The position numbers and the translations under genes were made by a program. Positions 1 to 64,000 of a DNA stretch of 64,000 bases are shown piece by piece. This DNA comes from a virus, in the IMG/VR virus record IMGVR_UViG_3300024262_000019, positions 1-64,000 of that record. One strand, given 5' to 3'. The notes beneath the pieces were generated by a model that was not told the DNA's origin, ran no database searches, and was given only the letters and a program-made list of their open reading frames with translations. Each line of letters starts with the position of its first letter. The first letter of the stretch is position 1.

Positions 1-80
1 GAAATAAGGCTCTGAATCAGAGACTGGGTCTGCGTTAGCTGGGCAGCAATTGCTGCTATACCGCTATCCTGACTCCCCAA
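1..80 (-). CDS. Possible N-terminal fragment of a helical protein, cut by window edge
   Basis: A frame opens at a TTG at position 80, inside the last codons of the preceding gene, and stays open to the window edge. Its visible residues are rich in Ala, Gln and Leu (for example GIAAIAAQLTQTQ), as in a coiled coil of a tail or fibre protein. There is no ATG and no clear ribosome site, so this may be chance. Confidence 0.25.
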   Translation of the reverse strand, partial: MGSQDSGIAAIAAQLTQTQSLIQSLI

Positions 81-390
81 CGGCTATTCTCAGTTCTGAG
101 TTGAGGCCATGAACCTCTTCCTCTGTTTTTTCACATTCTCTCTTAAGGGTGCGAACCCCAACGCTGGCCGTCCGACTAAGTGCTCGATTCAGCTCCATAA
201 GCTGAGATTCGAACGATGCTAATACTCGACCAAGATCCTGTGATCCAAGTGTCTCAGATTTACTGGACTCAAGGATATCTATCCGATTGGTTATCTCATC
301 AATCTCATTGATGGCGACCGGAACTCCATCCATAAAATCATCATCAGCAGTGCCAGGTCTGCTCGCCATGAAATCATCTTCACATACCAA
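64..390 (-). CDS. Small coiled-coil protein at the end of the fibre cluster
   Basis: A 108-residue acidic protein that I do not recognise. Residues about 30-65 and 80-100 have heptad-like spacing (NEIDEITNRIDILESS), predicting two helices that could form a coiled coil. The likely start is TTG at 390, six bases after a GGAG; an ATG seven codons later lacks a ribosome site. It follows the last fibre gene with a 76-base gap, so a chaperone or trimerisation partner for fibres is possible, but that is inference from position only. Confidence 0.6.
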   Translation of the reverse strand: MVCEDDFMASRPGTADDDFMDGVPVAINEIDEITNRIDILESSKSETLGSQDLGRVLASFESQLMELNRALSRTASVGVRTLKRECEKTEEEVHGLNSELRIAVGESG

Positions 391-466
391 CCATATCTCC
401 GCAAGGAGAACGGCTACAGCGAGTAACCACTCAAATCAACAACAAATAGATTCAGGGCCGCAGGCC

Positions 467-2896
467 CTAGAATACTGGAACCGATGGATCTAGCACGCCG
501 TTCCAGGCGCATTTGATCGTTCGTAAAAACATATCTTTGTCAGCACCGGGATCGTTAGTCAAGACACCGTAGGCGGCAGGCCCCCAATTGGGCACGTCTG
601 CTGTCACTGGCACATTAACGCCTGTCTCTTCGTGAACTAGTGCACCGTCAATGTAGAAGCGAGCAACAGGTGACGTTCCATTGCCTACGCCCAATGGACT
701 ATTCGCGCCATGGTATTCGACTCGGAATGTGTACATCGTATCGGCCACGATCACGATTGTGGAGTCGGTATTAGTTGTGGCGCCCGCGCCGCTGCGAACT
801 TCAGCCCTGAAGTTAGCCGAGGTAGTTTCGGCCTTGATACCAACGAACCCGCTCGCGTTCGAGTCCACGGCCAGGCCGGTAATGTCATCCAGCTCATGGA
901 AGCCCACTCCGAAATAGCTGTTTGTCAGAGTGGCCGAATTGAAACTCATCGCCCATTCCATAACCGACACAGTGTTGTCGATATCAGAAATCGGCATGTC
1001 CCCTTCTGGGTTAGGCGGACTCCCCCCAGTTGTCGGGAATAGGACAAAATTTGTGTTGCCTGCACCGCCATTCTCAAGCCTTGCTCTTATTTGAGGATCT
1101 GCCGAAGGCACCCCTAGAAAGCCATGTGACCCAGGAAGAGCAATCATGTTGGCATTGGCGTCAAACTTCACTGACATTTCAGGCGATACAGAAGCCCCGG
1201 TAACAAGGAATACACCGGAATCAATCCGCCAACGATAGGTCTCTTCGATCACGGGACCCATGCGATAACCTTCTGGCCCCCAATAATCCCGGATCCTGCC
1301 ATCACGGTCAGTCGTCTTGAAGTTGGCAGTTGCCCATGCCGCATCTGCCCATGAGTTAATGCCAGCAGCCTGATTTCTTGCGACAGGACCAGTGTTAGCC
1401 TGATCTATTCGAGATGCTGCTTCGCCGCCCACATCTTTAGCCCAATCACCCGATGCATTATCGTAGGAAGCATTGACAGTCTCAACCAAAACCCCGGATG
1501 GACTAACGTACTTTCGATAACCCTTGTTTCCTGCCGACACAGATTCCCACATCAAGGTGTACGCGCTAACACCTATACCAGCAGGCTTAGCAGACACCCT
1601 GGGCTTAAGAGCATTTGCAGCCGTAGCTAGCAGCTGACTACCAAGCTCAAACAGTCTACCGGCCAATGCCAATGCAGGAGGGTTGTCGGCTGGATTATTA
1701 GAAGCGACAACTATGCTTCCCTCTCCGGCGGGAGAGGATGAATCAAACGACACATCTGCGGATGGGTCAGAGAAATTCCCATCCTCATCCATGAGCTGAA
1801 TACTGGAGGCTCCTAGCCTCTGCCTAAATCTCTGATCGAACGGGTACGGCAACTGCGGATTCGCTGGTTCCACATTCACTTCGATGGAATCTATATAGGC
1901 AAACGTTCCGGTGACCGATGGGTCAAGCGCAGTGCACCTAACACCAAAGTCTCTAATGGAAACCGCTCCAACTGGAGCCTGCATGATTGGAGTCAATATC
2001 CTCCATGCAACATCAACCCCGCCGTCCAGGTCTTGCGTCAGTGTGGATAGCAGATCTCCGTTAGAATCAGAGAACTCAACAAAGAACTGAAACAATCCAG
2101 ACGATATTGTTAGCTCCTGCCAAACAGCTATAGAACACACCAGAAGCTCGCCAGCGACTGTCCCTATCCCAGCCTGCTGGGATATTTCACCGGTAAATGG
2201 AGTGCTACTCGTAGCCAGCTTGATTGACTTGGTTCCACTGTCTGCCTTGTCGGTTGACGTTGTCCATGTGCCAACGCCAGAGGACGACGTCTTGCGCCAA
2301 AACTGAGACGACAGTTCATATGACTGCCCAGTTTCACCTATCTCAAATAGGTCATTCCTAACGATAGGAGAGTTATTGAACGTACCCTTCTGAATATTCT
2401 GAGATGCCAGCGTCCTTCCGCTAAGGTCGATCCCACTGGCGGCTATCGCCCCAGAGGCTGGAACCGATACCGTACCCAGGACAACCAGTGAATCCCTAAA
2501 GGTAGCACCGAGGCCATCGAACTCAGCCTGAGTGTAACCTCTCAATGATCCCGTCGTGGACACTCCAATCTGATAGCTGATCAGCAGGGTGACCACGACA
2601 TCGACACTCGCATACGAATCAAGTGATACCGTAATGTCTCCTGATGCCTCATCCCTGTAATTAACCGAGAATCCATCTTCGGTCTCGAATACAGCTACAT
2701 GATCACCATTGGCGATGTCTGCATCGATGTTGATAGTCCTATCGCCAAAAAGAGGATCGGCAGTAAGCAGGAGACCCCTGTAAATTCCAGGTGGAACAAT
2801 ACCAACCGGCCTTCTATTCAATGAGGCCGAGGCATACGGATCTTTCCATTTCGAATTTATGCTGTCTGATGGCAGCGCTTGGATATCTATTGGCAT
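467..2896 (-). CDS. Tail fibre / receptor-binding protein, paralogue 3
   Basis: An 809-residue fibre-like protein and the third of three tandem paralogues. Residues 1-170 match the N-terminal domain of the proteins at 3482-5677 and 5687-7642 (shared pattern W.DPYAS..LNR and PPGIYRGL). Residues about 180-345 look like a carbohydrate-binding beta-sandwich. Near residue 450 lies the block shared by all three (YTLMWES, then GYRKYVSP.G.LVETVNA). The last 170 residues resemble a LamG/concanavalin-like jelly roll (RFYIDGALVHEE) and are unique to this copy. The ATG lies three bases after the preceding stop with no ribosome site, so translation is probably coupled. Function is inferred; paralogy is visible. 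Confidence 0.8.
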   Translation of the reverse strand: MPIDIQALPSDSINSKWKDPYASASLNRRPVGIVPPGIYRGLLLTADPLFGDRTINIDADIANGDHVAVFETEDGFSVNYRDEASGDITVSLDSYASVDVVVTLLISYQIGVSTTGSLRGYTQAEFDGLGATFRDSLVVLGTVSVPASGAIAASGIDLSGRTLASQNIQKGTFNNSPIVRNDLFEIGETGQSYELSSQFWRKTSSSGVGTWTTSTDKADSGTKSIKLATSSTPFTGEISQQAGIGTVAGELLVCSIAVWQELTISSGLFQFFVEFSDSNGDLLSTLTQDLDGGVDVAWRILTPIMQAPVGAVSIRDFGVRCTALDPSVTGTFAYIDSIEVNVEPANPQLPYPFDQRFRQRLGASSIQLMDEDGNFSDPSADVSFDSSSPAGEGSIVVASNNPADNPPALALAGRLFELGSQLLATAANALKPRVSAKPAGIGVSAYTLMWESVSAGNKGYRKYVSPSGVLVETVNASYDNASGDWAKDVGGEAASRIDQANTGPVARNQAAGINSWADAAWATANFKTTDRDGRIRDYWGPEGYRMGPVIEETYRWRIDSGVFLVTGASVSPEMSVKFDANANMIALPGSHGFLGVPSADPQIRARLENGGAGNTNFVLFPTTGGSPPNPEGDMPISDIDNTVSVMEWAMSFNSATLTNSYFGVGFHELDDITGLAVDSNASGFVGIKAETTSANFRAEVRSGAGATTNTDSTIVIVADTMYTFRVEYHGANSPLGVGNGTSPVARFYIDGALVHEETGVNVPVTADVPNWGPAAYGVLTNDPGADKDMFLRTIKCAWNGVLDPSVPVF

Positions 2897-2899
2897 AAC

Positions 2900-3469
2900 T
2901 TAAGATATTTCTACAACACCGTTGATATCTAGACTAGTGAGCATGTCCACTACCAGAGACCTTCGAGAAGCTGCCAACGTGATTGCCTCAGCGTCCACTA
3001 TGCAGCGATCACACCAATCGGCAAAGTGGAGCATAGCTCTACAAAACGCCTTACTTCCTGCTCCGTGGCCCGCTGCTAGCAGGACTCCCATTGCAGCCAT
3101 CGCGTGCCCTACCCCAGCCTCACACTTCTCGCTCTCCGTAGCCGCTGCCTTTGCCTCTAGGCATCTACTAGAATCGTGCGCCTTGGCGCTGTCGCCGTCG
3201 GGAGTTCCCAGTAGTGCCCTGACCTCAGACTTCCATGCCACAACGCTTGCACTCATGGCTCGGTCGTACCACAGCTCAGTCAACGCTATCTGATGCGGAA
3301 CATCCAACATCCTAACACCCCATAGAGCATTAACCCCAGAATCAGTAAGGGTGGTGATCTCGTCTGGGTGCAGGATGAGAATCTCGTCAGTATAAAGTGG
3401 GCGAAGGGTGTCGATATCCTTGGTACACGCCCCTCGCGTCACCATTTCATTTAGAGCAATTGATGTCAT
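2900..3469 (-). CDS. Unknown protein between fibre genes, possible fibre chaperone
   Basis: A 189-residue mostly helical protein that I do not recognise. It has five Cys and an Ala/Gly-rich centre (MAAMGVLLAAGHGAG) with no membrane segment long enough to be convincing. The ATG at 3469 follows AAGGAG by eight bases, and that ribosome site overlaps the stop of the preceding fibre gene. Its place between two fibre paralogues suggests an accessory such as a fibre assembly factor, but nothing in the sequence proves it. Confidence 0.7.
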   Translation of the reverse strand: MTSIALNEMVTRGACTKDIDTLRPLYTDEILILHPDEITTLTDSGVNALWGVRMLDVPHQIALTELWYDRAMSASVVAWKSEVRALLGTPDGDSAKAHDSSRCLEAKAAATESEKCEAGVGHAMAAMGVLLAAGHGAGSKAFCRAMLHFADWCDRCIVDAEAITLAASRRSLVVDMLTSLDINGVVEIS

Positions 3470-3481
3470 TGCTTAGGCTCC

Positions 3482-5677
3482 TTATGCTGGGTGGTCATAT
3501 TGAATCCTCAGTCCTATGAAAGAAGCCAGAGAGGCTGTGCTCGCGAACTGAATCGTGGCTCCATATATTTTCTCTGTCAACAACGTGTATGGCCAAGGGG
3601 CTCCGTCTGTAGCGAAGTCGAATATGATTTGCGCCTCGGTGTTACTGTTTCCTGATTTCTTAGACCCACCTATCGTGGCATCGCTGCCAGCCACAGGATC
3701 TATCTGGTGCATTTCCACTTCGATATCGTTAGCAGCGGATGACTCGCGGAGGTAATACTTCAATTGGAGGATGCGATCTCCGCTGTGCAGCGGAAATGGT
3801 AACTCCACTTCGGTATTGCCGCCCGAATCGGGCCGCCAACCATGACCGAAAATTGCGGTTGCTGCCGGAAAAAACGAAGGCCCATTTGTACTGTCGTTGG
3901 CCCCTGACTCCTGAGCTAGTCCGGCTCCGAGATACATAAACTTAGCGCCATGAACCCCATCGCGAAGCTGATTGATCTGATCGGTTATCGTTGTAGCAGT
4001 GAGCACCCCTGCGGCTGCCACGAGAGCATTGAACGCAGTGTTGTCTACAGACATCACATTCGACGTCCACGCTCCGTCGGCCCATGTGTTCGTGCCTGCC
4101 TCCTGGTACTCAACCACCATACCAACAGACGCCACAGAACCGAGGGTCACGCGGACTGCGGTCTCGCCGTTGACATCCTTCGTCCAGTTGTTCGTAGTGT
4201 TGCTATAGGTAGCATTGACCGTTTCAACCAATGCCCCTATCGGACTCACGTACTTTCGGTAACCCTTTTCTCCGGCGGGAACAGATTCCCACATGAGCGT
4301 GTATTCAATGCCACCGGCGATTCCTACTGGAAGGATGATACGAGGCAAGCTTGCATTGGCGTCGGTACCAATAATATCAGCACCTATAGTCGCCTGGTCG
4401 GCAGCCATCGCGGTATCAGCGGTAACCGTACCGGCAGTCAGATCCCCATTGATATCAACCTTCAGCCCACCACTGCTGGCCTGGTCGTCAATATTTAGCT
4501 GATTAGCGGATGAATCATAGTTAACCTCAAGCGAGTCTGCGGAGTACAGGGCGCCTGGCTCACGCATGGACAGGCGACCCATAACCTCAAGGTCGCCACT
4601 CACCCCGTGCTGCAGATCATTGCGCTCACCTTCGGTCTCTAGCCACACCTGAACATCGTCGATGTGGATAACGTCCACCGTAGATGCATAGGTCGGAGTG
4701 CCACCGATAACGATCCTACTAAGTGTAGTTACTCCGGCTGGGACCTCGAATATGGATAAGACCTCTACATATGCGCCATCTACAGCTGCCTCATCAAGGT
4801 TAACCGAGACAGTGCTCAGGTCGGCCCCGGTGTCATCTGCAAAAATCAGATCGATGTCGATAGTTCCAGAACTCGGCACCACCAAGTTCTTCTTGCGCAG
4901 CCTTATCATTCCAAGCTGGGCAGGAGTCACCGGGACTCCGACATTCTGAGTAGCCGCAAAGGTTACTGAGCCCACGCCAGTGCAAGCCATGGTGAGCGCT
5001 AATGAGTTCCGGTCCGGATCTGTTGAAGTAACAAGCGCCGTACCGGTGCCAGTTCCTGCGGCAGCAGACAGGGCCCAGTACCAAGCGTTTGCGGTACCGT
5101 CGGCTGCTTGTTCGAAATCTCCATTGCGAGTAAGTGGGCTCCACGCCAGTGCCCCTTTTGATAGTCCTCGCCATGAATACGTCGACCTCTCGAAAGAGAT
5201 CATCGCCGTTGTAATATTCGTAGCAACCGCAGGAACGGCAACGGTACCAAGAACAATGATTTCGTTCTTGCGAGCCAGTGGCAGGGCATTCCAATCGGTG
5301 ATCGGAAATGCCATCCACGTAGCAACGGTATCCACTCCGATGGAGTAATCCATCTCCAGACCGATGACGACATCTGTGCTAGTTAGATCCGGGCTACTTA
5401 GATCTAGAATGATTGCAGTACCAGCCAGGTCCCAATACGTAAGCGAGTAGCCTGAGGTCGATTGATATACCGCCATGTGATAACCAGTGTCGGCATCAGG
5501 AGACAGCTCAACCTGGCGAGGAGCACCAAGATTTTGGATTATACGGAGCCCTTGGTAGATGCCAGGAGGCTGCGTTGGGGCAACTTTACGGTTGAGCCCC
5601 TCGGAGACGTATTGCTCCTTCCATTTCATCTTGACCAGATCAAGATTGACTACCGTTGATAGAGTTACTTCAGCCAT
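3482..5677 (-). CDS. Tail fibre / receptor-binding protein, paralogue 2
   Basis: A 731-residue fibre-like protein, the middle copy of three. The first 165 residues match its neighbours (KWKEQYVSEGLNRK, PPGIYQGLRI). About residues 180-350 form a predicted beta-sandwich with the NGDFE-type opening seen in carbohydrate-binding modules (RNGDFEQA). The shared block YTLMWESVPAGEKGYRKYVSP and the DWTKDVNGE-type sequence follow near residue 465. The C-terminal 180 residues differ from paralogue 3 and resemble paralogue 1 only loosely. An AGGAG ribosome site sits six bases before the ATG. It probably binds host surface sugars. Confidence 0.8.
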   Translation of the reverse strand: MAEVTLSTVVNLDLVKMKWKEQYVSEGLNRKVAPTQPPGIYQGLRIIQNLGAPRQVELSPDADTGYHMAVYQSTSGYSLTYWDLAGTAIILDLSSPDLTSTDVVIGLEMDYSIGVDTVATWMAFPITDWNALPLARKNEIIVLGTVAVPAVATNITTAMISFERSTYSWRGLSKGALAWSPLTRNGDFEQAADGTANAWYWALSAAAGTGTGTALVTSTDPDRNSLALTMACTGVGSVTFAATQNVGVPVTPAQLGMIRLRKKNLVVPSSGTIDIDLIFADDTGADLSTVSVNLDEAAVDGAYVEVLSIFEVPAGVTTLSRIVIGGTPTYASTVDVIHIDDVQVWLETEGERNDLQHGVSGDLEVMGRLSMREPGALYSADSLEVNYDSSANQLNIDDQASSGGLKVDINGDLTAGTVTADTAMAADQATIGADIIGTDANASLPRIILPVGIAGGIEYTLMWESVPAGEKGYRKYVSPIGALVETVNATYSNTTNNWTKDVNGETAVRVTLGSVASVGMVVEYQEAGTNTWADGAWTSNVMSVDNTAFNALVAAAGVLTATTITDQINQLRDGVHGAKFMYLGAGLAQESGANDSTNGPSFFPAATAIFGHGWRPDSGGNTEVELPFPLHSGDRILQLKYYLRESSAANDIEVEMHQIDPVAGSDATIGGSKKSGNSNTEAQIIFDFATDGAPWPYTLLTEKIYGATIQFASTASLASFIGLRIQYDHPA

Positions 5678-5686
5678 AGCTATCTC

Positions 5687-7642
5687 CTAGTTCTCCACGT
5701 AAGTCATAAGGCAACCGTAGAACCTGAAGTTAGTCACTCCGGTATTCTGAGTGCGGACATGTATGAAATACGACTTGCCAGACTCAAGTATGTTCGTAGC
5801 CGCATTGAAGCTTATACTAGTAAGATTCATGGACTGTTCAGCAGCAGTTGATGTCGCTGCGATATCAGACTTAGATGAAATCGTTGTTGTCGGTGGTATC
5901 TGTTCATATAAAACGGCTTCCCATGGGGACGTCGAGCTGGCATAGACATCTATTCTTGCGGTTAACAGCTCATCGCCAACCTTAAGAAATCCAGATACAG
6001 GTATTATTGCAGCCTGTTTTATGCCACCAAACCAGCTATTGAAGTACCCTGGGTAGACATCAGAGTCGGCCTGGTCTGCGCCTGGGCCATTCAGATTCTC
6101 TACGTGCTGAGCACCTGACGATGGAATATAGATCTCCCGTTGTATCCCGGCGGTAGCCGCCACCCATGCACCGTCACCCCAGGAATTCGTGCCTGGAATC
6201 TGCGACTGATTACCATAGGATGTATTCGTTAGATTGTAGCGAGAGGCTGCAACACCGTTGACATCCTTGGTCCAGAGGTTCGAAGTGTTGTCCCATTTTG
6301 CATTCACCGTCTCAACCAGTTGCCCGGTCGGTGACACATACTTTCGATAACCCATACTCCCAGGAGGAAGTGACTGCCACACCAGCGTGTACTCAATGCC
6401 GCCTGCGATACTTGGAACAGCAACGATACGAGGTATCACTATGCCTGGGGTTGCTGTCGTTGGATCTCTCGATTCGACGACTAAGTCAGTGCCATCGTAC
6501 GACAGCTTGGCTGCATCAATACCAAGAGGGCGGTTACCTACGAACAGGGAGTCTGTGAGGACTTCTCCAGATATTGAACTGTTGATGACAAACCAATCCT
6601 CGGCATTTACTTCATACCAAGATCTAATATTGTCAATCCTGTGGCATACACCTGGAGCGGCATATGTTCCAGAGGTAATAACTTTGACTGTTTTTAAGAC
6701 AGTCATATTTGCCGGTATCACCGTCACGCCATCGAAACCTACAAAAGATCCGTCAACGGCGTTGATATCGAAACTTAGGTCCACATCCGTATCAGATCCG
6801 CCAGCCTTATCCTCGAACGAAAGCCTAACAACGCCAGTTGGCGTACCTGTCGCCGCCTGAAGAACTCGCTTGTAAAAGGCTACGCGAATCTGCCTTCCAG
6901 GCGTTACGGCCAGGTATAGAGTCTGAGTTGCCGTGGCAATACATGTACCGGCAGAGGCTGAAACAAGCTCTAGGCTCTTGTCTCCACTCTGAGAATCAGT
7001 GTCCGATGGGGTGTAGCTAAAGTTTGCATTATCCGTAGATGTCTCCCAGAACGGAGACGCATGAGCGAACGTCTCGCCGATATCACCAAGCTCAAAACCA
7101 CCATTCTTGATTATCGGGTTCCATGGCACAGACTCTGCGGCACGATTAAGAAACGAAACGTCTCTCCCGTCATGATTGATATTGATAGCCGGTATGATTC
7201 CAGAAGCAGATCTGGTTACCGTACCAAGCACAACAAGACCAAGACGCTGCGCACTGGTAAGTGAGTCGAACTCAGCCTGAGTGTATCCCTGAAACTCAGC
7301 AGCCGTATCGACGCCAACTGAATACCCAGCGGACGCAGCTATAGTAATTACCTCTCCGCTAATGAATGAAGAGAGATCGAATGTAAACCGTCCAGCGAGA
7401 CGGTCTCGATACGAGATTGAGTACCCATCCTCTGTTTCGAAGACAGCAACATGGTCGCCATTGACAGCATCCTCTGCAACATCAACAGACAGGTCTACGG
7501 CACTAACCTCAAGCCTGAGACCACGGTAGACGCCTGCTGGCATGATAGCCGCGAACTTACGGTTCAGCGCCTCGGAGGCGTACGGCTCCCGCCAGCGAGT
7601 GGTAATCGCCGTGCTAGATATTGTACTTAAGGTAGTCGGCAT
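5687..7642 (-). CDS. Tail fibre / receptor-binding protein, paralogue 1
   Basis: A 651-residue protein, first transcribed of the three fibre paralogues. The N-terminal 165 residues carry the family pattern (RWREPYASEALNRKF, PAGVYRGLRL, NGDHVAVFETEDGYS). A sandwich domain starting near residue 175 has the IKNGGFELGD opening typical of CBM-like modules. The conserved block YTLVWQSLPPG..GYRKYVSPTG lies near residue 420. The last 130 residues are a separate beta-rich tip. The ATG is eight bases after the upstream stop without a ribosome site, so coupling is likely. Confidence 0.8.
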   Translation of the reverse strand: MPTTLSTISSTAITTRWREPYASEALNRKFAAIMPAGVYRGLRLEVSAVDLSVDVAEDAVNGDHVAVFETEDGYSISYRDRLAGRFTFDLSSFISGEVITIAASAGYSVGVDTAAEFQGYTQAEFDSLTSAQRLGLVVLGTVTRSASGIIPAININHDGRDVSFLNRAAESVPWNPIIKNGGFELGDIGETFAHASPFWETSTDNANFSYTPSDTDSQSGDKSLELVSASAGTCIATATQTLYLAVTPGRQIRVAFYKRVLQAATGTPTGVVRLSFEDKAGGSDTDVDLSFDINAVDGSFVGFDGVTVIPANMTVLKTVKVITSGTYAAPGVCHRIDNIRSWYEVNAEDWFVINSSISGEVLTDSLFVGNRPLGIDAAKLSYDGTDLVVESRDPTTATPGIVIPRIVAVPSIAGGIEYTLVWQSLPPGSMGYRKYVSPTGQLVETVNAKWDNTSNLWTKDVNGVAASRYNLTNTSYGNQSQIPGTNSWGDGAWVAATAGIQREIYIPSSGAQHVENLNGPGADQADSDVYPGYFNSWFGGIKQAAIIPVSGFLKVGDELLTARIDVYASSTSPWEAVLYEQIPPTTTISSKSDIAATSTAAEQSMNLTSISFNAATNILESGKSYFIHVRTQNTGVTNFRFYGCLMTYVEN

Positions 7643-7650
7643 ATCAGTTT

Positions 7651-8121
7651 CTAGAAATCGACAAAGATTACATGCTCAAGTGCTTTGCTGGCAGTCTTGA
7701 TCTCGATCGGGAACGTCGAATAGGCGAGCATGATCACAGGTGATACCAGCGGATAAGCGTACGAGCCGTCGAATATCCCTAGCTCAAAAAATTCAGGAGG
7801 GGCACCAGATCCGTCATCATTGGCCTCGCCTGCGGAAACGAGACATCGTATTTCAAGCCTGGTTGGAGATGTGAATGTTAGATCTAGACCAGATAGCACC
7901 TTGGAGAATACATATTGACTACCAACTGGAAACCCTGGAGCTGTCACATTCAGGAGAGTGGCACTCGGAGGGATCGGCTCCTTGCCACTTCCCAGGTCCT
8001 GCCATCCACCCTCTCCGATGGCAAATGACAACGGAGCGGCAAAAGTTTCCGTGCCTGCATAGATACCTGCCAGCTTGGCTCGCCATACATCTGTTACTAC
8101 CGCTGAAACTACTTGTGCCAT
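7651..8121 (-). CDS. Tail-collar / gpH N-terminal-like fibre connector
   Basis: A 156-residue beta-rich protein. Its ending (FFELGIFDG, then a hydrophobic strand) and the AIGEGG turn near residue 34 resemble the N-terminal virion-binding domain of P2 gpH-type tail fibres, in which a GDG-type turn and an E(I/L)G(I/L)F strand recur. It lies between the gpI-like gene and three fibres, which is where such an adaptor would be expected. The ribosome site is AGGAG six bases before the ATG. The similarity is short, so the assignment is tentative. Confidence 0.55.
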   Translation of the reverse strand: MAQVVSAVVTDVWRAKLAGIYAGTETFAAPLSFAIGEGGWQDLGSGKEPIPPSATLLNVTAPGFPVGSQYVFSKVLSGLDLTFTSPTRLEIRCLVSAGEANDDGSGAPPEFFELGIFDGSYAYPLVSPVIMLAYSTFPIEIKTASKALEHVIFVDF

Positions 8122-8130
8122 ATCAATCTC

Positions 8131-11100
8131 CTAAACAGGCGTTACCTGAACCTCTATATCGTCAACGTACCAGCCTTCGCCAGTGCCAGCACCCGATGCA
8201 GCACCTGCGGTATCGAATACGAACTCTAGATGATAGTTATCGTCGGCAACAACCATTGCCTGAATATCCTCGCTATATGTCGTGATAGATCCATTTGTTC
8301 CGGTGCCATCCAGACCGAGGGATGCCTTGCCAATCGTGTAGAACAGGCCAGCACCCTTGAAGACTTCCACTCGGACCAGGTCATTTACTAGTCCGGATCG
8401 CATATCTCCGTAGTGCCTAAATCTGATAACCACAGCCGTGTCGGTAGCCAGTAGGCCAAACGCCGGTGATATCAATCTGGACACGGTAGCTATTGCAACC
8501 CCGTCGTAATCGGGGGCAACTGCTCCACCATCACCGAGCCTGCCAACGTCATTCTGACCATAGTTAAATGACTTGAACTGCGTGGACGATCTGTACTCAG
8601 TGATGTGCCACAAGCCAGATGCCGTCCATGTTCCAGCGATAAGAGGATCTGCCCCCGCCAGGTACTCCTCTAAGACATTCTCATTAGTGATGGTAACCTC
8701 GGAGGTGGCTATAATCGGTGCGCTATCTACAGGGATTAGGTCGGCAGGGAATTCATCCTCGTCGAAGTAAGCGGTATACAGCGCATCGTCTGCAGCATAT
8801 TCACTAGACGAAGAGGAAGCCGACATAGCCCATGACGCCAGAGCTGGGCCTGGGTCATAGACGAATGCAGCAATGCGAACATGCCCAGGAATCATCTGCT
8901 CCAGGCGAATGATTAGCCGACTAAGCGCATCACCTTCCAGGGCCTCTGGGTAGTCCAATATAGTATCTGGGCTGATCCGAACTAGAATCGAGCTGGCCCT
9001 ACAGAAATTGCAATCAGTTACGATCTCGCATTTCAGGAAGATATTCGCAGCTCCAACCGCCGGCGGATCTGTAGCAATAATAACAAATTGGTAGGTGGTG
9101 CCAGTCGTATTCTCGAATGACTCCAAGTATGAAACTACGCCATCATTATCTATGAACGCCCAGTTGCCGTAGTCACCTAGTACTGGGTCTGTGAAGGTCT
9201 TGGTTATCCTGTAGCGGCGACCAGTGTAGCCAAGAGTCTGCCTGCCAAGATCCTCTACATCCGTACCAATGCCAGCTATCGTAACCGTGTTAGGGGCTAT
9301 GAACTTAAGCGTCTTCCATGTGACAACGCCAGCCCCAAGCGATGGCACAACGAAGCTAGCCGTCTCAAAGCTATATGTTGAACTGTCTATCCTCTGGAAA
9401 TTTTCAATAACAAAGGTCGCAGCGGACAGATCAACGAACGAACCTTCCGTACCAAACGAAATGCTCATATCGGCAGCCGAAACTATTACTGTGACACGCT
9501 TGTTCGACCCCTCGTCGGCTGTCTGAGTTGCAGAGAGAACCGTCACAGCCTGCGCTGTACTCGGGAATAGGACATCGGAGCACAATAGATCCATCGGTAT
9601 GGCATCCATGGCAACCTCGTCGAACCTAGGACGCCTTGGATCTACCGTGGTAAATATCGTTCCACTGGTTCCACCCGATGGTTGAGTAACGATAAATCCT
9701 GCATTGGAAACCGTCTCAGACCATGTGAGTACATTCCCCGAGGTTCCGGCTACGGTGTTATTGACCGTAATAAAATCCAGAAGTCCGCCGCCGTTGCTGG
9801 CGCTCAAGAAAAGAGAGGCTGCACCATTAATGCTCGCCACCATAATGGTAGCTACGTCAATTGCAGTGGTTGCTCCGCTGATATCAACAGCGATGTTAGC
9901 CCCCGAGACTCCATTGGGAACTTTGTCGAATTCAAAAACAACAATAGGATTTATTCCATCATCCAGTGTGAAGGTTTCACCGTCTATCAGATTTGAATAT
10001 GGAATCGAAAGGATGCCGCCGGATGCTGTAGTTCCGGATGGAAACGAAAATATAGTACTCGACGGAAGACCTAGCGATATCGACTCGATGATGTTGTAGA
10101 GCGGGCTGGCAGATACAAAGTACCCTGCGTACCTGCCAAGAACACTGTAGCCAAGCTCTGTGCCCTTTACGTCCCAAATCTTGTGCGCACTATTTACATA
10201 CGACCGCTGCAGGAACTCCGGGTCGTTCCTGTCCAATTTTATGCCAACGTCGCTGGCCAGGAAGGAGAGGATGTTCTGAGAATTTATCTCTGCGTCCTCT
10301 GAGGGAGGATCATCTTCTTGTGTATATGTGACTCTTATAGAGTCAGCGTCTATCGCCGCCCCGGTATCGTTGTAGATACGTATCTGCCCAGTTGCAACTG
10401 CTCCTACGGACAGATCTATAATACTAGTGTCCGCCAGGTCACCGCCAGGCCGCCCCTCGTTAGTGAATGACCCAGATTTATCTACGCCACTCTCTTTCCA
10501 ACTAACTGTTACGCGATTATTGGCTATGTTTAGCCCGCCGACGTACGACCCCTCCACATTGAATGCGTAAGGAGGTAGTCGGGACCCGTTGTCGGATAAC
10601 GTACTAGGTGACTCAAATATAAATGCACCCGGCCCACCGCCAGTAGGACTGGTGACAATAAATCCAGCATCAGCAACCGTATCAGACCAGGCTACGTCCC
10701 CTTCGACACCTGTAGCTGGATTCGTAATAGTCACAGTCGCTGAGCCACCGGACAGGTTGCTGGCCACCAAGTTCAAAGGAGTAGCAGCGTTGATCGCAGT
10801 AACCATTGCATCAGCAACGGTGATACCTGATGTTGCAAGGGATATATCAACGGCAATATTGGCACCGGCTCCGTCTGGAACCTTGTCAAACTCAAAGATA
10901 AGTGCAGGATTTACACCGTCATCCAGGGTAAATGTCTCACCATCTATGAGGCTCGCAGAAGCCACGGCGACGATAGTTCCAATGGAAGGAGTTACCGATG
11001 GGTTCTCCTCAAAAGCATATGTTCCAGAGGCGAATGGAATGAACTCGGTACTCGACTGTCCTATGTTTTGGACAATGATGTGCTTACCCGTAGGTGCCAG

Positions 11101-11550
11101 GGTTACCGGATCTGTTGGTGGATCTGTAAATTCAGAGGCCAGCGATGATTTGGATATCTTGCAGATAACGAATCTGAACCCACGAAAGTCAATCAGCGTC
11201 ATCCCGTTACGGAGACCATCAAACCTGTCGCCATCTACGCCGACGCTCATGAACACGCGAGATGTTCCGTCACCTAAGTTCTCAGTCTTAAGAATCGTCT
11301 CAGCCAGGGAGAACGTCTTGTCCGTTGGAGCTATAAGTGGATTCCTGAGCTGATCGTAGTCTCTTATCTTCCGTCGCAGCCCATCCATGGATGGAGCCAG
11401 TCCTTCTAGAAGGGCCCTGAGCGTCCCATTGCCAATAAGCTCATCCTGCTCTCGGTAGACGCTAGGTATCCCATCGACCATGGTCACAAGCGACCACGTC
11501 CACTCTCCGAAGCCACCGGAGCCGAACGCGCCGCCGCCGAACCCTGGCAC
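8131..11550 (-). CDS. Large baseplate-to-fibre protein, gpI-like, with duplicated inserts and adhesin tip
   Basis: A 1139-residue protein. The N-terminus (residues 25-90, IPSVYREQDELIG, LRALLEGLAPSMDGLRRKI) and the segments at 425-490 (FLQRSYVNSAHKIWDVKGTE) and about 890-915 (RLEQMIPGHVRI) resemble tail protein I, which links baseplate wedges to fibres. Two copies of a beta module, residues about 193-309 and 513-633, are inserted (LIDGETFTLDDG in both). The C-terminal 170 residues look like a MAM/immune-inhibitor-A-type sandwich ending in GWYVDDIEVQV. The start is GTG, eight bases after GGAGG. It is far longer than P2 gpI (about 180 residues). The assignment to gpI is moderate. Confidence 0.7.
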   Translation of the reverse strand: MPGFGGGAFGSGGFGEWTWSLVTMVDGIPSVYREQDELIGNGTLRALLEGLAPSMDGLRRKIRDYDQLRNPLIAPTDKTFSLAETILKTENLGDGTSRVFMSVGVDGDRFDGLRNGMTLIDFRGFRFVICKISKSSLASEFTDPPTDPVTLAPTGKHIIVQNIGQSSTEFIPFASGTYAFEENPSVTPSIGTIVAVASASLIDGETFTLDDGVNPALIFEFDKVPDGAGANIAVDISLATSGITVADAMVTAINAATPLNLVASNLSGGSATVTITNPATGVEGDVAWSDTVADAGFIVTSPTGGGPGAFIFESPSTLSDNGSRLPPYAFNVEGSYVGGLNIANNRVTVSWKESGVDKSGSFTNEGRPGGDLADTSIIDLSVGAVATGQIRIYNDTGAAIDADSIRVTYTQEDDPPSEDAEINSQNILSFLASDVGIKLDRNDPEFLQRSYVNSAHKIWDVKGTELGYSVLGRYAGYFVSASPLYNIIESISLGLPSSTIFSFPSGTTASGGILSIPYSNLIDGETFTLDDGINPIVVFEFDKVPNGVSGANIAVDISGATTAIDVATIMVASINGAASLFLSASNGGGLLDFITVNNTVAGTSGNVLTWSETVSNAGFIVTQPSGGTSGTIFTTVDPRRPRFDEVAMDAIPMDLLCSDVLFPSTAQAVTVLSATQTADEGSNKRVTVIVSAADMSISFGTEGSFVDLSAATFVIENFQRIDSSTYSFETASFVVPSLGAGVVTWKTLKFIAPNTVTIAGIGTDVEDLGRQTLGYTGRRYRITKTFTDPVLGDYGNWAFIDNDGVVSYLESFENTTGTTYQFVIIATDPPAVGAANIFLKCEIVTDCNFCRASSILVRISPDTILDYPEALEGDALSRLIIRLEQMIPGHVRIAAFVYDPGPALASWAMSASSSSSEYAADDALYTAYFDEDEFPADLIPVDSAPIIATSEVTITNENVLEEYLAGADPLIAGTWTASGLWHITEYRSSTQFKSFNYGQNDVGRLGDGGAVAPDYDGVAIATVSRLISPAFGLLATDTAVVIRFRHYGDMRSGLVNDLVRVEVFKGAGLFYTIGKASLGLDGTGTNGSITTYSEDIQAMVVADDNYHLEFVFDTAGAASGAGTGEGWYVDDIEVQVTPV
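9652..10014 (-). repeat. Internal duplicated module, copy 2
   Basis: Codes residues about 513-633 of the gpI-like protein. It begins LIDGETFTLDDGINP and ends NAGFIVTQPSGG, matching copy 1 at 10624-10974 almost residue for residue in these blocks, with a more variable middle. Confidence 0.85.
10624..10974 (-). repeat. Internal duplicated module, copy 1
   Basis: Codes residues about 193-309 of the gpI-like protein. The blocks LIDGETFTLDDGVNP, FEFDKVP and DAGFIVTSPTGG recur in copy 2 at 9652-10014. A looser relative of the module is found in the sheath and in the protein at 19545-21488. Confidence 0.85.
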
Positions 11551-11591
11551 TACCTATGCCTCCAAATCACATTTTTGCGATCAAACGTCAT

Positions 11592-12050
11592 CTAATTCCC
11601 ACAGATCCTAATTCGAGCCCGGATCCTACTCGTCTCCGTAACCGTGCCACGCAAGCGCTTGCGCAGGTCAACCTTGCCTGAGATCTTCCTCGACGAATCA
11701 ATCACTCCTCGCATCTGCTGGACGGACCTTAACTCACCACGAAGCACAGGAGACCTCCTGATGTATCCCTTGAGGCGAAATATCTGAGTCTCAGGAAGGG
11801 CTGCGGCTGTATCCAGGAAGAAAATCTGAATCACATCTGGGCATTTCCCGATAGATCTGGGAGCTTCTTTCAGAGTCACAGATCCAGCAGACGGATCTGT
11901 TTCAAACCAACCATCGTCGAGATTTCTCTCCATGAGCTGACCGTTTATAAAAACAGCAGTACTTCCAGGACCATAAGGACGCGACACTGTAAAAACAGTG
12001 TTGGCTCCGTCAATGATCCCAGAAGGGACTTCGAACCGAGGACTCGACAT
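11592..12050 (-). CDS. Small virion-locus protein with NG-turn beta domain
   Basis: A 152-residue protein. Residues 1-75 match the whole of the next-upstream 75-residue protein (pattern G.NTVF..SR.Y.PGS..VF(I/V)NG, then DGW and EAPR), so the two are paralogues. The last 75 residues are Arg-rich with repeated Arg/Gly pairs (RGELRSVQQMRGV, RKRLRGTV) and may bind nucleic acid or another virion protein. No ribosome site is clear. The coding sequence contains one copy of the 16-base palindrome at 11649-11664. Confidence 0.7.
   Translation of the reverse strand: MSSPRFEVPSGIIDGANTVFTVSRPYGPGSTAVFINGQLMERNLDDGWFETDPSAGSVTLKEAPRSIGKCPDVIQIFFLDTAAALPETQIFRLKGYIRRSPVLRGELRSVQQMRGVIDSSRKISGKVDLRKRLRGTVTETSRIRARIRICGN
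11649..11664. repeat. Palindromic repeat CGCAAGCGCTTGCG, copy 1 (inside a gene)
   Basis: The sequence ACGCAAGCGCTTGCGC contains a perfect 14-base palindrome. The same 14-mer occurs at 29775-29790 and 41190-41205. This copy lies inside a coding region and reads as Leu-Arg-Lys-Arg-Leu-Arg. Confidence 0.9.
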
Positions 12051-12091
12051 ACCCAGGGATAGGTATATATCTTTCTGTAGGTAAGCTCAAC

Positions 12092-12319
12092 CTACTGAGG
12101 GATGTAGTACGCCTGCATCACATCCGTCGGCCTGGGGGGCTCATTCATTAAGATCCGCTTGTTGCCAAGCTCTTTCCATCCATCAGAAAGAGATCCTTCT
12201 CCGACGATGCCATTCACGAACACTCGAACGCTACCAGGAATATAGCTTCGACTGGTCTTGAAAACCATGTTGAAGCCATTCGTAACCCCTGATAACTTCT
12301 CGATAATAGGGAATGACAT
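12092..12319 (-). CDS. Small beta-domain protein, paralogue of its downstream neighbour
   Basis: A 75-residue protein equal to the N-terminal half of the 152-residue neighbour: G.NMVFKTSRSYIPGS, FVNG, DGW.E, NEPPRPTD. A similar short strand-turn unit is common in phage fibre and baseplate proteins. The ATG is eight bases after the stop of the tubulin-like gene, with no ribosome site, so it is probably translated by coupling. Confidence 0.65.
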   Translation of the reverse strand: MSFPIIEKLSGVTNGFNMVFKTSRSYIPGSVRVFVNGIVGEGSLSDGWKELGNKRILMNEPPRPTDVMQAYYIPQ

Positions 12320-12327
12320 GAGGCAAA

Positions 12328-14949
12328 CTACGTCGCCAATTTCTCCAGTTCATCGAAGCGAGACTGGGGAGGCTCAAGGCCACTGACGATCGTAAAGACC
12401 ATCATACCCGGCTTATTCCACTCGTAGATCCCACTATGTAGAGTAATTCCTTCGTTACCCAGGGCTCGACCTAGGCTACTAAAAGCGTAATCGATGTTCT
12501 CCATCGGCACTTCCTCAAGCACATCATCGTGAGCCACGACGATAGCTCCAGCCATATTGGCCTTGTTGAGGTCAAACCCATCGGCCAGGAGAGATCCAGT
12601 CAGGTTCTCTCGAACGGCCTGGCTGATATCCTCCTTCTCCTCCCACTCATCCACCCGAGTCATGCCGAAAATCAGGATGCCATTCCTCAGGACCGACCTA
12701 AAATCAGCCCTGTCAAATGTGTTTCCAGTTACATATACGGTTCCTTTGCGACGAGCGACGAAATAAGTATTTGGAACAACTGGACACCACACCCCCTGCT
12801 TCGCATCAAATTCTCGCACATGCTGCTTCTGAATCTGAGTCGTATGCCTTCGCAGAATCGTCGATATCCATACACCATCCATCTTCGGAATATTGCTTAG
12901 CTTATCAGACTTAGGCTCATACTCGCTCATATCCCTCCAGCGAGATGTTGATGCCCACCCCGATAAAGTACAAAGCATCTGAAAAGCATCAACCCCAGCT
13001 TCTTTTCCAGACGTAAAACATCGCTGACGACCGTCGGTTCCAGCTAGATTCCCATCCCCAAGCCTCATCGACTCCAGCATAATCTTAGCCTGGGAAGATG
13101 TTAGACGGCATGCAACATCTGGCGTCAGAGTTCGCTCAGGAAACAACGCATTCAAAATCTCTGCAGTGGAGCGATCTAGACGCCACACAACCTGACCGCT
13201 CGCCTCCCTGACACCTCGATGGTCGCAGCAATCCAAGCGATTCATGAGGCCATCAATCCTTGCAACCTTGCCCGGATTTGCACGCTCGCTTTGATAGATA
13301 AATGCACGAGCACGATCCCCCGCGTAGGTCCTGTTTTTTTGAAGTTTAATTTCCTTCTCTGGGAATACTTGGCAAGTACCGTCAGTGAGAAACCATCCCA
13401 TCAACTCCACGAAGTCGTCAGTCCAAGGCGAAGATCTTGGACCTATATACGTTCCTGTCCTATGAATTCGGTCATGACCAGACGTTGAAAGATCTTTTGT
13501 AACCTTACATAGATCATTACCCTTGTAGTCAGTCACGAGCCAGCGGTGATCCGGAGTTGCGACAGCGCTCAGTGTGCGAGTCTCGATCTCTACCAATTTA
13601 CCCTCATACTCTGGCCAAAGCTTAAGATCAGTCATACCTTGCCATTCCAATTCACCTGATTCAGCATTCTTGGTGAGCAAGACATCGCCTGGATCTAAAT
13701 CGAACCCCTTAACCCACCCACGCTGAGTCAGTGCCTCCGTTTCTGCATCAAGACAGTTGTATTCACTGTCCTGGGCCGCCAGAAGGTTGAAGGTATGCAG
13801 AATTGCTGCAAAATTCTGGTTCGCAACCGGCCAGAATTTCTTCACCGGCAAGCCTGGGTACAGGTCGTGGATTTTGGCGTTATCGACAATGACCAGAGTG
13901 CTGATCTTATTTGCCTCTACAAGCTCCACAGCCTGCTGCAAGGCCATCCTAGCGTTCGCCTGCACCCTTGAGCCCTCGGTGCGCTTAGGCATCGTCATGA
14001 TGATTCCTAAGTGCTTCTCGATAGGCTTCTCGACATTGGTTGAGTCCCCATACTCCTTCATGGCTTTCAGAAGCACTGGCCATGATCCAGTCCCAGACCC
14101 TCCGCCAGCGCCAACGCAGACAAACATCTGCTCCACGCCCTCGCCCCAGGAGCGCATGAACAAGTCCATAATCTTCTCGTAGCACTCCTTGGCCGCAAGC
14201 CGGCCCTGCTCTGGATCCTTACCAGCCCCACCACGATCCTTGCCGATGACAAGCTTATCCTTGATGGTCAGCGACGATAGATCCTGCTCAGTCGTATTTA
14301 CCGCACAAACCCGGCTATAGCCCATGTCGTAGAACGCCTGAGCTATCCGCCCGCCACCCTGGCCTGCGCCAACAAAAGCCATCTGAACCGCTGCATTGAA
14401 CTTGTCCTTCTTGCCCTCTTTTTTCTTGCCCTGGTACTGTTCAAGATTGGCACCGGGAATATCGATTCCAGTACCAGAGATAGCTGGCTCAGGCGCCTCG
14501 GAAACCAATTGAGCCTCTGGATCTTTGGCTTTCTTTTTCCTCGTAGGAGGAGCGTTGTAGAGAGGATCTGTGAAGTCGGGAAGGTCGTTACTCATTGGTT
14601 CTTCTTTCTCATCCTGCGCGATTACTGGCTCGCGCTTCTCATCGGGAGATTCTCTGGCTGGTGTGAACTTCTTCTGCACCTCAGCAATTCGAGGAGCCTC
14701 GGGAGAGTCCTTTTCATATGGCTGAATGCTAATCCGTATCACATCACGTTGCACTAACTGCTGCAATAGATCTGCTACCTTAAAGCCAGATCGATGAGGC
14801 CACTGGGACTCTATCTGTTCCACGGTGCATACCGCATCAACCGACGCACCGGCGGGTATCGCCAGCATGTGAAATGGCGGTGGAAGGTCCACCCCGCCAA
14901 GCTCACAGATATCCGAAGCTGATATATTTCTTATGGTTACGATTATCAT
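12328..14949 (-). CDS. Tubulin/FtsZ-like GTPase with in-frame intein and N-terminal extension
   Basis: An 873-residue precursor. Residues 1-80 are a small beta-rich domain and 81-185 a Pro/Glu/Lys-rich linker. The GTPase starts near residue 188 with a nucleotide-binding G-rich loop (GAGQGGG, 194-200), then the tubulin signature GAGGGSGTGS (280-289). Residues 399-743 are an intein. After splicing, Asn398 joins Thr744, giving N-TFDRADF, which fits the FtsZ/tubulin T7 loop whose acidic residues drive GTP hydrolysis in the next subunit. The host protein would be 528 residues. Known relatives form cytoskeletal filaments: FtsZ in division, PhuZ in phage nucleus centring, TubZ in plasmid segregation. 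Which role applies here is unknown. It is embedded in tail-fibre genes. Confidence 0.9.
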   Translation of the reverse strand: MIIVTIRNISASDICELGGVDLPPPFHMLAIPAGASVDAVCTVEQIESQWPHRSGFKVADLLQQLVQRDVIRISIQPYEKDSPEAPRIAEVQKKFTPARESPDEKREPVIAQDEKEEPMSNDLPDFTDPLYNAPPTRKKKAKDPEAQLVSEAPEPAISGTGIDIPGANLEQYQGKKKEGKKDKFNAAVQMAFVGAGQGGGRIAQAFYDMGYSRVCAVNTTEQDLSSLTIKDKLVIGKDRGGAGKDPEQGRLAAKECYEKIMDLFMRSWGEGVEQMFVCVGAGGGSGTGSWPVLLKAMKEYGDSTNVEKPIEKHLGIIMTMPKRTEGSRVQANARMALQQAVELVEANKISTLVIVDNAKIHDLYPGLPVKKFWPVANQNFAAILHTFNLLAAQDSEYNCLDAETEALTQRGWVKGFDLDPGDVLLTKNAESGELEWQGMTDLKLWPEYEGKLVEIETRTLSAVATPDHRWLVTDYKGNDLCKVTKDLSTSGHDRIHRTGTYIGPRSSPWTDDFVELMGWFLTDGTCQVFPEKEIKLQKNRTYAGDRARAFIYQSERANPGKVARIDGLMNRLDCCDHRGVREASGQVVWRLDRSTAEILNALFPERTLTPDVACRLTSSQAKIMLESMRLGDGNLAGTDGRQRCFTSGKEAGVDAFQMLCTLSGWASTSRWRDMSEYEPKSDKLSNIPKMDGVWISTILRRHTTQIQKQHVREFDAKQGVWCPVVPNTYFVARRKGTVYVTGNTFDRADFRSVLRNGILIFGMTRVDEWEEKEDISQAVRENLTGSLLADGFDLNKANMAGAIVVAHDDVLEEVPMENIDYAFSSLGRALGNEGITLHSGIYEWNKPGMMVFTIVSGLEPPQSRFDELEKLAT
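12721..13755 (-). mobile_element. Intein in the tubulin-like gene, LAGLIDADG (DOD) type
   Basis: A 345-residue intein, Cys399 to Asn743 of the precursor. The N-terminal splice block opens CLDAETEALT; a TPDHRW block follows near residue 465; the C-terminal blocks read NTYFVARRKG and VYVTGN, followed by Thr as the +1 nucleophile. Between them are two motifs like those of homing endonucleases: MGWFLTDG (516-523) and LESMRLGDGN (625-634). The penultimate residue is Gly, not the usual His, which is known in some active inteins. Whether the endonuclease still cuts cannot be told. Confidence 0.92.
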
Positions 14950-14968
14950 CTATCCCCGTGGGGGATAG
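14950..14968 (-). promoter_or_regulatory. Hairpin overlapping the ribosome site of the tubulin-like gene
   Basis: A perfect 8-base inverted repeat (CTATCCCC, loop CAC, GGGGATAG) ends exactly at the base before the ATG at 14949. Its 3' arm contains the only Shine-Dalgarno-like sequence, GGGGAT. In RNA it would mask the ribosome site. No T-tract follows, so it is not a typical terminator. Confidence 0.6.
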
Positions 14969-14996
14969 CAGCAGATTGGCAGGCAATTGGCAATAG

Positions 14997-15194
14997 TCAC
15001 CAGAACCAGTGGCCAAGTAACACACCAACCGCCCCGATGAATAGAATGCGGAACCACGGGTGTCGGTTACCCGTGTTGCGGATGATCTCCGAGTACGTGT
15101 TGCCGGGTGTCTTGTCAAAGTTTAGCTTCACGTCGATGGCCAGGAAGAGGGCGATGATGACGACGAGAAAGATGGTGACTTGGAATGTGGTCAT
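14997..15194 (-). CDS. Small two-segment membrane protein, holin-like candidate
   Basis: A 65-residue protein. Residues 4-23 (VTIFLVVIIALFLAIDV) form a membrane segment; residues 48-65 (RILFIGAVGVLLGHWFW) form a second. Between them is TYSEIIRNTGNRHPW, which resembles the T.SE.IR...P...G.L.GH pattern I associate with small phage membrane proteins sometimes labelled holins. The ATG overlaps the upstream TGA (ATGA) and has GAGG four bases ahead. No lysin gene is next to it, so a lysis role is only a guess. Confidence 0.7.
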   Translation of the reverse strand: MTTFQVTIFLVVIIALFLAIDVKLNFDKTPGNTYSEIIRNTGNRHPWFRILFIGAVGVLLGHWFW

Positions 15195-16294
15195 TCGTCC
15201 TCGCTCAATCCGTATAGGGTAGCCGTAGCTTCTTCACCACCGTATGGAGTATCGTGCTCCAAGTAGATATCAATCTGCATACCAAGACTTGACGAGAGGA
15301 TGATGCCAGCTGCGTACTCCCAAGGATAACCTTGACGGTCTTTCTTATTCATTCTCCAGTTGCCAGCGGCGTCAGGATTTGTTGACTTGAATATGACAGG
15401 GAAAGCACCATTGGATTCTCGAATGAAATCATCTTCGGTGTTGTAAATAGTAGGACTGGCGATGTCGATGAGGGTGCCATCAGGGACAGGCCCTCCGTTG
15501 GATACAGCCATCGCTGGAGCAACCAACTCAACTATTGCCCGTGGTTGGAAGATGATGGTGTCGGTCAAGTTATAGTCTTGGCTGAACTGGGTCTCTACGT
15601 TCTTGAGGGTGATTTTCTTCCCAGATGTCGGCTTGATGGTGAAACGAGACGACTGTACCTTGTGGTACGTGAGCTTGACTTGCTTTCCTGCCTGGCTCAC
15701 ATCGAAAGTGACCTTTCCGTTGGCGTAGTCCACCGAGTAGTTCCCAACATCGGTGTGTTTGTCTTTCTCAGAAACAGCAGCACCGTCAACAGTGCAGGCT
15801 AGGGCGTAGCTGTGATCTTCAGCATCAGAGATGGCGTGCTCCCCAAATATCTTTCCTCGTGTGGCACTAACAATTGGTTTGTGGATAGTGTTGAAGGTCA
15901 GCCCATCACCAGAGTCAGTGATGACTTCATCCACCACACGTGCAGCGTCTGTGTACCAAGTCGTCTTGTCGGTGAAGTTGTGAGAGACAAAGTTCTTCCG
16001 GCTTCCTACAGTAGCAACCGATTCGGCTTTGACGTTGCCTTCAATCTTCACCATCGGGGTAGTGTCAAGCTTAATTCCCGTGTGCGCTGCAATGACAGCG
16101 CTCAGGGCAACCACTTCAACAGCGTCGAGAGCATCCTTGAAGACAATAGAGACCACGTCACCGACGAGCATGATGCGAGAAACAGCGTGGTAGATGTCTG
16201 GCGACTGTTGGATTTCCTTCTTAAGATATGACGGGACGATGGAGCCAGAGAAGTCGATGGCCATGCTCTTGGTGTATGCCGTTTCGGTTGCCAT
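15191..16294 (-). CDS. Virion-locus protein, fibre or adhesin type
   Basis: A 367-residue protein. The first 75 residues resemble the start of the upstream protein at 16294-16950: a helix, then VGDVVSIVFKDALDAVE, then LSAVIAAHTG, against SGDDLLFEFSGTLNTSE and LDAAIAAHNP. The rest is beta-rich, with DVGNYSVDYANGKVTFD as in baseplate/fibre sandwich domains. GGAGG lies eight bases before the ATG, which overlaps the upstream stop (TAATG). I do not recognise a named family. Confidence 0.7.
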   Translation of the reverse strand: MATETAYTKSMAIDFSGSIVPSYLKKEIQQSPDIYHAVSRIMLVGDVVSIVFKDALDAVEVVALSAVIAAHTGIKLDTTPMVKIEGNVKAESVATVGSRKNFVSHNFTDKTTWYTDAARVVDEVITDSGDGLTFNTIHKPIVSATRGKIFGEHAISDAEDHSYALACTVDGAAVSEKDKHTDVGNYSVDYANGKVTFDVSQAGKQVKLTYHKVQSSRFTIKPTSGKKITLKNVETQFSQDYNLTDTIIFQPRAIVELVAPAMAVSNGGPVPDGTLIDIASPTIYNTEDDFIRESNGAFPVIFKSTNPDAAGNWRMNKKDRQGYPWEYAAGIILSSSLGMQIDIYLEHDTPYGGEEATATLYGLSEDE

Positions 16295-16950
16295 TAGTTG
16301 ACCCTCCAGAATTCCAGACGTGCTCGATAAACAGTAACTTCGTAGTCGTCTTCATCACAGCGGATGTCGATGTCAATACTGGGAGTTTCCCCTGCTGTGA
16401 ATTGAGCGTGGTAGAAGCCACTTGCGACATGTCGTTGGTCGGTGCCACTTCCTCCAATGGAGTCACCGCCGCTATCTTTCGGCTTTTGTGTATGACGGTT
16501 TATCTCGGTTGTATCGTCCAGATGCACCCGAAGATTGAAATCATCACTCGTGGTGTCCGCAGACCACTCGTAGAACCATGCGATACGATACACACCATCC
16601 GAAGCGAGTGGAAGGGGGGTCAGAGACAACACTTCCACCCAATCGTCATCCATGACGACTTGAACGCTCTCTTGCGATGAGTAAGTGTACGCTTTCCCAA
16701 ACGCCTCTTTTTGTGCGTCAATTTCGGCTTGGTGAGTCATAGCCGCTGGGTTGTGTGCGGCTATTGCTGCGTCGAGCGTATAAATCTCGGAGGTGTTTAG
16801 GGTGCCAGAAAACTCGAACAGTAGGTCATCTCCAGATTGTGTAAGCTGCTTGAGCTTACCCGGCAGCGCAATGGCAAGCTCCGAGTGTAGTATTGCTGTA
16901 TTGATACCGCCGATAAAATCAACGGACAATTGCTTGGTTATTATGCTCAC
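16294..16950 (-). CDS. Virion-locus protein with shared N-terminal unit and WRV-type tip
   Basis: A 218-residue protein when started at the GTG at 16950, which shares its first base with the upstream TAG and has GGAGG eight bases ahead; an in-frame codon further upstream lies inside the previous gene. The N-terminal 75 residues are shared with the next gene downstream. Residues about 120-218 form a sandwich (GVYRIAWFYEW through ARLEFWRVN) that matches the C-terminus of the 501-residue fibre upstream (TYRIGWHAV through ARIELWRVA). It looks assembled from two mobile fibre modules. Confidence 0.7.
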   Translation of the reverse strand: MSIITKQLSVDFIGGINTAILHSELAIALPGKLKQLTQSGDDLLFEFSGTLNTSEIYTLDAAIAAHNPAAMTHQAEIDAQKEAFGKAYTYSSQESVQVVMDDDWVEVLSLTPLPLASDGVYRIAWFYEWSADTTSDDFNLRVHLDDTTEINRHTQKPKDSGGDSIGGSGTDQRHVASGFYHAQFTAGETPSIDIDIRCDEDDYEVTVYRARLEFWRVN

Positions 16951-18455
16951 TATGCAACCCTCCACAACTCAATGCGGGCATCGGCTATACCCGCAGTGTT
17001 TCCGTTGGCTGTGTTGTACCGGATTATGAATGTCTTAGCTGCACCGCTGAACACGATGTGAGCGTGTCCTCCCACCATGATTCGGCTGTCGGTATCTTCT
17101 GGCTCATGTACTTGGATGACTCCTACTACCTGTGCGTTTGTAGAATTCCACAATTGGGCCTCCACACTGGAAGAATTACTGCTCTGGTCTACGACAGCGT
17201 GCCAACCAATTCGATATGTTCCAGTCAAAGCTGGTGTAGTCATCGTGAGCTTGTTTTGAGGGCTTGATTCTGTTGACGTGCTCCTGGCCGTGCTTTCCAC
17301 TGTCTGATGGTTCGCACCAAAAATGGCAGTTGTCGCCGGAAGCCACCCGGCTGCGAGTTTTCCAGTACCGTCTGCTTTTGGGATAGCATTGGCTGCTGGG
17401 GTGGCCGTAGCGACTTCATCACTGCCGCCGTTCTTATGGCTTGCTGCGTGCGCCGTTGGGGTACGAGAATCACTTAGGCGTGCATCGTTGCCTGCACAGG
17501 ATTGTAGAGAACCAGTTCCTAGTGTGCGCATAGAAGGGGTGCCCGCTGTGCCGTCCTTGTTCGCCGTGGCTACTTTGGCATCCGTGACAGCAAGAGCAGC
17601 AATAGTCTGCGCCCCGTCACCCGCTGACGTTACATCTCCAGTATGATTTGGGTGCGAGTAACTAGTAGCACCGGGTGCGATTCCGTTCAGCTTCGTCTTG
17701 TCAGCCCCAGTCATGAAGCCGGAAGCGCCAGCAGCAATAGCGTCGTCGTGTAGCGAGCCGCCTGCTTGATTGCCGTGGGCGTGGATATGGTCTTCTCGGC
17801 TTCCCCAAACGGCTATGCCCTGCGCCGCCGTACCTACTGGTAACGGTACTGCGTTTGATAAGGCACGGAGTGACAGAGCGGAGACGCCAATATGCCCATC
17901 GATTGCGTGGACTCCGATGCAGACTCCGATTGGTTGCACGAAAGATGGACCAGTTGGGGGTGTTGATGTCCACCCACCAAGCACAGAATCGGAGAGGTAG
18001 ACGCCACCACCAACAACCAGCGAAGTGGTGTTCACGTCGTGCATGACGCCAGAAATCATCACGTTCCCGGCTACCGAATCTGTGATGGGTCCATCTGCCA
18101 GACCGACGCAGGGGAGCAGGGTCGTTGCTTGTGCCAACTCAATGAGAACTTCGTTGGCACCGTCATCGAATCCGACAACACGAACCGCTTGCCCTTTGGT
18201 GATGGTGCCTGCGGTGTTCTTGCGACAAGCGACAATGATTCGGTTGATGGATGATGCTACCGCTGTTCCAGATATCTCCACCCACGTAGGCACCGTGGAC
18301 GTGAGAATCCATAATGAGTAGTCGTCTGTTTGAACTGCGAGCTTGTAAAGGTCGGCTGTGACGAAGCCTGTGGCACCCGTTCGTGCTGCCGCATTCGCAT
18401 ACTCGTAATTGTGCGCTGGGTGGCGGGCTCCTAGTGATGATTCGCTGTGGTTCAT
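16950..18455 (-). CDS. Tail fibre protein with DARLSDSRTP repeat motif
   Basis: A 501-residue fibre-like protein. The centre carries ADKTKLNGIAPGA and NDARLSDSRTPTAHAASH, motifs recurrent in shafts of phage tail fibres; the second is also found in the protein at 26689-27603. The N-terminal 200 residues are beta-rich and may attach to the virion. The C-terminal 100 residues form the sandwich that ends ARIELWRV, shared with the next gene. AGAGG precedes the ATG by six bases. Receptor binding is inferred. Confidence 0.75.
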   Translation of the reverse strand: MNHSESSLGARHPAHNYEYANAAARTGATGFVTADLYKLAVQTDDYSLWILTSTVPTWVEISGTAVASSINRIIVACRKNTAGTITKGQAVRVVGFDDGANEVLIELAQATTLLPCVGLADGPITDSVAGNVMISGVMHDVNTTSLVVGGGVYLSDSVLGGWTSTPPTGPSFVQPIGVCIGVHAIDGHIGVSALSLRALSNAVPLPVGTAAQGIAVWGSREDHIHAHGNQAGGSLHDDAIAAGASGFMTGADKTKLNGIAPGATSYSHPNHTGDVTSAGDGAQTIAALAVTDAKVATANKDGTAGTPSMRTLGTGSLQSCAGNDARLSDSRTPTAHAASHKNGGSDEVATATPAANAIPKADGTGKLAAGWLPATTAIFGANHQTVESTARSTSTESSPQNKLTMTTPALTGTYRIGWHAVVDQSSNSSSVEAQLWNSTNAQVVGVIQVHEPEDTDSRIMVGGHAHIVFSGAAKTFIIRYNTANGNTAGIADARIELWRVA

Positions 18456-18456
18456 T

Positions 18457-18834
18457 TCAAGCCTCTATCAAGACGTTGCCGTAGTTGTCTTCCGTAAGCA
18501 CGTCCCCTGTGATGTCATCTACCAGTACGTCGTCAATGTCGAATCCGCCAGCAAATGTCGTAGCCGCGAATTGCTTAGTTGTGGAGTTATACGCAAGTCC
18601 CTGACCGTTAGAGATTCCAGCCATGTCGATCTCATCAAAACCAACGGGCACATTTTTCGCTTGAATCACTTGTCGGACAGTGCCGCCCATACGAATACGC
18701 AGGGAATCCGTGACACGGCGTAGCGCACCATCTACCGTAGGATCCCCGGAGGCGTCACCGCCAGGACCTCGATCTTCGTATTGGGTCTCCTCCTCACTAG
18801 AGGGCCCAGGCGTTCTATCAGGTGTTCGTGCCAT
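18457..18834 (-). CDS. Small acidic virion-locus protein
   Basis: A 125-residue protein, acidic and Gly-rich. Residues 1-35 look disordered (Pro, Glu, Asp, Gly); residues 75-125 form short strands with repeated D-V-L-D-D-I-T-G-D-V units. It overlaps the upstream gene by 17 bases. The ribosome site is poor. I do not recognise it; it may be an adaptor for the fibre that follows. Confidence 0.65.
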   Translation of the reverse strand: MARTPDRTPGPSSEEETQYEDRGPGGDASGDPTVDGALRRVTDSLRIRMGGTVRQVIQAKNVPVGFDEIDMAGISNGQGLAYNSTTKQFAATTFAGGFDIDDVLVDDITGDVLTEDNYGNVLIEA

Positions 18835-19528
18835 CCTCTGCTTTTGCTACTCCAGACTCATCTGCTTCTGCGATCTTATCTTTTTTACTCTTTCTCTTCT
18901 TACGTTTTAGTGGCTCATCACTAGCTGTATCCACCTTATCGGACGCTGCTTCCTCGGCATCTTGTGCCTTTCTCTGAGCTGCTACCCCCATCGCAGGGCG
19001 AACACCGGTGATCCTACCGCGTCCTGACTTACTGACCGACCCGTCATCCTCTATAAAGATTGCACCTGACTCAACAGCCTCTTCACGAGCGATTATCTTC
19101 TCATCTTCTCGCTCATACAGTGACTTAAAGTGATTGACCACTCTCTCGTATGCAGCAATCTCACCCTGTGTGGCGAGCTGCTGATTTGCATAGTGCTTCG
19201 ATCCGTTCTCTAAGGAGATTCTAGATCTTGTAACCTGTAAAATTGCATAGTCAGCAACCTGACTAGGATCCATTCCGTCGAGCTTTCCTTCTTCAAGATC
19301 CTTCTTAATCATCAATGCAATAGATGCGACTTCCTGAGATGACTTTAGTAGGGCCTTTTTGGCACCCTCAAAGGCGTAGTTGCTTCGCCTTGCCCCCTCA
19401 AGCCAATCATCGGCATCGCATCCACTGGAATGAAAAATAGCCTTACGGATCTCAGATTTATCAAACATCGAATAGACCATATCGTAGAAATGGGCCGCCG
19501 AGTATGCCGGCGACCCATTTTCAGTCAC
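18818..19528 (-). CDS. Unknown helical protein with Lys/Arg-rich tail
   Basis: A 236-residue protein. Residues 20-140 are predicted helical, with segments such as VVNHFKSLYEREDEKIIARE that suggest a coiled coil. The last 60 residues are disordered and charged (EPLKRKKRKSKKDKIAEADE). The start taken is GTG at 19528, but it has no ribosome site; the true start may be further inside. No family recognised. Confidence 0.6.
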   Translation of the reverse strand: MTENGSPAYSAAHFYDMVYSMFDKSEIRKAIFHSSGCDADDWLEGARRSNYAFEGAKKALLKSSQEVASIALMIKKDLEEGKLDGMDPSQVADYAILQVTRSRISLENGSKHYANQQLATQGEIAAYERVVNHFKSLYEREDEKIIAREEAVESGAIFIEDDGSVSKSGRGRITGVRPAMGVAAQRKAQDAEEAASDKVDTASDEPLKRKKRKSKKDKIAEADESGVAKAEDGTNT

Positions 19529-19544
19529 TGATTAGTTAGACTTA

Positions 19545-21488
19545 TTAGGCCCTGGCAACAACACAGATAACATCATTGTTTTTAATCTTAAATTCGAACT
19601 TCAACTCAGCACTAGTAGTGAGAGTCGTCCCTGGGTAGTAGTCATTGTTAGCGCCCGAGTTGGCTCCACCCTGGAGAAGTTGGCCATTCAGGAACACATC
19701 ATAATCGTCAACAAAGGATCCAGCTGACATGGGAGGTAAATTTACGGTCAGGTTGTTGGCAGTAGTACCTGGCCCACCAACATCGGTATCAGCAGCAATA
19801 TTACCACCACTTCTCTCTGAGTAAGTCTTGGTAATATCAGACGTGGTTAGCGCCTGAACCATCGCGTTTAGAAGAGATACTTCGCCAAATTCAGTCTCAA
19901 AAGCAGACCACTCAGCAGTGGTATCCGCAAGTCGAATACCGTTGAGAGACCATGTGGACGCAGACCGATAAGAATCATCCAGGACAAGCTCAGCACCACC
20001 AACCATGCGAAGGTCGGCAGAAGTGGACAGAACTGTAAGTGCGCCACCGGCATCGATCTGGTTTGCAGTTACGCCAACATTGATGGTCGTACCGGCTGCG
20101 CCAGTGTCGAATGAAGCCCCATTGTCAAAATCGTTCGCAACCGCATCAACCCGGAAGGTATCCGTGCCGGGAGCTACGAATACCTCAGAGGTGCCGCCAC
20201 CACTTCCTTCTACGACCTGGAATAGATCCGCATTGAGATTGTCTCTAACACTCCATTCAATACCAGTGCCAAGGTCCAGATCAGCATTTGTTGCCAACTC
20301 AACAGGAGTGGTCCCCTGGTTGTCGTAGCCAATTTTACGAGTAACCGTCGCCGAACCAGCACCAATGTCGATAGCGGCTGAGTTGAGGAAATCATCCTCG
20401 CTCAAACCCTCGTATCGAACTCGCTCGCGGTAGCAGTAGTTGATGGTCTTGCCACCAATGTCCGTACCATCCGCAAGAATAAGGTCGTCATTCGTAGTGT
20501 TTGCATGAACAAACGAAATCTGGACTCTGGTCGTGGTCGTATCTGTGATTGTGTGACCATCGGTGATGGTTTCGGACTGGAACAGTCCCCAAATTCGCTT
20601 ACCTTCGGTAGACAGGATAGGATCGCCTGTAGCGCCATCCACAATCTCCAGCAGGTTCTTGGGCTTGAGAGTAGTAGAACCAGCAACCTCGACTAGCGAT
20701 ATAGTTCCAAAGGTAGCCTCGTAGGCGACTACGGTTCCAAGGGTCGTTACGGCACCAACTGCCGCAGTCGTGTTGGTTGGTAGCTCTCCTGCGCCTAGGA
20801 TAACAACATCGCCCGCACCGCCAGATGTGGTAGGCGAACCCCAGGCGCCGTTGGCCAAGCCTTCAGTTACAGAGTCACCATTGGACTGAGTACCTGTGAT
20901 GATGGACGAAGCATCCAGCGTGTCGCCGGCTCCAGCGGCACCTGAATAGGTACCGATGGTTGTGGCAGCAGCATATAGCGAACCAGCACCGGCAGCCAAG
21001 TTCATGGCTGCGATGAGGTTGTCGATAGAGTCAGAGGCAGATGCACCGATAAGGACATTACCGTCCACGTTGGTGAGTACTGTCTGGAAGGTGTAAACCT
21101 TGCCGTCGATAGTGACGGTCTCCGTATCGGCAGCGTTTGCTGTCAGCGTCAAAGTTTCTGTGGCCGAAGTAGCGGCAGGAACCGAAACATCAGACAGGAG
21201 CTGAACACAGCGAAGGATTCGCTTCTTCTCCACTGCGTGAAGAGCGGTATTTAGATCGTTGACACCACGCTGAGTACCAGTCTCCAGGGTGGAGGGGACG
21301 TTGAGATCATCCCACCAGTTGCCGGCCTGATTCTTCAACAGGTTGTGCATCTGAGACCGCATATTGTTGAGGTCGGTCTCTATGTTGGTTGGATTCGTCT
21401 CGAACGCAGCCTCTGTAGGCGTCAAAGAATCGTCGTAAAGATCCGAGTTTCGGACCTGTGTGTCTTGTCTTAGGAATGTACGAGCCAT
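19545..21488 (-). CDS. Large beta-rich virion protein with sheath-type insert module
   Basis: A 647-residue protein. After a helical N-terminus (residues 1-100), residues about 119-225 form a module beginning ETVTIDGKVYTFQTVL and continuing VLIGASASDSIDNLIAAMN. The same module sits inside the tail sheath (residues 198-303). The end (YDVFLNGQLLQGG) resembles a short fibre or baseplate sandwich with an NG turn. GGGGAG lies seven bases before the ATG, after a 269-base gap. It is probably a long fibre or baseplate decoration. Confidence 0.7.
   Translation of the reverse strand: MARTFLRQDTQVRNSDLYDDSLTPTEAAFETNPTNIETDLNNMRSQMHNLLKNQAGNWWDDLNVPSTLETGTQRGVNDLNTALHAVEKKRILRCVQLLSDVSVPAATSATETLTLTANAADTETVTIDGKVYTFQTVLTNVDGNVLIGASASDSIDNLIAAMNLAAGAGSLYAAATTIGTYSGAAGAGDTLDASSIITGTQSNGDSVTEGLANGAWGSPTTSGGAGDVVILGAGELPTNTTAAVGAVTTLGTVVAYEATFGTISLVEVAGSTTLKPKNLLEIVDGATGDPILSTEGKRIWGLFQSETITDGHTITDTTTTRVQISFVHANTTNDDLILADGTDIGGKTINYCYRERVRYEGLSEDDFLNSAAIDIGAGSATVTRKIGYDNQGTTPVELATNADLDLGTGIEWSVRDNLNADLFQVVEGSGGGTSEVFVAPGTDTFRVDAVANDFDNGASFDTGAAGTTINVGVTANQIDAGGALTVLSTSADLRMVGGAELVLDDSYRSASTWSLNGIRLADTTAEWSAFETEFGEVSLLNAMVQALTTSDITKTYSERSGGNIAADTDVGGPGTTANNLTVNLPPMSAGSFVDDYDVFLNGQLLQGGANSGANNDYYPGTTLTTSAELKFEFKIKNNDVICVVARA
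20814..21134 (-). repeat. Copy of the beta insert module (VTI.G..YTF type)
   Basis: Codes residues about 119-225 of the 647-residue protein. Key blocks VTIDGKVYTF, VLIGAS and GSLYAAATTIG correspond to VTIGSVTYTF, VLIGAS and GSLYGTGTVV in the sheath at 46883-47200. Confidence 0.8.
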
Positions 21489-21757
21489 GATTTATCTCCC
21501 CTGATTTTGATGCGGCCCGGCAGATGGCCCTGTGAATGTTTTACAGTGACTATCCAATTTTATTCTTGGATCTAAGCCACGACATCGGCAGCTGAATGCT
21601 GCCCAGGGTACTGCTATCCCTTAAATCATCATTCGAATCGACAAGATGAAGAATATATTACTGATGAAAATCTTGCTCAGACATACATGCCCTCCTCGAA
21701 CATGTTGCAAAACAAGGCACTAGTACCTATCCAAGCGAATACAGAGGATACCTATAG
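21489..21757. other. Non-coding gap in the fibre region
   Basis: The 269 bases between the 647-residue protein and the preceding gene hold no convincing gene. A 20-codon frame starting GTG is present but weak. A perfect 6-base inverted repeat (GGCAGC, loop, GCTGCC) lies at 21587-21603 with no T-tract. This would be a natural place for a late promoter, but I see no good -35/-10 pair and no T4-type TATAAATA. Confidence 0.6.
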
Positions 21758-22624
21758 TTAGATAGATACGCTTACTACTTGAATCTCGGCATCGTACAGC
21801 TCCACTGTTTCCGTAGCACTTCCGGGAGCAACATCTAGCGAGATTTGCACCTCGTAGATCTTCTCCACTAAATCCACCTCGCCGGCACCCGCTCCCTCGA
21901 CCAGGGTAACCTCATCCTTGGCAAGCTCAGTAGTCGTAAAAGCAAGCGTCGCAATCACCTCGGAGTCAGTCACGTTGTAGAGAACCACCGAGGTTGCAAT
22001 GCCAACATCACCGTTGGCGGCCACGGCCCGAAACGTGATAACCCGAGAATACCCAGGCTTGTCATAATCAAGAGGGTTGAAGGCTATGCCTCCGGCCACG
22101 AGAGGAGTCGTCGAGTTGTGGCTCACCCTGCTGGCAATATGGGCAATCTCTATGGACTTAGTACCAGGTACAGTCCCCCAAAACAGAGACTTACTCTCAC
22201 CGTCCGCAATCCTTCCACCGTTAGCCCAGTAAACAGAATCCCCATTACGGATACACAGCGTATAGGCGTTGTCCGTATTTGGGGCGGTAGCCGCAACGGC
22301 AGGACTAGTGGATATGCTTTGAGTGGGCGACCTAGTGAGATTGATATACCCAACCTCGCCATCGGCAAGAGTGATGCTCGTGGCAGCAATGACTATTTTG
22401 AAGCCCGCGATGGGAGATAGAATCTCAATATCCGAAGACCAGGTTACGATACCGGTACCAGCATCGAACGAGACCGTGCCTCCGCCCGAAAACGTAAGAT
22501 GCCTATCTTCTCGACTCGCATAACCAGACGAGTCCTGACCGATGACCATCTGATCGAACTTCTCGTACCAAGGGTCATCATCCCTGGCCGGATACGACCA
22601 CTGCATTTTGTTTGAATTAGGCAC
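21758..22624 (-). CDS. Fibre protein, paralogue of the protein at 27696-28880
   Basis: A 288-residue protein. The first 150 residues match the 394-residue protein upstream closely (MQWSYP, DDDPWYEKF.QMV.GQDSSGYA.RED, ADGE..Y.NLTR.PTQ). The C-terminal half (about 150-288) is a different beta sandwich. The start is GTG, with AGGAT just upstream. Shared N-terminus with a different tip is typical of fibre proteins that dock to the same site but bind different ligands. Confidence 0.8.
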   Translation of the reverse strand: MPNSNKMQWSYPARDDDPWYEKFDQMVIGQDSSGYASREDRHLTFSGGGTVSFDAGTGIVTWSSDIEILSPIAGFKIVIAATSITLADGEVGYINLTRSPTQSISTSPAVAATAPNTDNAYTLCIRNGDSVYWANGGRIADGESKSLFWGTVPGTKSIEIAHIASRVSHNSTTPLVAGGIAFNPLDYDKPGYSRVITFRAVAANGDVGIATSVVLYNVTDSEVIATLAFTTTELAKDEVTLVEGAGAGEVDLVEKIYEVQISLDVAPGSATETVELYDAEIQVVSVSI

Positions 22625-22632
22625 TAATCATC

Positions 22633-23517
22633 CTATGGCTTGTACGCAATCTTAACGCCCTGCTCGGAAAGAGATCTAGCGTGGTCCACGCATTCATCCC
22701 ATGAAGACAGGAGACTTGCATACTTAGTCAACTCTTCGCTGAACTCTAACTCAGACAAATGCGACAAGAGCTTATCTCCTGCAGCGCCAAGAGAACCTTG
22801 GCCAACCAAACCATGAATCAGATCTAGTATCGGAGTATGCAATGAGTCAAGCGAACCAACTGGACCCATCCCGTGGACTGACAGGGGTATATCCAATGGC
22901 AAGCTATTTGGATCACAGGTCCTCATCAGGAACCAGGGAACTCCCTGCCCCCATCCGTGCGATGGGATGAACGGAGGAATGTTACACCTTCTACTTTTAT
23001 AGAAGCACCCATTCCCGCTAGAAGGTGACACACCCCATGTTCCTGTCCTCGATACTCCTCCAGTAGACATTTTTCCGATCAAATCGAACTTCCTAACGAT
23101 AGGAGGCTTGGGGTCCGACTCAGTAATCAGCATCGAAGATGCCATCTCAAACCTGGTATCGGAATCAATGAATAGGGCAGACCTACTGGAGGTTGCCAGA
23201 AGCCCCATATTCACCAGGCCACCCACCTTGGGAGATCCATTTCCTATTGCATATCCAAGATTCTGGCAATCCACCTTCCTTAGATATCTCTTATGCTCTC
23301 GACCCGAGGCAAACGCGCCATTGAGCTTGTACTTCCGACACACCCTAGAGAGAGAATCCTTGGATGCATTACTCTCCACTGCTACATCCGTTGAGTCCAA
23401 TACCAATATCTCTGGTCTGTGGCCATTCAGGATGAAGCTATCGACGTATGGAGTTATGCAATCATCGAAGCAAGATGACTGTCCATGAACCACGAATACT
23501 ACGACATCTATCCCCAT
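22633..23517 (-). CDS. Glycosyltransferase-like protein (GT-A type)
   Basis: A 294-residue protein. The N-terminal strand and loop (VVVFVVHGQSS, then EILVLDSTD) and the motif ALFIDSDTRFE, with D118-S-D120, resemble the nucleotide-sugar and metal site of family-2-like GT-A glycosyltransferases. The block between them (NLGYAIGNG, LVNMGLLATSS) fits the usual N-x-G region. The family normally transfers a sugar from an NDP-sugar. Within a fibre cluster it could decorate fibres, phage DNA or the host surface. The ATG follows the upstream stop by two bases, with a weak ribosome site. Confidence in the fold is moderate. Confidence 0.55.
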   Translation of the reverse strand: MGIDVVVFVVHGQSSCFDDCITPYVDSFILNGHRPEILVLDSTDVAVESNASKDSLSRVCRKYKLNGAFASGREHKRYLRKVDCQNLGYAIGNGSPKVGGLVNMGLLATSSRSALFIDSDTRFEMASSMLITESDPKPPIVRKFDLIGKMSTGGVSRTGTWGVSPSSGNGCFYKSRRCNIPPFIPSHGWGQGVPWFLMRTCDPNSLPLDIPLSVHGMGPVGSLDSLHTPILDLIHGLVGQGSLGAAGDKLLSHLSELEFSEELTKYASLLSSWDECVDHARSLSEQGVKIAYKP

Positions 23518-23519
23518 AC

Positions 23520-23825
23520 CTAGCAGATCACAATTGACACCACGACATTGCTGAGAGCCAGGGAATTCCCAGGATACTCCGCAAGCGCAGTGTCTATTTC
23601 AATAGCATCCCAGTACACCATACGGGACAGGTCGCTGTCATATCCTCGCATGCGATACAGGGCTCCGCCTACTGGCCCAGCCTCCGACAGGTATACAATT
23701 GGAAGCTCGGGCTCCTGATTTACCTCAATAACTTCTGAGATCGCAAACTTGGCGATCGTATCCTGTGACAGGTAGATCAATCGAGGAGCGTAATCCGTAG
23801 CGAGGTCTGCATCTTTAGCTGCCAT
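23520..23825 (-). CDS. Small virion-locus protein
   Basis: A 101-residue protein if started at the ATG at 23825, which overlaps the upstream stop (TAATG) and has GAGG eight bases ahead. A longer in-frame version would lie inside the previous gene and is less likely. It is mainly beta-strand with no Cys until the last residue. No family recognised. Confidence 0.6.
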   Translation of the reverse strand: MAAKDADLATDYAPRLIYLSQDTIAKFAISEVIEVNQEPELPIVYLSEAGPVGGALYRMRGYDSDLSRMVYWDAIEIDTALAEYPGNSLALSNVVVSIVIC

Positions 23826-24859
23826 TACCTTAGCCTCGGTAATGACTCGGTCGAGTCCCACGGGACTATAATAGAATCCCCGCAGAACCACTTAATAGGA
23901 CCGCCTATTGTATCCCCAAATCCCTGTCTATACTGGCCTAGCGGAGCCCAGTATATGTCAGGTACCGTTCCGTAGTAGCCGCGAATGGTAAGGTTGCTAG
24001 CATACAGTTCGCACGGACCAACAATTGTACTGCGGTCTTGAGGTATGCGGATCTGACTTTGAATACCTACATTATTCCAACCCCTCCCGCCGAGATAGAG
24101 AGTGCGGTTGACCCCGCTAATTACCCCATTCCACGACGCAGTCGTGTAGTGGTCTGCGTTGCCCATCTTTGTCTCGGATATGGTTTCGTAGATGTTTGCC
24201 CCATCTATCATCGTCCACACCAATCCGCCTTGCAGTGCTGCAGGAGCGTTGTCCACTACCGAGAACGCAAAGAAGTGCGGGTTACCCTGCTCCTGCAAGG
24301 TCATGAAGTAGAACTGAGACTTATCAGCGGAGTAGCACGCATGTATAGCCGTAGTGTAGCTGCCTTCACTGATCATTCCTCCCTGACTAGATATTCTATG
24401 GTTTACCTGGTCGGGCGCTAGTGGAGTAACTGAGGTGGTACCGTCTGTACCCCCGTTGATCGCCATGAAACTACCAGAGGGTGATGTCCTAGCGATGTAA
24501 TATTCTGGGTTATTATTCCATGGTTGGGATATTCCTATCACGACCTGCATGACACCCATGATAGGGGGGCACTGAAGTACTATCCAAGGTCGCAGTGAAC
24601 TATCGGGTAATACAGGAGTGGTCCACGTGTCCGTACCAGCTCCGCCTCCTATACCATCAACTAGATCGCGGTCGCCGTCGTTGAAGGTAGACCCTGAACC
24701 TGGGTAGCTACCCATGACGGTCCAGCCTCCTGCGACGAAAGCCTCCTTCGTGCGGTGATACCACTCTCTGGAAATGCTGTCGTTGATACCATCAGCGTTC
24801 GCGTCGTAGGCGCGTTCCCAGTGATAGAATGAATAAGCCTGTGAGTGTGCTAGTGCCAT
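23825..24859 (-). CDS. Virion-locus adhesin-like protein, 344 residues
   Basis: A beta-rich protein with many Trp and Tyr residues, as in carbohydrate-binding surfaces. The N-terminus (AYSFYHWERAYDANADGIND) could hold a calcium-type D-x-N-x-D-x-I loop at residues about 19-25. It is adjacent to a 343-residue protein of similar composition, and both have PPIMGVMQV or HANFQLLISL strands after SWIVLQ/PWIVLQC, so they may share a fold. TAGGA precedes the ATG by six bases. Confidence 0.65.
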   Translation of the reverse strand: MALAHSQAYSFYHWERAYDANADGINDSISREWYHRTKEAFVAGGWTVMGSYPGSGSTFNDGDRDLVDGIGGGAGTDTWTTPVLPDSSLRPWIVLQCPPIMGVMQVVIGISQPWNNNPEYYIARTSPSGSFMAINGGTDGTTSVTPLAPDQVNHRISSQGGMISEGSYTTAIHACYSADKSQFYFMTLQEQGNPHFFAFSVVDNAPAALQGGLVWTMIDGANIYETISETKMGNADHYTTASWNGVISGVNRTLYLGGRGWNNVGIQSQIRIPQDRSTIVGPCELYASNLTIRGYYGTVPDIYWAPLGQYRQGFGDTIGGPIKWFCGDSIIVPWDSTESLPRLR

Positions 24860-24867
24860 GATGATTC

Positions 24868-25899
24868 CTAGGTGTAAGAGAGGTCCGTGGCACTGTCGTC
24901 AAGCCAGCCCCATACGCAGTCACCCACACAGACGAAGGTTCGGTTCCCCGCCAGGGGCATTGTGTCCAGATCTAATAGATGGGCGCCAGATACGTTTCGA
25001 CTACACCAGTACCAGTCGAAAAGCGTGCCACCCTGGTTTCGGTTTGGGTAAGTAGAGTCATGCAACGTGCCTCCGTAGAGAAGCGGGTTACTTCCCACCT
25101 CTTGTGGATAATCAACGATCTCATTACCAATGAGCATTGGCCCACTCATGCGAAAGGTTGACGCCCCATCAGCACTGGTAGCATTGTGAGCAAGCCGAGT
25201 CCAGAACGTCTCTGTGTCTTGCATAGTCTCCCACCGGAAGACATTCAGGCTGCTGGCTACAGTGGTTCTCTGCACATACCATAGAGCCGGAACTGGCCAA
25301 TTTGCATTGGGTAAGCGTGGCTTCTCGAATCCCATGGCAGTACAAGGAACTCCGGTAGCCTGATTGGATATGACTATCCGGGTACATTCCCCGTCATTCG
25401 ATTGAATGCAGGTCAATACCTTGTCCGTCGGAGATGCGCCCTGTGCTCCGATCCAACCAGTAATAGTTCCAGCATGCTCATCCGATGCCGTCGGCCTAGC
25501 AGTAATCGTTCCTCCGGTAAAACCCTGTGAAAAGCTTACGCCCATGTAGACGTCTTCACGGTTTGAATCGTCTGCTGCTAATATCTCCAGCGAGATCAGC
25601 AGCTGAAAATTGGCGTGAATTCCAGTCTGCTGAAGGACTATCCAGCTATGAGCCGTACCAGCAGTGGTGGCCCATACGAGATTGGCACTCGTAACCCAGT
25701 TATCGGAAGCATCTGCTGTCACGCTGTCAGATGAACTAACCACCGTCCATGGTGCAGTATCAAAGGTGATTAGCGCATCCTTGATGGCCAGCAACGTATC
25801 CTTCTGAAGATTAGCCGCCAGGATAGCCTGATTAACCAGATCTGTGCCGCCGGGCGTAGTTCCGCCCTGCCAAGTCTTCTGTAGTGCTGGTAATGCCAT
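24868..25899 (-). CDS. Virion-locus adhesin-like protein, 343 residues
   Basis: A beta-rich protein. The start (ALPALQKTWQG, then NQAILAANLQKDTLLAIKDALI) suggests a short helix that docks to another virion part, followed by a sandwich with SWIVLQQTGIHANFQLLIS. The neighbour downstream has a comparable PWIVLQCPPIMGVMQVVI block, so the two are likely distant paralogues. The ribosome site is weak (GGA). Receptor binding is inferred from the location. Confidence 0.65.
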   Translation of the reverse strand: MALPALQKTWQGGTTPGGTDLVNQAILAANLQKDTLLAIKDALITFDTAPWTVVSSSDSVTADASDNWVTSANLVWATTAGTAHSWIVLQQTGIHANFQLLISLEILAADDSNREDVYMGVSFSQGFTGGTITARPTASDEHAGTITGWIGAQGASPTDKVLTCIQSNDGECTRIVISNQATGVPCTAMGFEKPRLPNANWPVPALWYVQRTTVASSLNVFRWETMQDTETFWTRLAHNATSADGASTFRMSGPMLIGNEIVDYPQEVGSNPLLYGGTLHDSTYPNRNQGGTLFDWYWCSRNVSGAHLLDLDTMPLAGNRTFVCVGDCVWGWLDDSATDLSYT

Positions 25900-25991
25900 G
25901 CGTAGATTCCGTTTGAATATCTCCGCCTGTAGTTATGCCACTACAAGGCAGATCTTGTCCACTCGATAGGTTCCACTACTATGACCACAGC

Positions 25992-26687
25992 CTATGCATT
26001 GAGTCTTGAGTTTGAGTACCAAGAGTCGTGGAAATCGGCTGGGCTAATCGAGAAACTTGGAGACTGTGCGCCTCTACTATCGTACAGCCGATACCAAGCG
26101 CTGAGAATTCTGTCCTGGGTGGTTCCACCAAGGACGGCTCCATCTGCCCGAGCTGCCAGCGTGTAGTCAGTAGGTTCGCCCGAGATTGTTGCGTCGCTGG
26201 TTCCTGTACGATTGAGCCATCCAAAGAGTATGGACATAGAAGTAGCGTCGCTCTCGGTGTGCGACCCTAGCTGTCTCGTTGTGACGCTGCCTTGTTCAAA
26301 GTTGTGAGTGTGGTGTGTTGCCGAGGCCGCATTGCGGAACACCATGGCAACTCCAAACTTGGGATCAGATGCCTGCGCATTGGCTGTCATTGTCACGCTG
26401 GTCTCACCACCTGCGGCCACTTTGTAGAAAGAGCCAGCAGCATTACTGGACCAGTTCTGTGCGCCTAGGGTCGTGAACCCGGCAGCGGTTGGGGAACCGA
26501 AAACACTTCCGGAGTGACCAATGGCGCAGACAATGATGTCTCCAGCAAGAACTCCAGTGAGTCCCGAAACGGTGAGATCGTTGCTGCCGCCTGTGATTTG
26601 GTTGAACTGGGCATCAACTAAAGCAATCGCAGGAAGAGCGACTGGACCCTTCTTCTTGGTCAAGCCTATTGGCGGTACAACAAGCAT
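25992..26687 (-). CDS. Beta-sandwich virion-locus protein
   Basis: A 231-residue protein. The pattern LTGVLAGDIIVCAIGHSG, then AAGFTTLG and SFYKVAAGGETSVTMT, resembles a sandwich domain common in phage tails and bacterial surface proteins. The ATG comes one base after the upstream TAG and has no ribosome site, so translation is coupled to the fibre gene before it. It could be a tip or adaptor for that fibre. Confidence 0.65.
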   Translation of the reverse strand: MLVVPPIGLTKKKGPVALPAIALVDAQFNQITGGSNDLTVSGLTGVLAGDIIVCAIGHSGSVFGSPTAAGFTTLGAQNWSSNAAGSFYKVAAGGETSVTMTANAQASDPKFGVAMVFRNAASATHHTHNFEQGSVTTRQLGSHTESDATSMSILFGWLNRTGTSDATISGEPTDYTLAARADGAVLGGTTQDRILSAWYRLYDSRGAQSPSFSISPADFHDSWYSNSRLNA

Positions 26688-26688
26688 C

Positions 26689-27603
26689 CTAGTGACCGGT
26701 CAGAGCAGTGAGAGCGATTTTAGTTGGAGACAGAACGAAGAAGGTGAGGAGGGTAATTTCCCCTGCTGCCTGGGCGGTAAAGGTTGGAGGCGTCTCATCT
26801 CCCCAGGAGTAGTTAGTTCCAAAGGTGAGATCACGAGCACCTGTGTCGTTGGTGAAGGCAAGGGTCCAACTCATGCCGGCGAGAGCCCCTGTTGCATTGT
26901 CAATCTCACGAGTGGCGCCAACTCCTCCCGTTGCTAGGAGAGTGTACGCATTACGTGCGGTAGCTGCGATGGCAATGTTCGCAGCATCGGTGAGCGTCAG
27001 AGGCTCGGAGTACTGCTGCTTTGTGTAAGCCTGAATAGCATCAAGGATTGCCAGGGTCGCATCTGAAACCTTCGTCTGCAGGTTGGCGATGGTGTCTGCG
27101 GAGTGCTCGGTGCCACCCAGGCCGTGCGAGGTTGGAACTCGTGCATCTGATAGGCGTGGATCTATTGTGTCGATGAGCGTTGCGTCGGAGACTTTAGCAT
27201 TGAGATTTGCAAGAGTGTCGGCAGTATGATCTGCACTACCTAGTGCGTGAGCTGCATTCGATGAGGAGATTTGCAGCTGCTCGTTGGAGCCAGGGTTAAG
27301 CACCGCCAAGGAAATGTTGGTACCAGCGGCAACCTTGGAATTAAGATTCCCTGTCGTTGTGTCCGCCCCCGTCACCTTGACGGAAACATCCGCAGAGACT
27401 GAAGGTGCCTGCCAGCTCGCGTTTGTGGCATCGAGGGCTGTCAGCACCTCCCCAGTTGCTGGCGGTGCAGATCCAGATACGTTTACGTCCGCTCCAGTAG
27501 TAGACAAATTATCCGCAGAACCGCCCGCCGCATCGGCATAGTCCCTTGTTGATACGTCATTGCCGTCGATAGGAGCCTTTGCTTGCTGATGTGCCAGTTT
27601 CAT
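26689..27603 (-). CDS. Tail fibre protein with two shaft repeats
   Basis: A 304-residue protein. Residues about 115-185 contain two similar units: ADHTADTLANLNAKVSDATL and TEHSADTIANLQTKVSDATL, separated by DPRLSDARVPTSHG. The DPRLSDAR motif is frequent in phage fibre shafts. The C-terminal 100 residues form a beta domain. The N-terminus opens KLAHQQAKAPIDGNDVSTRDY, as in proteins that attach to a fibre socket. The ATG overlaps the stop of the small frame at 27600-27695. Confidence 0.75.
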   Translation of the reverse strand: MKLAHQQAKAPIDGNDVSTRDYADAAGGSADNLSTTGADVNVSGSAPPATGEVLTALDATNASWQAPSVSADVSVKVTGADTTTGNLNSKVAAGTNISLAVLNPGSNEQLQISSSNAAHALGSADHTADTLANLNAKVSDATLIDTIDPRLSDARVPTSHGLGGTEHSADTIANLQTKVSDATLAILDAIQAYTKQQYSEPLTLTDAANIAIAATARNAYTLLATGGVGATREIDNATGALAGMSWTLAFTNDTGARDLTFGTNYSWGDETPPTFTAQAAGEITLLTFFVLSPTKIALTALTGH

Positions 27604-27695
27604 GGGTATCTAAGATCTCCTAGTACTTCGCCAATGATGAATAGGTATCCTTGAAATAGGCAAGTATGCTCTTCGCTCTTAATTGGCGTTGCCAT
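27600..27695 (-). CDS. Small 31-residue open frame coupled to the fibre gene
   Basis: A frame of 31 codons (begins MATPIKSEEH) fills the gap between two fibre genes. It has GGAG six bases before the ATG and its TGA overlaps the next ATG (ATGA), as real genes in this region do. It may be a tiny protein or a leader that feeds ribosomes to the fibre gene, whose own ribosome site is 13 bases away and poor. Confidence 0.5.
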   Translation of the reverse strand: MATPIKSEEHTCLFQGYLFIIGEVLGDLRYP

Positions 27696-28880
27696 CTATA
27701 TCTCCACCACAAAGAAATAAATGGTTTCAGCATTCGCAGGAGCGACACTTGTCACGACAGTGAAATCATTCACAGTCTTGCCAATCTCTGGAGTATTTAC
27801 TGTAAAGTGAGATCCCACTGTAGCTAGGGTATGGGTGATGATGTAATTCGTCGAAGGCATGGCAGGGGAGAAGGCTACGGTGAAGCTACTTCCGTCAGCT
27901 GGCTGGGTAATCGTCCTGATAATCCTTCTGCTTTCAAACAATCTCGGATCGTTATCGCCAACAGCTATAGGAGCCGTAGCTAGAACTGGATCTAACGAGA
28001 GTCTAGTGATTCCTTTTTCGCTGAGAGAGGCATCCCCATGGCCGCCAGGCGGAAGCAGTATCCCAGAGGCAAGCCCAACGTTAACTGTCAGACCATTGTC
28101 GAGAGTCGATGCCGTCACGAGACCGGAGGCTATAACCTCTACCGTAACCTGGTCACCCACCCCAACAGGGTGAGTTCCTGGAGCCGAAACAGTCTGCTTA
28201 AGAATTGAGTCTGTTGCATTCAAAACAACTGTCATCTTAGTGACAGCGTTGACCTTCACATTGACGGTTATCGTTCCACCCGTCACAGCTTCGATAACTT
28301 CGGCGGAAAGTCCGAACAGCGACCCGGCGACCATCACCCTACCCAGTGTGGATTCACCCGAGAACGCGCCATTGGGAACACCGAAGGTGGTCTCCCTTTC
28401 ATAAGTGTCACCCTGGTTTGCCGACCCTGGGACACCGAATATATTTACAGTCTCACCACTCTCAACCTTAGATCCGTGACGCCAGTAAACGGTAGTCCCT
28501 ACTCTGACCGCCAAGGCCATGGCATTATCCGTATTAGGAACCTGACTGGCCGCAGCCGTACTAACAGTTAAATTCTGAGTAGGTGCTCTAGTCAGATTTA
28601 GATATATGACCTCGCCATCAGCGATAACCACAGTCGTGGCAGCAACGGAAACCTTGAACCCTGAAATCAATGAGTAGAAATCAAGCGCCGCTGACCAAGT
28701 CAGAGCCCCTGAGCTAGAATCAAAGGTGACATCGCCACCGCCACCCATGATGATCTGTCGATCTTCTCGGTTCGCATATCCAGACGAATCCTGCCCGACG
28801 ACCATCTGCCTGAACTTCTCATACCAAGGATCGTCATCTTGGCCCGGATAGGACCATTGCATCTTGCTCGTATTAGGCAC
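27696..28880 (-). CDS. Fibre protein, paralogue of the protein at 21758-22624
   Basis: A 394-residue protein. Residues 1-150 match the 288-residue paralogue (MQWSYPGQDDDPWYEKF, GQDSSGYANRED). The middle (150-280) is a separate sandwich. The motif SEKGITRLSLDP and DNDPRLFESRRI, then a C-terminal TYPE of tip with FFVVEI, resemble fibre shaft and tip. The start is GTG at 28880, overlapping the end of the metallopeptidase gene by eight bases. Confidence 0.8.
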   Translation of the reverse strand: MPNTSKMQWSYPGQDDDPWYEKFRQMVVGQDSSGYANREDRQIIMGGGGDVTFDSSSGALTWSAALDFYSLISGFKVSVAATTVVIADGEVIYLNLTRAPTQNLTVSTAAASQVPNTDNAMALAVRVGTTVYWRHGSKVESGETVNIFGVPGSANQGDTYERETTFGVPNGAFSGESTLGRVMVAGSLFGLSAEVIEAVTGGTITVNVKVNAVTKMTVVLNATDSILKQTVSAPGTHPVGVGDQVTVEVIASGLVTASTLDNGLTVNVGLASGILLPPGGHGDASLSEKGITRLSLDPVLATAPIAVGDNDPRLFESRRIIRTITQPADGSSFTVAFSPAMPSTNYIITHTLATVGSHFTVNTPEIGKTVNDFTVVTSVAPANAETIYFFVVEI

Positions 28881-29763
28881 TTTCAGATCTCACAGAGACT
28901 AGGTTCAGCTCTTTCATCACATCGAAGGTCCGTCGATACGGCCTAGCGTCATCGCCAAGCAATATCGACCCGTCCACAACACTATCCCTAATAGCCTTCA
29001 ATCTTTTTAGGACCCGATCTCCATCTCGATCCATGAAGTAATAGTCAGGCCCAGTAAAAGTAGGCACTCGGCGCTTCAGATACTCGTCGCTGACCCTTCC
29101 ATACTTCCAGTAAGATATTGCGATACCCATGGAGTATCCTCGGTACTCAAGCTTGGCTCGCCATGGGGAACTCATGGGCAAGAGAGGCAGAAATGACCCA
29201 ACGGCAAGCAATGCCAGCCACTCGACAAGCCATATGCTGAGGCCGACATATCCGATCACCGATAGCCCAGCCATTCCGAAGAAGACTGCCTTCGCCAGCG
29301 CTTTCCTGCGGTTCAGCCTCTTCTGATCTTTCTCCGTACTGGAGGGCCTAAGGAGCGCCAGGACGCCATAAGAGAGCGCTAGTCCACCGACAAGTGCTGC
29401 TACTGGAATCCAGCCACCTAGGGCCGCAAAGAGCGCCAGGAGGGGGATGAAGAGAACCTCGAACATGGCGTAGCCAAGCTTGAACTTCAACCCCTGCTTC
29501 TCATCGTCGTAGATGTGGACACCCTCATGGGCAAGCACGCGAGCATAGTTACGATAATTGGCCTTAAGGTCTTCCTCGCTCGTGAAATACACTGAAGTTC
29601 CAAGAGTCGTCGTATAGCCATCGTTGAATCGATCGTTGAATGGATACGCCAGGAGTCCAAGTGATTTCATCAACTTGCTCTTGTCCTTGAAGCGAACAGA
29701 GAACGATGGATGATCTGCCTTGATGGATTCCGCTATCTTCTCAAAGAGAATCTTGTCCGTCAT
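28873..29763 (-). CDS. Predicted membrane zinc metallopeptidase (HEGVH)
   Basis: A 296-residue protein. The zinc-binding signature H79-E80-G-V-H83 lies in a helix (RVLAHEGVHIYDD). Two hydrophobic regions follow, about residues 99-137 and 159-195, each long enough for one or two membrane spans. Glu206 in KLEYRGY is a candidate third zinc ligand. The soluble C-terminus is charged. GGGAGG lies five bases before the ATG, and a 16-base palindrome sits between this gene and the previous stop. A membrane protease among fibre genes is unexpected; it might act on host membrane proteins. Catalysis is inferred from the motif only. Confidence 0.6.
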   Translation of the reverse strand: MTDKILFEKIAESIKADHPSFSVRFKDKSKLMKSLGLLAYPFNDRFNDGYTTTLGTSVYFTSEEDLKANYRNYARVLAHEGVHIYDDEKQGLKFKLGYAMFEVLFIPLLALFAALGGWIPVAALVGGLALSYGVLALLRPSSTEKDQKRLNRRKALAKAVFFGMAGLSVIGYVGLSIWLVEWLALLAVGSFLPLLPMSSPWRAKLEYRGYSMGIAISYWKYGRVSDEYLKRRVPTFTGPDYYFMDRDGDRVLKRLKAIRDSVVDGSILLGDDARPYRRTFDVMKELNLVSVRSESA

Positions 29764-29774
29764 GTCCGCCTCCC

Positions 29775-29790
29775 GCGCAAGCGCTTGCGC
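29775..29790. repeat. Palindromic repeat CGCAAGCGCTTGCG, copy 2
   Basis: A perfect 16-base palindrome, GCGCAAGCGCTTGCGC. On the coding strand it follows TAG-CA and lies directly before the ribosome site of the metallopeptidase gene. The copy at 41190-41205 has the same TAG-CA ahead of it. Confidence 0.9.
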
Positions 29791-29792
29791 TG

Positions 29793-30212
29793 CTAACAGC
29801 CTTTGGTTACCGGTTCCTTGATAATGAACTCGGATACTTCTACCACAGGCACTTTCTTACCACTACTAAGCACAACCCATACATCGAACACGTACTTACC
29901 AGGATCCATATACAAGGTGTCGTCGGACGCTATGTAAACCATCACAAAACCACTCGTGGCTGGAGTCAAGATCTCAATATCCAGAACATTGAGTGAGTCC
30001 TTGGCTATCTTAACCTCTGGATCCGACACGGTCTTCCTGACCGTAAAGCAAACCTTGGCACCGGTAAGGTTGAGAGGAACTTCGATAGGATTACCATCGA
30101 CATCCTCATCCTCCTTGACGATCTCGATTTCAAGATCTTGCGATTCACCCTGGTACAGCTCAATGGAACTTGAACTCTTACTGATGTTTGAGCTTGAATT
30201 TGAAATTGCCAC
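29793..30212 (-). CDS. BppU-like Ig-fold baseplate protein
   Basis: A 139-residue protein. After a Ser/Asn-rich start, the pattern ELYQGESQDLEIEIV, PLNLTGAKVCFTVRK, then PGKYVFDVWV resembles the N-terminal domain of baseplate upper proteins, which anchors receptor-binding parts. It follows the gpJ-like wedge gene, as fits such a role. The start is GTG at 30212, six bases after AGGAG. The assignment rests on pattern only. Confidence 0.6.
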   Translation of the reverse strand: MAISNSSSNISKSSSSIELYQGESQDLEIEIVKEDEDVDGNPIEVPLNLTGAKVCFTVRKTVSDPEVKIAKDSLNVLDIEILTPATSGFVMVYIASDDTLYMDPGKYVFDVWVVLSSGKKVPVVEVSEFIIKEPVTKGC

Positions 30213-30221
30213 GACTAACTC

Positions 30222-32384
30222 CTACTGACCAACCAATGACTTACTAACGATCTCAGATGTGATGCTAATCGTCCCTCGCGTAACAACCTCAAACTCTCCG
30301 ACTGGAAGGTTTCCGCTCGAATCAATACGTCCTATTGGGCCAACGATGAATATGTTCACATACTCAACACCTTCAATCGCAATGTCGGATGTCTCAGGGG
30401 CGATGGGTGCATATAGCTCAGAGAGCCTCAGGGTTGTCCCAAACGACCGACCACGAAGAACATCAAGTATCGCAGCCTCAACCTGAGATCTGACGGTAGC
30501 CTCATTGTATCCAGTGAGTATACCAACCAGCGCGTTAACATCTGCCGCCACCAACTGATTGGAAGCACCGGTAACCTTAACCACCTGGGTAACCTCCTTG
30601 GCTCCATCCAAGAAAGACTGCAATGACTTCTGTAGCCCATTGGTAGGAACCACATAAAACCCTTCCGAGTCAAAGACCAGAACGGGAACCTCTATAAGGT
30701 TCGACTTGCACTCGCTCGATAGAAACGAATCAACATGAACATCAACGTCGGTAACTAGAGTTCCAATGTCGTTGTCTATGGATTGTACATCTGAATCCAG
30801 TGAAGTAGATGTTGACGATATTGACGTATTGCTTGTGCCGATCGCATCAACGTCTGCGCGAATACCAGCGCGTCTCGTCTCAGCGGTAATGGCATTTGCG
30901 TCTATCGTATCAAGCTCTGTAGTTACAGCTGTGATATTCGACAGCACGGTTGCCGCCTGAGCACCAATCTCAGACTGCCTGGCAAGCGCTTTATTGAGAG
31001 TGTTGATGAGTGCAGTTAGATCTGCAGTGGCTATCTGAGTAGGACTTGCCGTGGGGTATCCACTGAGAGTGGAGGATAGCCCAGTAAGCTCAGTCTGCAA
31101 CGAAGAAGCATTAGCCTGGACGACACCAGCCGCCGTACGGCTGCTCTCGTTGGATGTTCTCGCCGTATTCTCTGCCGTATCTATCTCGGAAATATCAGCA
31201 GCCAAGGCAGTGTCATCCGTTTGTGCGTCTGAAACGGAAGCAGATATAGCAGAGGAACTCGTCCCTATGGAAGAAACCGCTGTGCCTACGGTGGGAACGA
31301 AGCTGTTTGATGTAGCCCTGATGCCTGCCAATCTTGATGCCAGATAGGCATCCTCGGATGAACCACGCACGTTGATAGCTCTGGCTACTGCTATGGCGCC
31401 AAAGACTGGATCTACGAACGACTGTGCCCTGGCTTCGTAATCAGGGAGAGTCACGTTTACATTGCGACTCTTGAAAACGTTTGGAGCATTGGCTTTAATG
31501 CTGCTAACCGTCTCAGGGTCACTGCCGCCGCTAGTTCCGGCTATATTGTTTATGGTGAGGCCGATAGTCTCAAAGCTGACGACCAGAGGCTGAACAGTTC
31601 TGGTGATGGTATCCGCCGTGGCGCCACCATTGACACCGGATGATGCAAAATATGTAACCCGTATCTCCGCACCGTTGGGGGGCACGGCGCCAGCGATACT
31701 GTCTCCAAATGTTACCGCTGGAGGATCATCCGTATACCCAATCTCAAACTGCTCGGTTTCTCCGAATTGAAGAAACTCCTCCTCCGCCCACTCAGATCCG
31801 TCAACCTCGACCACGGTCCTAGATTGCCCGGTCGTGCCGGTGCCAACGATGAACTTACCAGTGGGAACGTTACTGATATCGAACACCTGATTCACGCTAC
31901 CGTCGGAGAAGAACACCTGAATGAGAGTTTCACCCTCCGATGCAGTGAGTGTCTTAGTTGAGGTATCGCCAGGAGGGAACAGAAGGGCTTCCTGGGCTTC
32001 GAATATGAGACCGGCTGGGCCTATGAATTGAAACCCAGCTGGAATAGTTACCGGAAAAGAATGTATTGAGTTCAACGATATTGATAGATCTACACTCGAT
32101 GCGCTGGCTGGCCCAGGCTTATAGCCCAGCTGCCTAGCCCCCCTGGTGGCAGATCCTCTGGTCCTCGACGTAACCAGGAAATTGTCTGTCGCTCTTCTGT
32201 CGAGGTAGAAGGAAAGGGTATCCAATCCAAACGAAAATATATCGACAAGCATGATGCCAAGCGATGACACCGCGAAGTCGTTGTAGACAGCAGCGAATTT
32301 CACCTGGAGACGAGCAAGGATCTCATCCTCGTGCGTATCGAAGTCTAATCCAGCGTATCTTACCCTTGTTAACTGTATAGACAT
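30222..32384 (-). CDS. Baseplate wedge protein, gpJ / T4 gp6 family, with long helical insert
   Basis: A 720-residue protein. The N-terminus (ILVDIF-type helix, LSFYLDRRATDNFL, ATRGARQLGYKP) and the motif SRNVNVTLPDYEARA at about 306-320 are typical of the baseplate J/gp6 family, which builds the wedge ring that opens on sheath contraction. Residues about 343-560 are an Ala/Ser/Thr-rich insert with heptad spacing and no counterpart in the family core. The start is GGAGG-N6-ATG, overlapping the gp25-like stop (TAATG). Confidence 0.85.
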   Translation of the reverse strand: MSIQLTRVRYAGLDFDTHEDEILARLQVKFAAVYNDFAVSSLGIMLVDIFSFGLDTLSFYLDRRATDNFLVTSRTRGSATRGARQLGYKPGPASASSVDLSISLNSIHSFPVTIPAGFQFIGPAGLIFEAQEALLFPPGDTSTKTLTASEGETLIQVFFSDGSVNQVFDISNVPTGKFIVGTGTTGQSRTVVEVDGSEWAEEEFLQFGETEQFEIGYTDDPPAVTFGDSIAGAVPPNGAEIRVTYFASSGVNGGATADTITRTVQPLVVSFETIGLTINNIAGTSGGSDPETVSSIKANAPNVFKSRNVNVTLPDYEARAQSFVDPVFGAIAVARAINVRGSSEDAYLASRLAGIRATSNSFVPTVGTAVSSIGTSSSAISASVSDAQTDDTALAADISEIDTAENTARTSNESSRTAAGVVQANASSLQTELTGLSSTLSGYPTASPTQIATADLTALINTLNKALARQSEIGAQAATVLSNITAVTTELDTIDANAITAETRRAGIRADVDAIGTSNTSISSTSTSLDSDVQSIDNDIGTLVTDVDVHVDSFLSSECKSNLIEVPVLVFDSEGFYVVPTNGLQKSLQSFLDGAKEVTQVVKVTGASNQLVAADVNALVGILTGYNEATVRSQVEAAILDVLRGRSFGTTLRLSELYAPIAPETSDIAIEGVEYVNIFIVGPIGRIDSSGNLPVGEFEVVTRGTISITSEIVSKSLVGQ

Positions 32385-32767
32385 TAAATGCCTCCGGAGA
32401 CAGTGGCAGAATCAATCTCGCCAGTGGACGTGATGGTATACAAAATTGAGATCAAAGTCTGTCCGGGCTCAGATATATCATCAGTCGTGATCCTTACCGA
32501 ATCGACGCGAACCCTGGACTCCCACTTCGTTATGGCCATGCGGATCTCACGTTCAGTGTTTGTCCTGAAATCCTCACCGTTATTCTCAAATACATACGAA
32601 AATGCGTTACACCCAAAATCTGGCCGCATAATCCTCTCGCCACGCTGAGTCGTAACAATCTGAATCACAGAAGCCTTGATGGCTTCCGAATTTGAGGCTG
32701 ACTTAGGAAATGCTAACTCACCCTTTTTGAAGGGAAAAGCTAATGATCTGATGCGTGAATCTGCCAT
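32384..32767 (-). CDS. Baseplate wedge protein, gp25 / GPW family
   Basis: A 127-residue protein. The signature TQRGERIMRPDFGCNAF at residues about 40-55 is diagnostic of the gp25/W family, which is the conserved wedge part that contacts the sheath in phages and contractile injection systems. Length is normal. It sits directly before the gp6/gpJ-like gene, the standard order. The ATG is two bases after the previous TAG, with no clear ribosome site, so coupling is likely. Confidence 0.93.
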   Translation of the reverse strand: MADSRIRSLAFPFKKGELAFPKSASNSEAIKASVIQIVTTQRGERIMRPDFGCNAFSYVFENNGEDFRTNTEREIRMAITKWESRVRVDSVRITTDDISEPGQTLISILYTITSTGEIDSATVSGGI

Positions 32768-32769
32768 GA

Positions 32770-33231
32770 CTAAAACAGGGGCCCCGGTGGTATTGGAGAA
32801 GGATTCGTCACGAAAACCGTCCTTGTCATCAGATCTAACGAGGATGCCAGGCTCTGCGCAGCCTGCGCAGACGCCTTAACGTTGGTAGCCGCCATTTTCG
32901 ATATCGCAGCAGCTGGTGCGATTGCCGTACAGACACCACCAGCACCGGTGAGCACCGGAGGAAGAAGCCAGAATGCACTAATCGCCTGACCTAGCGCCTG
33001 GGCCGCCTGAGCCGCTGGAAACCTAGCATCCATGAGATTGCGCAGCCCAACCTCAAACAGGCGATACTCGGAACCTTTGAGCAGCATAGGTGCCGCAGGA
33101 GGAGCCTGCGCAAGGGAAGCATAAGACTGATATGCCCTAGCAATCTGCGAAGCAATCTGCGACGTAGATTCGAGCCTTTGATCGAACACGCGCTGGATCT
33201 GATTCGTTAGCTGTCCAACATTCAAAGCCAT
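32770..33231 (-). CDS. Small Ala-rich baseplate-locus protein
   Basis: A 153-residue protein. The first 40 residues are helical (QIQRVFDQRLES, QIARAYQSYASL); the rest is Ala/Pro-rich, ending NPSPIPPGPLF. It overlaps the spike gene stop (TAATG) and has GGAG eight bases ahead. Position between spike and gp25 points to a baseplate hub accessory, but I know no family for it. Confidence 0.65.
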   Translation of the reverse strand: MALNVGQLTNQIQRVFDQRLESTSQIASQIARAYQSYASLAQAPPAAPMLLKGSEYRLFEVGLRNLMDARFPAAQAAQALGQAISAFWLLPPVLTGAGGVCTAIAPAAAISKMAATNVKASAQAAQSLASSLDLMTRTVFVTNPSPIPPGPLF

Positions 33232-33887
33232 TAGCTAGTCTCCGAGTCATCGCTGAGACCGTCGATCGGAAACGGCTGAGTAGGAGGTAGCGTAGGACCC
33301 CATGAGTGCGGATGAGTATGGCTTTCCAGCCATGCCTTAACGGTAGATCCACGCATCATTGGCTCAAACGATCCACCCTGCTTGCCAATCCTAACCTTGC
33401 CGCCAGAAGTCCATTCAACAATGGTTCCATCCTTGTGGCGAATGAGTATCTTCTCCTCACCATCTTTGTCGGAGAGTGCAATCAGGTGACCGCCAGGAGT
33501 TCTGAATCCTCTCTTCTTAGGAGATCCATCGCTCTCAGGATCAAGCTCATCATGCACCTCCCCCTTGGCATACCATCCGCCAAGGTATCCAGATGGGCTC
33601 GTCGGATCTCCATTGTCGAAGAATACAAAAACGTAATCATTCTTCTCAGGTGGCCAGAACATTCCACTCAGCGGGCCAGCCCCGTACATCATCGGCTTAA
33701 CCCATCTCCCATTATCAGCAGGAAGTCTGGCCCTTGGGCACGCAACGATGACTCGACCAAGGCCCTCCGGATCTTGGTTATTAACTACCTTCGCTCGATA
33801 CGGTCCATGGTAACGACGAAAATATTCCAGACCAAACCTAGTTAGCTGATCAATGAAATCTTCAAATCTGTCGGTAAACCACGCCAT
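33231..33887 (-). CDS. Baseplate spike, gp5/gpV-like with OB fold
   Basis: A 218-residue protein. Residues about 27-108 form an OB-type barrel (GPYRAKVVNNQDPEGLGRV, PSGYLGGWYAKGE). The pattern FRTPGGHLIALSD, KILIRHKDG and GGKVRIG at 128-170 is typical of gp5/gpV spikes. The end holds HTHPH (190-194), where related spikes coordinate metal near the tip. There is no lysozyme domain as in T4 gp5. It punctures the outer membrane or cell surface. AGGA precedes the ATG. Confidence 0.85.
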   Translation of the reverse strand: MAWFTDRFEDFIDQLTRFGLEYFRRYHGPYRAKVVNNQDPEGLGRVIVACPRARLPADNGRWVKPMMYGAGPLSGMFWPPEKNDYVFVFFDNGDPTSPSGYLGGWYAKGEVHDELDPESDGSPKKRGFRTPGGHLIALSDKDGEEKILIRHKDGTIVEWTSGGKVRIGKQGGSFEPMMRGSTVKAWLESHTHPHSWGPTLPPTQPFPIDGLSDDSETS

Positions 33888-33895
33888 AACTTATC

Positions 33896-35467
33896 CTACA
33901 GCTTAAATGACTTCCTCTGATTCCTCAGATCTTTGGGGCTTAGCTTTTCACTCTCTATATCCTTAGCAAGCTTAGTGATGGCATCCTGATTATCAGAGGC
34001 AGGCCCAACGACAGAAGTAAGCTCATTCTCAACCTCCCTCTCTGCAGCGGCAGTCTGGCTAGCCGCCAATGCCACCCTAGCCCTAGCCAAGTTAGAATCC
34101 TGATGAAATAGACCCATGGTTGCCTGGAATGTTGTAATCCACCCACCAACTCCAACCTGATGACGGATAAGCTGAATGCCGTATGTGCCATTGAACAAAG
34201 CACCGCTATCCTCGGCGCCCTCACCAATCTTCTCAAACCCAGACACATCAACAGCTTCGCCTGGACGCAATCCTGGTATTCCGATCGTAGTGAACTCTCC
34301 GTTGATCCCATCTCGCATCTGCATGTCTTTCCAGTTGGCAGCGGCCCTAGCCCTGTCATCCGGATCATCTACATTCCCTGGGAAATTTGCCTGTGCCTGT
34401 ATATCCTCATCGCCAACATCGACGATTCTCCCGACATCACCATCCTCTTTCCCTTTACCACTCGCAACCGTAGTGGCATCAGCAGAATAGCTATCCGGGT
34501 CGTCGTTCTTTTTCTCGCTCCAATCAAACATCAACAGCTTGCCAACGCCAGGCGATAGCCAAGGTCCATCTCCCTCTGCTGAGAAATTCAATATTGGAAA
34601 CATGTTCTTAGTTGGATCTACCGCACCCCTGAGAAGAAACTTCTTCCTGGTTGCCTTGTCGTCACCCATCTGGGTGCTGAAATATTTAGTCTTGCCAATG
34701 ATTCGAATCTCATTGCCATGCATGATCAGATCGAATCCAAACTGCTCTATCGTCTCCCTTACAAACCACCAGTCATTTCTTGGACCCTTGGTGATAACCC
34801 CAACGGGAGCAGGGGCGTCTACCTTGGTATGCTCAGCCGTAGCAGCCGGCTCTCTAAAGAAAGCATCACCGGTAATCCTATCCTTATCCTTAGAAGGTAT
34901 ATCAGCATACAGTCTGTCGATTTTGAGCCCAGGACCACCATTGCCTTCTAGTACATATTTCTTAAGAGTAATCTCCACAGCTTCCGCCCAAGTAGTATTC
35001 TTAGGAAACGATTTCTCCTCCGTGCCGCCGACAACGTTCATCTGATATCCGACGCCCAGGGCGTTGAGGGTGATCGTAATATCACTACCCATAGCAACGT
35101 CTGGCTTCTGAAGCATCCCGCTGAATGTAAGCTGAGAAAAAGCCGTAGCACCACCACCACTGCTGGTACCAGTTGAATAACCAAATTCAACCTCCAAACG
35201 ACCCACACCATGCCTGACCAGCTCAGACTGGAGTAAGTCTAGACCATCCTCAAATGGAGGAGTGAGCACCATTGCTAGCTTGACGTTGTCACCGAATCGA
35301 TGCTCAACGGTCACCTGTGACACAAACGCGAGAGCCCTAAAATCCGACAGGGCAGATCTTTGTTCACTCTGAACCCATAGCTCTATGGTCTCGCCCTTCT
35401 GACCAGATCCGGCTGGGAATTGACGTATCCTTCCGGACAACGCAACACCGAAGAAATCGATTGCCAT
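33896..35467 (-). CDS. Baseplate hub protein, gp27/gpD-like
   Basis: A 523-residue protein. It is encoded just before the spike. The N-terminal half is beta-rich (QVTVEHRFGDNVKLAMVLTP, RLEVEFGYS) and includes WWFVRETIEQFGFDLIMHGNEIRIIGK, like the domain of late-control-gene-D/gp27 proteins where a helix precedes a short strand pair. GLRPGEAVDVSGF fits the return barrel. The C-terminal 70 residues are helical. In tails this ring links the tube to the spike. Start: AGAG before the ATG at 35467. Confidence 0.75.
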   Translation of the reverse strand: MAIDFFGVALSGRIRQFPAGSGQKGETIELWVQSEQRSALSDFRALAFVSQVTVEHRFGDNVKLAMVLTPPFEDGLDLLQSELVRHGVGRLEVEFGYSTGTSSGGGATAFSQLTFSGMLQKPDVAMGSDITITLNALGVGYQMNVVGGTEEKSFPKNTTWAEAVEITLKKYVLEGNGGPGLKIDRLYADIPSKDKDRITGDAFFREPAATAEHTKVDAPAPVGVITKGPRNDWWFVRETIEQFGFDLIMHGNEIRIIGKTKYFSTQMGDDKATRKKFLLRGAVDPTKNMFPILNFSAEGDGPWLSPGVGKLLMFDWSEKKNDDPDSYSADATTVASGKGKEDGDVGRIVDVGDEDIQAQANFPGNVDDPDDRARAAANWKDMQMRDGINGEFTTIGIPGLRPGEAVDVSGFEKIGEGAEDSGALFNGTYGIQLIRHQVGVGGWITTFQATMGLFHQDSNLARARVALAASQTAAAEREVENELTSVVGPASDNQDAITKLAKDIESEKLSPKDLRNQRKSFKL

Positions 35468-35782
35468 TTATCTCTTCAGCTTTCGCAGCAACTTAGACTT
35501 AACAAATGTTTTCGATGGAATCCTAATCTGTGCATTCTCCTTAAGGTCCGTCGGAAGAATCTCAAGGTTATTGGCCCACGCTATGACCCACCAAAGCCTA
35601 GAGTCCCCATAATACCGATATGCCAGAAGGTCGATCCTATCCGTACTCGACACCACATGAAGAACGTCATCCACTCTAGCAGTGATATCTGGAAGTACTA
35701 CGGTATCCCAGAACTCGACGCCCTCAGATCTGAGCAGATCTGTAAACAGAAGACGTGAGTTACCATTTAGCTCAACTCCCAT
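35468..35782 (-). CDS. LysM-domain baseplate protein, gp53-like
   Basis: A 104-residue protein. Residues about 48-92 are a LysM-like domain: DRIDLLAYRYYGDSRLWWVIAWANN, then ENAQIRIPS. In T4, gp53 carries such a domain and holds wedges together; similar proteins are found in contractile injection systems. GAGG lies eight bases before the ATG, which overlaps the tape-measure stop (TAATG). The place between tape measure and hub is usual. Confidence 0.8.
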   Translation of the reverse strand: MGVELNGNSRLLFTDLLRSEGVEFWDTVVLPDITARVDDVLHVVSSTDRIDLLAYRYYGDSRLWWVIAWANNLEILPTDLKENAQIRIPSKTFVKSKLLRKLKR

Positions 35783-38700
35783 TACTGCGTCCTCTTATTC
35801 CTTCTTGGCGTCTTATCAGTAGATTTTGGGGGCAGAGTCATCTCGCCGCCTGACGACATGGCGCTCGCCAGGGTTTGGATACTCATATTTATGTCTCTCA
35901 GATACCCAGGAATCAGAGCACCCTCCTCGGCCCAATCTGGGTTATTGATCGTACTCCTAAGATTCTCAGAGGCAGCCTGAGCCAGCCCGCCACCACTACT
36001 ACTACCACCCTCTGGACTAGCAGATGCACTACCAACCACGGCTGACATGGCAAGGGCCTTATTATAGGCCGCACCTATCATCGCATCCGCAGCCTTGCCG
36101 CCCTTAAATGCAACCGCCAAAGCCGACACAACCCGCGAAGCCCACAGGTCGATCTGACTTGGAGAAGCCAGCAAATCCATCAAGTTTATCGACTGCGCAA
36201 GTGCAACAAACTTTCCCTGCATGGATGCAACGAATCCAATGAACGCAACGACTGCCCTGCCGGCTTCAGAGACGGATACATACCAGTAATCCTTAATGTG
36301 TTGCTCAGCTTTATCAGACCACTGTGCCGTTAACGTTTCCTGAGTTGCGAGCCCCTTAGTCATCTCGTCCCATACCGAGTTAACAGAATCGGCGAGACCA
36401 TCCATCATTTCAGTTGCCTGCTTAATGAACGTCCCCATGAATTTCTTCATGCCCCTCTCGACGGCTTCTAAGTTCCTCTTAAAGTCTCTCGGATTGATAT
36501 TGGAAATACTGTCAACCATGCCAGCTGCGACCTTGCTAGATACGCCCATGGCCTTAACTATCTGACCACCCCTCTCCGCAGCCTCCGTCTCCAAAGTAAT
36601 CCCATCAGCCTTAGCCTTGGCAACAACGCCAACCATCCCCCTGTCAAACCCCTCACTGAGACCGAGAGCCAGGTTCTCAGAGTTCTCACCAGCAATCCTG
36701 GTGACATCCTTACTGAGACCTTCATACTTAGTGCGGATAGCAGCCACTTCAGCATCTAATGCGGCTGCGGTTTTATTCCCCCTATTTGCAATTGCTTCGT
36801 TTGTTGCCGACTCCTGCAGGTTTGCAATGATCTTGATCTTCTCAAGAACCATATCCCTCTCTTTGCCCTGGATATTCTTCAACCCATCCATGGTCCGAGT
36901 CGCCGCATTCAGCGTCGAGTTAGACCACGTCCTCGATGCCCTGCTCGCCAGCGACATGCTCTTATCGGCATTCCCTTCGACGCTCTTAAGCATTGCCCCT
37001 ATGCTTCCAGTGATTAAGCTAGCTTCATCCTCGATAGCCAGGGCGGCGTTCTTCATCCTCACATTCTGCGCATCCATTGCCGTAGCCCGAGCATCAAGCT
37101 CTATCTGATAGGCAACCGTCCCCTTCTTACCGGCTGCCTCCATCGCAGCCAGCCTAAGGTCGTGGTGCGTCATGATGTCGGCGGTCTCCTGACCTATAAG
37201 CGTCGCTTGCTCATTGATCCTAGTCTGCAGATCGGAAGCATACGCAGCGTTATACTTACCAACACTAGCCATCAGATCGTCACCAATGGCTAGCTGTTGG
37301 CCGATAACCTTATTGAACTCAGCTGCCTTCTCAGCAGAATATCCATGTGTCTTAGTGAATTCACGATTGTACTTAACCCACTCAGCGGTAGCTTCCCCGG
37401 CCTCCTTTGAGGACATTCCATAGGTATCAACCGCCTTACGTACCTTATCCACTGCAGCCGTTGCACTCTGCCATGACTCAATATTGACAACCGCTAGATT
37501 CATGTCCGCAAGCGCTACGTGAACCCTTACGATCTCACCTTTAGCATTCTTAGCCCACTTATAGATGGCATCGCCAGCGGCTATGATCTTGCCAGTGGTC
37601 GTAACAACCTTCTCACCAGATGCGATTTGACTATCAACCAGAGCCTTAACCTCCATATCAGTAACAGAGGCCAGCTGCTCTATAGACCCGATACCCTTAG
37701 CAGCACTGGCAACAGCCTCCCTATGGGCCTTCTCTAGAGCTATGGCAGAGTTCCTAGCCATAGCCTCGACATCTAGTTCTGCCTGCTTAGCGCCCCCGCC
37801 GATCAGGTCGCTAAAAAAATCACCTATCCCAGAAGCGATAGCTCCGATGTTGTCATAGACGTACTCGGCAGCCTTATATAGGCCATATATCGCAATTCCT
37901 ATGGCGGCTATAACTGCTATAACCGGTGCTGCTGCAACGATGAACGGAACCATCGACGCCGCCATGGAGATTCCAGCTGAGATGAATGCTGGAATCATCG
38001 TGGCTACAACATACAGAGTCAGCAGAGTCAGCCCTATCAGGAGACCCTTGACGGCCATGACGACAACCTTGATCACATTTCCAAGCAATGGGAACTTCGT
38101 ATGAATAGCTTCAACTATGCCATCAACGAGACCAACGATAAGACCTAGCGCCCCTTTAACAGATTTGTATATGATTTCTGGCAAGTGCAAGAAGATCTTC
38201 CATACCGCAGCCATAGCAATAAGACCAGCCTGCCCAAGATACTTACCGAGCGTTGCTCCAACACCGTTCCAATCGATGCCTCCCAGAGCAGATAAGATCT
38301 TTCCACCTATATTGAGAACAGACTCAAATAGCTTAAGTGACAACTGGGCCGCGAATGAGAGACCCTTGCCAAGTAACTCGGCAACTTTACCCCATGGGAT
38401 ACTGTCAACAATCCTAGTGATCACCGGACCAATGATCGACATAGCCTTTGAGAATACATTCTCAACGGTCTCCATGATCTTTGGTAGCTCACCCTTGAGC
38501 TTGTCGATCCAAGGCTGAACAATGCTATTGCTACCCTTGGCCAGATCTTTGAAAACGAAATAAAGTCCAGCAACCGCTGCCGTCACAAGAACCAAAGGAC
38601 TAGCCAAAGCACCGAATGCGGCAACAATGCCTGGCATCACCTTGAGAATTGGAGCGAACTGGTTCGACAGCTCCGAAATGGCCATACCGTATTTGGTATG

Positions 38701-40053
38701 CGAAGCCAACATCCCTCCGATTCCGTGAACTCGCGCTTCGATAAGCCTCTGTGTAAATGTGCCAAGTGGCCCGCCCTTCGCTGCCACAGTCTCCAACTGG
38801 GCTGCAAGCTCCTTGGTATTCTGCTTATACTTCTTCAGGTATGCCTGGTCGCTCATCACGCCGGTAACACCCTTCATAGTCGTGACAAGCCGGTCCTGCG
38901 CTATGGCAAATCTCTCCGCCATGGTGCGACCATCCTTGTATCGCTTGGCCAAGGTCTGCAGCACCTCCGCCTGTCCTTCGATAGGATCATTGGCCTCATT
39001 GATGGCAGGGCCAACCTTATCGAGCCCCTGATTTAAAAGCGCCTGAACCTCTGGACCGAAGGTCGCTGCCATCTGCTGATTAAATCTATCCATCGCGTTG
39101 GAATCAAGATTCATACCCTTGACCTGATCGACGAGGCCACCCATCTTCAGCATGAACTGATCCGGGCTCTCCGCCATCATATTCATAGCCTCAGGTATAG
39201 AGCCTAGATGCTGAGTGAGAACATTCATGCCGTCTGGAATATCTGTGGAAAGCCCAGAATACAGCGACTTCATTCCCGTCTCGCCGGCCAATAAAGCTTT
39301 AGTTAAACCGCGAGACCCGGCCATCGCATCCTCTGCAGAGAAGCCGAGACTTGCCATAGCACCAGCCATAGTAGTGGTGCCCTTGATGAATCTTGCAGAT
39401 CTCTCTGGGGACCAATTCTTCGTAAAAAGATTGCCCTGCTCATTGAGCATAGAAACCGTCTCAGACATACCAGCCACAGCCTCTCGGCCAATATTGAACT
39501 TCTTACCAATAGCAGCAACAGACTTGAGAGTCTCCTCTGTCTGCTTGTCGGAGAATTTCATCTGCTTACCCATGACACCTAGGGCAGAAGCCAGCTTCGT
39601 AGAATCAGCACCAGTAACCTCGACGAACTTCTGAAACTCCTGAAGTCCTCCAGTAAAACCAACCTTCTCGATATCAACACCAGCCTGCTTAAGGGCGACG
39701 AGGGACTGCGTCATACCCTCAGCCCCAATGTTCATGGCGAAGGATCCACTAGTAATCGATTTCTGAGCCCTCCTGAGTTCCTTCTCAGTCATGTTGAGAC
39801 CGGCAAGACCAGCAGACGTAACCTTGTTTGAGGCGACGCCGAATGCCTCAATATTGGTCGTCGTTAGCTTCATGTCGCTAGCCAGCGCCGTAGCTTGGCC
39901 GATAGCAGGGCCAAGATTAGGTGGCTTAAACGCCATCTTCGCCGACGACATGCTTATTTGAGCTATGCCTAGCCCAATCTGACTAAGGCCAGTAGTCGTA
40001 GTCTTAATCGAATCTGCAAGACCCTTGTCTTGAGATCCGAAGTTAAAACCCAA
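35782..40053 (-). CDS. Tape measure protein
   Basis: A 1423-residue protein, helical and Ala/Met-rich. Two hydrophobic stretches, residues about 472-505 and 657-728, resemble the membrane-inserting segments of tape measures; the latter holds several spans. Such proteins fix tail length and are ejected with DNA. At about 0.15 nm per residue it would suit a tail of roughly 210 nm. The start is TTG at 40053 after GAAGG. It lies just after the tail assembly chaperone and an inserted endonuclease. Confidence 0.92.
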   Translation of the reverse strand: MGFNFGSQDKGLADSIKTTTTGLSQIGLGIAQISMSSAKMAFKPPNLGPAIGQATALASDMKLTTTNIEAFGVASNKVTSAGLAGLNMTEKELRRAQKSITSGSFAMNIGAEGMTQSLVALKQAGVDIEKVGFTGGLQEFQKFVEVTGADSTKLASALGVMGKQMKFSDKQTEETLKSVAAIGKKFNIGREAVAGMSETVSMLNEQGNLFTKNWSPERSARFIKGTTTMAGAMASLGFSAEDAMAGSRGLTKALLAGETGMKSLYSGLSTDIPDGMNVLTQHLGSIPEAMNMMAESPDQFMLKMGGLVDQVKGMNLDSNAMDRFNQQMAATFGPEVQALLNQGLDKVGPAINEANDPIEGQAEVLQTLAKRYKDGRTMAERFAIAQDRLVTTMKGVTGVMSDQAYLKKYKQNTKELAAQLETVAAKGGPLGTFTQRLIEARVHGIGGMLASHTKYGMAISELSNQFAPILKVMPGIVAAFGALASPLVLVTAAVAGLYFVFKDLAKGSNSIVQPWIDKLKGELPKIMETVENVFSKAMSIIGPVITRIVDSIPWGKVAELLGKGLSFAAQLSLKLFESVLNIGGKILSALGGIDWNGVGATLGKYLGQAGLIAMAAVWKIFLHLPEIIYKSVKGALGLIVGLVDGIVEAIHTKFPLLGNVIKVVVMAVKGLLIGLTLLTLYVVATMIPAFISAGISMAASMVPFIVAAAPVIAVIAAIGIAIYGLYKAAEYVYDNIGAIASGIGDFFSDLIGGGAKQAELDVEAMARNSAIALEKAHREAVASAAKGIGSIEQLASVTDMEVKALVDSQIASGEKVVTTTGKIIAAGDAIYKWAKNAKGEIVRVHVALADMNLAVVNIESWQSATAAVDKVRKAVDTYGMSSKEAGEATAEWVKYNREFTKTHGYSAEKAAEFNKVIGQQLAIGDDLMASVGKYNAAYASDLQTRINEQATLIGQETADIMTHHDLRLAAMEAAGKKGTVAYQIELDARATAMDAQNVRMKNAALAIEDEASLITGSIGAMLKSVEGNADKSMSLASRASRTWSNSTLNAATRTMDGLKNIQGKERDMVLEKIKIIANLQESATNEAIANRGNKTAAALDAEVAAIRTKYEGLSKDVTRIAGENSENLALGLSEGFDRGMVGVVAKAKADGITLETEAAERGGQIVKAMGVSSKVAAGMVDSISNINPRDFKRNLEAVERGMKKFMGTFIKQATEMMDGLADSVNSVWDEMTKGLATQETLTAQWSDKAEQHIKDYWYVSVSEAGRAVVAFIGFVASMQGKFVALAQSINLMDLLASPSQIDLWASRVVSALAVAFKGGKAADAMIGAAYNKALAMSAVVGSASASPEGGSSSGGGLAQAASENLRSTINNPDWAEEGALIPGYLRDINMSIQTLASAMSSGGEMTLPPKSTDKTPRRNKRTQ

Positions 40054-40083
40054 TCCCAGCCTTCAAAGGAAGTTGAGTGCCAT

Positions 40084-41169
40084 TTAGTTCTCTCCCCTGG
40101 GGAGAGGACCGGCATTCAACTTCCGATTTCCTCTTTCTTGGAGCGCAATCTGATACTTCCGCTTGCAGCGGGTCTGAGGAATTGAATCTTGGTACAGCCA
40201 CTGCGCAAGCTCCCGTGAGTGCGCTGCCAACAATTCAATCCTATATCCTAGGAATTCTTTTTCGCCCAAAGTCGTCACATGACTATACAAACGAGGCTCC
40301 CAACCCTGATCTTCCAATTTTCCAATCAGAACGTTTACAAATTCAATACTCGAACATGCATAGTTAGCCCGCAGAGATCCGCCTCGACGCTCCCATCCCC
40401 CGTCGGCATCCCATATTCCTCTCAAAAAATGCGACAGATATATACCTGGAACATCAGGGAACTTCATCGTTGTAGCCTTGGCGCCACCCATACCAAAGCG
40501 ACTACCAAGCTCTCGAACCATTCTCCATGAAGACCACTTGAGGACCCAACAGTTGGCACCCTGGTTATGAGGAGCGGGGCCACGATCATGCTCGATGATC
40601 CTGGCTACTGACCTGCATACATCCTCGGTCCCCGCCAGACTAATCTGCCGCTGCCCAGTCCGATCGTCATCTCGAACGTGACCATCACCAAATAATAATC
40701 CGAGTACCCAGGCACTCTCTTGAGTCCACGTATGAAAGACATCTTCCTTCACACGCATATCTGGAGCCGTAATCTTGCCCCGCTCAACAGCAAGACGAAC
40801 ACCATCCGCTCGACCGCGAATGATCCCCATCTCACTCAGGTGTGTCCTGATCAGCCGACCATCACGTCCAATTGCCTTGGCAATATCGTTCGACGATGCG
40901 CCTGCCTCATACATCTCCTGTATTCTGGCATCATCCTCCACAGATATCGCATTGGAGCGATTCTTGGCCGCCTCACGACAAGATCTTGCTGGTATGCCAC
41001 GGCTCTTCAGCCATCCCCATACCGTACCTGGAGCACGGCCATAGAGCGCACCAAGCTGCACCAGACTGCGCTGTTCAACGACATACAGTCGATGAAGATC
41101 TTCCTTCGTTACTTCCGGCATGAGGTATACCCAATCTACAAGATTCCGAAGATTCATTCCACCGACCAT
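40084..41169 (-). CDS. Free-standing LAGLIDADG homing endonuclease with helix-turn-helix start
   Basis: A 361-residue protein. Two active-site helices are visible: WVLGLLFGDGHV (154-165) and HFLRGIWDADGGW (247-259). Each ends in an acidic residue that would bind metal. The first 115 residues carry two helix-turn-helix-like units (LVQLGALYGRAPGTVWGWL and SSNDIAKAIGRDGRLIRTHL), likely for DNA contact. It sits between the chaperone and the tape measure, separating two genes that are normally adjacent. The start is uncertain; 41169 has no ribosome site and an ATG 17 codons later is possible. Confidence 0.92.
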   Translation of the reverse strand: MVGGMNLRNLVDWVYLMPEVTKEDLHRLYVVEQRSLVQLGALYGRAPGTVWGWLKSRGIPARSCREAAKNRSNAISVEDDARIQEMYEAGASSNDIAKAIGRDGRLIRTHLSEMGIIRGRADGVRLAVERGKITAPDMRVKEDVFHTWTQESAWVLGLLFGDGHVRDDDRTGQRQISLAGTEDVCRSVARIIEHDRGPAPHNQGANCWVLKWSSWRMVRELGSRFGMGGAKATTMKFPDVPGIYLSHFLRGIWDADGGWERRGGSLRANYACSSIEFVNVLIGKLEDQGWEPRLYSHVTTLGEKEFLGYRIELLAAHSRELAQWLYQDSIPQTRCKRKYQIALQERGNRKLNAGPLPRGEN

Positions 41170-41189
41170 GCGATCGATAGTCTAGATAT

Positions 41190-41205
41190 GCGCAAGCGCT
41201 TGCGT
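41190..41205. repeat. Palindromic repeat CGCAAGCGCTTGCG, copy 3
   Basis: A 16-base sequence (GCGCAAGCGCTTGCGT on the given strand) with a perfect 14-base palindromic core. On the coding strand it follows TAG-CA at the end of the chaperone extension and precedes the endonuclease gene, the same arrangement as at 29775-29790. Confidence 0.9.
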
Positions 41206-41207
41206 TG

Positions 41208-41348
41208 CTAACGTCTTCTGGAGGCATCCCTCTCTTGTTGCCGACGCCTCTCGGCCTCAAGATCTGACTTCTTGATGATCATCCTCATGCGGCGAGAAGC
41301 TGGCATCTTCAAAATGGCTTCCTCGGAAAGCCCTCGCCAGCTCTCCAT
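41208..41348 (-). CDS. Tail assembly chaperone frameshift extension (-1 frame)
   Basis: A 46-codon frame starts at an ATG overlapping the stop of the 259-residue chaperone gene (TAATG). It lies in the -1 frame, and that frame is open back through the slippery site at 41396-41405. Read as a fusion, 18 more residues (FFQPLGNIEELEEEIFFL) join MESWRGLSEEAILKMPASRR, giving a product of about 306 residues. Tail chaperones of many phages make such a long form, and LP..RR-type motifs are typical of the second part. It may also be made separately from the ATG. Confidence 0.8.
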   Translation of the reverse strand: MESWRGLSEEAILKMPASRRMRMIIKKSDLEAERRRQQERDASRRR

Positions 41349-42127
41349 TAGAAAGAATATTTCTTCTTCCAATTCTTCAATGTTGCCGAGGGGTTGAAAA
41401 AACCCTGCTGGGATATATCCAACTCCGTATCGTACTCGACACCGCAGCCAGGACAGTCGATCTTCACCTCCGTATCAACTCCACCCTCATGGTCCTCCCA
41501 TGCGCCGCGAAGGAAGTTTCGATCGATCAACGGTAACTCTTTCAGATCTGCCATAGTTACCGGCTTATCATCGATAGATTCAACCCTGGCAAAGATAGCC
41601 GAAGTAATGATGTCCTTGCCCCTTGTCGAAGCCTTGCCGATCGCATCCTCGCCACGACCATTGAGAACCTTCATCAATACCTGACTACCTGTCTTTGGTA
41701 GGGTAAGTGAGTAGGTCCTCACCATCGGGTTTGGCATCTTCTTGATCTCAAGGTCTGCCAAATCCAAAACAAACCTGGCGTCCTGTGAGCAAGTTGGACA
41801 CTTGGTCACGAATGGCATGTCGTTGCCAAGACTTGCTCTTCGTATGGCAATCAGAAGATAGATTCTGTCGCCCTGAACCAACTCAGGAATGATCTGCGAA
41901 ACGACAGGCCCGGACACTGTCCCAATCGACTCAGTACATCGACCAAGGATTGAATTGATCTTCTTGTTGCTAGGCATATTCCTGGCAGCAAGAATCTCCT
42001 CCTCCTCGCCAGTCATCTCCCTGACAGTCACAGAAGTGTGAAGGTTACCCTCCGAATCAAGGTAACCACATGGCAGCTCAAATGAGTCAACCGACGACTT
42101 TGCGTATTCCAATGCTGGATCAATCAT
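41348..42127 (-). CDS. Tail assembly chaperone, short form, gp26/gp51-like
   Basis: A 259-residue protein directly upstream of the tape-measure locus. The N-terminus (FELPCGYLDSEG, VREMTGEEEEIL) is typical of tail chaperones and of the T4 baseplate hub proteins gp26/gp51. Two CxxC pairs, C110/C113 (CPTC) and C225/C228 (CPGC), probably bind zinc. The chaperone coats the tape measure and recruits tube subunits. AGAAGGTGA precedes the ATG. The last 17 codons after residue 242 can be bypassed by a -1 shift. Confidence 0.8.
   Translation of the reverse strand: MIDPALEYAKSSVDSFELPCGYLDSEGNLHTSVTVREMTGEEEEILAARNMPSNKKINSILGRCTESIGTVSGPVVSQIIPELVQGDRIYLLIAIRRASLGNDMPFVTKCPTCSQDARFVLDLADLEIKKMPNPMVRTYSLTLPKTGSQVLMKVLNGRGEDAIGKASTRGKDIITSAIFARVESIDDKPVTMADLKELPLIDRNFLRGAWEDHEGGVDTEVKIDCPGCGVEYDTELDISQQGFFNPSATLKNWKKKYSF
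41396..41405 (-). promoter_or_regulatory. Programmed -1 ribosomal frameshift site
   Basis: On the coding strand the codons GGT TTT TTC at residues 242-244 form two overlapping canonical slippery heptamers, G-GGT-TTT and T-TTT-TTC. After the slip the -1 frame continues for 64 codons without a stop, to 41208. A stem may form with the AACCCC just downstream, but I cannot fold it here. Confidence 0.8.
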
Positions 42128-42137
42128 GTATCACCTT

Positions 42138-42698
42138 CTAATGCTTGTCTTCGGGCTCGTACTCATCAATGGCGACCAATAGCAGCGCCTTTAGTGCATC
42201 CGTGTAGCTGAGCCCTCGATCTCTACACATTGACTTGAAAATCTCGTACTGCGAACCATCAACCCAACCATTAACCTTCACGGCGGAACCTGAATCCTGC
42301 CAATTCTGAAGATCTTCGTATAGTTCAGGCTGCGTTATGAACGATGCAATCATTGCCCTCATCAGGGCGGACACAGTTCCAAATCGTGACCCACTATGAA
42401 CGTATTTATGAACCACCTGATGAAGTGACTGGCTCATCAAAAAGTTCACCGGAGTCTTGTTGTCAATCCTGTGGGGAAGGACCCTTGCGCTATCGGCACG
42501 GAGACGACAGTCTCGACATACCGTCACTCCATTACTCACCCTGACATGCCCTCCTACGTCCGGTGGAACAACAAAGCATGCAGCGAGCTTGTTTGGGCTA
42601 GTACAGTTGACGCAGCACTCATCCCTGGCCAATACGGCTTGTTTCCAGTCCTTTAGAGACGAAACATCGGACATTGGTCCTTGCTTAGTATCATCCAT
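42138..42698 (-). CDS. Degenerate HNH-type zinc domain fused to ribbon-helix-helix-like segments
   Basis: A 186-residue protein starting at the ATG at 42698, seven bases after GGAGG; an earlier TTG has no ribosome site. Residues 20-66 follow the HNH layout (AVLARDECCVNC, C29/C32; NGVTVCRDC, C61/C64), but the catalytic His residues are replaced by AACF. Residues about 83-121 (VNFLMSQSLHQVV, VSALMRAMIASF) and 140-178 (KVNGWVDGSQYEIF, TDALKALLLVAI) each look like a ribbon-helix-helix unit. It may be a DNA-binding regulator. It sits between tube and chaperone genes. Confidence 0.55.
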   Translation of the reverse strand: MDDTKQGPMSDVSSLKDWKQAVLARDECCVNCTSPNKLAACFVVPPDVGGHVRVSNGVTVCRDCRLRADSARVLPHRIDNKTPVNFLMSQSLHQVVHKYVHSGSRFGTVSALMRAMIASFITQPELYEDLQNWQDSGSAVKVNGWVDGSQYEIFKSMCRDRGLSYTDALKALLLVAIDEYEPEDKH

Positions 42699-42823
42699 AT
42701 GAATACCTCCAGCTGGAAACCAGCCACCGTATTCACTTAGTACCTCCAATGATAGGTAAGATCAAGATCTCAAGATCACTTACGTGAAGAAACCTGGAAG
42801 TATTACTATGGGTAAGATCTTAT

Positions 42824-43042
42824 CTATTCGGATTTACTAGATTCGCTTATGTCAGATATGCCGACGATAAACTTGGCAATCCTTATGGCGTCCGCACTGC
42901 CGACGGCAGCAACGGTCCTTCTCTGAATGCTGCCACGCTCGGATATGACAAACAGAACGTTATTGTCTTCGAGTCTGATGACATCAAGGCTTGCATCGTC
43001 TCCGATTTCAACCTGCACAACCTGCTCTTTTTTACGAGGCAT
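42824..43042 (-). CDS. Small unknown protein in the tail cluster
   Basis: A 72-residue protein. Two strands (VVQVEIGDDASLDVIRLEDNNVLFVISE, shown here only as the start: VVQVEIGDD and NVLFVISE) are followed by a helix (SADAIRIAKFIV). AGGTGA lies a few bases before the ATG. It follows the second tube protein. I recognise no family. Confidence 0.65.
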   Translation of the reverse strand: MPRKKEQVVQVEIGDDASLDVIRLEDNNVLFVISERGSIQRRTVAAVGSADAIRIAKFIVGISDISESSKSE

Positions 43043-43049
43043 ATGTCAC

Positions 43050-43772
43050 CTATGGTTTGATTCCCAAACTGAATTCTTCGATCATCTCTGGCTGTACTTC
43101 AAGTTCCATCAATGAAACCTGACCAGAGGCAGCATCGAAATCATTCCCAGACCTGTACCGAACTGGCAGGCAGTTGTGAAGCAACCATGCGCGAGCTGGT
43201 ACCCTCATAGCATGGCTAAAAGGACCGATACCAAGAGCAATACCAGCACTAGCTATACCGACCGATGACGCCGATCCGCCAAGTCCGCTGAGTGAAGCAA
43301 CCACGCCAGCAACGCCGGCAATACCAGCTACAGATGCGGCGATCTTAGGGTCATTACTTGGTTCAACATTTCCAATATTTATACTGGAGAAATGAACTAT
43401 CAGAAGGCTTCGTCTGGGACTCTGTGCTCTTCCTCCACCCTGAAGGAAGTTGGCAACTTTGGCAGCATCATTTTCGGATTCGAACTTCTTATCGCCGTGA
43501 AGCGTGAAGATGATCCAGCTATAAAAGTCAGCATCAAACATAGATGCCGCACGCTCAAAGAGAACAGGAGAAACTCGCCCACCCTTTACAACCCCACGGT
43601 TATAAAGAAAGGTTCCATCCTTGAAGGACTCTAACTCAACACCTATTTCCGGGGCAGATATCCTAGAAAATCCAAAGAGAGGATTGAAGATAGGAATGCC
43701 GCCGGACGATGTAGCATCAAATGCCCAGAAGTAATGATCCTGGAGGTAATCCGTGAATCTGCTTCTGGGCAC
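43050..43772 (-). CDS. Second gp19-like tube protein with hydrophobic insert
   Basis: A 240-residue protein. The opening (TDYLQDHYFWAF), the strand pair (GVELESFKDGTFLYNRGVVKGG) and the end (LPVRYRSGNDFDAASGQVSLMELEVQPE) match the gp19-type tube fold and its 191-residue neighbour. Between them, residues 144-185 are almost only Gly, Ala, Val, Ile and Ser, long enough for a membrane-like helix pair. The start is GTG at 43772 with no ribosome site. It may be a tube initiator or distal tube ring, as in systems with two tube proteins. Confidence 0.75.
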   Translation of the reverse strand: MPRSRFTDYLQDHYFWAFDATSSGGIPIFNPLFGFSRISAPEIGVELESFKDGTFLYNRGVVKGGRVSPVLFERAASMFDADFYSWIIFTLHGDKKFESENDAAKVANFLQGGGRAQSPRRSLLIVHFSSINIGNVEPSNDPKIAASVAGIAGVAGVVASLSGLGGSASSVGIASAGIALGIGPFSHAMRVPARAWLLHNCLPVRYRSGNDFDAASGQVSLMELEVQPEMIEEFSLGIKP

Positions 43773-43804
43773 CTGTGTAGACTATCAGACCAACGTAAAT
43801 AGAA

Positions 43805-44380
43805 CTAGGGCGAGGCCGTACTTGCGCCGTGATCGTTGACTTCGAAGTACTCAATGGCCAGATCTAGTTCCTGAATCGAAACCTCACTAGCAGTCGCATC
43901 CAGATCTGAAGACACCTTGTGCCGAATAGGAAATGCCTGATGGCAGATATATTCGATAACACCATTGTCAGCAGGACCATGCTTGACAGCCTGCTCGGTA
44001 TTTGGGCTTGTCGATGATGTCTCTGGCTTGGAATCACGATGGAAGTGAAAGATACTAACAGTAGCTCGGTACTCGCTGTTGCCTTCGATAATATCCTTCA
44101 TCCAGGCCCAGAACGTGCCATCGGCCAATGCAACACCACGAGAGAGTGATACATCGCTGATGGATGGCATACCAACGTATTTCCTAGTGTAGATATAGTG
44201 CCCCTCGCGATACTCCACAGCGTCATGAGACGCCTCTGGTGTACTTACGGCATTGAATCCAGCACTAGGTTTCTCGGTACCAGTCTTAAGCTGACTGGTA
44301 GTTCCGGCGCCGAAGCCCTGTACTAGGACATGGAATCTAAAGTTATGTAGATAGTCACTGGACTTTGGTCTGCTAGCCAT
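43805..44380 (-). CDS. Tail tube protein, gp19 family
   Basis: A 191-residue protein. The start YLHNFRFHVLVQGFGAG, then AVEYREGHYIYTRKYVGMPSI (key residues EYREG and RK), then FWAWMKDI, fit the T4-type tail tube family. It forms the inner tube that the sheath drives into the cell. It is somewhat longer than T4 gp19 (163 residues). GAGG lies seven bases before the ATG. It follows sheath, the usual order, with one small gene between. Confidence 0.92.
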   Translation of the reverse strand: MASRPKSSDYLHNFRFHVLVQGFGAGTTSQLKTGTEKPSAGFNAVSTPEASHDAVEYREGHYIYTRKYVGMPSISDVSLSRGVALADGTFWAWMKDIIEGNSEYRATVSIFHFHRDSKPETSSTSPNTEQAVKHGPADNGVIEYICHQAFPIRHKVSSDLDATASEVSIQELDLAIEYFEVNDHGASTASP

Positions 44381-44440
44381 TGGTATTCCTCAATTCTTTA
44401 CTGGATCTACTGTATCACGCTGGAAGTATCTAAGCTCGAC

Positions 44441-44923
44441 CTAGTAAGTCGCTTTCCAGCCACAGTCGTTAGTGAGTCCAGCGTCAGCCGTAGTCACGTC
44501 ATACACAAGATCGAAACCAAGATTGGTTACATTGAGAACCCATGTTGCACCGCGTGCGGCAGGGCCATCAGTCTTGTCCAATGTCAGAGTAACAACCGGA
44601 ATGACACCAGTGGGGAAAGGCTCTGGGTATACGACGCCTGTTGTAACAACTGCTACGGCGTTAACGTCGATCCCCGCCTCAAGACCATGCTGCTCCAATG
44701 GGATAGACATCAAGTCTACGTTGTCCGAAGACTGGACAGCGTCAACGCTGACGGTGCCAGCATCAACAAGAGACTTAAGACCACGCATGGAATCAAGCTC
44801 TGCTACAGATCTTTCGATCGTGATGGAATCGTTGGCAGCGCCAGCTGCACCAAGGACCACATAGGCTTCGGTGACAGGGGTGGCTACTGCGGCTAGGTTC
44901 GTTATCGTGACTGCTACACTCAT
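44441..44923 (-). CDS. Small virion protein between sheath and tube
   Basis: A 160-residue acidic protein. Two parts: a strand-rich start with ITIERSVAELDSMRGLKSLVDAGTV-type content (residues about 34-58) and a second sandwich (VTLTLDKTDGPAARG, WVLNVTNLGFDLVYDV). Few Cys and no membrane segment. AGGAG lies seven bases before the ATG. Its place between sheath and tube hints at a tail component, but no known family is clear. Confidence 0.7.
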   Translation of the reverse strand: MSVAVTITNLAAVATPVTEAYVVLGAAGAANDSITIERSVAELDSMRGLKSLVDAGTVSVDAVQSSDNVDLMSIPLEQHGLEAGIDVNAVAVVTTGVVYPEPFPTGVIPVVTLTLDKTDGPAARGATWVLNVTNLGFDLVYDVTTADAGLTNDCGWKATY

Positions 44924-44959
44924 GTTCTATCTCCTGTATCTGGTTTCAGTCCCTAGGAA

Positions 44960-47791
44960 CTAAGCCGTAAGGGTCTTTTGGCTAAATCTAAAGCGAATGA
45001 ATTCGCCAGGACGGTTTGGTGCGATGCCGATATCAACGATGACCTGCCCAAGGTTCGCAACCTCTGGAGGGTTATTGGTTCCATCGCAAATAACGAAGAA
45101 TGCCTGACTTGGCGAAGATCCGGCGAAGTGGCCAGTGCTGAACAGATTTGAAAGGAATCCATCGATGGACGTCTTTATCTGGGCATACAAGCTGGATGTG
45201 ATCGATTCGAATACGAATCCAAATGTTGAATTGAAGATCGACTTCTCAACAAACTGGAACAATCGAACAGCGTTGATGTACCTGAGTACGTCATTCGTTG
45301 AAGACATCGTCCTTACGCCCCAGACAGCTAGTCCAGTCTGAGTCGTATTGATCAATGGGTTGATTCGAACGGGGTAAACCGTATCCCTCTCACCCTTGTC
45401 TGGATCCTTCTCAAGACCAGTAAGGAACCTGAGAGCGCCATCTACTGTGCCGCCAGGTGCTTTACCAACATTCCTGGTCGAATCAGTCCTGGAGTAAATT
45501 CCAGCTACCCATCCGAACGGTGGAACGGTGAGGATTTTGGCAGCGTTAGTTGGATCTGTGACCCGAATCCATGGCCAATACATAGCCGCGAACTTCGTCT
45601 TCCTCGGGAAGGTAATGGTCTTGAAATCCTTTGCCTCCTGAGCGTCGAATCCTTTTGGAGTAGTAAAGATATTGAAAATATCCAAACGTCCTTCGGCGTA
45701 ATCGATTTGGTCACCCATGACAGTCGTATCGCCGGCAAAGTCCGGGATAATCAACTGCATGACTTCGTCGATCCGATCGAGGGCAAACATTCCCCTGCGA
45801 GCAGGCTGAAGAATTGGACTACTGAAGATAGTCCTGTCGAAAGTTCCACCACTTAGCGTTCCATCCGAGCCGCCGGTGAAGACATAGTCAACGCTGGTTG
45901 CGGATGGGGATGCGATGTAATCAACAGTAATGTCTGTAGCTGCAGCCGGTGCATTTGCTCCGGTCAGGAAGTTCAACACCCAGGCACCAGTCGAATTACT
46001 GATGGTGTTTGTCTTGGTGATATCAAGGCCGGTGCCAGTGACATTCCCGTTGACGTCAACAACAAGAGTCCTAAGCGGAAGACCAGACACAGCCTCGTAA
46101 GTTACGACCGCTGAAGTCTTAACTATCGAAGTGTTTGCCAGGGTTCCAGAGAATGCAGCTGTGGTTCCGTCGCCGGAATCCATAACCTCTGCCGTGACGG
46201 CAGTCCCTTTGAGAACAGATGGAACATCAAGAGCACCGGTATCCGTGATGGTCACGAAGTCCGAGTTATCGTTCATGATATCTGGGAAATACAGAGCATC
46301 TCCTGCATCATCGAATACGATCTCTTCGTATGTTTCCTTGACCTCATCTTCGCCGGTGAAGCCGCTAGTCAGGAGAACCGTCACGTCATACTTTGAGTAT
46401 GTTCCAGCGCCAGTGACTGCCTGGGTTCCAGATGTGAAATAGTTCTCGTTTCCTGAGATACGCAGCGTGAGACTGTCCGACCAGGAGCCTACGTTATCGG
46501 CGTCCATCTCCCACATGCAGTAGCTGTAATCAACGATTACATCGTTGCCGAGGAAGGGAAGATCCGTGCCGCCGGTAAAGGTTACGCTAATAGCTCCAGT
46601 GGCATAATCAACAGTTCCAGCGACACCGGTGCCACCAGCTGTGGTTGCGGTAAATACGCCAAGTCCATTGTCCGTAACCGTCTGCAGGGCACCGCCTGCT
46701 TCGTAGTCTGCGGTCATAGATAGGGCATCGGGACCGTTGTCGGTTCCAATGGTCCTGGCCGCAAACGTCATAGTCAGAACGCCAGTGTCTCGATCCAGTG
46801 AAGCTGAGGAGATACGAGCAGCATCGGCGCCACCAACAGTGGATACACCGGTGATAGTTGCCGTCTTAACATCGTTGTCCGTACCGCCGGACATGACAGC
46901 CGCGCCGAACGATGTCGTGCCACCGGTCGTAGTGGTAGCAAGCGCGTTGCCAGCCGTGCCACCCAGAAGGGCCCAAACATCTACCGTCGAACCAGGGGTA
47001 ACTACTGCTGCAGCAGCATCAGGGTTGACGACCGTGCCTGTTCCGTAGAGAGATCCAATACCAGTGCCAGCAGTAACGGCGGCAACCAGGTTATTTAGTG
47101 CAGTGGTGTCCGAGGCACCGATAAGGACGCTATTTGCGCCACCGAGCACCGTATTGAACGTGTACGTTACGCTGCCAATCGTGACAGTATCCGTATCCAC
47201 GATTGGACCACCAGACACCGTGAGCAGTTCGGTTGCCTGAATAGACTCTGTCCAGTTCAGGGTAACGAGTGCGTCTGTTAGGGGGAAGGCTGCAAGAGCC
47301 GCACTGACATGGGGACCAACAACGGCTTCGCCGATAGCTGGAGTGAATGTCATCGCTTCGCCTGTGGTTCCACCGGCTGGATCATTGCGCCAACCAACAA
47401 CAACCGACCCCTTGAACAGGGGAACATTGGCCATCGTAGCGCCAAGGGTAACGGTAGCGCCCGTACCAAGGCCAAGGGCCTCGGCTACAACTGGCTCAGT
47501 GACACAGGATTCACCTGCAACCGAGTCGGTTGGGACAACACGAACTACGTACGCCCTGGTCCCACCGTTGGCGAAGAATGCCTGTACGGTAATTGGGACA
47601 CGAGAGTCGTTCGTATACTCACCGAATGTACGAACAAAGTCGTCGTTGCTGGTTATCAGCTTGGCTACGTTGTCTGGACCTCTGCCGGTCCATCCCATTG
47701 TGGCCATTGTTGAGGTTCCAACTGCATCGACCTGTTGGCCGCTGACATTGACTTCCTCAATAAAAATACCCGGTGAAAGAAATTCAGCCAC
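44960..47791 (-). CDS. Tail sheath protein, gp18 family, with large insert
   Basis: A 943-residue protein. The N-terminus (LSPGIFIEEV, FFANGGTRAYVVRV) and the C-terminal 250 residues (AAMYWPWIRVTDPT, VPPFGWVAGIYSRTD, GRYINAVRLF-type motif seen here as RYINAVRLFQFVEKSI) are typical sheath regions that build the contractile core. Residues about 100-690 are inserted beta-rich domains facing outside, one of which (198-303) recurs in fibre proteins. It is much larger than T4 gp18 (659). The start is GTG, five bases after AGGAGG. Confidence 0.95.
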   Translation of the reverse strand: MAEFLSPGIFIEEVNVSGQQVDAVGTSTMATMGWTGRGPDNVAKLITSNDDFVRTFGEYTNDSRVPITVQAFFANGGTRAYVVRVVPTDSVAGESCVTEPVVAEALGLGTGATVTLGATMANVPLFKGSVVVGWRNDPAGGTTGEAMTFTPAIGEAVVGPHVSAALAAFPLTDALVTLNWTESIQATELLTVSGGPIVDTDTVTIGSVTYTFNTVLGGANSVLIGASDTTALNNLVAAVTAGTGIGSLYGTGTVVNPDAAAAVVTPGSTVDVWALLGGTAGNALATTTTGGTTSFGAAVMSGGTDNDVKTATITGVSTVGGADAARISSASLDRDTGVLTMTFAARTIGTDNGPDALSMTADYEAGGALQTVTDNGLGVFTATTAGGTGVAGTVDYATGAISVTFTGGTDLPFLGNDVIVDYSYCMWEMDADNVGSWSDSLTLRISGNENYFTSGTQAVTGAGTYSKYDVTVLLTSGFTGEDEVKETYEEIVFDDAGDALYFPDIMNDNSDFVTITDTGALDVPSVLKGTAVTAEVMDSGDGTTAAFSGTLANTSIVKTSAVVTYEAVSGLPLRTLVVDVNGNVTGTGLDITKTNTISNSTGAWVLNFLTGANAPAAATDITVDYIASPSATSVDYVFTGGSDGTLSGGTFDRTIFSSPILQPARRGMFALDRIDEVMQLIIPDFAGDTTVMGDQIDYAEGRLDIFNIFTTPKGFDAQEAKDFKTITFPRKTKFAAMYWPWIRVTDPTNAAKILTVPPFGWVAGIYSRTDSTRNVGKAPGGTVDGALRFLTGLEKDPDKGERDTVYPVRINPLINTTQTGLAVWGVRTMSSTNDVLRYINAVRLFQFVEKSIFNSTFGFVFESITSSLYAQIKTSIDGFLSNLFSTGHFAGSSPSQAFFVICDGTNNPPEVANLGQVIVDIGIAPNRPGEFIRFRFSQKTLTA
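46883..47200 (-). repeat. Copy of the beta insert module inside the sheath
   Basis: Codes residues about 198-303. Blocks VTIGSVTYTFNTVL, VLIGAS, ALNNLVAAV and GIGSLYGTGT match the module at 20814-21134 in a fibre-type protein and, more loosely, the two copies in the gpI-like protein. Confidence 0.8.
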
Positions 47792-47835
47792 TATTGCCTC
47801 CTAGATGATCAAATTCAGAGGCCAGTAGATCAGCA

Positions 47836-48318
47836 TTAGTCCTTTCGCTTGAAAGTCCTTTTGCTTCTCTTTTTGGGTATCTCTGCGGCATCAGCCTTGG
47901 TCTGCTTGTTCGAATTACTCTGGGTATCTTTTTTCTGAATATCAGATTGTTTTTTTACGGCTTTTGCACTCTTTTTAGCCGGTTCGATACCCTGTGATTC
48001 GTTCGCGACCTTAACATGGCTTAGATGATGACTACTGGAAGTATCCAGATCTACTAAGCTAGGTACCGACGCAGGCTTGATTGGCAGATCTTCCTTTGTC
48101 TTTATTTTTACTGGAGCTGGCCTGGTCACACTGGACACTGCCACCACCGGATCTCCACCCCTATTAGCAAGCTTCCTCTCCCGTACAAGGTTCCAAACGT
48201 AAGCACTCATCTGCTCAGGCTTTACGTATGTCTTCTTCCTGGGTGGAAAATGAAGCAATGAGCCGTCAAATGCTTCGACTGCTTGTGTTTCAGGTGTCGG
48301 GTTGTAGATCCAAGGCAT
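47836..48318 (-). CDS. Small protein with basic disordered tail before the sheath
   Basis: A 160-residue protein. The first 60 residues form a compact unit (IYNPTPETQAVEAFDGS, LHFPPRKKTYVKPE). From residue 75 it is disordered and rich in Lys, Ser and Thr, ending in KKRSKRTFKRKD. GGAG lies seven bases before the ATG. It may bind DNA or an acidic virion surface, but no family is known to me. Confidence 0.65.
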   Translation of the reverse strand: MPWIYNPTPETQAVEAFDGSLLHFPPRKKTYVKPEQMSAYVWNLVRERKLANRGGDPVVAVSSVTRPAPVKIKTKEDLPIKPASVPSLVDLDTSSSHHLSHVKVANESQGIEPAKKSAKAVKKQSDIQKKDTQSNSNKQTKADAAEIPKKRSKRTFKRKD

Positions 48319-48340
48319 CTTGTCACTCCATTTATATCTT

Positions 48341-49060
48341 CTAAAGAAGTCCGGTATTTACAGTAGGAAGCCCAGACATCGCCCGCTGGACAACAGGGTC
48401 ATTCAAATCAAGCTCAGCTTCCACTCGCAGGGTAATGTTGAAGTTAGTCTCCCTACCAGCAACATCTGGCTTTGTATCCAGCGCCGATGGGCTCTCCATG
48501 AATGCCGTATAGCTACGAAGGTCGTCATTGCTGTCCTTTAGGTAGACAGTCGTATACGGAGGATATCTCTTCAGCGTATGACGAAGCATTTGCATTGCTT
48601 CTACCTTAAGATTGTTGCGATACCGCGCACGAATCTGGATTGTGTACATCAGATCGAAAGGCACCGCCTGGGCCTTGTTCTCATACTGATCGAATCCCTC
48701 GGCCATGGTGTCTCCGGTCCTTGGATTCAAAATCGTAACAGGGGAGGCGCTGGTGGCTGGAACGCGATACTGCTCATTCCCAGGATGCCACCTACTCATA
48801 GCTGGAGTTATGTCATCCCTCCTGATCACAAACGAAGGCAAGATCTTCGGATCTATCGTCTCGTCTGGGAACGCAAAGTAGATGGGAATACCCTCGAACT
48901 CAATATTCCCCGTAGGCGGAGGAGGACTTACGCCGAGTACATCCACAACATACATATCGCCAATCGTATTCACGACTCCGCCGAGAGTGGTAATCACCCC
49001 TCTGTCAAAATCTGACAGCCATACATCTCCATTGCGTTCATTTTCCTGAGAAAGAACCAT
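48341..49060 (-). CDS. Probable tail terminator protein
   Basis: A 239-residue protein upstream of the sheath. The centre (QAVPFDLMYTIQIRARYRNNLKVEAMQMLRHTLK: key residues Y-T-I-Q-I-R-A-R) and a final strand (ETNFNITLRVEAEL) resemble tail terminator and connector proteins that cap the tube and sheath. The ATG overlaps the previous stop (TAATG), with AGG six bases ahead. Assignment rests on strand pattern and location. Confidence 0.5.
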   Translation of the reverse strand: MVLSQENERNGDVWLSDFDRGVITTLGGVVNTIGDMYVVDVLGVSPPPPTGNIEFEGIPIYFAFPDETIDPKILPSFVIRRDDITPAMSRWHPGNEQYRVPATSASPVTILNPRTGDTMAEGFDQYENKAQAVPFDLMYTIQIRARYRNNLKVEAMQMLRHTLKRYPPYTTVYLKDSNDDLRSYTAFMESPSALDTKPDVAGRETNFNITLRVEAELDLNDPVVQRAMSGLPTVNTGLL

Positions 49061-49899
49061 TAGCGACCTAGCCTATTCTGGAAACCAGCAAATTTTGAAG
49101 CCTGTCCAGAAGATATCTTATCCAGTTTAGGCGGGAAGCTCTTGTACCGTTTTGAATTTGGATTAGTCATGGTCTGCCCAATGATCTTCTCACTGATTGC
49201 CATCCTGCCTATGCTACTGCTGATCGACTTAATCATCCTCCTGAACACCGGCTTCGACTTTCCACTCCCACCGCCAAACTCCATCTCTAGAGCCTGCATG
49301 GCAACGTCGGGTATCGCCTTGCTCCTCCTTGTCACCTTGCCAGGATCTCCAGGCTTGCCCTTCTTTATCTTCCTGCCCATCTCGCGAAGCTCGGACCTGA
49401 TTCCCGCAATCTTCCCACTCTGCATCTTGGCAACCTTGTCGGCTTCCTTCTTCGTCACCTTGCGCTGGATAACGGTAGCCTCCTTCTTTGTTGGCCAAAA
49501 AGGAATCGTGTCAGCTGTCCATGGCCCCTTGTCCTCTAGAATCTGTACAGCAGGATCTGGCCTAACGAGACGCTTCTTGGCTCGCACATAGAGCACGGTC
49601 TTGGGAACATCGAGCTTACGTATCCGCTTGGATTTTGTTGGGGCATATATCGCATACCCAGCTCGGTTTTTGCCGCCAACGCCAATCTCAACTAGCTGTA
49701 AAGACTCCTTTAGATCTGCATAGTCAGACCCACCAGGAATCTCGTCTTTGATCATATCAAAGGCATTTTTAGCAGCGAGATAGCTCACGATTTTATGAAG
49801 AGCTTCCGCCCTCTCGGTAAGCTCCTTGGTCACCAACCTCCAGTTGTTTATGGTGCTTGGTGACTTCTGGATATCTACAAATCTGCCGCCCTTGGGCAT
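49060..49899 (-). CDS. Tail completion protein candidate, HK97 gp10-like
   Basis: A 279-residue basic protein. The C-terminal region has MEFGGGSGKSKPVFRRMI, which fits the E-x-G-x-x-x-x-x-PF-x-R-x pattern of HK97 gp10/tail completion proteins. The N-terminal half has helix and the strand ESLQLVEIGV. The centre is Lys-rich (KEADKVAKMQSGK). CAGGGG lies before the ATG. It sits between neck and terminator, as expected. Confidence 0.55.
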   Translation of the reverse strand: MPKGGRFVDIQKSPSTINNWRLVTKELTERAEALHKIVSYLAAKNAFDMIKDEIPGGSDYADLKESLQLVEIGVGGKNRAGYAIYAPTKSKRIRKLDVPKTVLYVRAKKRLVRPDPAVQILEDKGPWTADTIPFWPTKKEATVIQRKVTKKEADKVAKMQSGKIAGIRSELREMGRKIKKGKPGDPGKVTRRSKAIPDVAMQALEMEFGGGSGKSKPVFRRMIKSISSSIGRMAISEKIIGQTMTNPNSKRYKSFPPKLDKISSGQASKFAGFQNRLGR

Positions 49900-49900
49900 G

Positions 49901-50314
49901 TTAACCCCTGAACCGAATCACTGGCTTATCGGGAGGGTCATCCTCTCTAATCTCGGAATCGCCATCCTTGGAGAGTAGGACTAGATTCGGAGCCTGCTTA
50001 CCCTCTGGCTTCAATTTTTTCATCAGCTCAATATGCTCAACGCAGACGCCTATGACACGAGGATGTTCACTCACTCTGATCGCATGAGTGGCCTTGTTTC
50101 CGCACCGAAAACAGAACTGATCGAACTGGGTCATCGGACCCTTGTACTCATGGAAGGCACCTCCAGCGATCGGACCTCCGCACCCGTCAACGGCAAGACA
50201 CCTGCCATCTGGAACACCCCTATCCCTGGCATTCCAATAGTTCTCACATGTAGCGCAAACCACATTGAGGCCATCGCCGATGGCTGCAGCTATCTTCATT
50301 TGATCCAATGGCAC
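49901..50314 (-). CDS. Small Cys-rich, probably zinc-binding protein
   Basis: A 137-residue protein. Three Cys groups are visible: CATCENYW (C20, C23), C38/C44 in GRCLAVDGCGG, and CFRCGNKATHAI (C68, C71) with C92 and H95 in GVCVEHI. The spacing fits two zinc-ribbon sites. The GTG start shares its first base with the preceding TAG. The family is unknown to me; a folding or assembly factor is possible. Confidence 0.65.
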   Translation of the reverse strand: MPLDQMKIAAAIGDGLNVVCATCENYWNARDRGVPDGRCLAVDGCGGPIAGGAFHEYKGPMTQFDQFCFRCGNKATHAIRVSEHPRVIGVCVEHIELMKKLKPEGKQAPNLVLLSKDGDSEIREDDPPDKPVIRFRG

Positions 50315-52515
50315 TAGCTATACCTAGCCTTCTCCCTGTGCATATCCCGATATGTGTTCAAGAACATGCCCTCTGGGGCAACTCCGGCGGTAGCAGCTGC
50401 TGAGCGCATTGCTCCTAGGACATTCTTAACATCGGACAGCCTAGATGCTCGCTCCCTGTCAATGACACTTGGATCTGCAAACATCCTGGTAGTCATAATC
50501 TCCCTATCCTGGTCTGGGGAATCAGTGCTACATGCATGCGGCGTCATATAGCTCTTAGCCAGCCCTGGGCCTTCGCTGGGGTTGCCAGCTGGACCGTAAA
50601 CCGTCCTACCCAGATCTGGATATGCATCCTCCACACACATGGCGACGTCGTCGCTGGCTGCCTGTAAAGCCCTGTACGAATACCCAATAAGCGCCGGGAC
50701 TACTCCCTCATCCATCGACAGATTGGCAAGAAGAGAGAATGATTCCTTCGTCAGTGCCGATGGCATCGAGACACGGGATTCAACCCCCCGCCAGGCATGG
50801 AAGAAATCACCAGCGCCATTCTGGTACGCAGAAACGAGAGATTGTGACTCCTCGACAGGAAGCATTGCGATGCTTGCCAACTGGCAAACCTCATCCCAAT
50901 CCAATTGAGACAGAGCCTCGATAACCGCCTGACCTACCAGGTCGCTCGCCTCAAACCTGGAAAATACATCGAACGGATCTTCCGTTCTGTATGAGGACTC
51001 GCCATCGAGAACATCTCGCATCTCCGACAGCAGGGACCCACTTCTGGCAACCGACTCACCTACGCTGGCAGTTCCAGCTGGACCTTTCTCACGCTTTGGA
51101 GCGGCATCCGCCTTGGCCTTCTGATCTGCAATACCAGGTCTATTAGCCATGAACTTCTTGTGAAACCCAGACAGAGCCTGCCCAATTCGATGCAAAACTC
51201 CACGCTTTTTAGGAGCTGAATCATCAGCTGCGGATTTAGCTGCACTCGGAGCTGCTGCCCTAGCTGCGCTTGGAGCTGCCTGAGCATTATCAGAGCCACC
51301 CTTGGCGCGACCATGGAGATACCCAGCACCCTGAGCAGCATGGCCAACGGCAGCTCCTGCTAGTTTAAATGGAGCAGCGGCAGCTTTACCCATAAGGCCA
51401 AGGGCCTTCTTGCCCATCTCCTTCCGGCTAGCACTTTTAGCGCTCTTATCCGCCTGGCTGACTGCCTGCTTCTTAGCCTGCAATTTCATCTTGGCGTCGT
51501 GAGCCTCCTTGCTGCCATGAGTCGCCAGCATCCCAGAGAAGCCAGTGGACTTGGCTGCTGCAGCCTTCTTGGCAAGTGGATCTACTCCGGCAACATCCTT
51601 AGCGTGCATCTTAGCCTGCCTTCTGGCAGCCTTGTCTAAGCCAGTCCTAGCCTTATCACTGGCCTTGCCAACCGTCTGCTTACGCAAACGTGACGCACCC
51701 CTGGCCATGGCCTTATCCATCCTGGCCACACCTTGCTTACGTACATCTGACTTCTGCTTCAACAGGGAAGCACCCTTGGATAAAGATTGATCCATCCTCG
51801 ACGATCCCTGTTGCTGAGCAAGAACCTTGCTAGCACTAGGGAATTTGCTCATATCTACTTTTTCAAAGTGATACTGCACGTCCTCTGACATCGGTCTGTC
51901 TGGGTAGCAAAGAGCCTCAAGAACTTCCTCTGCAAGACCGTCTGGACCGTTCTCAACCAGATCTCCTAGGTAAGCAAACCCTTCAGGTCCGACCCACTCA
52001 TAAAATTCGGCAATGTCCATAAAGTCATCAGGGCTAATGACTGCAAGATGCTCAAGGGCAATGTCGTATTCGGAGTCCGTAGAACCCATGTATTCGCTGG
52101 CGATATACGAAGCTATAAAATCATCTTCGTTCAATATCTCCGGCTCATCAAATCTGAATGGTGCTGGATAGCTCTCACTAACGATGCCAACCAACTCTTC
52201 GATCAAGGCGCTAGACCTGCCGTACAGAGTGCTCTCGTCGAACGTTGGAGTTAGTCCATAGACATTGCGAAGCACCATAGCCACGTCTGGAGCTAGGCCA
52301 GCGGATAGCCCCATCGACTCAAGGTACCCAACGATGACCTTCTTAGGAATACAGTCCGACTTACGCAGACCTGACTCTTTAACGATCATCTTCGCAACTT
52401 CATCCGGAATATATCCAGCGCCAGGTGATACCTGACCCGATGGATCAAACTGACTTACGTTTGGGTTTCCAAGAAAAAGTGCCTGGCCGGGGCCGCTCAT
52501 CATCCAAGTAGACAT
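50314..52515 (-). CDS. Large unknown virion-locus protein with Lys/Ala-rich centre
   Basis: A 733-residue protein with start at the ATG at 52515, eight bases after AGGAG. An earlier in-frame ATG at 52575 lies within the HNH gene and has no ribosome site. Residues 1-215 and about 490-733 are acidic and folded; residues about 225-485 are Lys, Ala and Ser-rich with repeats such as KKALGLMGKAAAAPFKLAGA and R-M-D-x-x-L/A-x-x-G-A. Such a basic linker could bind DNA in the head or be ejected. No family recognised. Confidence 0.7.
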   Translation of the reverse strand: MSTWMMSGPGQALFLGNPNVSQFDPSGQVSPGAGYIPDEVAKMIVKESGLRKSDCIPKKVIVGYLESMGLSAGLAPDVAMVLRNVYGLTPTFDESTLYGRSSALIEELVGIVSESYPAPFRFDEPEILNEDDFIASYIASEYMGSTDSEYDIALEHLAVISPDDFMDIAEFYEWVGPEGFAYLGDLVENGPDGLAEEVLEALCYPDRPMSEDVQYHFEKVDMSKFPSASKVLAQQQGSSRMDQSLSKGASLLKQKSDVRKQGVARMDKAMARGASRLRKQTVGKASDKARTGLDKAARRQAKMHAKDVAGVDPLAKKAAAAKSTGFSGMLATHGSKEAHDAKMKLQAKKQAVSQADKSAKSASRKEMGKKALGLMGKAAAAPFKLAGAAVGHAAQGAGYLHGRAKGGSDNAQAAPSAARAAAPSAAKSAADDSAPKKRGVLHRIGQALSGFHKKFMANRPGIADQKAKADAAPKREKGPAGTASVGESVARSGSLLSEMRDVLDGESSYRTEDPFDVFSRFEASDLVGQAVIEALSQLDWDEVCQLASIAMLPVEESQSLVSAYQNGAGDFFHAWRGVESRVSMPSALTKESFSLLANLSMDEGVVPALIGYSYRALQAASDDVAMCVEDAYPDLGRTVYGPAGNPSEGPGLAKSYMTPHACSTDSPDQDREIMTTRMFADPSVIDRERASRLSDVKNVLGAMRSAAATAGVAPEGMFLNTYRDMHREKARYS

Positions 52516-52526
52516 AACCATATCTC

Positions 52527-53273
52527 CTATGGCGGGGTTATCCGCCCTGTATCCTGCAGAGATCTGAATTTCCATCCCTGCTCACTTAGCGTCTCAATTT
52601 GATGACAATTTGCACATAGAACTGCACACTTGCCTATCTCATCCTCGATAACTGACAATGGTCTTTTTCTGTTTACCAGGAAAGCTATCGCACCAACCTT
52701 TCCATCGCCGTGAAGATGGTGAAATTCCAACATAGTTGGATCTGACTCTCCGCAGGATATGCATGGATTGCTGGATAAATATTCAATGACGTGCCTCTGA
52801 CCTACTCTTGTCGGAGGTATCTCGGAAACCTTGTAGTTATTGGACCTGATTGCAGTTCTTCTTCTGTGGCAATTTCTACAAACTACTTCACATTTTTCCA
52901 TTTCAATGGAAATAGCATCCCATGACCTTGAAAAAGCACCCCTGCCAATGCCAAACCTCTTATCCCTCAAATGATCAAACTCCAAAACACGAAAGTCATC
53001 GCGTCCACAGTCAACACATGAACTACACTTCAGTATCTCAATTATCTTTATCGATTTAGCATTCTTATACTTGGTAGTTCTTGAGCACACGTCGGAGCTA
53101 TGCCTCGTATACCTGCGACGATTGCTAGAATTCCTGCAATCTTTGCAGTGAGAAGCTCTTCCACTTCCATCTGGCCTACGATGAAAACAATCGATATCCA
53201 GCTCCAGCTCACACTTCGTGCAAGTCTTGGCCACAACCAAACCGCCGTCATTCAGTGCAATCCTACGCTTCAT
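52527..53273 (-). CDS. Double HNH homing endonuclease-like protein
   Basis: A 248-residue protein. It has an N-terminal zinc finger (C18, C21, C43, C46), then two HNH units: C86/C89, D100-H101, C132/C135-H136; and C171/C174, H185-H186, C220/C223-H224. The second keeps the H-H pair of active enzymes; the first has D-H. The start ATG overlaps the stop of the gp14-like gene (ATGA), and its stop lies in the ribosome site of the next gene. This tidy insertion between two structural genes is typical of free-standing homing endonucleases. Confidence 0.88.
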   Translation of the reverse strand: MKRRIALNDGGLVVAKTCTKCELELDIDCFHRRPDGSGRASHCKDCRNSSNRRRYTRHSSDVCSRTTKYKNAKSIKIIEILKCSSCVDCGRDDFRVLEFDHLRDKRFGIGRGAFSRSWDAISIEMEKCEVVCRNCHRRRTAIRSNNYKVSEIPPTRVGQRHVIEYLSSNPCISCGESDPTMLEFHHLHGDGKVGAIAFLVNRKRPLSVIEDEIGKCAVLCANCHQIETLSEQGWKFRSLQDTGRITPP

Positions 53274-53773
53274 GGGATTTGAATCCGCCGCTCCGCTCCG
53301 AACTGAGAGCGCCTTTTCAGAGTCAATTTAAACTGCGTAAATGTTGGAGAGTCATTGATGTGGCCATCGTGCTCTGCCTTGATAACATCAAAAAACATAC
53401 CCTTACCCATCGACCATCTGTCGTGATACGGCGTTCGCCACATCTCAATGATGTCGGTCTCGGATGGGTACGGAAGATTCTTCTCATCCATGGAAGCTCG
53501 GCTTATTATTGCCTGCGCATCCCAGTCCCTGCCAAAACCATACTCTTCGGCGAGAGGCTGGTACTGAGGGTACTTAACAAGGGCGCCAACGCGATGTGGA
53601 CCGTCGAAGATTCTCTCCGTAGGCTCACCGTAGAGCGGATCAACTCTCTGCCTATTCCTTATACTGGTGGCATCGAGGGCGTAGTAGTTGATCTCAACGC
53701 CAGCAAGATCAATCAAGTCTTGATTGATGCAGTCGAATAAATCGACTTCGCTATCGTCGAGAACCTTGCCCAC
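53270..53773 (-). CDS. Neck protein, gp14-like
   Basis: A 167-residue protein. The pattern DLFDCINQDLIDLAGVEINYYALD, then VDPLYGEPTERIFDG (key residues YGE and F), resembles the gp14 head-completion family, which has I..AG.DV.Y and D...GE near the N-terminus. The end has FFDVIKAEHDGH like a returned strand. The start is GTG, overlapping the previous TAG (TAGTG), with AGGA seven bases ahead. It follows the gp13-like gene as in T4-type phages, with one gene between. Confidence 0.55.
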   Translation of the reverse strand: MGKVLDDSEVDLFDCINQDLIDLAGVEINYYALDATSIRNRQRVDPLYGEPTERIFDGPHRVGALVKYPQYQPLAEEYGFGRDWDAQAIISRASMDEKNLPYPSETDIIEMWRTPYHDRWSMGKGMFFDVIKAEHDGHINDSPTFTQFKLTLKRRSQFGAERRIQIP

Positions 53774-54396
53774 TACTTCTTCCTGGCGGCCACTACGGCC
53801 TTCTCAAATTTGGAGACCTTGGCATCATGATCTTTCGACTTAGCCTTGGCGCCAGATATGCCTCGACCCTTCTTGGTCATCTCGGCAGTACCCTTTTTGA
53901 TCCTTCCAGACTTCTGTAGGCTAGCTCGACATATGGCATATGCTCGACTGAGCTTATTACTGCTACCACTCACCGGGTTACCGCTCTGATCCTTAGCAGC
54001 CCTACCCATGACATCCGAAATGCACCGCTTCTCCAGTTCAGAGGTATCCTCGTGGAGAGACATCACATCCTTGACAGATATAAGACCTTCGGAGGCATAA
54101 TATTTCCTCTCCATCTCCTTAGCCTTTGGCGTAGTCATCTTTGGCTTATCAACGTTACGCCCTGCATCGCCATGTCTCTTTCGAGATTTTATCAACCCAA
54201 CAGTAGATGTTGGATTTGGCTTGTAATCGACACCTCGCTTACGAAGTCGATCGGACTTTTCTGTCTCCGACTTCTTAATCGACGCTTTTCGATCTGCTCT
54301 AGCCTGCAGCTCATCCTCTGGCTGCCGTCTCAGCTTGTAAGCCTGGTCGAAGCTGATACGTGGTTTGCTTTTCCGCTTTTCAATTATGTAAGGCAT
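53773..54396 (-). CDS. Small very basic protein in the neck cluster
   Basis: A 207-residue protein with a high Lys/Arg content. Residues about 140-175 hold SRAYAICRASLQKSGRIKKG, a short helix resembling one seen in several phage morphogenesis proteins. The rest is mostly disordered (KPKMTTPKAKEMERKYYASE, KKGRGISGAKAKSKDHD). The ATG has no ribosome site. It may bind DNA at the head-tail join, but that is inference. Confidence 0.6.
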   Translation of the reverse strand: MPYIIEKRKSKPRISFDQAYKLRRQPEDELQARADRKASIKKSETEKSDRLRKRGVDYKPNPTSTVGLIKSRKRHGDAGRNVDKPKMTTPKAKEMERKYYASEGLISVKDVMSLHEDTSELEKRCISDVMGRAAKDQSGNPVSGSSNKLSRAYAICRASLQKSGRIKKGTAEMTKKGRGISGAKAKSKDHDAKVSKFEKAVVAARKK

Positions 54397-54401
54397 GACT
54401 A

Positions 54402-55136
54402 TTACTGAGCAAAGAATGGCATTGGCATCGCGCTACCGTAGATCTCTTCTTCTAGCTTTGCCATCTCTTTTTCAGCCTGCGCCAATAGGGCTGGACCATT
54501 CAATTGGACCTGCCCCTGGGCCGTAGGCCACGAAGAGTATTTACTGTAGATATTGCCAAGATCTTCCTTAGCATAGGCGAGAGCATACCTCTTAACCAGA
54601 TCATGGTCACGCTCTGGAAGCTGCTCTATCGTATTGCAGGTACTCTTGTATTCAACATACGCCTTGCCGCCGCCCTTGGGATTTGGAAGCAACAGAAGGA
54701 TGTTTTTATATGGGAAGTACATCCAGTTCCTCTCGGAATTGATGATGCGCTTAGCCATGTCCACATACTGAAGCGACTGCACCAAGGAGCTGTAGAGTCC
54801 AGCTGAGCTTGGTGCAGCGAATGCGTTATATGGGACCTTCTCGTCCGCGATGATGTGCGGCGCAAAGATCAACGATATGTCCAACGGGCTAACCTGAAAG
54901 GACACATCGATGACCGCATCGCAGTCTTCTGGCATGAGGTACTCGACCTGTCCAGAATACAGATCGAGCGTCAGATCTCTCTCTACGCCCTTCTTGGCAG
55001 CGAACCAACGCTTAGCCTCATGGACGGCGTCTTCGATATGAAGCTCGTCGAGGCAAACCTTAGCTATCGGACTCCCCAGACGACGAAGAATCCAAGCCTT
55101 CACCTCCGCCTCCGTCATTAGCCGTTCGCATGCCAT
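54402..55136 (-). CDS. Neck protein, gp13-like
   Basis: A 244-residue protein. The N-terminus (EAEVKAWILRRLGSPIAKV, then ELHIEDAVHEAKRWFA) closely follows the gp13 neck family pattern of L-RRLG-P followed by VEDR.DDAL. A membrane segment is absent. The C-terminus includes KRYALAYAKEDLGNIYSKY, the usual last helix. It joins portal and tail. AGAGG lies six bases before the ATG. It overlaps the preceding gene by 77 bases. Confidence 0.75.
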   Translation of the reverse strand: MACERLMTEAEVKAWILRRLGSPIAKVCLDELHIEDAVHEAKRWFAAKKGVERDLTLDLYSGQVEYLMPEDCDAVIDVSFQVSPLDISLIFAPHIIADEKVPYNAFAAPSSAGLYSSLVQSLQYVDMAKRIINSERNWMYFPYKNILLLLPNPKGGGKAYVEYKSTCNTIEQLPERDHDLVKRYALAYAKEDLGNIYSKYSSWPTAQGQVQLNGPALLAQAEKEMAKLEEEIYGSAMPMPFFAQ

Positions 55137-55476
55137 CTTCTACCTCTTCCTTTTTGTTCTTCTTAGAGCGTTTGCTCTTTGACTTGGAAGCTGGTTCAAG
55201 ATCTGGAGCCGTTTCCATAACAAGTTCTGGCTCCGCTGGAATCTCAATTTCAGCCACTTTCGCTGGAATCTCGACTGCAACAGCCATCTCCGCTGGAGAC
55301 TCCTGCTTATCCTGAGTAACGCTTCCGCCAGTCTCAACTATGAAACCAAGCGCCATCAGTGGGGCCCAATTATTGGCCGCATCATCCTCAACTACTTCGC
55401 CTTCGCCAAGGTAACGACCAGACTGGTCTGGATATGCGACGGGACCGCAGTTGTCTACTTTTTTGTATTTAGCCAT
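55060..55476 (-). CDS. Small head-locus protein with acidic tail
   Basis: A 138-residue protein. The first 50 residues form a compact beta unit (YKKVDNCGPVAYPDQSGRYLGEGEVVED). Residues 60-138 are acidic and disordered except for a Lys patch (SKSKRSKKNKKEEVE), and end in Ser-rich GESDS. GAGG before the ATG overlaps the upstream TGA. Family unknown. Confidence 0.65.
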   Translation of the reverse strand: MAKYKKVDNCGPVAYPDQSGRYLGEGEVVEDDAANNWAPLMALGFIVETGGSVTQDKQESPAEMAVAVEIPAKVAEIEIPAEPELVMETAPDLEPASKSKSKRSKKNKKEEVEDGMRTANDGGGGEGLDSSSSGESDS

Positions 55477-55477
55477 T

Positions 55478-55756
55478 TCATTCCTCTATCCCAAGGATAC
55501 GAAGGTCTGTCTCCATCTGGAGAAGCCTATCATCCGTTTCCCTTGAAGTGTTGCGGATCTCTTGTACCAAACTACTCATCTTATCCGCCATTCTTGATAT
55601 CTCAACAATGGTTTGTCGATGTCTGGCAACCTCTTCGTAGGCAGGCTCATGGCCGTTCGATCCGTTTCCATTAGGATATTCGCCGTATTCATCATCGGCA
55701 TCCTCCCCTATTCCAAGGGTTTTCATCTCTGCGATCACATCAGCTGGAACGGCCAT
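55478..55756 (-). CDS. Small coiled-coil head-locus protein
   Basis: A 92-residue acidic protein. Residues about 45-90 (IVEISRMADKMSSLVQEI, RLLQMETDLRI) form one long helix with heptad spacing, so it is likely to oligomerise. A very strong ribosome site (GAGGAGG) lies five bases before the ATG. Position after the capsid gene suggests a head accessory. Family unknown. Confidence 0.7.
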   Translation of the reverse strand: MAVPADVIAEMKTLGIGEDADDEYGEYPNGNGSNGHEPAYEEVARHRQTIVEISRMADKMSSLVQEIRNTSRETDDRLLQMETDLRILGIEE

Positions 55757-55857
55757 GTTACCTCCTCAGACAACTATCAAAAAATTATCACAGTTGCCGA
55801 ATTACCTCTACCAAGTCTAGATCCATATCCAGTGGTAACCATCGCATATTCAGCACA

Positions 55858-56694
55858 TTACTTCATCAATCCAGCTCGACGACGTGTACGTTTGTAACAC
55901 TTGAGGCACTCGCCTTTGGCCACCACCTCTCGCCCACAGGCACATGCAGCCTTTGGGCTCTCAGTCCTCCGCCTTGACCACCAGCAAGTACGACACATCT
56001 CCTCCGTCCAGACATCCCCGCCGCAGCGGCAGCTTCCATCTGGACGTGAATCAACGTATTCCCGGTAAACCTGATACCGCTCCTCGCCGCGAATATGAGC
56101 CGGAGCATCGCCGTAAAGGTAGTCGCAAACCAGAACTGCTGGGGCGCCTGTGTGCTTGAAGGAATGCCAAGTGCACAATTCACCGGACATCACTCTTTCG
56201 TGATTGACCAGCTGACTGTGATTGACACCAGATCCAGCGACCAGCTCTTGATGAACCCTATCAGCGAACTCCTTGTTCTTGGCCGTGAACAGAACTCGCA
56301 ATGTATCATTGCCCTGCTTCAGCCTTCGCTTCTCAATCTTAACACTCCCATCAGAATCCCATAACCCGCGCAGGAAGTGCCCATGGAGATCAATAGGAAG
56401 GAAGCTAGGCCACTCTAGGTCTGTGGATTTCTTTCCGATGATGCCCTTCTCGGCAAACCAATCAACCAGCCTGGATGAATCTACATAGACCGACAGGCAG
56501 TTCTTCTTCACCTGAAATCCAGCGTCCGGACAAATCAGTTCCCGCCACTTCAGGGCTGTGTCTTCGTTGCACACAAGCGTCACCCGATGGTTACCGCCGG
56601 CCCGGTAGACGTTCCCGTCGCCATACACAAGCCCAAGCCACCAGGCTAACTCAGGAGTCCATCTGTCCAGGAAATCCCATCTAATGTCTTTCAT
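55858..56694 (-). CDS. Free-standing LAGLIDADG homing endonuclease with zinc-knuckle tail
   Basis: A 278-residue protein. The two active-site helices are LAWWLGLVYGDGNV (16-29) and HFLRGLWDSDGSV (106-118). The C-terminus has two zinc-knuckle-like units, C222/C224/C234/C237 and C251/C253/C263/C266, each followed by Arg residues, likely for DNA binding. It sits after the capsid gene and behind its own terminator and promoter-like sequence. A three-codon frame (MVS) with AGGA upstream ends in ATGA at the start, so translation may be coupled. Confidence 0.92.
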   Translation of the reverse strand: MKDIRWDFLDRWTPELAWWLGLVYGDGNVYRAGGNHRVTLVCNEDTALKWRELICPDAGFQVKKNCLSVYVDSSRLVDWFAEKGIIGKKSTDLEWPSFLPIDLHGHFLRGLWDSDGSVKIEKRRLKQGNDTLRVLFTAKNKEFADRVHQELVAGSGVNHSQLVNHERVMSGELCTWHSFKHTGAPAVLVCDYLYGDAPAHIRGEERYQVYREYVDSRPDGSCRCGGDVWTEEMCRTCWWSRRRTESPKAACACGREVVAKGECLKCYKRTRRRAGLMK

Positions 56695-56700
56695 GAAACC

Positions 56701-56729
56701 ATAATATATTCCTAGAAATACATGGTCAA
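56701..56729 (-). promoter_or_regulatory. Sigma-70-like promoter for the endonuclease
   Basis: TTGACC at 56729-56724 and TATTAT at 56706-56701 on the coding strand, separated by 17 bases, each one mismatch from consensus. The predicted transcript would start at about the ATG at 56694, giving almost no leader. Confidence 0.6.
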
Positions 56730-56736
56730 CATCAAA

Positions 56737-56770
56737 GAAAAAAGGCTTCTGGATTTCTCCAGAAGCCTTT
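56737..56770 (-). terminator. Intrinsic terminator after the major capsid gene
   Basis: Right after the capsid stop, the coding strand has a perfect 13-base stem (AAAGGCTTCTGGA and its complement) with a GAAA tetraloop, followed by TTTTTTC of which part is in the stem. This is a strong rho-independent terminator. Confidence 0.9.
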
Positions 56771-56794
56771 CATCTAGCTTATATCGTTAGTCTT

Positions 56795-58273
56795 TTATAG
56801 ACCAGTGAAGCTAACACGTCCATAATATTCTGACCTCAAGACCTTTTTTCCGTACCGAGTACGGAGACCTTTACGGAACGAAAAGTCCGCAGGGTCAAGG
56901 AAGGTAGGTGTCACCTGGAGTGGGATGTATGGAGCCCATACAAATCCAGCATCCAAGAAACTCGCACCCTTGAGGCCGATAAGCATCTTGTCCGACTCGA
57001 AGAACGGATCTTCGTAGACAACCCACTTATTCATCAGGGTACCCACTTTGTAGATACCGAACTGACCATGCTGCGTCAAAGGACGTGGCATGTCTGCTGG
57101 GCCGTATGGGCTTGCGCCGCCGGATACCCAGAGAGGGCGGAAGTCACCGTGCGTGGTGAGCTGAGCAATCCTCGCCGAGATCTCAGGAGAGGTCACGATG
57201 AAGTTAGCTGGAGCACGGAGCGTGTCCTTGTGGATAAGGTTCGAGACCTTGCTGATCGTGGTGATCATCGAGCGAAGGTGATCGATCTCGCTGATTCCAG
57301 CAGGCGGAGTCAAAGAGAACGTATCAGTTCGACCAGATGCCGAAGTCACGAACAGGTCATTGATGATCTCGCGATCGATCTCAAGAGCGATCTCCTGAGC
57401 GATACCCGAGACAAGCTCAGTCTCAGCGTCAAGGCCGTGGAAGGCCCGAAGGTCCTCTGCAGCTTCCGACGACCAAAGAGCCTTGAGGCGACGTGGAATC
57501 GCTTCGATGGGCTGCCTGGTGATGTCCAGGTTGACCTGAGGGATCTTGGTGTTCAGTTCGCCATCGTAGAAGTACCGAGCAACAATCTTGTTGCCAGTAG
57601 CAGGTGCGGCAGTGAATTTGAACGCGGTGACCGCGCCAGAGCCATAGTTGACTGCACCAGCAGCAACGTTTCCGGTGAAACCACCTGATCCGTTATCTGT
57701 GGCCGTCTGAATGGTGGTTCCAGTGGAATCTACGTCCAGAATCTGGAGGGAGAAGCCAAGGTCAGCATTCAAGGGACGGATTGGAGTCCAGGCAAGGACC
57801 GAAGCCATTGCCCCTCCAGCACCACCAAAGGCAGCACCATCACCGGTTCCAAGAGCCTCGTCACGAACGAACTCAGAAGAGTAGTCGCGATCGAAATCTC
57901 GTGGGAAGATGGCACCAGCTTGGGTCGCACCCTTGTTGGATCCATACTTGTAATCAAAGAAGAACACTGCACCAACTGGAGCTGTCATCGGCTGAACCGA
58001 CACAATCTCGTTGGCAATCAGGTTCGGGAAGACGCGCCGTAGCACTGGGAAGATGAACTTGGTGAAGGAACCAACGTTGATCGTTTTGGTCTCCTCTTCC
58101 AGGCCCTGTAACCACTGCGACTCATTTTCCATGAGCATAGCAGTGACACCCCGAGTGTATGGGTTGTCGATACCTTCGAGTAGCTCGCCCCACTTACCGA
58201 TAAGAGATTGAATAAACCCCTTGTCAGCAATGCTTCGACGGGACTCGTTCAAAACTAGTTGTCTCGCTTCCAT
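56795..58273 (-). CDS. Major capsid protein, gp23 family
   Basis: A 492-residue protein, close to T4 gp23 (521). The block VLRRVFPNLIANEIVSVQPMTAPVG with AVFFFDYKYG corresponds to the well-conserved gp23 core (R..PNLIA..IV.VQPM). Residues near 58-66 (QGLEEETK) offer LxE-type sites for the prohead protease, as in T4. The start at the second ATG (58273) has GGAGG eight bases ahead; the first is only two bases from it. A terminator follows. Confidence 0.95.
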   Translation of the reverse strand: MEARQLVLNESRRSIADKGFIQSLIGKWGELLEGIDNPYTRGVTAMLMENESQWLQGLEEETKTINVGSFTKFIFPVLRRVFPNLIANEIVSVQPMTAPVGAVFFFDYKYGSNKGATQAGAIFPRDFDRDYSSEFVRDEALGTGDGAAFGGAGGAMASVLAWTPIRPLNADLGFSLQILDVDSTGTTIQTATDNGSGGFTGNVAAGAVNYGSGAVTAFKFTAAPATGNKIVARYFYDGELNTKIPQVNLDITRQPIEAIPRRLKALWSSEAAEDLRAFHGLDAETELVSGIAQEIALEIDREIINDLFVTSASGRTDTFSLTPPAGISEIDHLRSMITTISKVSNLIHKDTLRAPANFIVTSPEISARIAQLTTHGDFRPLWVSGGASPYGPADMPRPLTQHGQFGIYKVGTLMNKWVVYEDPFFESDKMLIGLKGASFLDAGFVWAPYIPLQVTPTFLDPADFSFRKGLRTRYGKKVLRSEYYGRVSFTGL

Positions 58274-58309
58274 CTTCATATCCTCCGTTACTGTCTATAT
58301 CCGTTGTTG

Positions 58310-59920
58310 TTAATTCTGAGAGTTGCCGTCGCCCGGCAGGCCAGAGAGAGCACGGATTTCAGACAGATTGGTTCCGAGCCCGTTATAATTTTGAGCGGAC
58401 ACACCGTGACCACCCGGACCGTTATTTGATTCCTCTTGGATGTACTCCACCGTTCCGCTGTTGAGGATCCCGCGAACGCGAGATCTAGCAGATTCCAGAT
58501 CCTCTGTCATTGAGGTCTTTGGATGAGAGTGCGCGAGGACGTTGTCTACTTCGCTTTTGCTTTGAGGCTGATGAGCCTCAACCAAACTACGGGCATAATC
58601 TGCCGAAGGATGATTAACCAGACGCTGCTCAAGATAGACCTGGGAAGCAAGATGCTTGCTGGCCTCAAGAGCTTTTTCAGTAATAATCTTCTGCTCAGCA
58701 AGCTGAGCCTCAAGCCTGGCATATCGCTCATCTGCCACAGACTCTTCGAATCTTTGAGATTCAAGCTCTTCTACGATGGAACCAATACGATCATCCATCT
58801 CACGAATATTGCTGTAGTTGGAGACATCTCCAACGAGGTCACGAACTAGATCTGCGCTATCGACACCATTGAGACGCTGCTCAAGATGGAACCTGTAACC
58901 AGCCTCGCGAGCGATAGAAGCTAGTTTATCGTTCTCAAGCTGGAGGTTTACGAGCTGAAGGTCTCTGTCTGCGATGACATTCTCAAGCTCTGCGATAATC
59001 TCTTCACGCTCTTGAACGAGGTGCTCTACATCCTCTGGGATGATGTAGGGACGGAGAACATCCTTAAGCTCACCAAGGGCCATCCTGGCACCGGCGACTG
59101 ATGGGTCATTCATGAGACGCTGAGTGATGGATGCTTCCATCTCCTTCTTTGCGTCATTGATTGCAGACTCAAGCTTTTCAGCGAACTCGGCACGAAGATC
59201 TGTAGATGCTTCTTGCTTTGCGCCAGTGATTTTTCTAGCCCAAATTTCAGCAGCCTTCTTCTCGTACTCACGCTCGGCGTCGTACATGAAGCTCTGAGCT
59301 AGTTCAGGATTGCTCTCTTTGAGTTCCTTTAAAGTAATGTTTTTTTCCATAGTAGCCTCCACGAAACCAGTAGTGTCATTGCCAGAATTAGCTGCAGTAT
59401 CCTCGACGTGAACTACTGGATATGCTGATTGTTGAGCTGGATCTGCGACAAAGTCGAAGGTCATAAGTCTGTAGTCATCTTGGACTACTGACTCGCCCTT
59501 CATGTTTGGCTTTGTAGTCCCAAATCCGCGAGAGGAGACTCCGACGGCTCCACCTGCGTCAAGGATGGCCTTAAGATTGCGTCCCTGGTCGGTATCTAGA
59601 ATGTGAGCAGTCCCGATGACAACGTCACCTTCTAGGTGAAGGTCACTGATAATGTGAGAAGTACGCTTGAGCTGAGTGCGACCGTCCATTGGATGATCTA
59701 ACTCGCCATATACTTTCATCTCTGAAAGCTGTTTACCAAGACGACCAAGCTCGCGCTCCCACAACTGATGGTTGTAGAGACGCTTGTTCTCCGTAGCCCT
59801 ATCTGCGCGAGCAAATTCGCCACGGGCAACATATTTGCCGGGTCCACCCTTAGACTCTTCGAGGGCGGTAGCCCTGAAGGTCATAGTGTCTATGAGTAGT
59901 TCTTTAACGGTTCCCGACAT
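58310..59920 (-). CDS. Prohead protease fused to a scaffold-like coiled coil
   Basis: A 536-residue protein. Residues 1-165 match the gp21 (S80) prohead protease: YGELDHP with His76, and VGVSSRGFG with Ser129/130, then TFDFVADPA. Residues about 190-470 are a long helical region (LKELKESNPELAQ, EEIIAELENVIADRDLQ) that resembles scaffold core protein. T4 splits these functions into gp21 and gp22. The scaffold is cut and lost at maturation. AAGGA is ten bases from the ATG. Followed by the capsid gene. Confidence 0.88.
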   Translation of the reverse strand: MSGTVKELLIDTMTFRATALEESKGGPGKYVARGEFARADRATENKRLYNHQLWERELGRLGKQLSEMKVYGELDHPMDGRTQLKRTSHIISDLHLEGDVVIGTAHILDTDQGRNLKAILDAGGAVGVSSRGFGTTKPNMKGESVVQDDYRLMTFDFVADPAQQSAYPVVHVEDTAANSGNDTTGFVEATMEKNITLKELKESNPELAQSFMYDAEREYEKKAAEIWARKITGAKQEASTDLRAEFAEKLESAINDAKKEMEASITQRLMNDPSVAGARMALGELKDVLRPYIIPEDVEHLVQEREEIIAELENVIADRDLQLVNLQLENDKLASIAREAGYRFHLEQRLNGVDSADLVRDLVGDVSNYSNIREMDDRIGSIVEELESQRFEESVADERYARLEAQLAEQKIITEKALEASKHLASQVYLEQRLVNHPSADYARSLVEAHQPQSKSEVDNVLAHSHPKTSMTEDLESARSRVRGILNSGTVEYIQEESNNGPGGHGVSAQNYNGLGTNLSEIRALSGLPGDGNSQN

Positions 59921-60068
59921 ACTTACGTGGTCCTTTCCAAAATTTGAATGAATTAGCAGATCTGGCTATCTGTCGCTGTCCAACAGTGTTGTCCAACTCG
60001 ATTGCGTTATCTGGCTTCTTGATTCTGTTTTTTGGATTCGTCCTCGACTTTACTTCGTCACTATCCAT
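59904..60068 (-). CDS. Small basic protein before the protease, possibly a frameshift extension
   Basis: A 54-codon frame (MDSDEVKSRTNPKNRIKK at the start) overlaps the protease start by 17 bases. It is basic and could correspond by position to the small T4 core proteins gp67/gp68. It has no ribosome site. Its frame stays open upstream to the end of the acidic gene, where CCCTTTC lies just before that gene's stop, so it could instead be a -1 extension of the acidic protein. Confidence 0.5.
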   Translation of the reverse strand: MDSDEVKSRTNPKNRIKKPDNAIELDNTVGQRQIARSANSFKFWKGPRKYVGNR

Positions 60069-60127
60069 CACTTTAGCCAGCCGACCAGAGGGGTAGAAGT
60101 CCCTATTCCCTCTGGTTCCCTCGGTGG

Positions 60128-61165
60128 CTATCTGCCGAAAGGGCCAGCGCTCCGTGCGTGGCGAAGAGATGCCAAGCGATCACTTACGCTTTCCTTCTGC
60201 TCCTTGCCCCGCTTGCCCCGTGGCTCATCATCGTCATCGTCGTCATCGTCATCGTCGTCATCGTCGGCTTCCATCATCTCTGAGATGGCTGCGTCATACG
60301 ACTCAACGGCATCCATGAGATCGAGCGTCATGAGACGGAAGGCGTCTTTAACGGCCTCCATAGTGTCATCATCGTCGTCATCGTCATCGTCGTCATCGTC
60401 GTCCTTCTTGCGAGATTTCATCTCAACAATATCGAAGGCTTCGGCGGCGCTGTCATAGAGAGACTCCATGGCTGCGTATACGTTCTCAACATCAAAATCA
60501 TCCGAGATTTCAACGAGACGCTCTGCAAGAAGAGCTGCGTTCTCTCCGAGGAGAGAGAAACCTCTTCCGAGGTTGTCACAGTCTTCGCTAACCTGTGAGC
60601 CGTGAACCAACGCATCAAGCTCTCCGATGAGCTGAGAAGCACGGTTGACGTAGGAAGATTCAGCCTTGCCCATGCCAGCAATCTTCTTGGTGGGAGTAAG
60701 CCCTTGAGCTACATCTGGGTCTTTCCCGCCGTCGTAGTTGCCACCCTTGTTCTTATCAACAAGACGGGCACGTAGCTGCTTGTATCCGTCTGGATACTCT
60801 GCTCTTACGTTGCCATCAACTCCCTCTCGGTAGTTGGGAGCCTTGTTGTATTTACCGGCACTCCTGCCACCCATCTTAGCGCCAGCGTCCAACGGATCAT
60901 CATGATCGTCAGAATCCCTTGGAGCGATGCGAGGACGTGGCTGCCTAGCGTACTTGTTACGCGCCTTAGCGTTGATGGAGCCTTCGCTGTCATCGTTGCC
61001 GGCAAGCGTGCTTGGATCTGGAGATGGGATATCTCGTGGATTACTGGAGTTGTCACCCTCGTAAAGTCCTTCGCTGGACTCAGTGAGTTGCTTCTCAGGA
61101 AGAAGTCCAATTGCTCGGAAGTCTTCTTCGATAGTGGTGAGTAGAACTGGATACCTGTGATTCAT
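60128..61165 (-). CDS. Acidic core/scaffold-like protein with two poly-Asp tracts
   Basis: A 345-residue protein. Two runs of more than ten Asp residues (near 255-270 and 305-320) flank an EAVKDAFRLMTLDLMDAVESYDAA-type helix. Residues 165-250 are helical. The remainder is charged and disordered. T4 gp67, in a similar position, is also a highly acidic prohead core protein, so a role in the scaffold is likely. AGGAG is seven bases from the ATG. Confidence 0.75.
   Translation of the reverse strand: MNHRYPVLLTTIEEDFRAIGLLPEKQLTESSEGLYEGDNSSNPRDIPSPDPSTLAGNDDSEGSINAKARNKYARQPRPRIAPRDSDDHDDPLDAGAKMGGRSAGKYNKAPNYREGVDGNVRAEYPDGYKQLRARLVDKNKGGNYDGGKDPDVAQGLTPTKKIAGMGKAESSYVNRASQLIGELDALVHGSQVSEDCDNLGRGFSLLGENAALLAERLVEISDDFDVENVYAAMESLYDSAAEAFDIVEMKSRKKDDDDDDDDDDDDDTMEAVKDAFRLMTLDLMDAVESYDAAISEMMEADDDDDDDDDDDDDEPRGKRGKEQKESVSDRLASLRHARSAGPFGR
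60225..60266 (-). repeat. GAY-codon microsatellite coding poly-Asp, tract 2
   Basis: About 42 bases built only of GAT and GAC codons on the coding strand, giving a run of Asp in the acidic core-like protein. Confidence 0.9.
60366..60412 (-). repeat. GAY-codon microsatellite coding poly-Asp, tract 1
   Basis: A second run of GAT/GAC codons, 45-47 bases, in the same gene. The mix of both Asp codons follows the pattern of the other tract (GAC-GAT-GAC-GAC), as if one had been copied. Confidence 0.9.
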
Positions 61166-61194
61166 TGAGATTCTCCTAATTTGGTCAAGTAAAC

Positions 61195-62154
61195 CTAAAC
61201 GGCTCCGTCGAAAGCGCCGACCATACGCTCGATGAAACTAGTTGCCATCTCATAGCTAACCAGAGACTCGGCTATGGAGTCGTAAATGTGACCTAGGCAC
61301 ATTACGCACTGTTCGTTCACAAGAGCATCGGAAACGATTCCCCGAACTTCCTGCAGGTCTTCAATCAGATCTTCGGAGAAGAAACAAAAGTGAGATAAGA
61401 CATCCGCCTCATTCTCCTCCAGGTCACCATCTCCAACCGATTCTATAAACGGCAGATATGCCGCTTCAGCAGCATGATGAACCAACTCAAGACGCTCAAG
61501 CACGAGACCTAAGTCGGTCTCTGCGTTGTCTCGGTAGTTCTCAAATTGCTCTTCCGGTATTTCATCCGTCTCATACAATGGCTTGTACTTAGCCTCGAAT
61601 GAGTTTTCATGGATGGAACCAAGGACATCTACAATCTGCCTCTTGATCTCATCTTGCTGCTCCGCAAACACCTGTCGCCAAGGACGACCCTCGGAGAGAG
61701 CAGCAAGTGTCTCGCCAACATAATCCCTGGCCAACTCAGCCTGCGTCTGCTCTTGCAGACTAGCTAGCTGGAGGATCCTCTCAGCTGCGCCACCCACGCC
61801 TTCCGACATAAGTGAATCAACGATGCTTAGCGAGTAATCACGCATAGACCTAGCTGCGTTAGTGGAAGAAACCACCGGGACATCTAGTTGCGATAGCTCT
61901 CCAAAGACTATTGCGCCGTCCTTACTCTCGAACTTAGCCTCATAATAGGAACCTTCTGCTGTTCCAACTATGATCTTGTTCTTAAATGTAGCTACGCGAG
62001 CAATGTCCTCAGACCCATTGGTAAACAAATGACGGTTCTCACTAACAGCCTCGTCGAGGCGATGAGTGAGCTGTTCGTACGAGCCGCTTACCATCGCTCT
62101 GATGGCTTCGACTGGAACGATTTTGTCTTCTATGGAGAAAGGATTGTATGGCAT
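61195..62154 (-). CDS. Unknown head-locus protein after the portal
   Basis: A 319-residue acidic, largely helical protein. No membrane segment, no signal peptide. Segments EQFENYRDNAETDLGLVLERLELVHHAAEAA and SFIERMVGAFDG are strongly helical (only parts cited as motifs). It occupies the position of prohead core genes in T4-like phages. AAGGG lies nine bases from the ATG. A promoter-like sequence is just upstream. Family unknown. Confidence 0.7.
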   Translation of the reverse strand: MPYNPFSIEDKIVPVEAIRAMVSGSYEQLTHRLDEAVSENRHLFTNGSEDIARVATFKNKIIVGTAEGSYYEAKFESKDGAIVFGELSQLDVPVVSSTNAARSMRDYSLSIVDSLMSEGVGGAAERILQLASLQEQTQAELARDYVGETLAALSEGRPWRQVFAEQQDEIKRQIVDVLGSIHENSFEAKYKPLYETDEIPEEQFENYRDNAETDLGLVLERLELVHHAAEAAYLPFIESVGDGDLEENEADVLSHFCFFSEDLIEDLQEVRGIVSDALVNEQCVMCLGHIYDSIAESLVSYEMATSFIERMVGAFDGAV

Positions 62155-62178
62155 AGGTTTTCGCCCTTGCTGATGTGG

Positions 62179-62208
62179 ATACTAGAGGTAATGGAAAAGC
62201 ACTGTCAA
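62179..62208 (-). promoter_or_regulatory. Promoter candidate after the portal gene
   Basis: The coding strand has a perfect TTGACA at 62208-62203, an 18-base spacer and TAGTAT at 62184-62179, about 25 bases before the next start codon. The -10 is two mismatches from consensus. Confidence 0.45.
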
Positions 62209-62236
62209 GGAGCTGTAGATCTATTTAGTCAAACAA

Positions 62237-64000
62237 TCATCTTCCTGGCATGCCCATCTTTATCTCATTGATAAGCTGCCCTAACTCACCAAGACGCCTG
62301 GCTGTTTCATTGTTGGCGCCCATAATCGTATCTAGGTTGTCCTCAACCATTTTTTCGTGATCACGGTTTCCTTGGAATAATTCCTTCTCAGTTATTGGCC
62401 TATATCCGAGTTGCTGTCTCATTTGTGGCCATCTGCTGGACAGACCCCCAGCAGTACGTATTGAATGACGTAGATCTTCGGCAGCCTGAGTACTTCCACC
62501 CATCACTCCTGCCATTTGTTGCTGAGCTGCAGCTTGTTGGGTTTGGATCTCAGCTTGGGCAGCCTGCTGTTGGATCTGTCCCTGGTTTTGAACATCCATT
62601 TGCAGACCCATCGCCCTTGCCTGAATCTCTGCATCACTCAACTGCTCCTGGTGACGCTCTTTGATGATGTATTCGATCTCTTCTTCGCTAAGTCCAAATA
62701 CTTTCTGGAGAATCCAATGCAGAGAGACGAACTGCTGCATTCGCCCGGCGAAGTCTGCCTTGGCATTCCTGACCTCTAGCTGAGCAAGTTCGAAAATCGA
62801 ACTCGGCGTCGTCATGCAGATTTCAAAATCGACTGCGGCTGGATTGATATTCAGAGCAGCCAGGTGAACCCTGGCCATCTTCTTCATCCCGTTCCTCAGT
62901 TCGCGCTGTAAACGAAGGACAGTACGGGCAAATCGCACATCCTCCTGAGACAGCACACCCTTGGCACGCGGAGCCTCCGACCCAAGATAGACCTTGGGCA
63001 CCTTGATAGCCGCGTAGAGCTTCAGCTTGAAGTACTCGATATCCTCCATGTGCTGCCACGACGGGCTGCCCACGACATCGATTTTGGTCTGCTGCACACC
63101 CTTGCGAACAGGGACGAAGAAGTCCTCATCCTGTGACAGGGGATTATATTTCAGATCAAGCTTGCCGGTCTGGGGATTATAGAACTTGGTCTTCTTGTAC
63201 TGCTGACGGATCTTATGCAGGAATGCCATTGCCTCTTTTGGCGGCATATCTCCGACATCTATATAGAAAGCATACCGCTGAGGGGCTCGCTGCAGCCTGT
63301 AAACCATGGCCGCATCCTCAAGAAGCATAAGCCTCTTCCAGATCCACCTGGCCGGCTCAAGCATCGAGTAACCGTAGATAGACCTACGATGCCTGGAGCG
63401 CATCCGGAAGTGTGCAACCTCCCAATCCTCCAGGGCGGCGTACTTATCCTGCGTCTGAGACCCAGCACCAGCCATGCGTTGCGTCAGAAGTTGCTTAAAC
63501 TCATCCGGGCTGTACCCGAACCTGCCCTTGTAATCCTGGACAAACCCAAATAGCTCGCCTCGACGACCTTCGATTCGTCGCATCGTAGGTGGTGGCAAGA
63601 AGTTCAAGCCAACCAACCCGTCCTGCGTAACCAGAAGCTCTTCGTAGTCGTTTCCGTACTTTACTAAGGTTCTGGCTATCTCCCAGATTTCCTCATCCAT
63701 ACGAAGCCTACGCCAAAACAGATCTTCTAGAATCGTCTGGACTGTCTTGTCTGGACTGTCAATCCAGACCGCCCTGTTCTGCAAGGACTCCGTCTGAGTG
63801 GCGTCATCGGCATATATGTCAATAGCACTGTTATGAACAACAACTCCGTTACATACGAAGTTGTGATACCCAGGCACCTCCAGGTCAAAAACCTCAGGTC
63901 GCTCATCCAGCTCCTCAACCCTAACCACTCTGTGGTTATTATCGTCCTCGATCAGGTCATACCTGTCCAGGTTGCGCCTAGCGGTGCTCCATGAAACGTC
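62237..64000 (-). CDS. Portal protein, gp20 family, interrupted by an intein (partial)
   Basis: The frame is open to the window edge, so the N-terminal part lies outside. From Ser at 63829 the extein (530 residues) reads SAIDIYADDAT, then LFWRRLRMDEEIWEIARTLVKYGND, FRMRSRHRRSIYGYSML and AIKVPKVYLGSEAPRAKG, which fit the gp20 portal family. It forms the 12-fold vertex through which DNA enters and leaves. The C-terminal 60 residues are Gln-rich. Intein residues directly before Ser are described separately. GTG at 63928 is internal to the frame and not a true start. Confidence 0.92.
   Translation of the reverse strand, partial: DVSWSTARRNLDRYDLIEDDNNHRVVRVEELDERPEVFDLEVPGYHNFVCNGVVVHNSAIDIYADDATQTESLQNRAVWIDSPDKTVQTILEDLFWRRLRMDEEIWEIARTLVKYGNDYEELLVTQDGLVGLNFLPPPTMRRIEGRRGELFGFVQDYKGRFGYSPDEFKQLLTQRMAGAGSQTQDKYAALEDWEVAHFRMRSRHRRSIYGYSMLEPARWIWKRLMLLEDAAMVYRLQRAPQRYAFYIDVGDMPPKEAMAFLHKIRQQYKKTKFYNPQTGKLDLKYNPLSQDEDFFVPVRKGVQQTKIDVVGSPSWQHMEDIEYFKLKLYAAIKVPKVYLGSEAPRAKGVLSQEDVRFARTVLRLQRELRNGMKKMARVHLAALNINPAAVDFEICMTTPSSIFELAQLEVRNAKADFAGRMQQFVSLHWILQKVFGLSEEEIEYIIKERHQEQLSDAEIQARAMGLQMDVQNQGQIQQQAAQAEIQTQQAAAQQQMAGVMGGSTQAAEDLRHSIRTAGGLSSRWPQMRQQLGYRPITEKELFQGNRDHEKMVEDNLDTIMGANNETARRLGELGQLINEIKMGMPGR
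63830..64000 (-). mobile_element. C-terminal end of an intein in the portal gene
   Basis: The last 57 codons before the portal extein end in VFDLEVPGYHNFVCNG and VVVHN, the standard C-terminal splice blocks (penultimate His, terminal Asn), followed by Ser at +1. The frame upstream stays open to the edge. The extent and endonuclease are outside the window. Confidence 0.93.

Follow-up and report, generated by a model that had tools for sequence, protein, structure and literature searches.

A probable homing intein in the T7 catalytic loop of a phage TubZ/FtsZ-like GTPase

Described relatives of the protein and of its insert

The catalytic residues in the T7 loop of tubulins and FtsZ act on the GTP of the neighbouring subunit. 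In SaFtsZ, each of the T7 changes N208L, D210N and D213N abolishes assembly (PMC8936486), while catalytic T7 mutants of PhuZ still make filaments, but static ones (PMC7950403). Inteins generally insert near active sites, at a mean of 8.3 Å from active-site residues (PMC3359363), and a location of the T7 type is an ordinary choice of site for them (PMC3359363; PMC5050341). We describe here a phage tubulin gene that very probably has such an intein in exactly this loop. The window analysed is a stretch of 64,000 nucleotides of the virus record IMGVR_UViG_3300024262_000019.

Two described groups of tubulins resemble the host protein. TubZ from plasmids of the Bacillus group has the same TubZ-like C-terminal domain and a T7 loop of the F-D-x-x-D/E type, but identity is only about 25%, and the gene in the window belongs to a tail/late gene cluster. 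No small TubR-type gene was recognised adjoining the tubulin; those neighbouring genes that were scanned gave no Pfam match. PhuZ of phiKZ-like phages is also a phage tubulin, with an FDR-x-E/D T7 loop, but the window tubulin gives only a weak profile match to it (phrog_4733, E 0.021). A tblastn search with PhuZ matched 179 places in 179 phage records, which gives no indication that an insert of intein size interrupts these PhuZ relatives.

The insert also has described relatives. Inteins in phage DNA polymerase I (IMG/VR L017, L018, L020-L023; Phage DP SC_2_H4_2017, MT121960) belong to the same intein family, and those from IMG/VR share 45-51% aa identity with the tubulin intein. Both kinds have Cys1 together with a Trp-Cys-Thr (WCT) triad, LAGLIDADG motifs, N at -1 and T/S at +1. 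They differ in that the polymerase inteins occupy the host motif N-T/SPVQGTA (here and below, a hyphen within host letters marks the joint), whereas the tubulin inteins form a clade of their own. Inteins of actinobacteriophages (portal, TerL and DNA methylase; Woes, GMA3, Bobi) are homologous over their full length at 26-29% identity and likewise have Cys1, the block F Cys, the block G Thr and a penultimate Gly, but their host genes encode nucleic-acid or packaging proteins. In the inteins of the Bobi methylase and of Synechococcus phage B23, the C and T of the triad are kept and Val stands at B:12 (no Trp).

The tubulin gene and the position of the joint

The window is part of a 110,162-base virus record with genes for tail sheath, baseplate, capsid and protease, and the tubulin sits in the late (structural) gene cluster; the related contig L007 has the same gene order past the tubulin. 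The ORF extends over 12331-14949 (minus strand) and encodes 873 aa. Its features are as follows.

13756..14949, minus strand: N-extein, residues 1-398; N-terminal extension of about 118 aa, linker and tubulin/FtsZ GTPase domain
14083..14112, minus strand: tubulin signature loop T4, GAGGGSGTGS, residues 280-289, aligned with FtsZ/TubZ
13774..13836, minus strand: equivalent of helix H7, residues 372-392, directly ahead of the T7 loop (L008 model and alignment)
12721..13755, minus strand: intein, Cys399-Asn743, 345 aa; exact in-frame insertion relative to six distinct orthologues without insert; L006 and L016 have allelic inteins; homologues in other phage genes
13726..13755, minus strand: block A, CLDAETEALT, with Cys1, invariant in 18/18 aligned inteins
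13540..13557, minus strand: block B, TPDHRW, with T67, H70 (B:10) and W72 (B:12, W of WCT), from the intein alignment
13378..13404, minus strand: LAGLIDADG motif 1 (block C), LMGWFLTDG, acid D125 (alignment; Foldseek)
13051..13077, minus strand: LAGLIDADG motif 2 (block E), LESMRLGDG, acid D234, invariant in 18/18 aligned inteins
12775..12792, minus strand: block F, VWCPVV, with C324 (F:4, C of WCT), invariant in 18/18 aligned inteins
12721..12738, minus strand: block G, VYVTGN, with T343 (G:5, T of WCT), penultimate Gly and terminal Asn743, from the intein alignment
12700..12720, minus strand: T7 loop past the joint, +1 Thr744, F, D746, R, A, D749, F (FtsZ/TubZ/PhuZ comparison)
12331..12720, minus strand: C-extein, residues 744-873, TubZ-like C-terminal domain (PF22453)

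The intein thus covers residues 399-743 (13755..12721, 1035 bases). An earlier note on this DNA had placed an intein at 12721-13755 in a phage tubulin/FtsZ-like GTPase, with tubulin motifs on both sides and a spliced protein of 528 residues. The ends proved exact to the base, and the computed spliced product has 398 + 130 = 528 aa. The motifs were recovered as PF00091 on the N-extein (E 4.8e-17, 63.3 bits, cut-off 33) and PF22453, TubZ-like_C, on the C-extein (E 1.5e-7, 31.9 bits, cut-off 26). TIGR00065 (FtsZ) also matches the N-extein (E 3.1e-23), but the score is far under the equivalog cut-off, so the protein is a relative of FtsZ and not FtsZ itself. It combines the GTPase domain, the GGGSGTGS loop and the T7 acids (FDRAD) of the tubulin/FtsZ superfamily with the C-terminal domain of TubZ. 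Judged by these Pfam and TIGR00065 matches, which bear out the identity proposed for the host, the gene is that of a TubZ/FtsZ-like tubulin GTPase; the phage is a contractile-tailed one. All sequences of this tubulin family are from metagenome contigs.

The N-terminal stretch of about 118 aa (window 14572-14949) is fused in 3/9 family members: it is in frame in the window tubulin, L006 and L007, and absent from L009-L013. Internal Met119 (MSNDLPDF) aligns with the start region of the shorter tubulin relatives, and an AAGGAG-like site lies ahead of its equivalent in L007/L008. It is possible that two forms of the protein exist.

The same note had put the joint in the T7 loop and asked for a comparison with FtsZ, TubZ, PhuZ and CetZ. 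In a profile alignment to solved FtsZ structures, the joint comes to stand opposite the N-x-D-x-A-D of the T7 loop. The loop reads YN-TFDRAD in the window protein, ENHFDSSE and SNFDRTD in plasmid TubZ, VCFDRQE in PhuZ and INLDFAD in FtsZ, and this comparison points to D746 and D749 as the two catalytic acids. In the model of the uninvaded protein L008, helices 254-275 and 287-294 flank the joint, in H7-T7-H8 order, with low confidence from the T7 loop onward; the fold of the uninvaded orthologue matches FtsZ, CetZ and TubZ. Alignment, helix placement and motif comparison agree in assigning the joint to the T7 loop, by these letters two residues ahead of the catalytic pair D746/D749, and CetZ enters the comparison through the fold match. 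The spacing of the Asn varies, since it stands two residues before the Asp in FtsZ, and three before it in the window protein and likewise in two TubZ. Either N398 or Thr744 could be the counterpart of FtsZ Asn208.

With 345 residues inside the T7 loop, the unspliced precursor would plausibly have no GTPase activity and probably would not assemble. Removal of the insert, as the earlier note had also pointed out, would restore N-TFDRAD, and YN-TFDRAD is indeed the loop encoded by the uninvaded relatives.

The insert as an intein and its splicing chemistry

Six distinct uninvaded tubulin orthologues were found in IMG/VR (L007/L008, L009, L010 (=L015), L011, L012, L013), all continuous across the joint (YN-TFD). 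The tubulins of two other phages, L006 (=L014, L026) and L016, have allelic inteins at the same base. The tubulin is present in 9/9 family contigs and the intein in 3/9, and a search of all nine contigs found it only at the tubulin joint, where the nucleotides are AAC-ACN in 9/9. When the whole protein was compared by tblastn with 50,697 phage records, 193 records matched; among the matches listed, all lie in residues 387-768, with ends mostly at 397-399 and 743-746. Residues 399-744 as a query matched inteins with matching ends in unrelated phage genes (E down to 3e-39), the genes with related inteins being those for DNA polymerase I, portal, terminase and methylase, and the intein aligns with its relatives over its full length. 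Matching ends, allelic inteins and clean empty orthologues together place the insertion well beyond chance. Scans of genome contigs with the tubulin and with the intein found no bacterial or archaeal relative.

The splice blocks that the earlier note read at the two ends (CLDAETEALT; YVTGN plus Thr) contain positions that are invariant in the aligned inteins. Blocks F and G read VWCPVVPNTYFVARRKGTVYVTGN, followed by Thr744. The insert has C1, the block B His (H70), the terminal N345 and the +1 Thr744, as well as two LAGLIDADG motifs, each with an acidic residue (LMGWFLTDG, LESMRLGDG). C1, H70, C324, T343, N345 and the second LAGLIDADG acid are invariant in 18 aligned inteins, and the acid of the first motif is D or E where that motif is present. 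The AlphaFold model of the intein (mean pLDDT 75, with unreliable ends of pLDDT <50 at residues 1-19 and 333-345) matches intein-endonuclease folds in Foldseek, these same termini aside (PI-PfuI, E 1.6e-10; TliVMA; PI-SceI; I-DmoI). By its motifs the insert is an intein with splice blocks A, N2, B, F and G and a LAGLIDADG endonuclease part. The proposal of an intein is thus upheld by empty alleles, splice blocks and homologues with matching ends in phage genes.

Two other identities were considered for the insert. An RNA intron was ruled out, as the reading frame stays open across the insert and purifying selection acts on the protein motifs in three genomes. The out-of-frame 'ShiLan domain' (PMC11855218) came into question since the intein matches include ShiLan, Bobi and related methylases. 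It was ruled out as well: the matching stretch is about 330 aa long, in frame and has splice blocks, whereas the ShiLan domain has 202 aa, and the ShiLan methylase gene also has a separate intein besides it (PMC11855218).

It seems very unlikely that the intein is inactive and the tubulin gene disrupted, with a product that is non-functional or in two parts. The Pfam intein models do fail: a scan with Intein_splicing (PF14890) did not report the intein, and Hint_2 stays below its cut-off (16.5 bits against 28.4), so that plain family scans would miss it. This shortfall concerns the sensitivity of the models, not a defining biochemical feature. The penultimate His is also absent, its place being taken by Gly. 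However, a mycobacteriophage intein with a natural penultimate Gly splices, and its change to His leads to a build-up of precursor (PMC5050341); the Gly is therefore no sign of inactivity. Moreover, the catalytic positions known for the intein group are all invariant, the open frame is kept in three separate contigs, and intein and exteins alike are under strong purifying selection.

The chemistry of an active intein could start in two ways. The WCT triad, complete here (Trp B:12, Cys F:4, Thr G:5), defines class 3 inteins, which otherwise have no position-1 nucleophile (PMC3196547, PMC5050341) and for which a phage origin has been proposed (PMC3196547). The spacings are identical to those of the class 3 intein MchDnaB1 (H65/W67 and C124/T143 there, H70/W72 and C324/T343 here). 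Since Cys1 and the full triad occur together, the first nucleophile could be Cys1 or Cys324. The earlier interpretation needs adding to in this respect, as splicing initiated by Cys1 is not a given beside a WCT triad. A class 3 route, with Cys324 attacking first and Cys1 dispensable, would compete with a class 1 route for the first chemical step only. We consider it possible but somewhat doubtful, for although triad and spacings speak for it, Cys1 is invariant in 18/18 aligned inteins, which suggests that it is used. For the same reason the intein was not filed as class 3 despite its triad: class 3 inteins such as MP-Be DnaB and MchDnaB1 are without Cys1 or Ser1. In this family of phage inteins, Cys1 as a rule accompanies a complete triad.

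Mobility, function and significance

In a tree of 17 inteins, those of the tubulins group in a single clade (100/99), and the host tubulin tree requires at least two gains or losses of the intein. Between the window and L006, aa identity is 86% for the exteins and 75% for the inteins; between the window and L016, it is 71% for both. pN is 0.19-0.21 with synonymous sites saturated, indicating purifying selection on intein and exteins, and the endonuclease part is also under purifying selection (pN 0.22-0.26). One clade, these identities and the low pN fit a single origin at the tubulin site, followed by homing and loss, and the patchy distribution suggests that the intein is probably mobile. 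A jump from the DNA polymerase I site was set aside: the flanks of both sites have N-T/S in common and, in the best-looking pair, L016 and L017, alike bases around AAC-ACG, a likeness that may be due to chance. Any direction of transfer from the polymerase inteins would be a guess. Two genes past the intein-bearing tubulin of L006, in the structural cluster, stands a separate ORF (9419-10249) that matches LAGLIDADG_3 and, weakly, HTH.

The same phage record has at least three further inteins, in the following genes (L031, L032):

record 62240-65059, 67851-71492 and 91958-94540, minus strand: T4-like portal, terminase-like ORF and DnaB-like helicase

The portal intein contains HNH, and the other two contain LAGLIDADG_3 and break the motifs GWGK and GVGK, which we read as Walker A (P-loop-like). 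Inteins would thus often target loops that bind nucleotides in this phage, a pattern into which the T7 site falls. As for FtsZ in phage collections, record CAKLQH020000013.1 (L050), labelled Acinetobacter phage, has ftsA, ftsZ and lpxC side by side and looks like bacterial chromosome; the phage FtsZ match H41, a record with these three genes adjoining, likewise looks bacterial and was rejected.

Taken together, the insert is very probably a selfish LAGLIDADG homing intein at a precise T7-loop position, and it has to splice before the composite GTPase site is whole again. In a first step, the 873-aa precursor would be made with the 345-aa insert parting N398 from D746/D749; with its T7 loop split, it should neither form the normal longitudinal interface nor hydrolyse GTP. 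From the motifs, Cys1 or the block F Cys324 would then attack the N398-Cys399 bond, the chain would move to Thr744, and cyclisation of Asn743 would free the intein, leaving a 528-aa tubulin with its loop complete. The freed intein, a two-motif LAGLIDADG endonuclease, would finally cut uninvaded tubulin genes of co-infecting phages, whereby the element would copy itself in.

Splicing could instead be conditional and serve as a timer or switch, with precursor building up and active tubulin being released at a certain infection stage or under stress. The T7 loop is a composite catalytic site, so the insert might keep the protein switched off; purifying selection acts on the intein, and some bacterial inteins are described as responding to oxidative stress (PMC6195587). 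Nevertheless, this seems quite unlikely. The intein is missing from 6/9 orthologues, so tubulin function does not depend on it; inteins generally insert close to active sites (PMC3359363), as the two in P-loop-like motifs of the same phage also do; and the sequence indicates no trigger. The suggestion of the earlier note that splicing could time or gate polymer assembly during infection thus found no support in the analysis. We likewise give little credence to a splicing-gated cytoskeleton, in which the intein would keep the tubulin inactive until the T7 loop is completed and the splicing rate would set filament timing, through a Cys1 plus Trp-Cys-Thr mechanism distinct from both plain class 1 and class 3.

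For the selfish homing intein that we favour, what is new is the host protein, the kind of intein itself being already known. The earlier remark that an intein in a phage tubulin is new agrees with our searches, which found none in any tubulin/FtsZ protein in the full text of 5.39 million open-access papers (subscription papers lay outside this scope), nor in the 179 records of PhuZ relatives. Within the open literature and the collections searched, this appears to be the first intein in a filament protein of the tubulin/FtsZ type. As the catalytic residues of the T7 loop serve the adjacent subunit, a single assay can link splicing, polymerisation and GTPase activity, with the empty alleles as natural controls for the intein-bearing tubulin.
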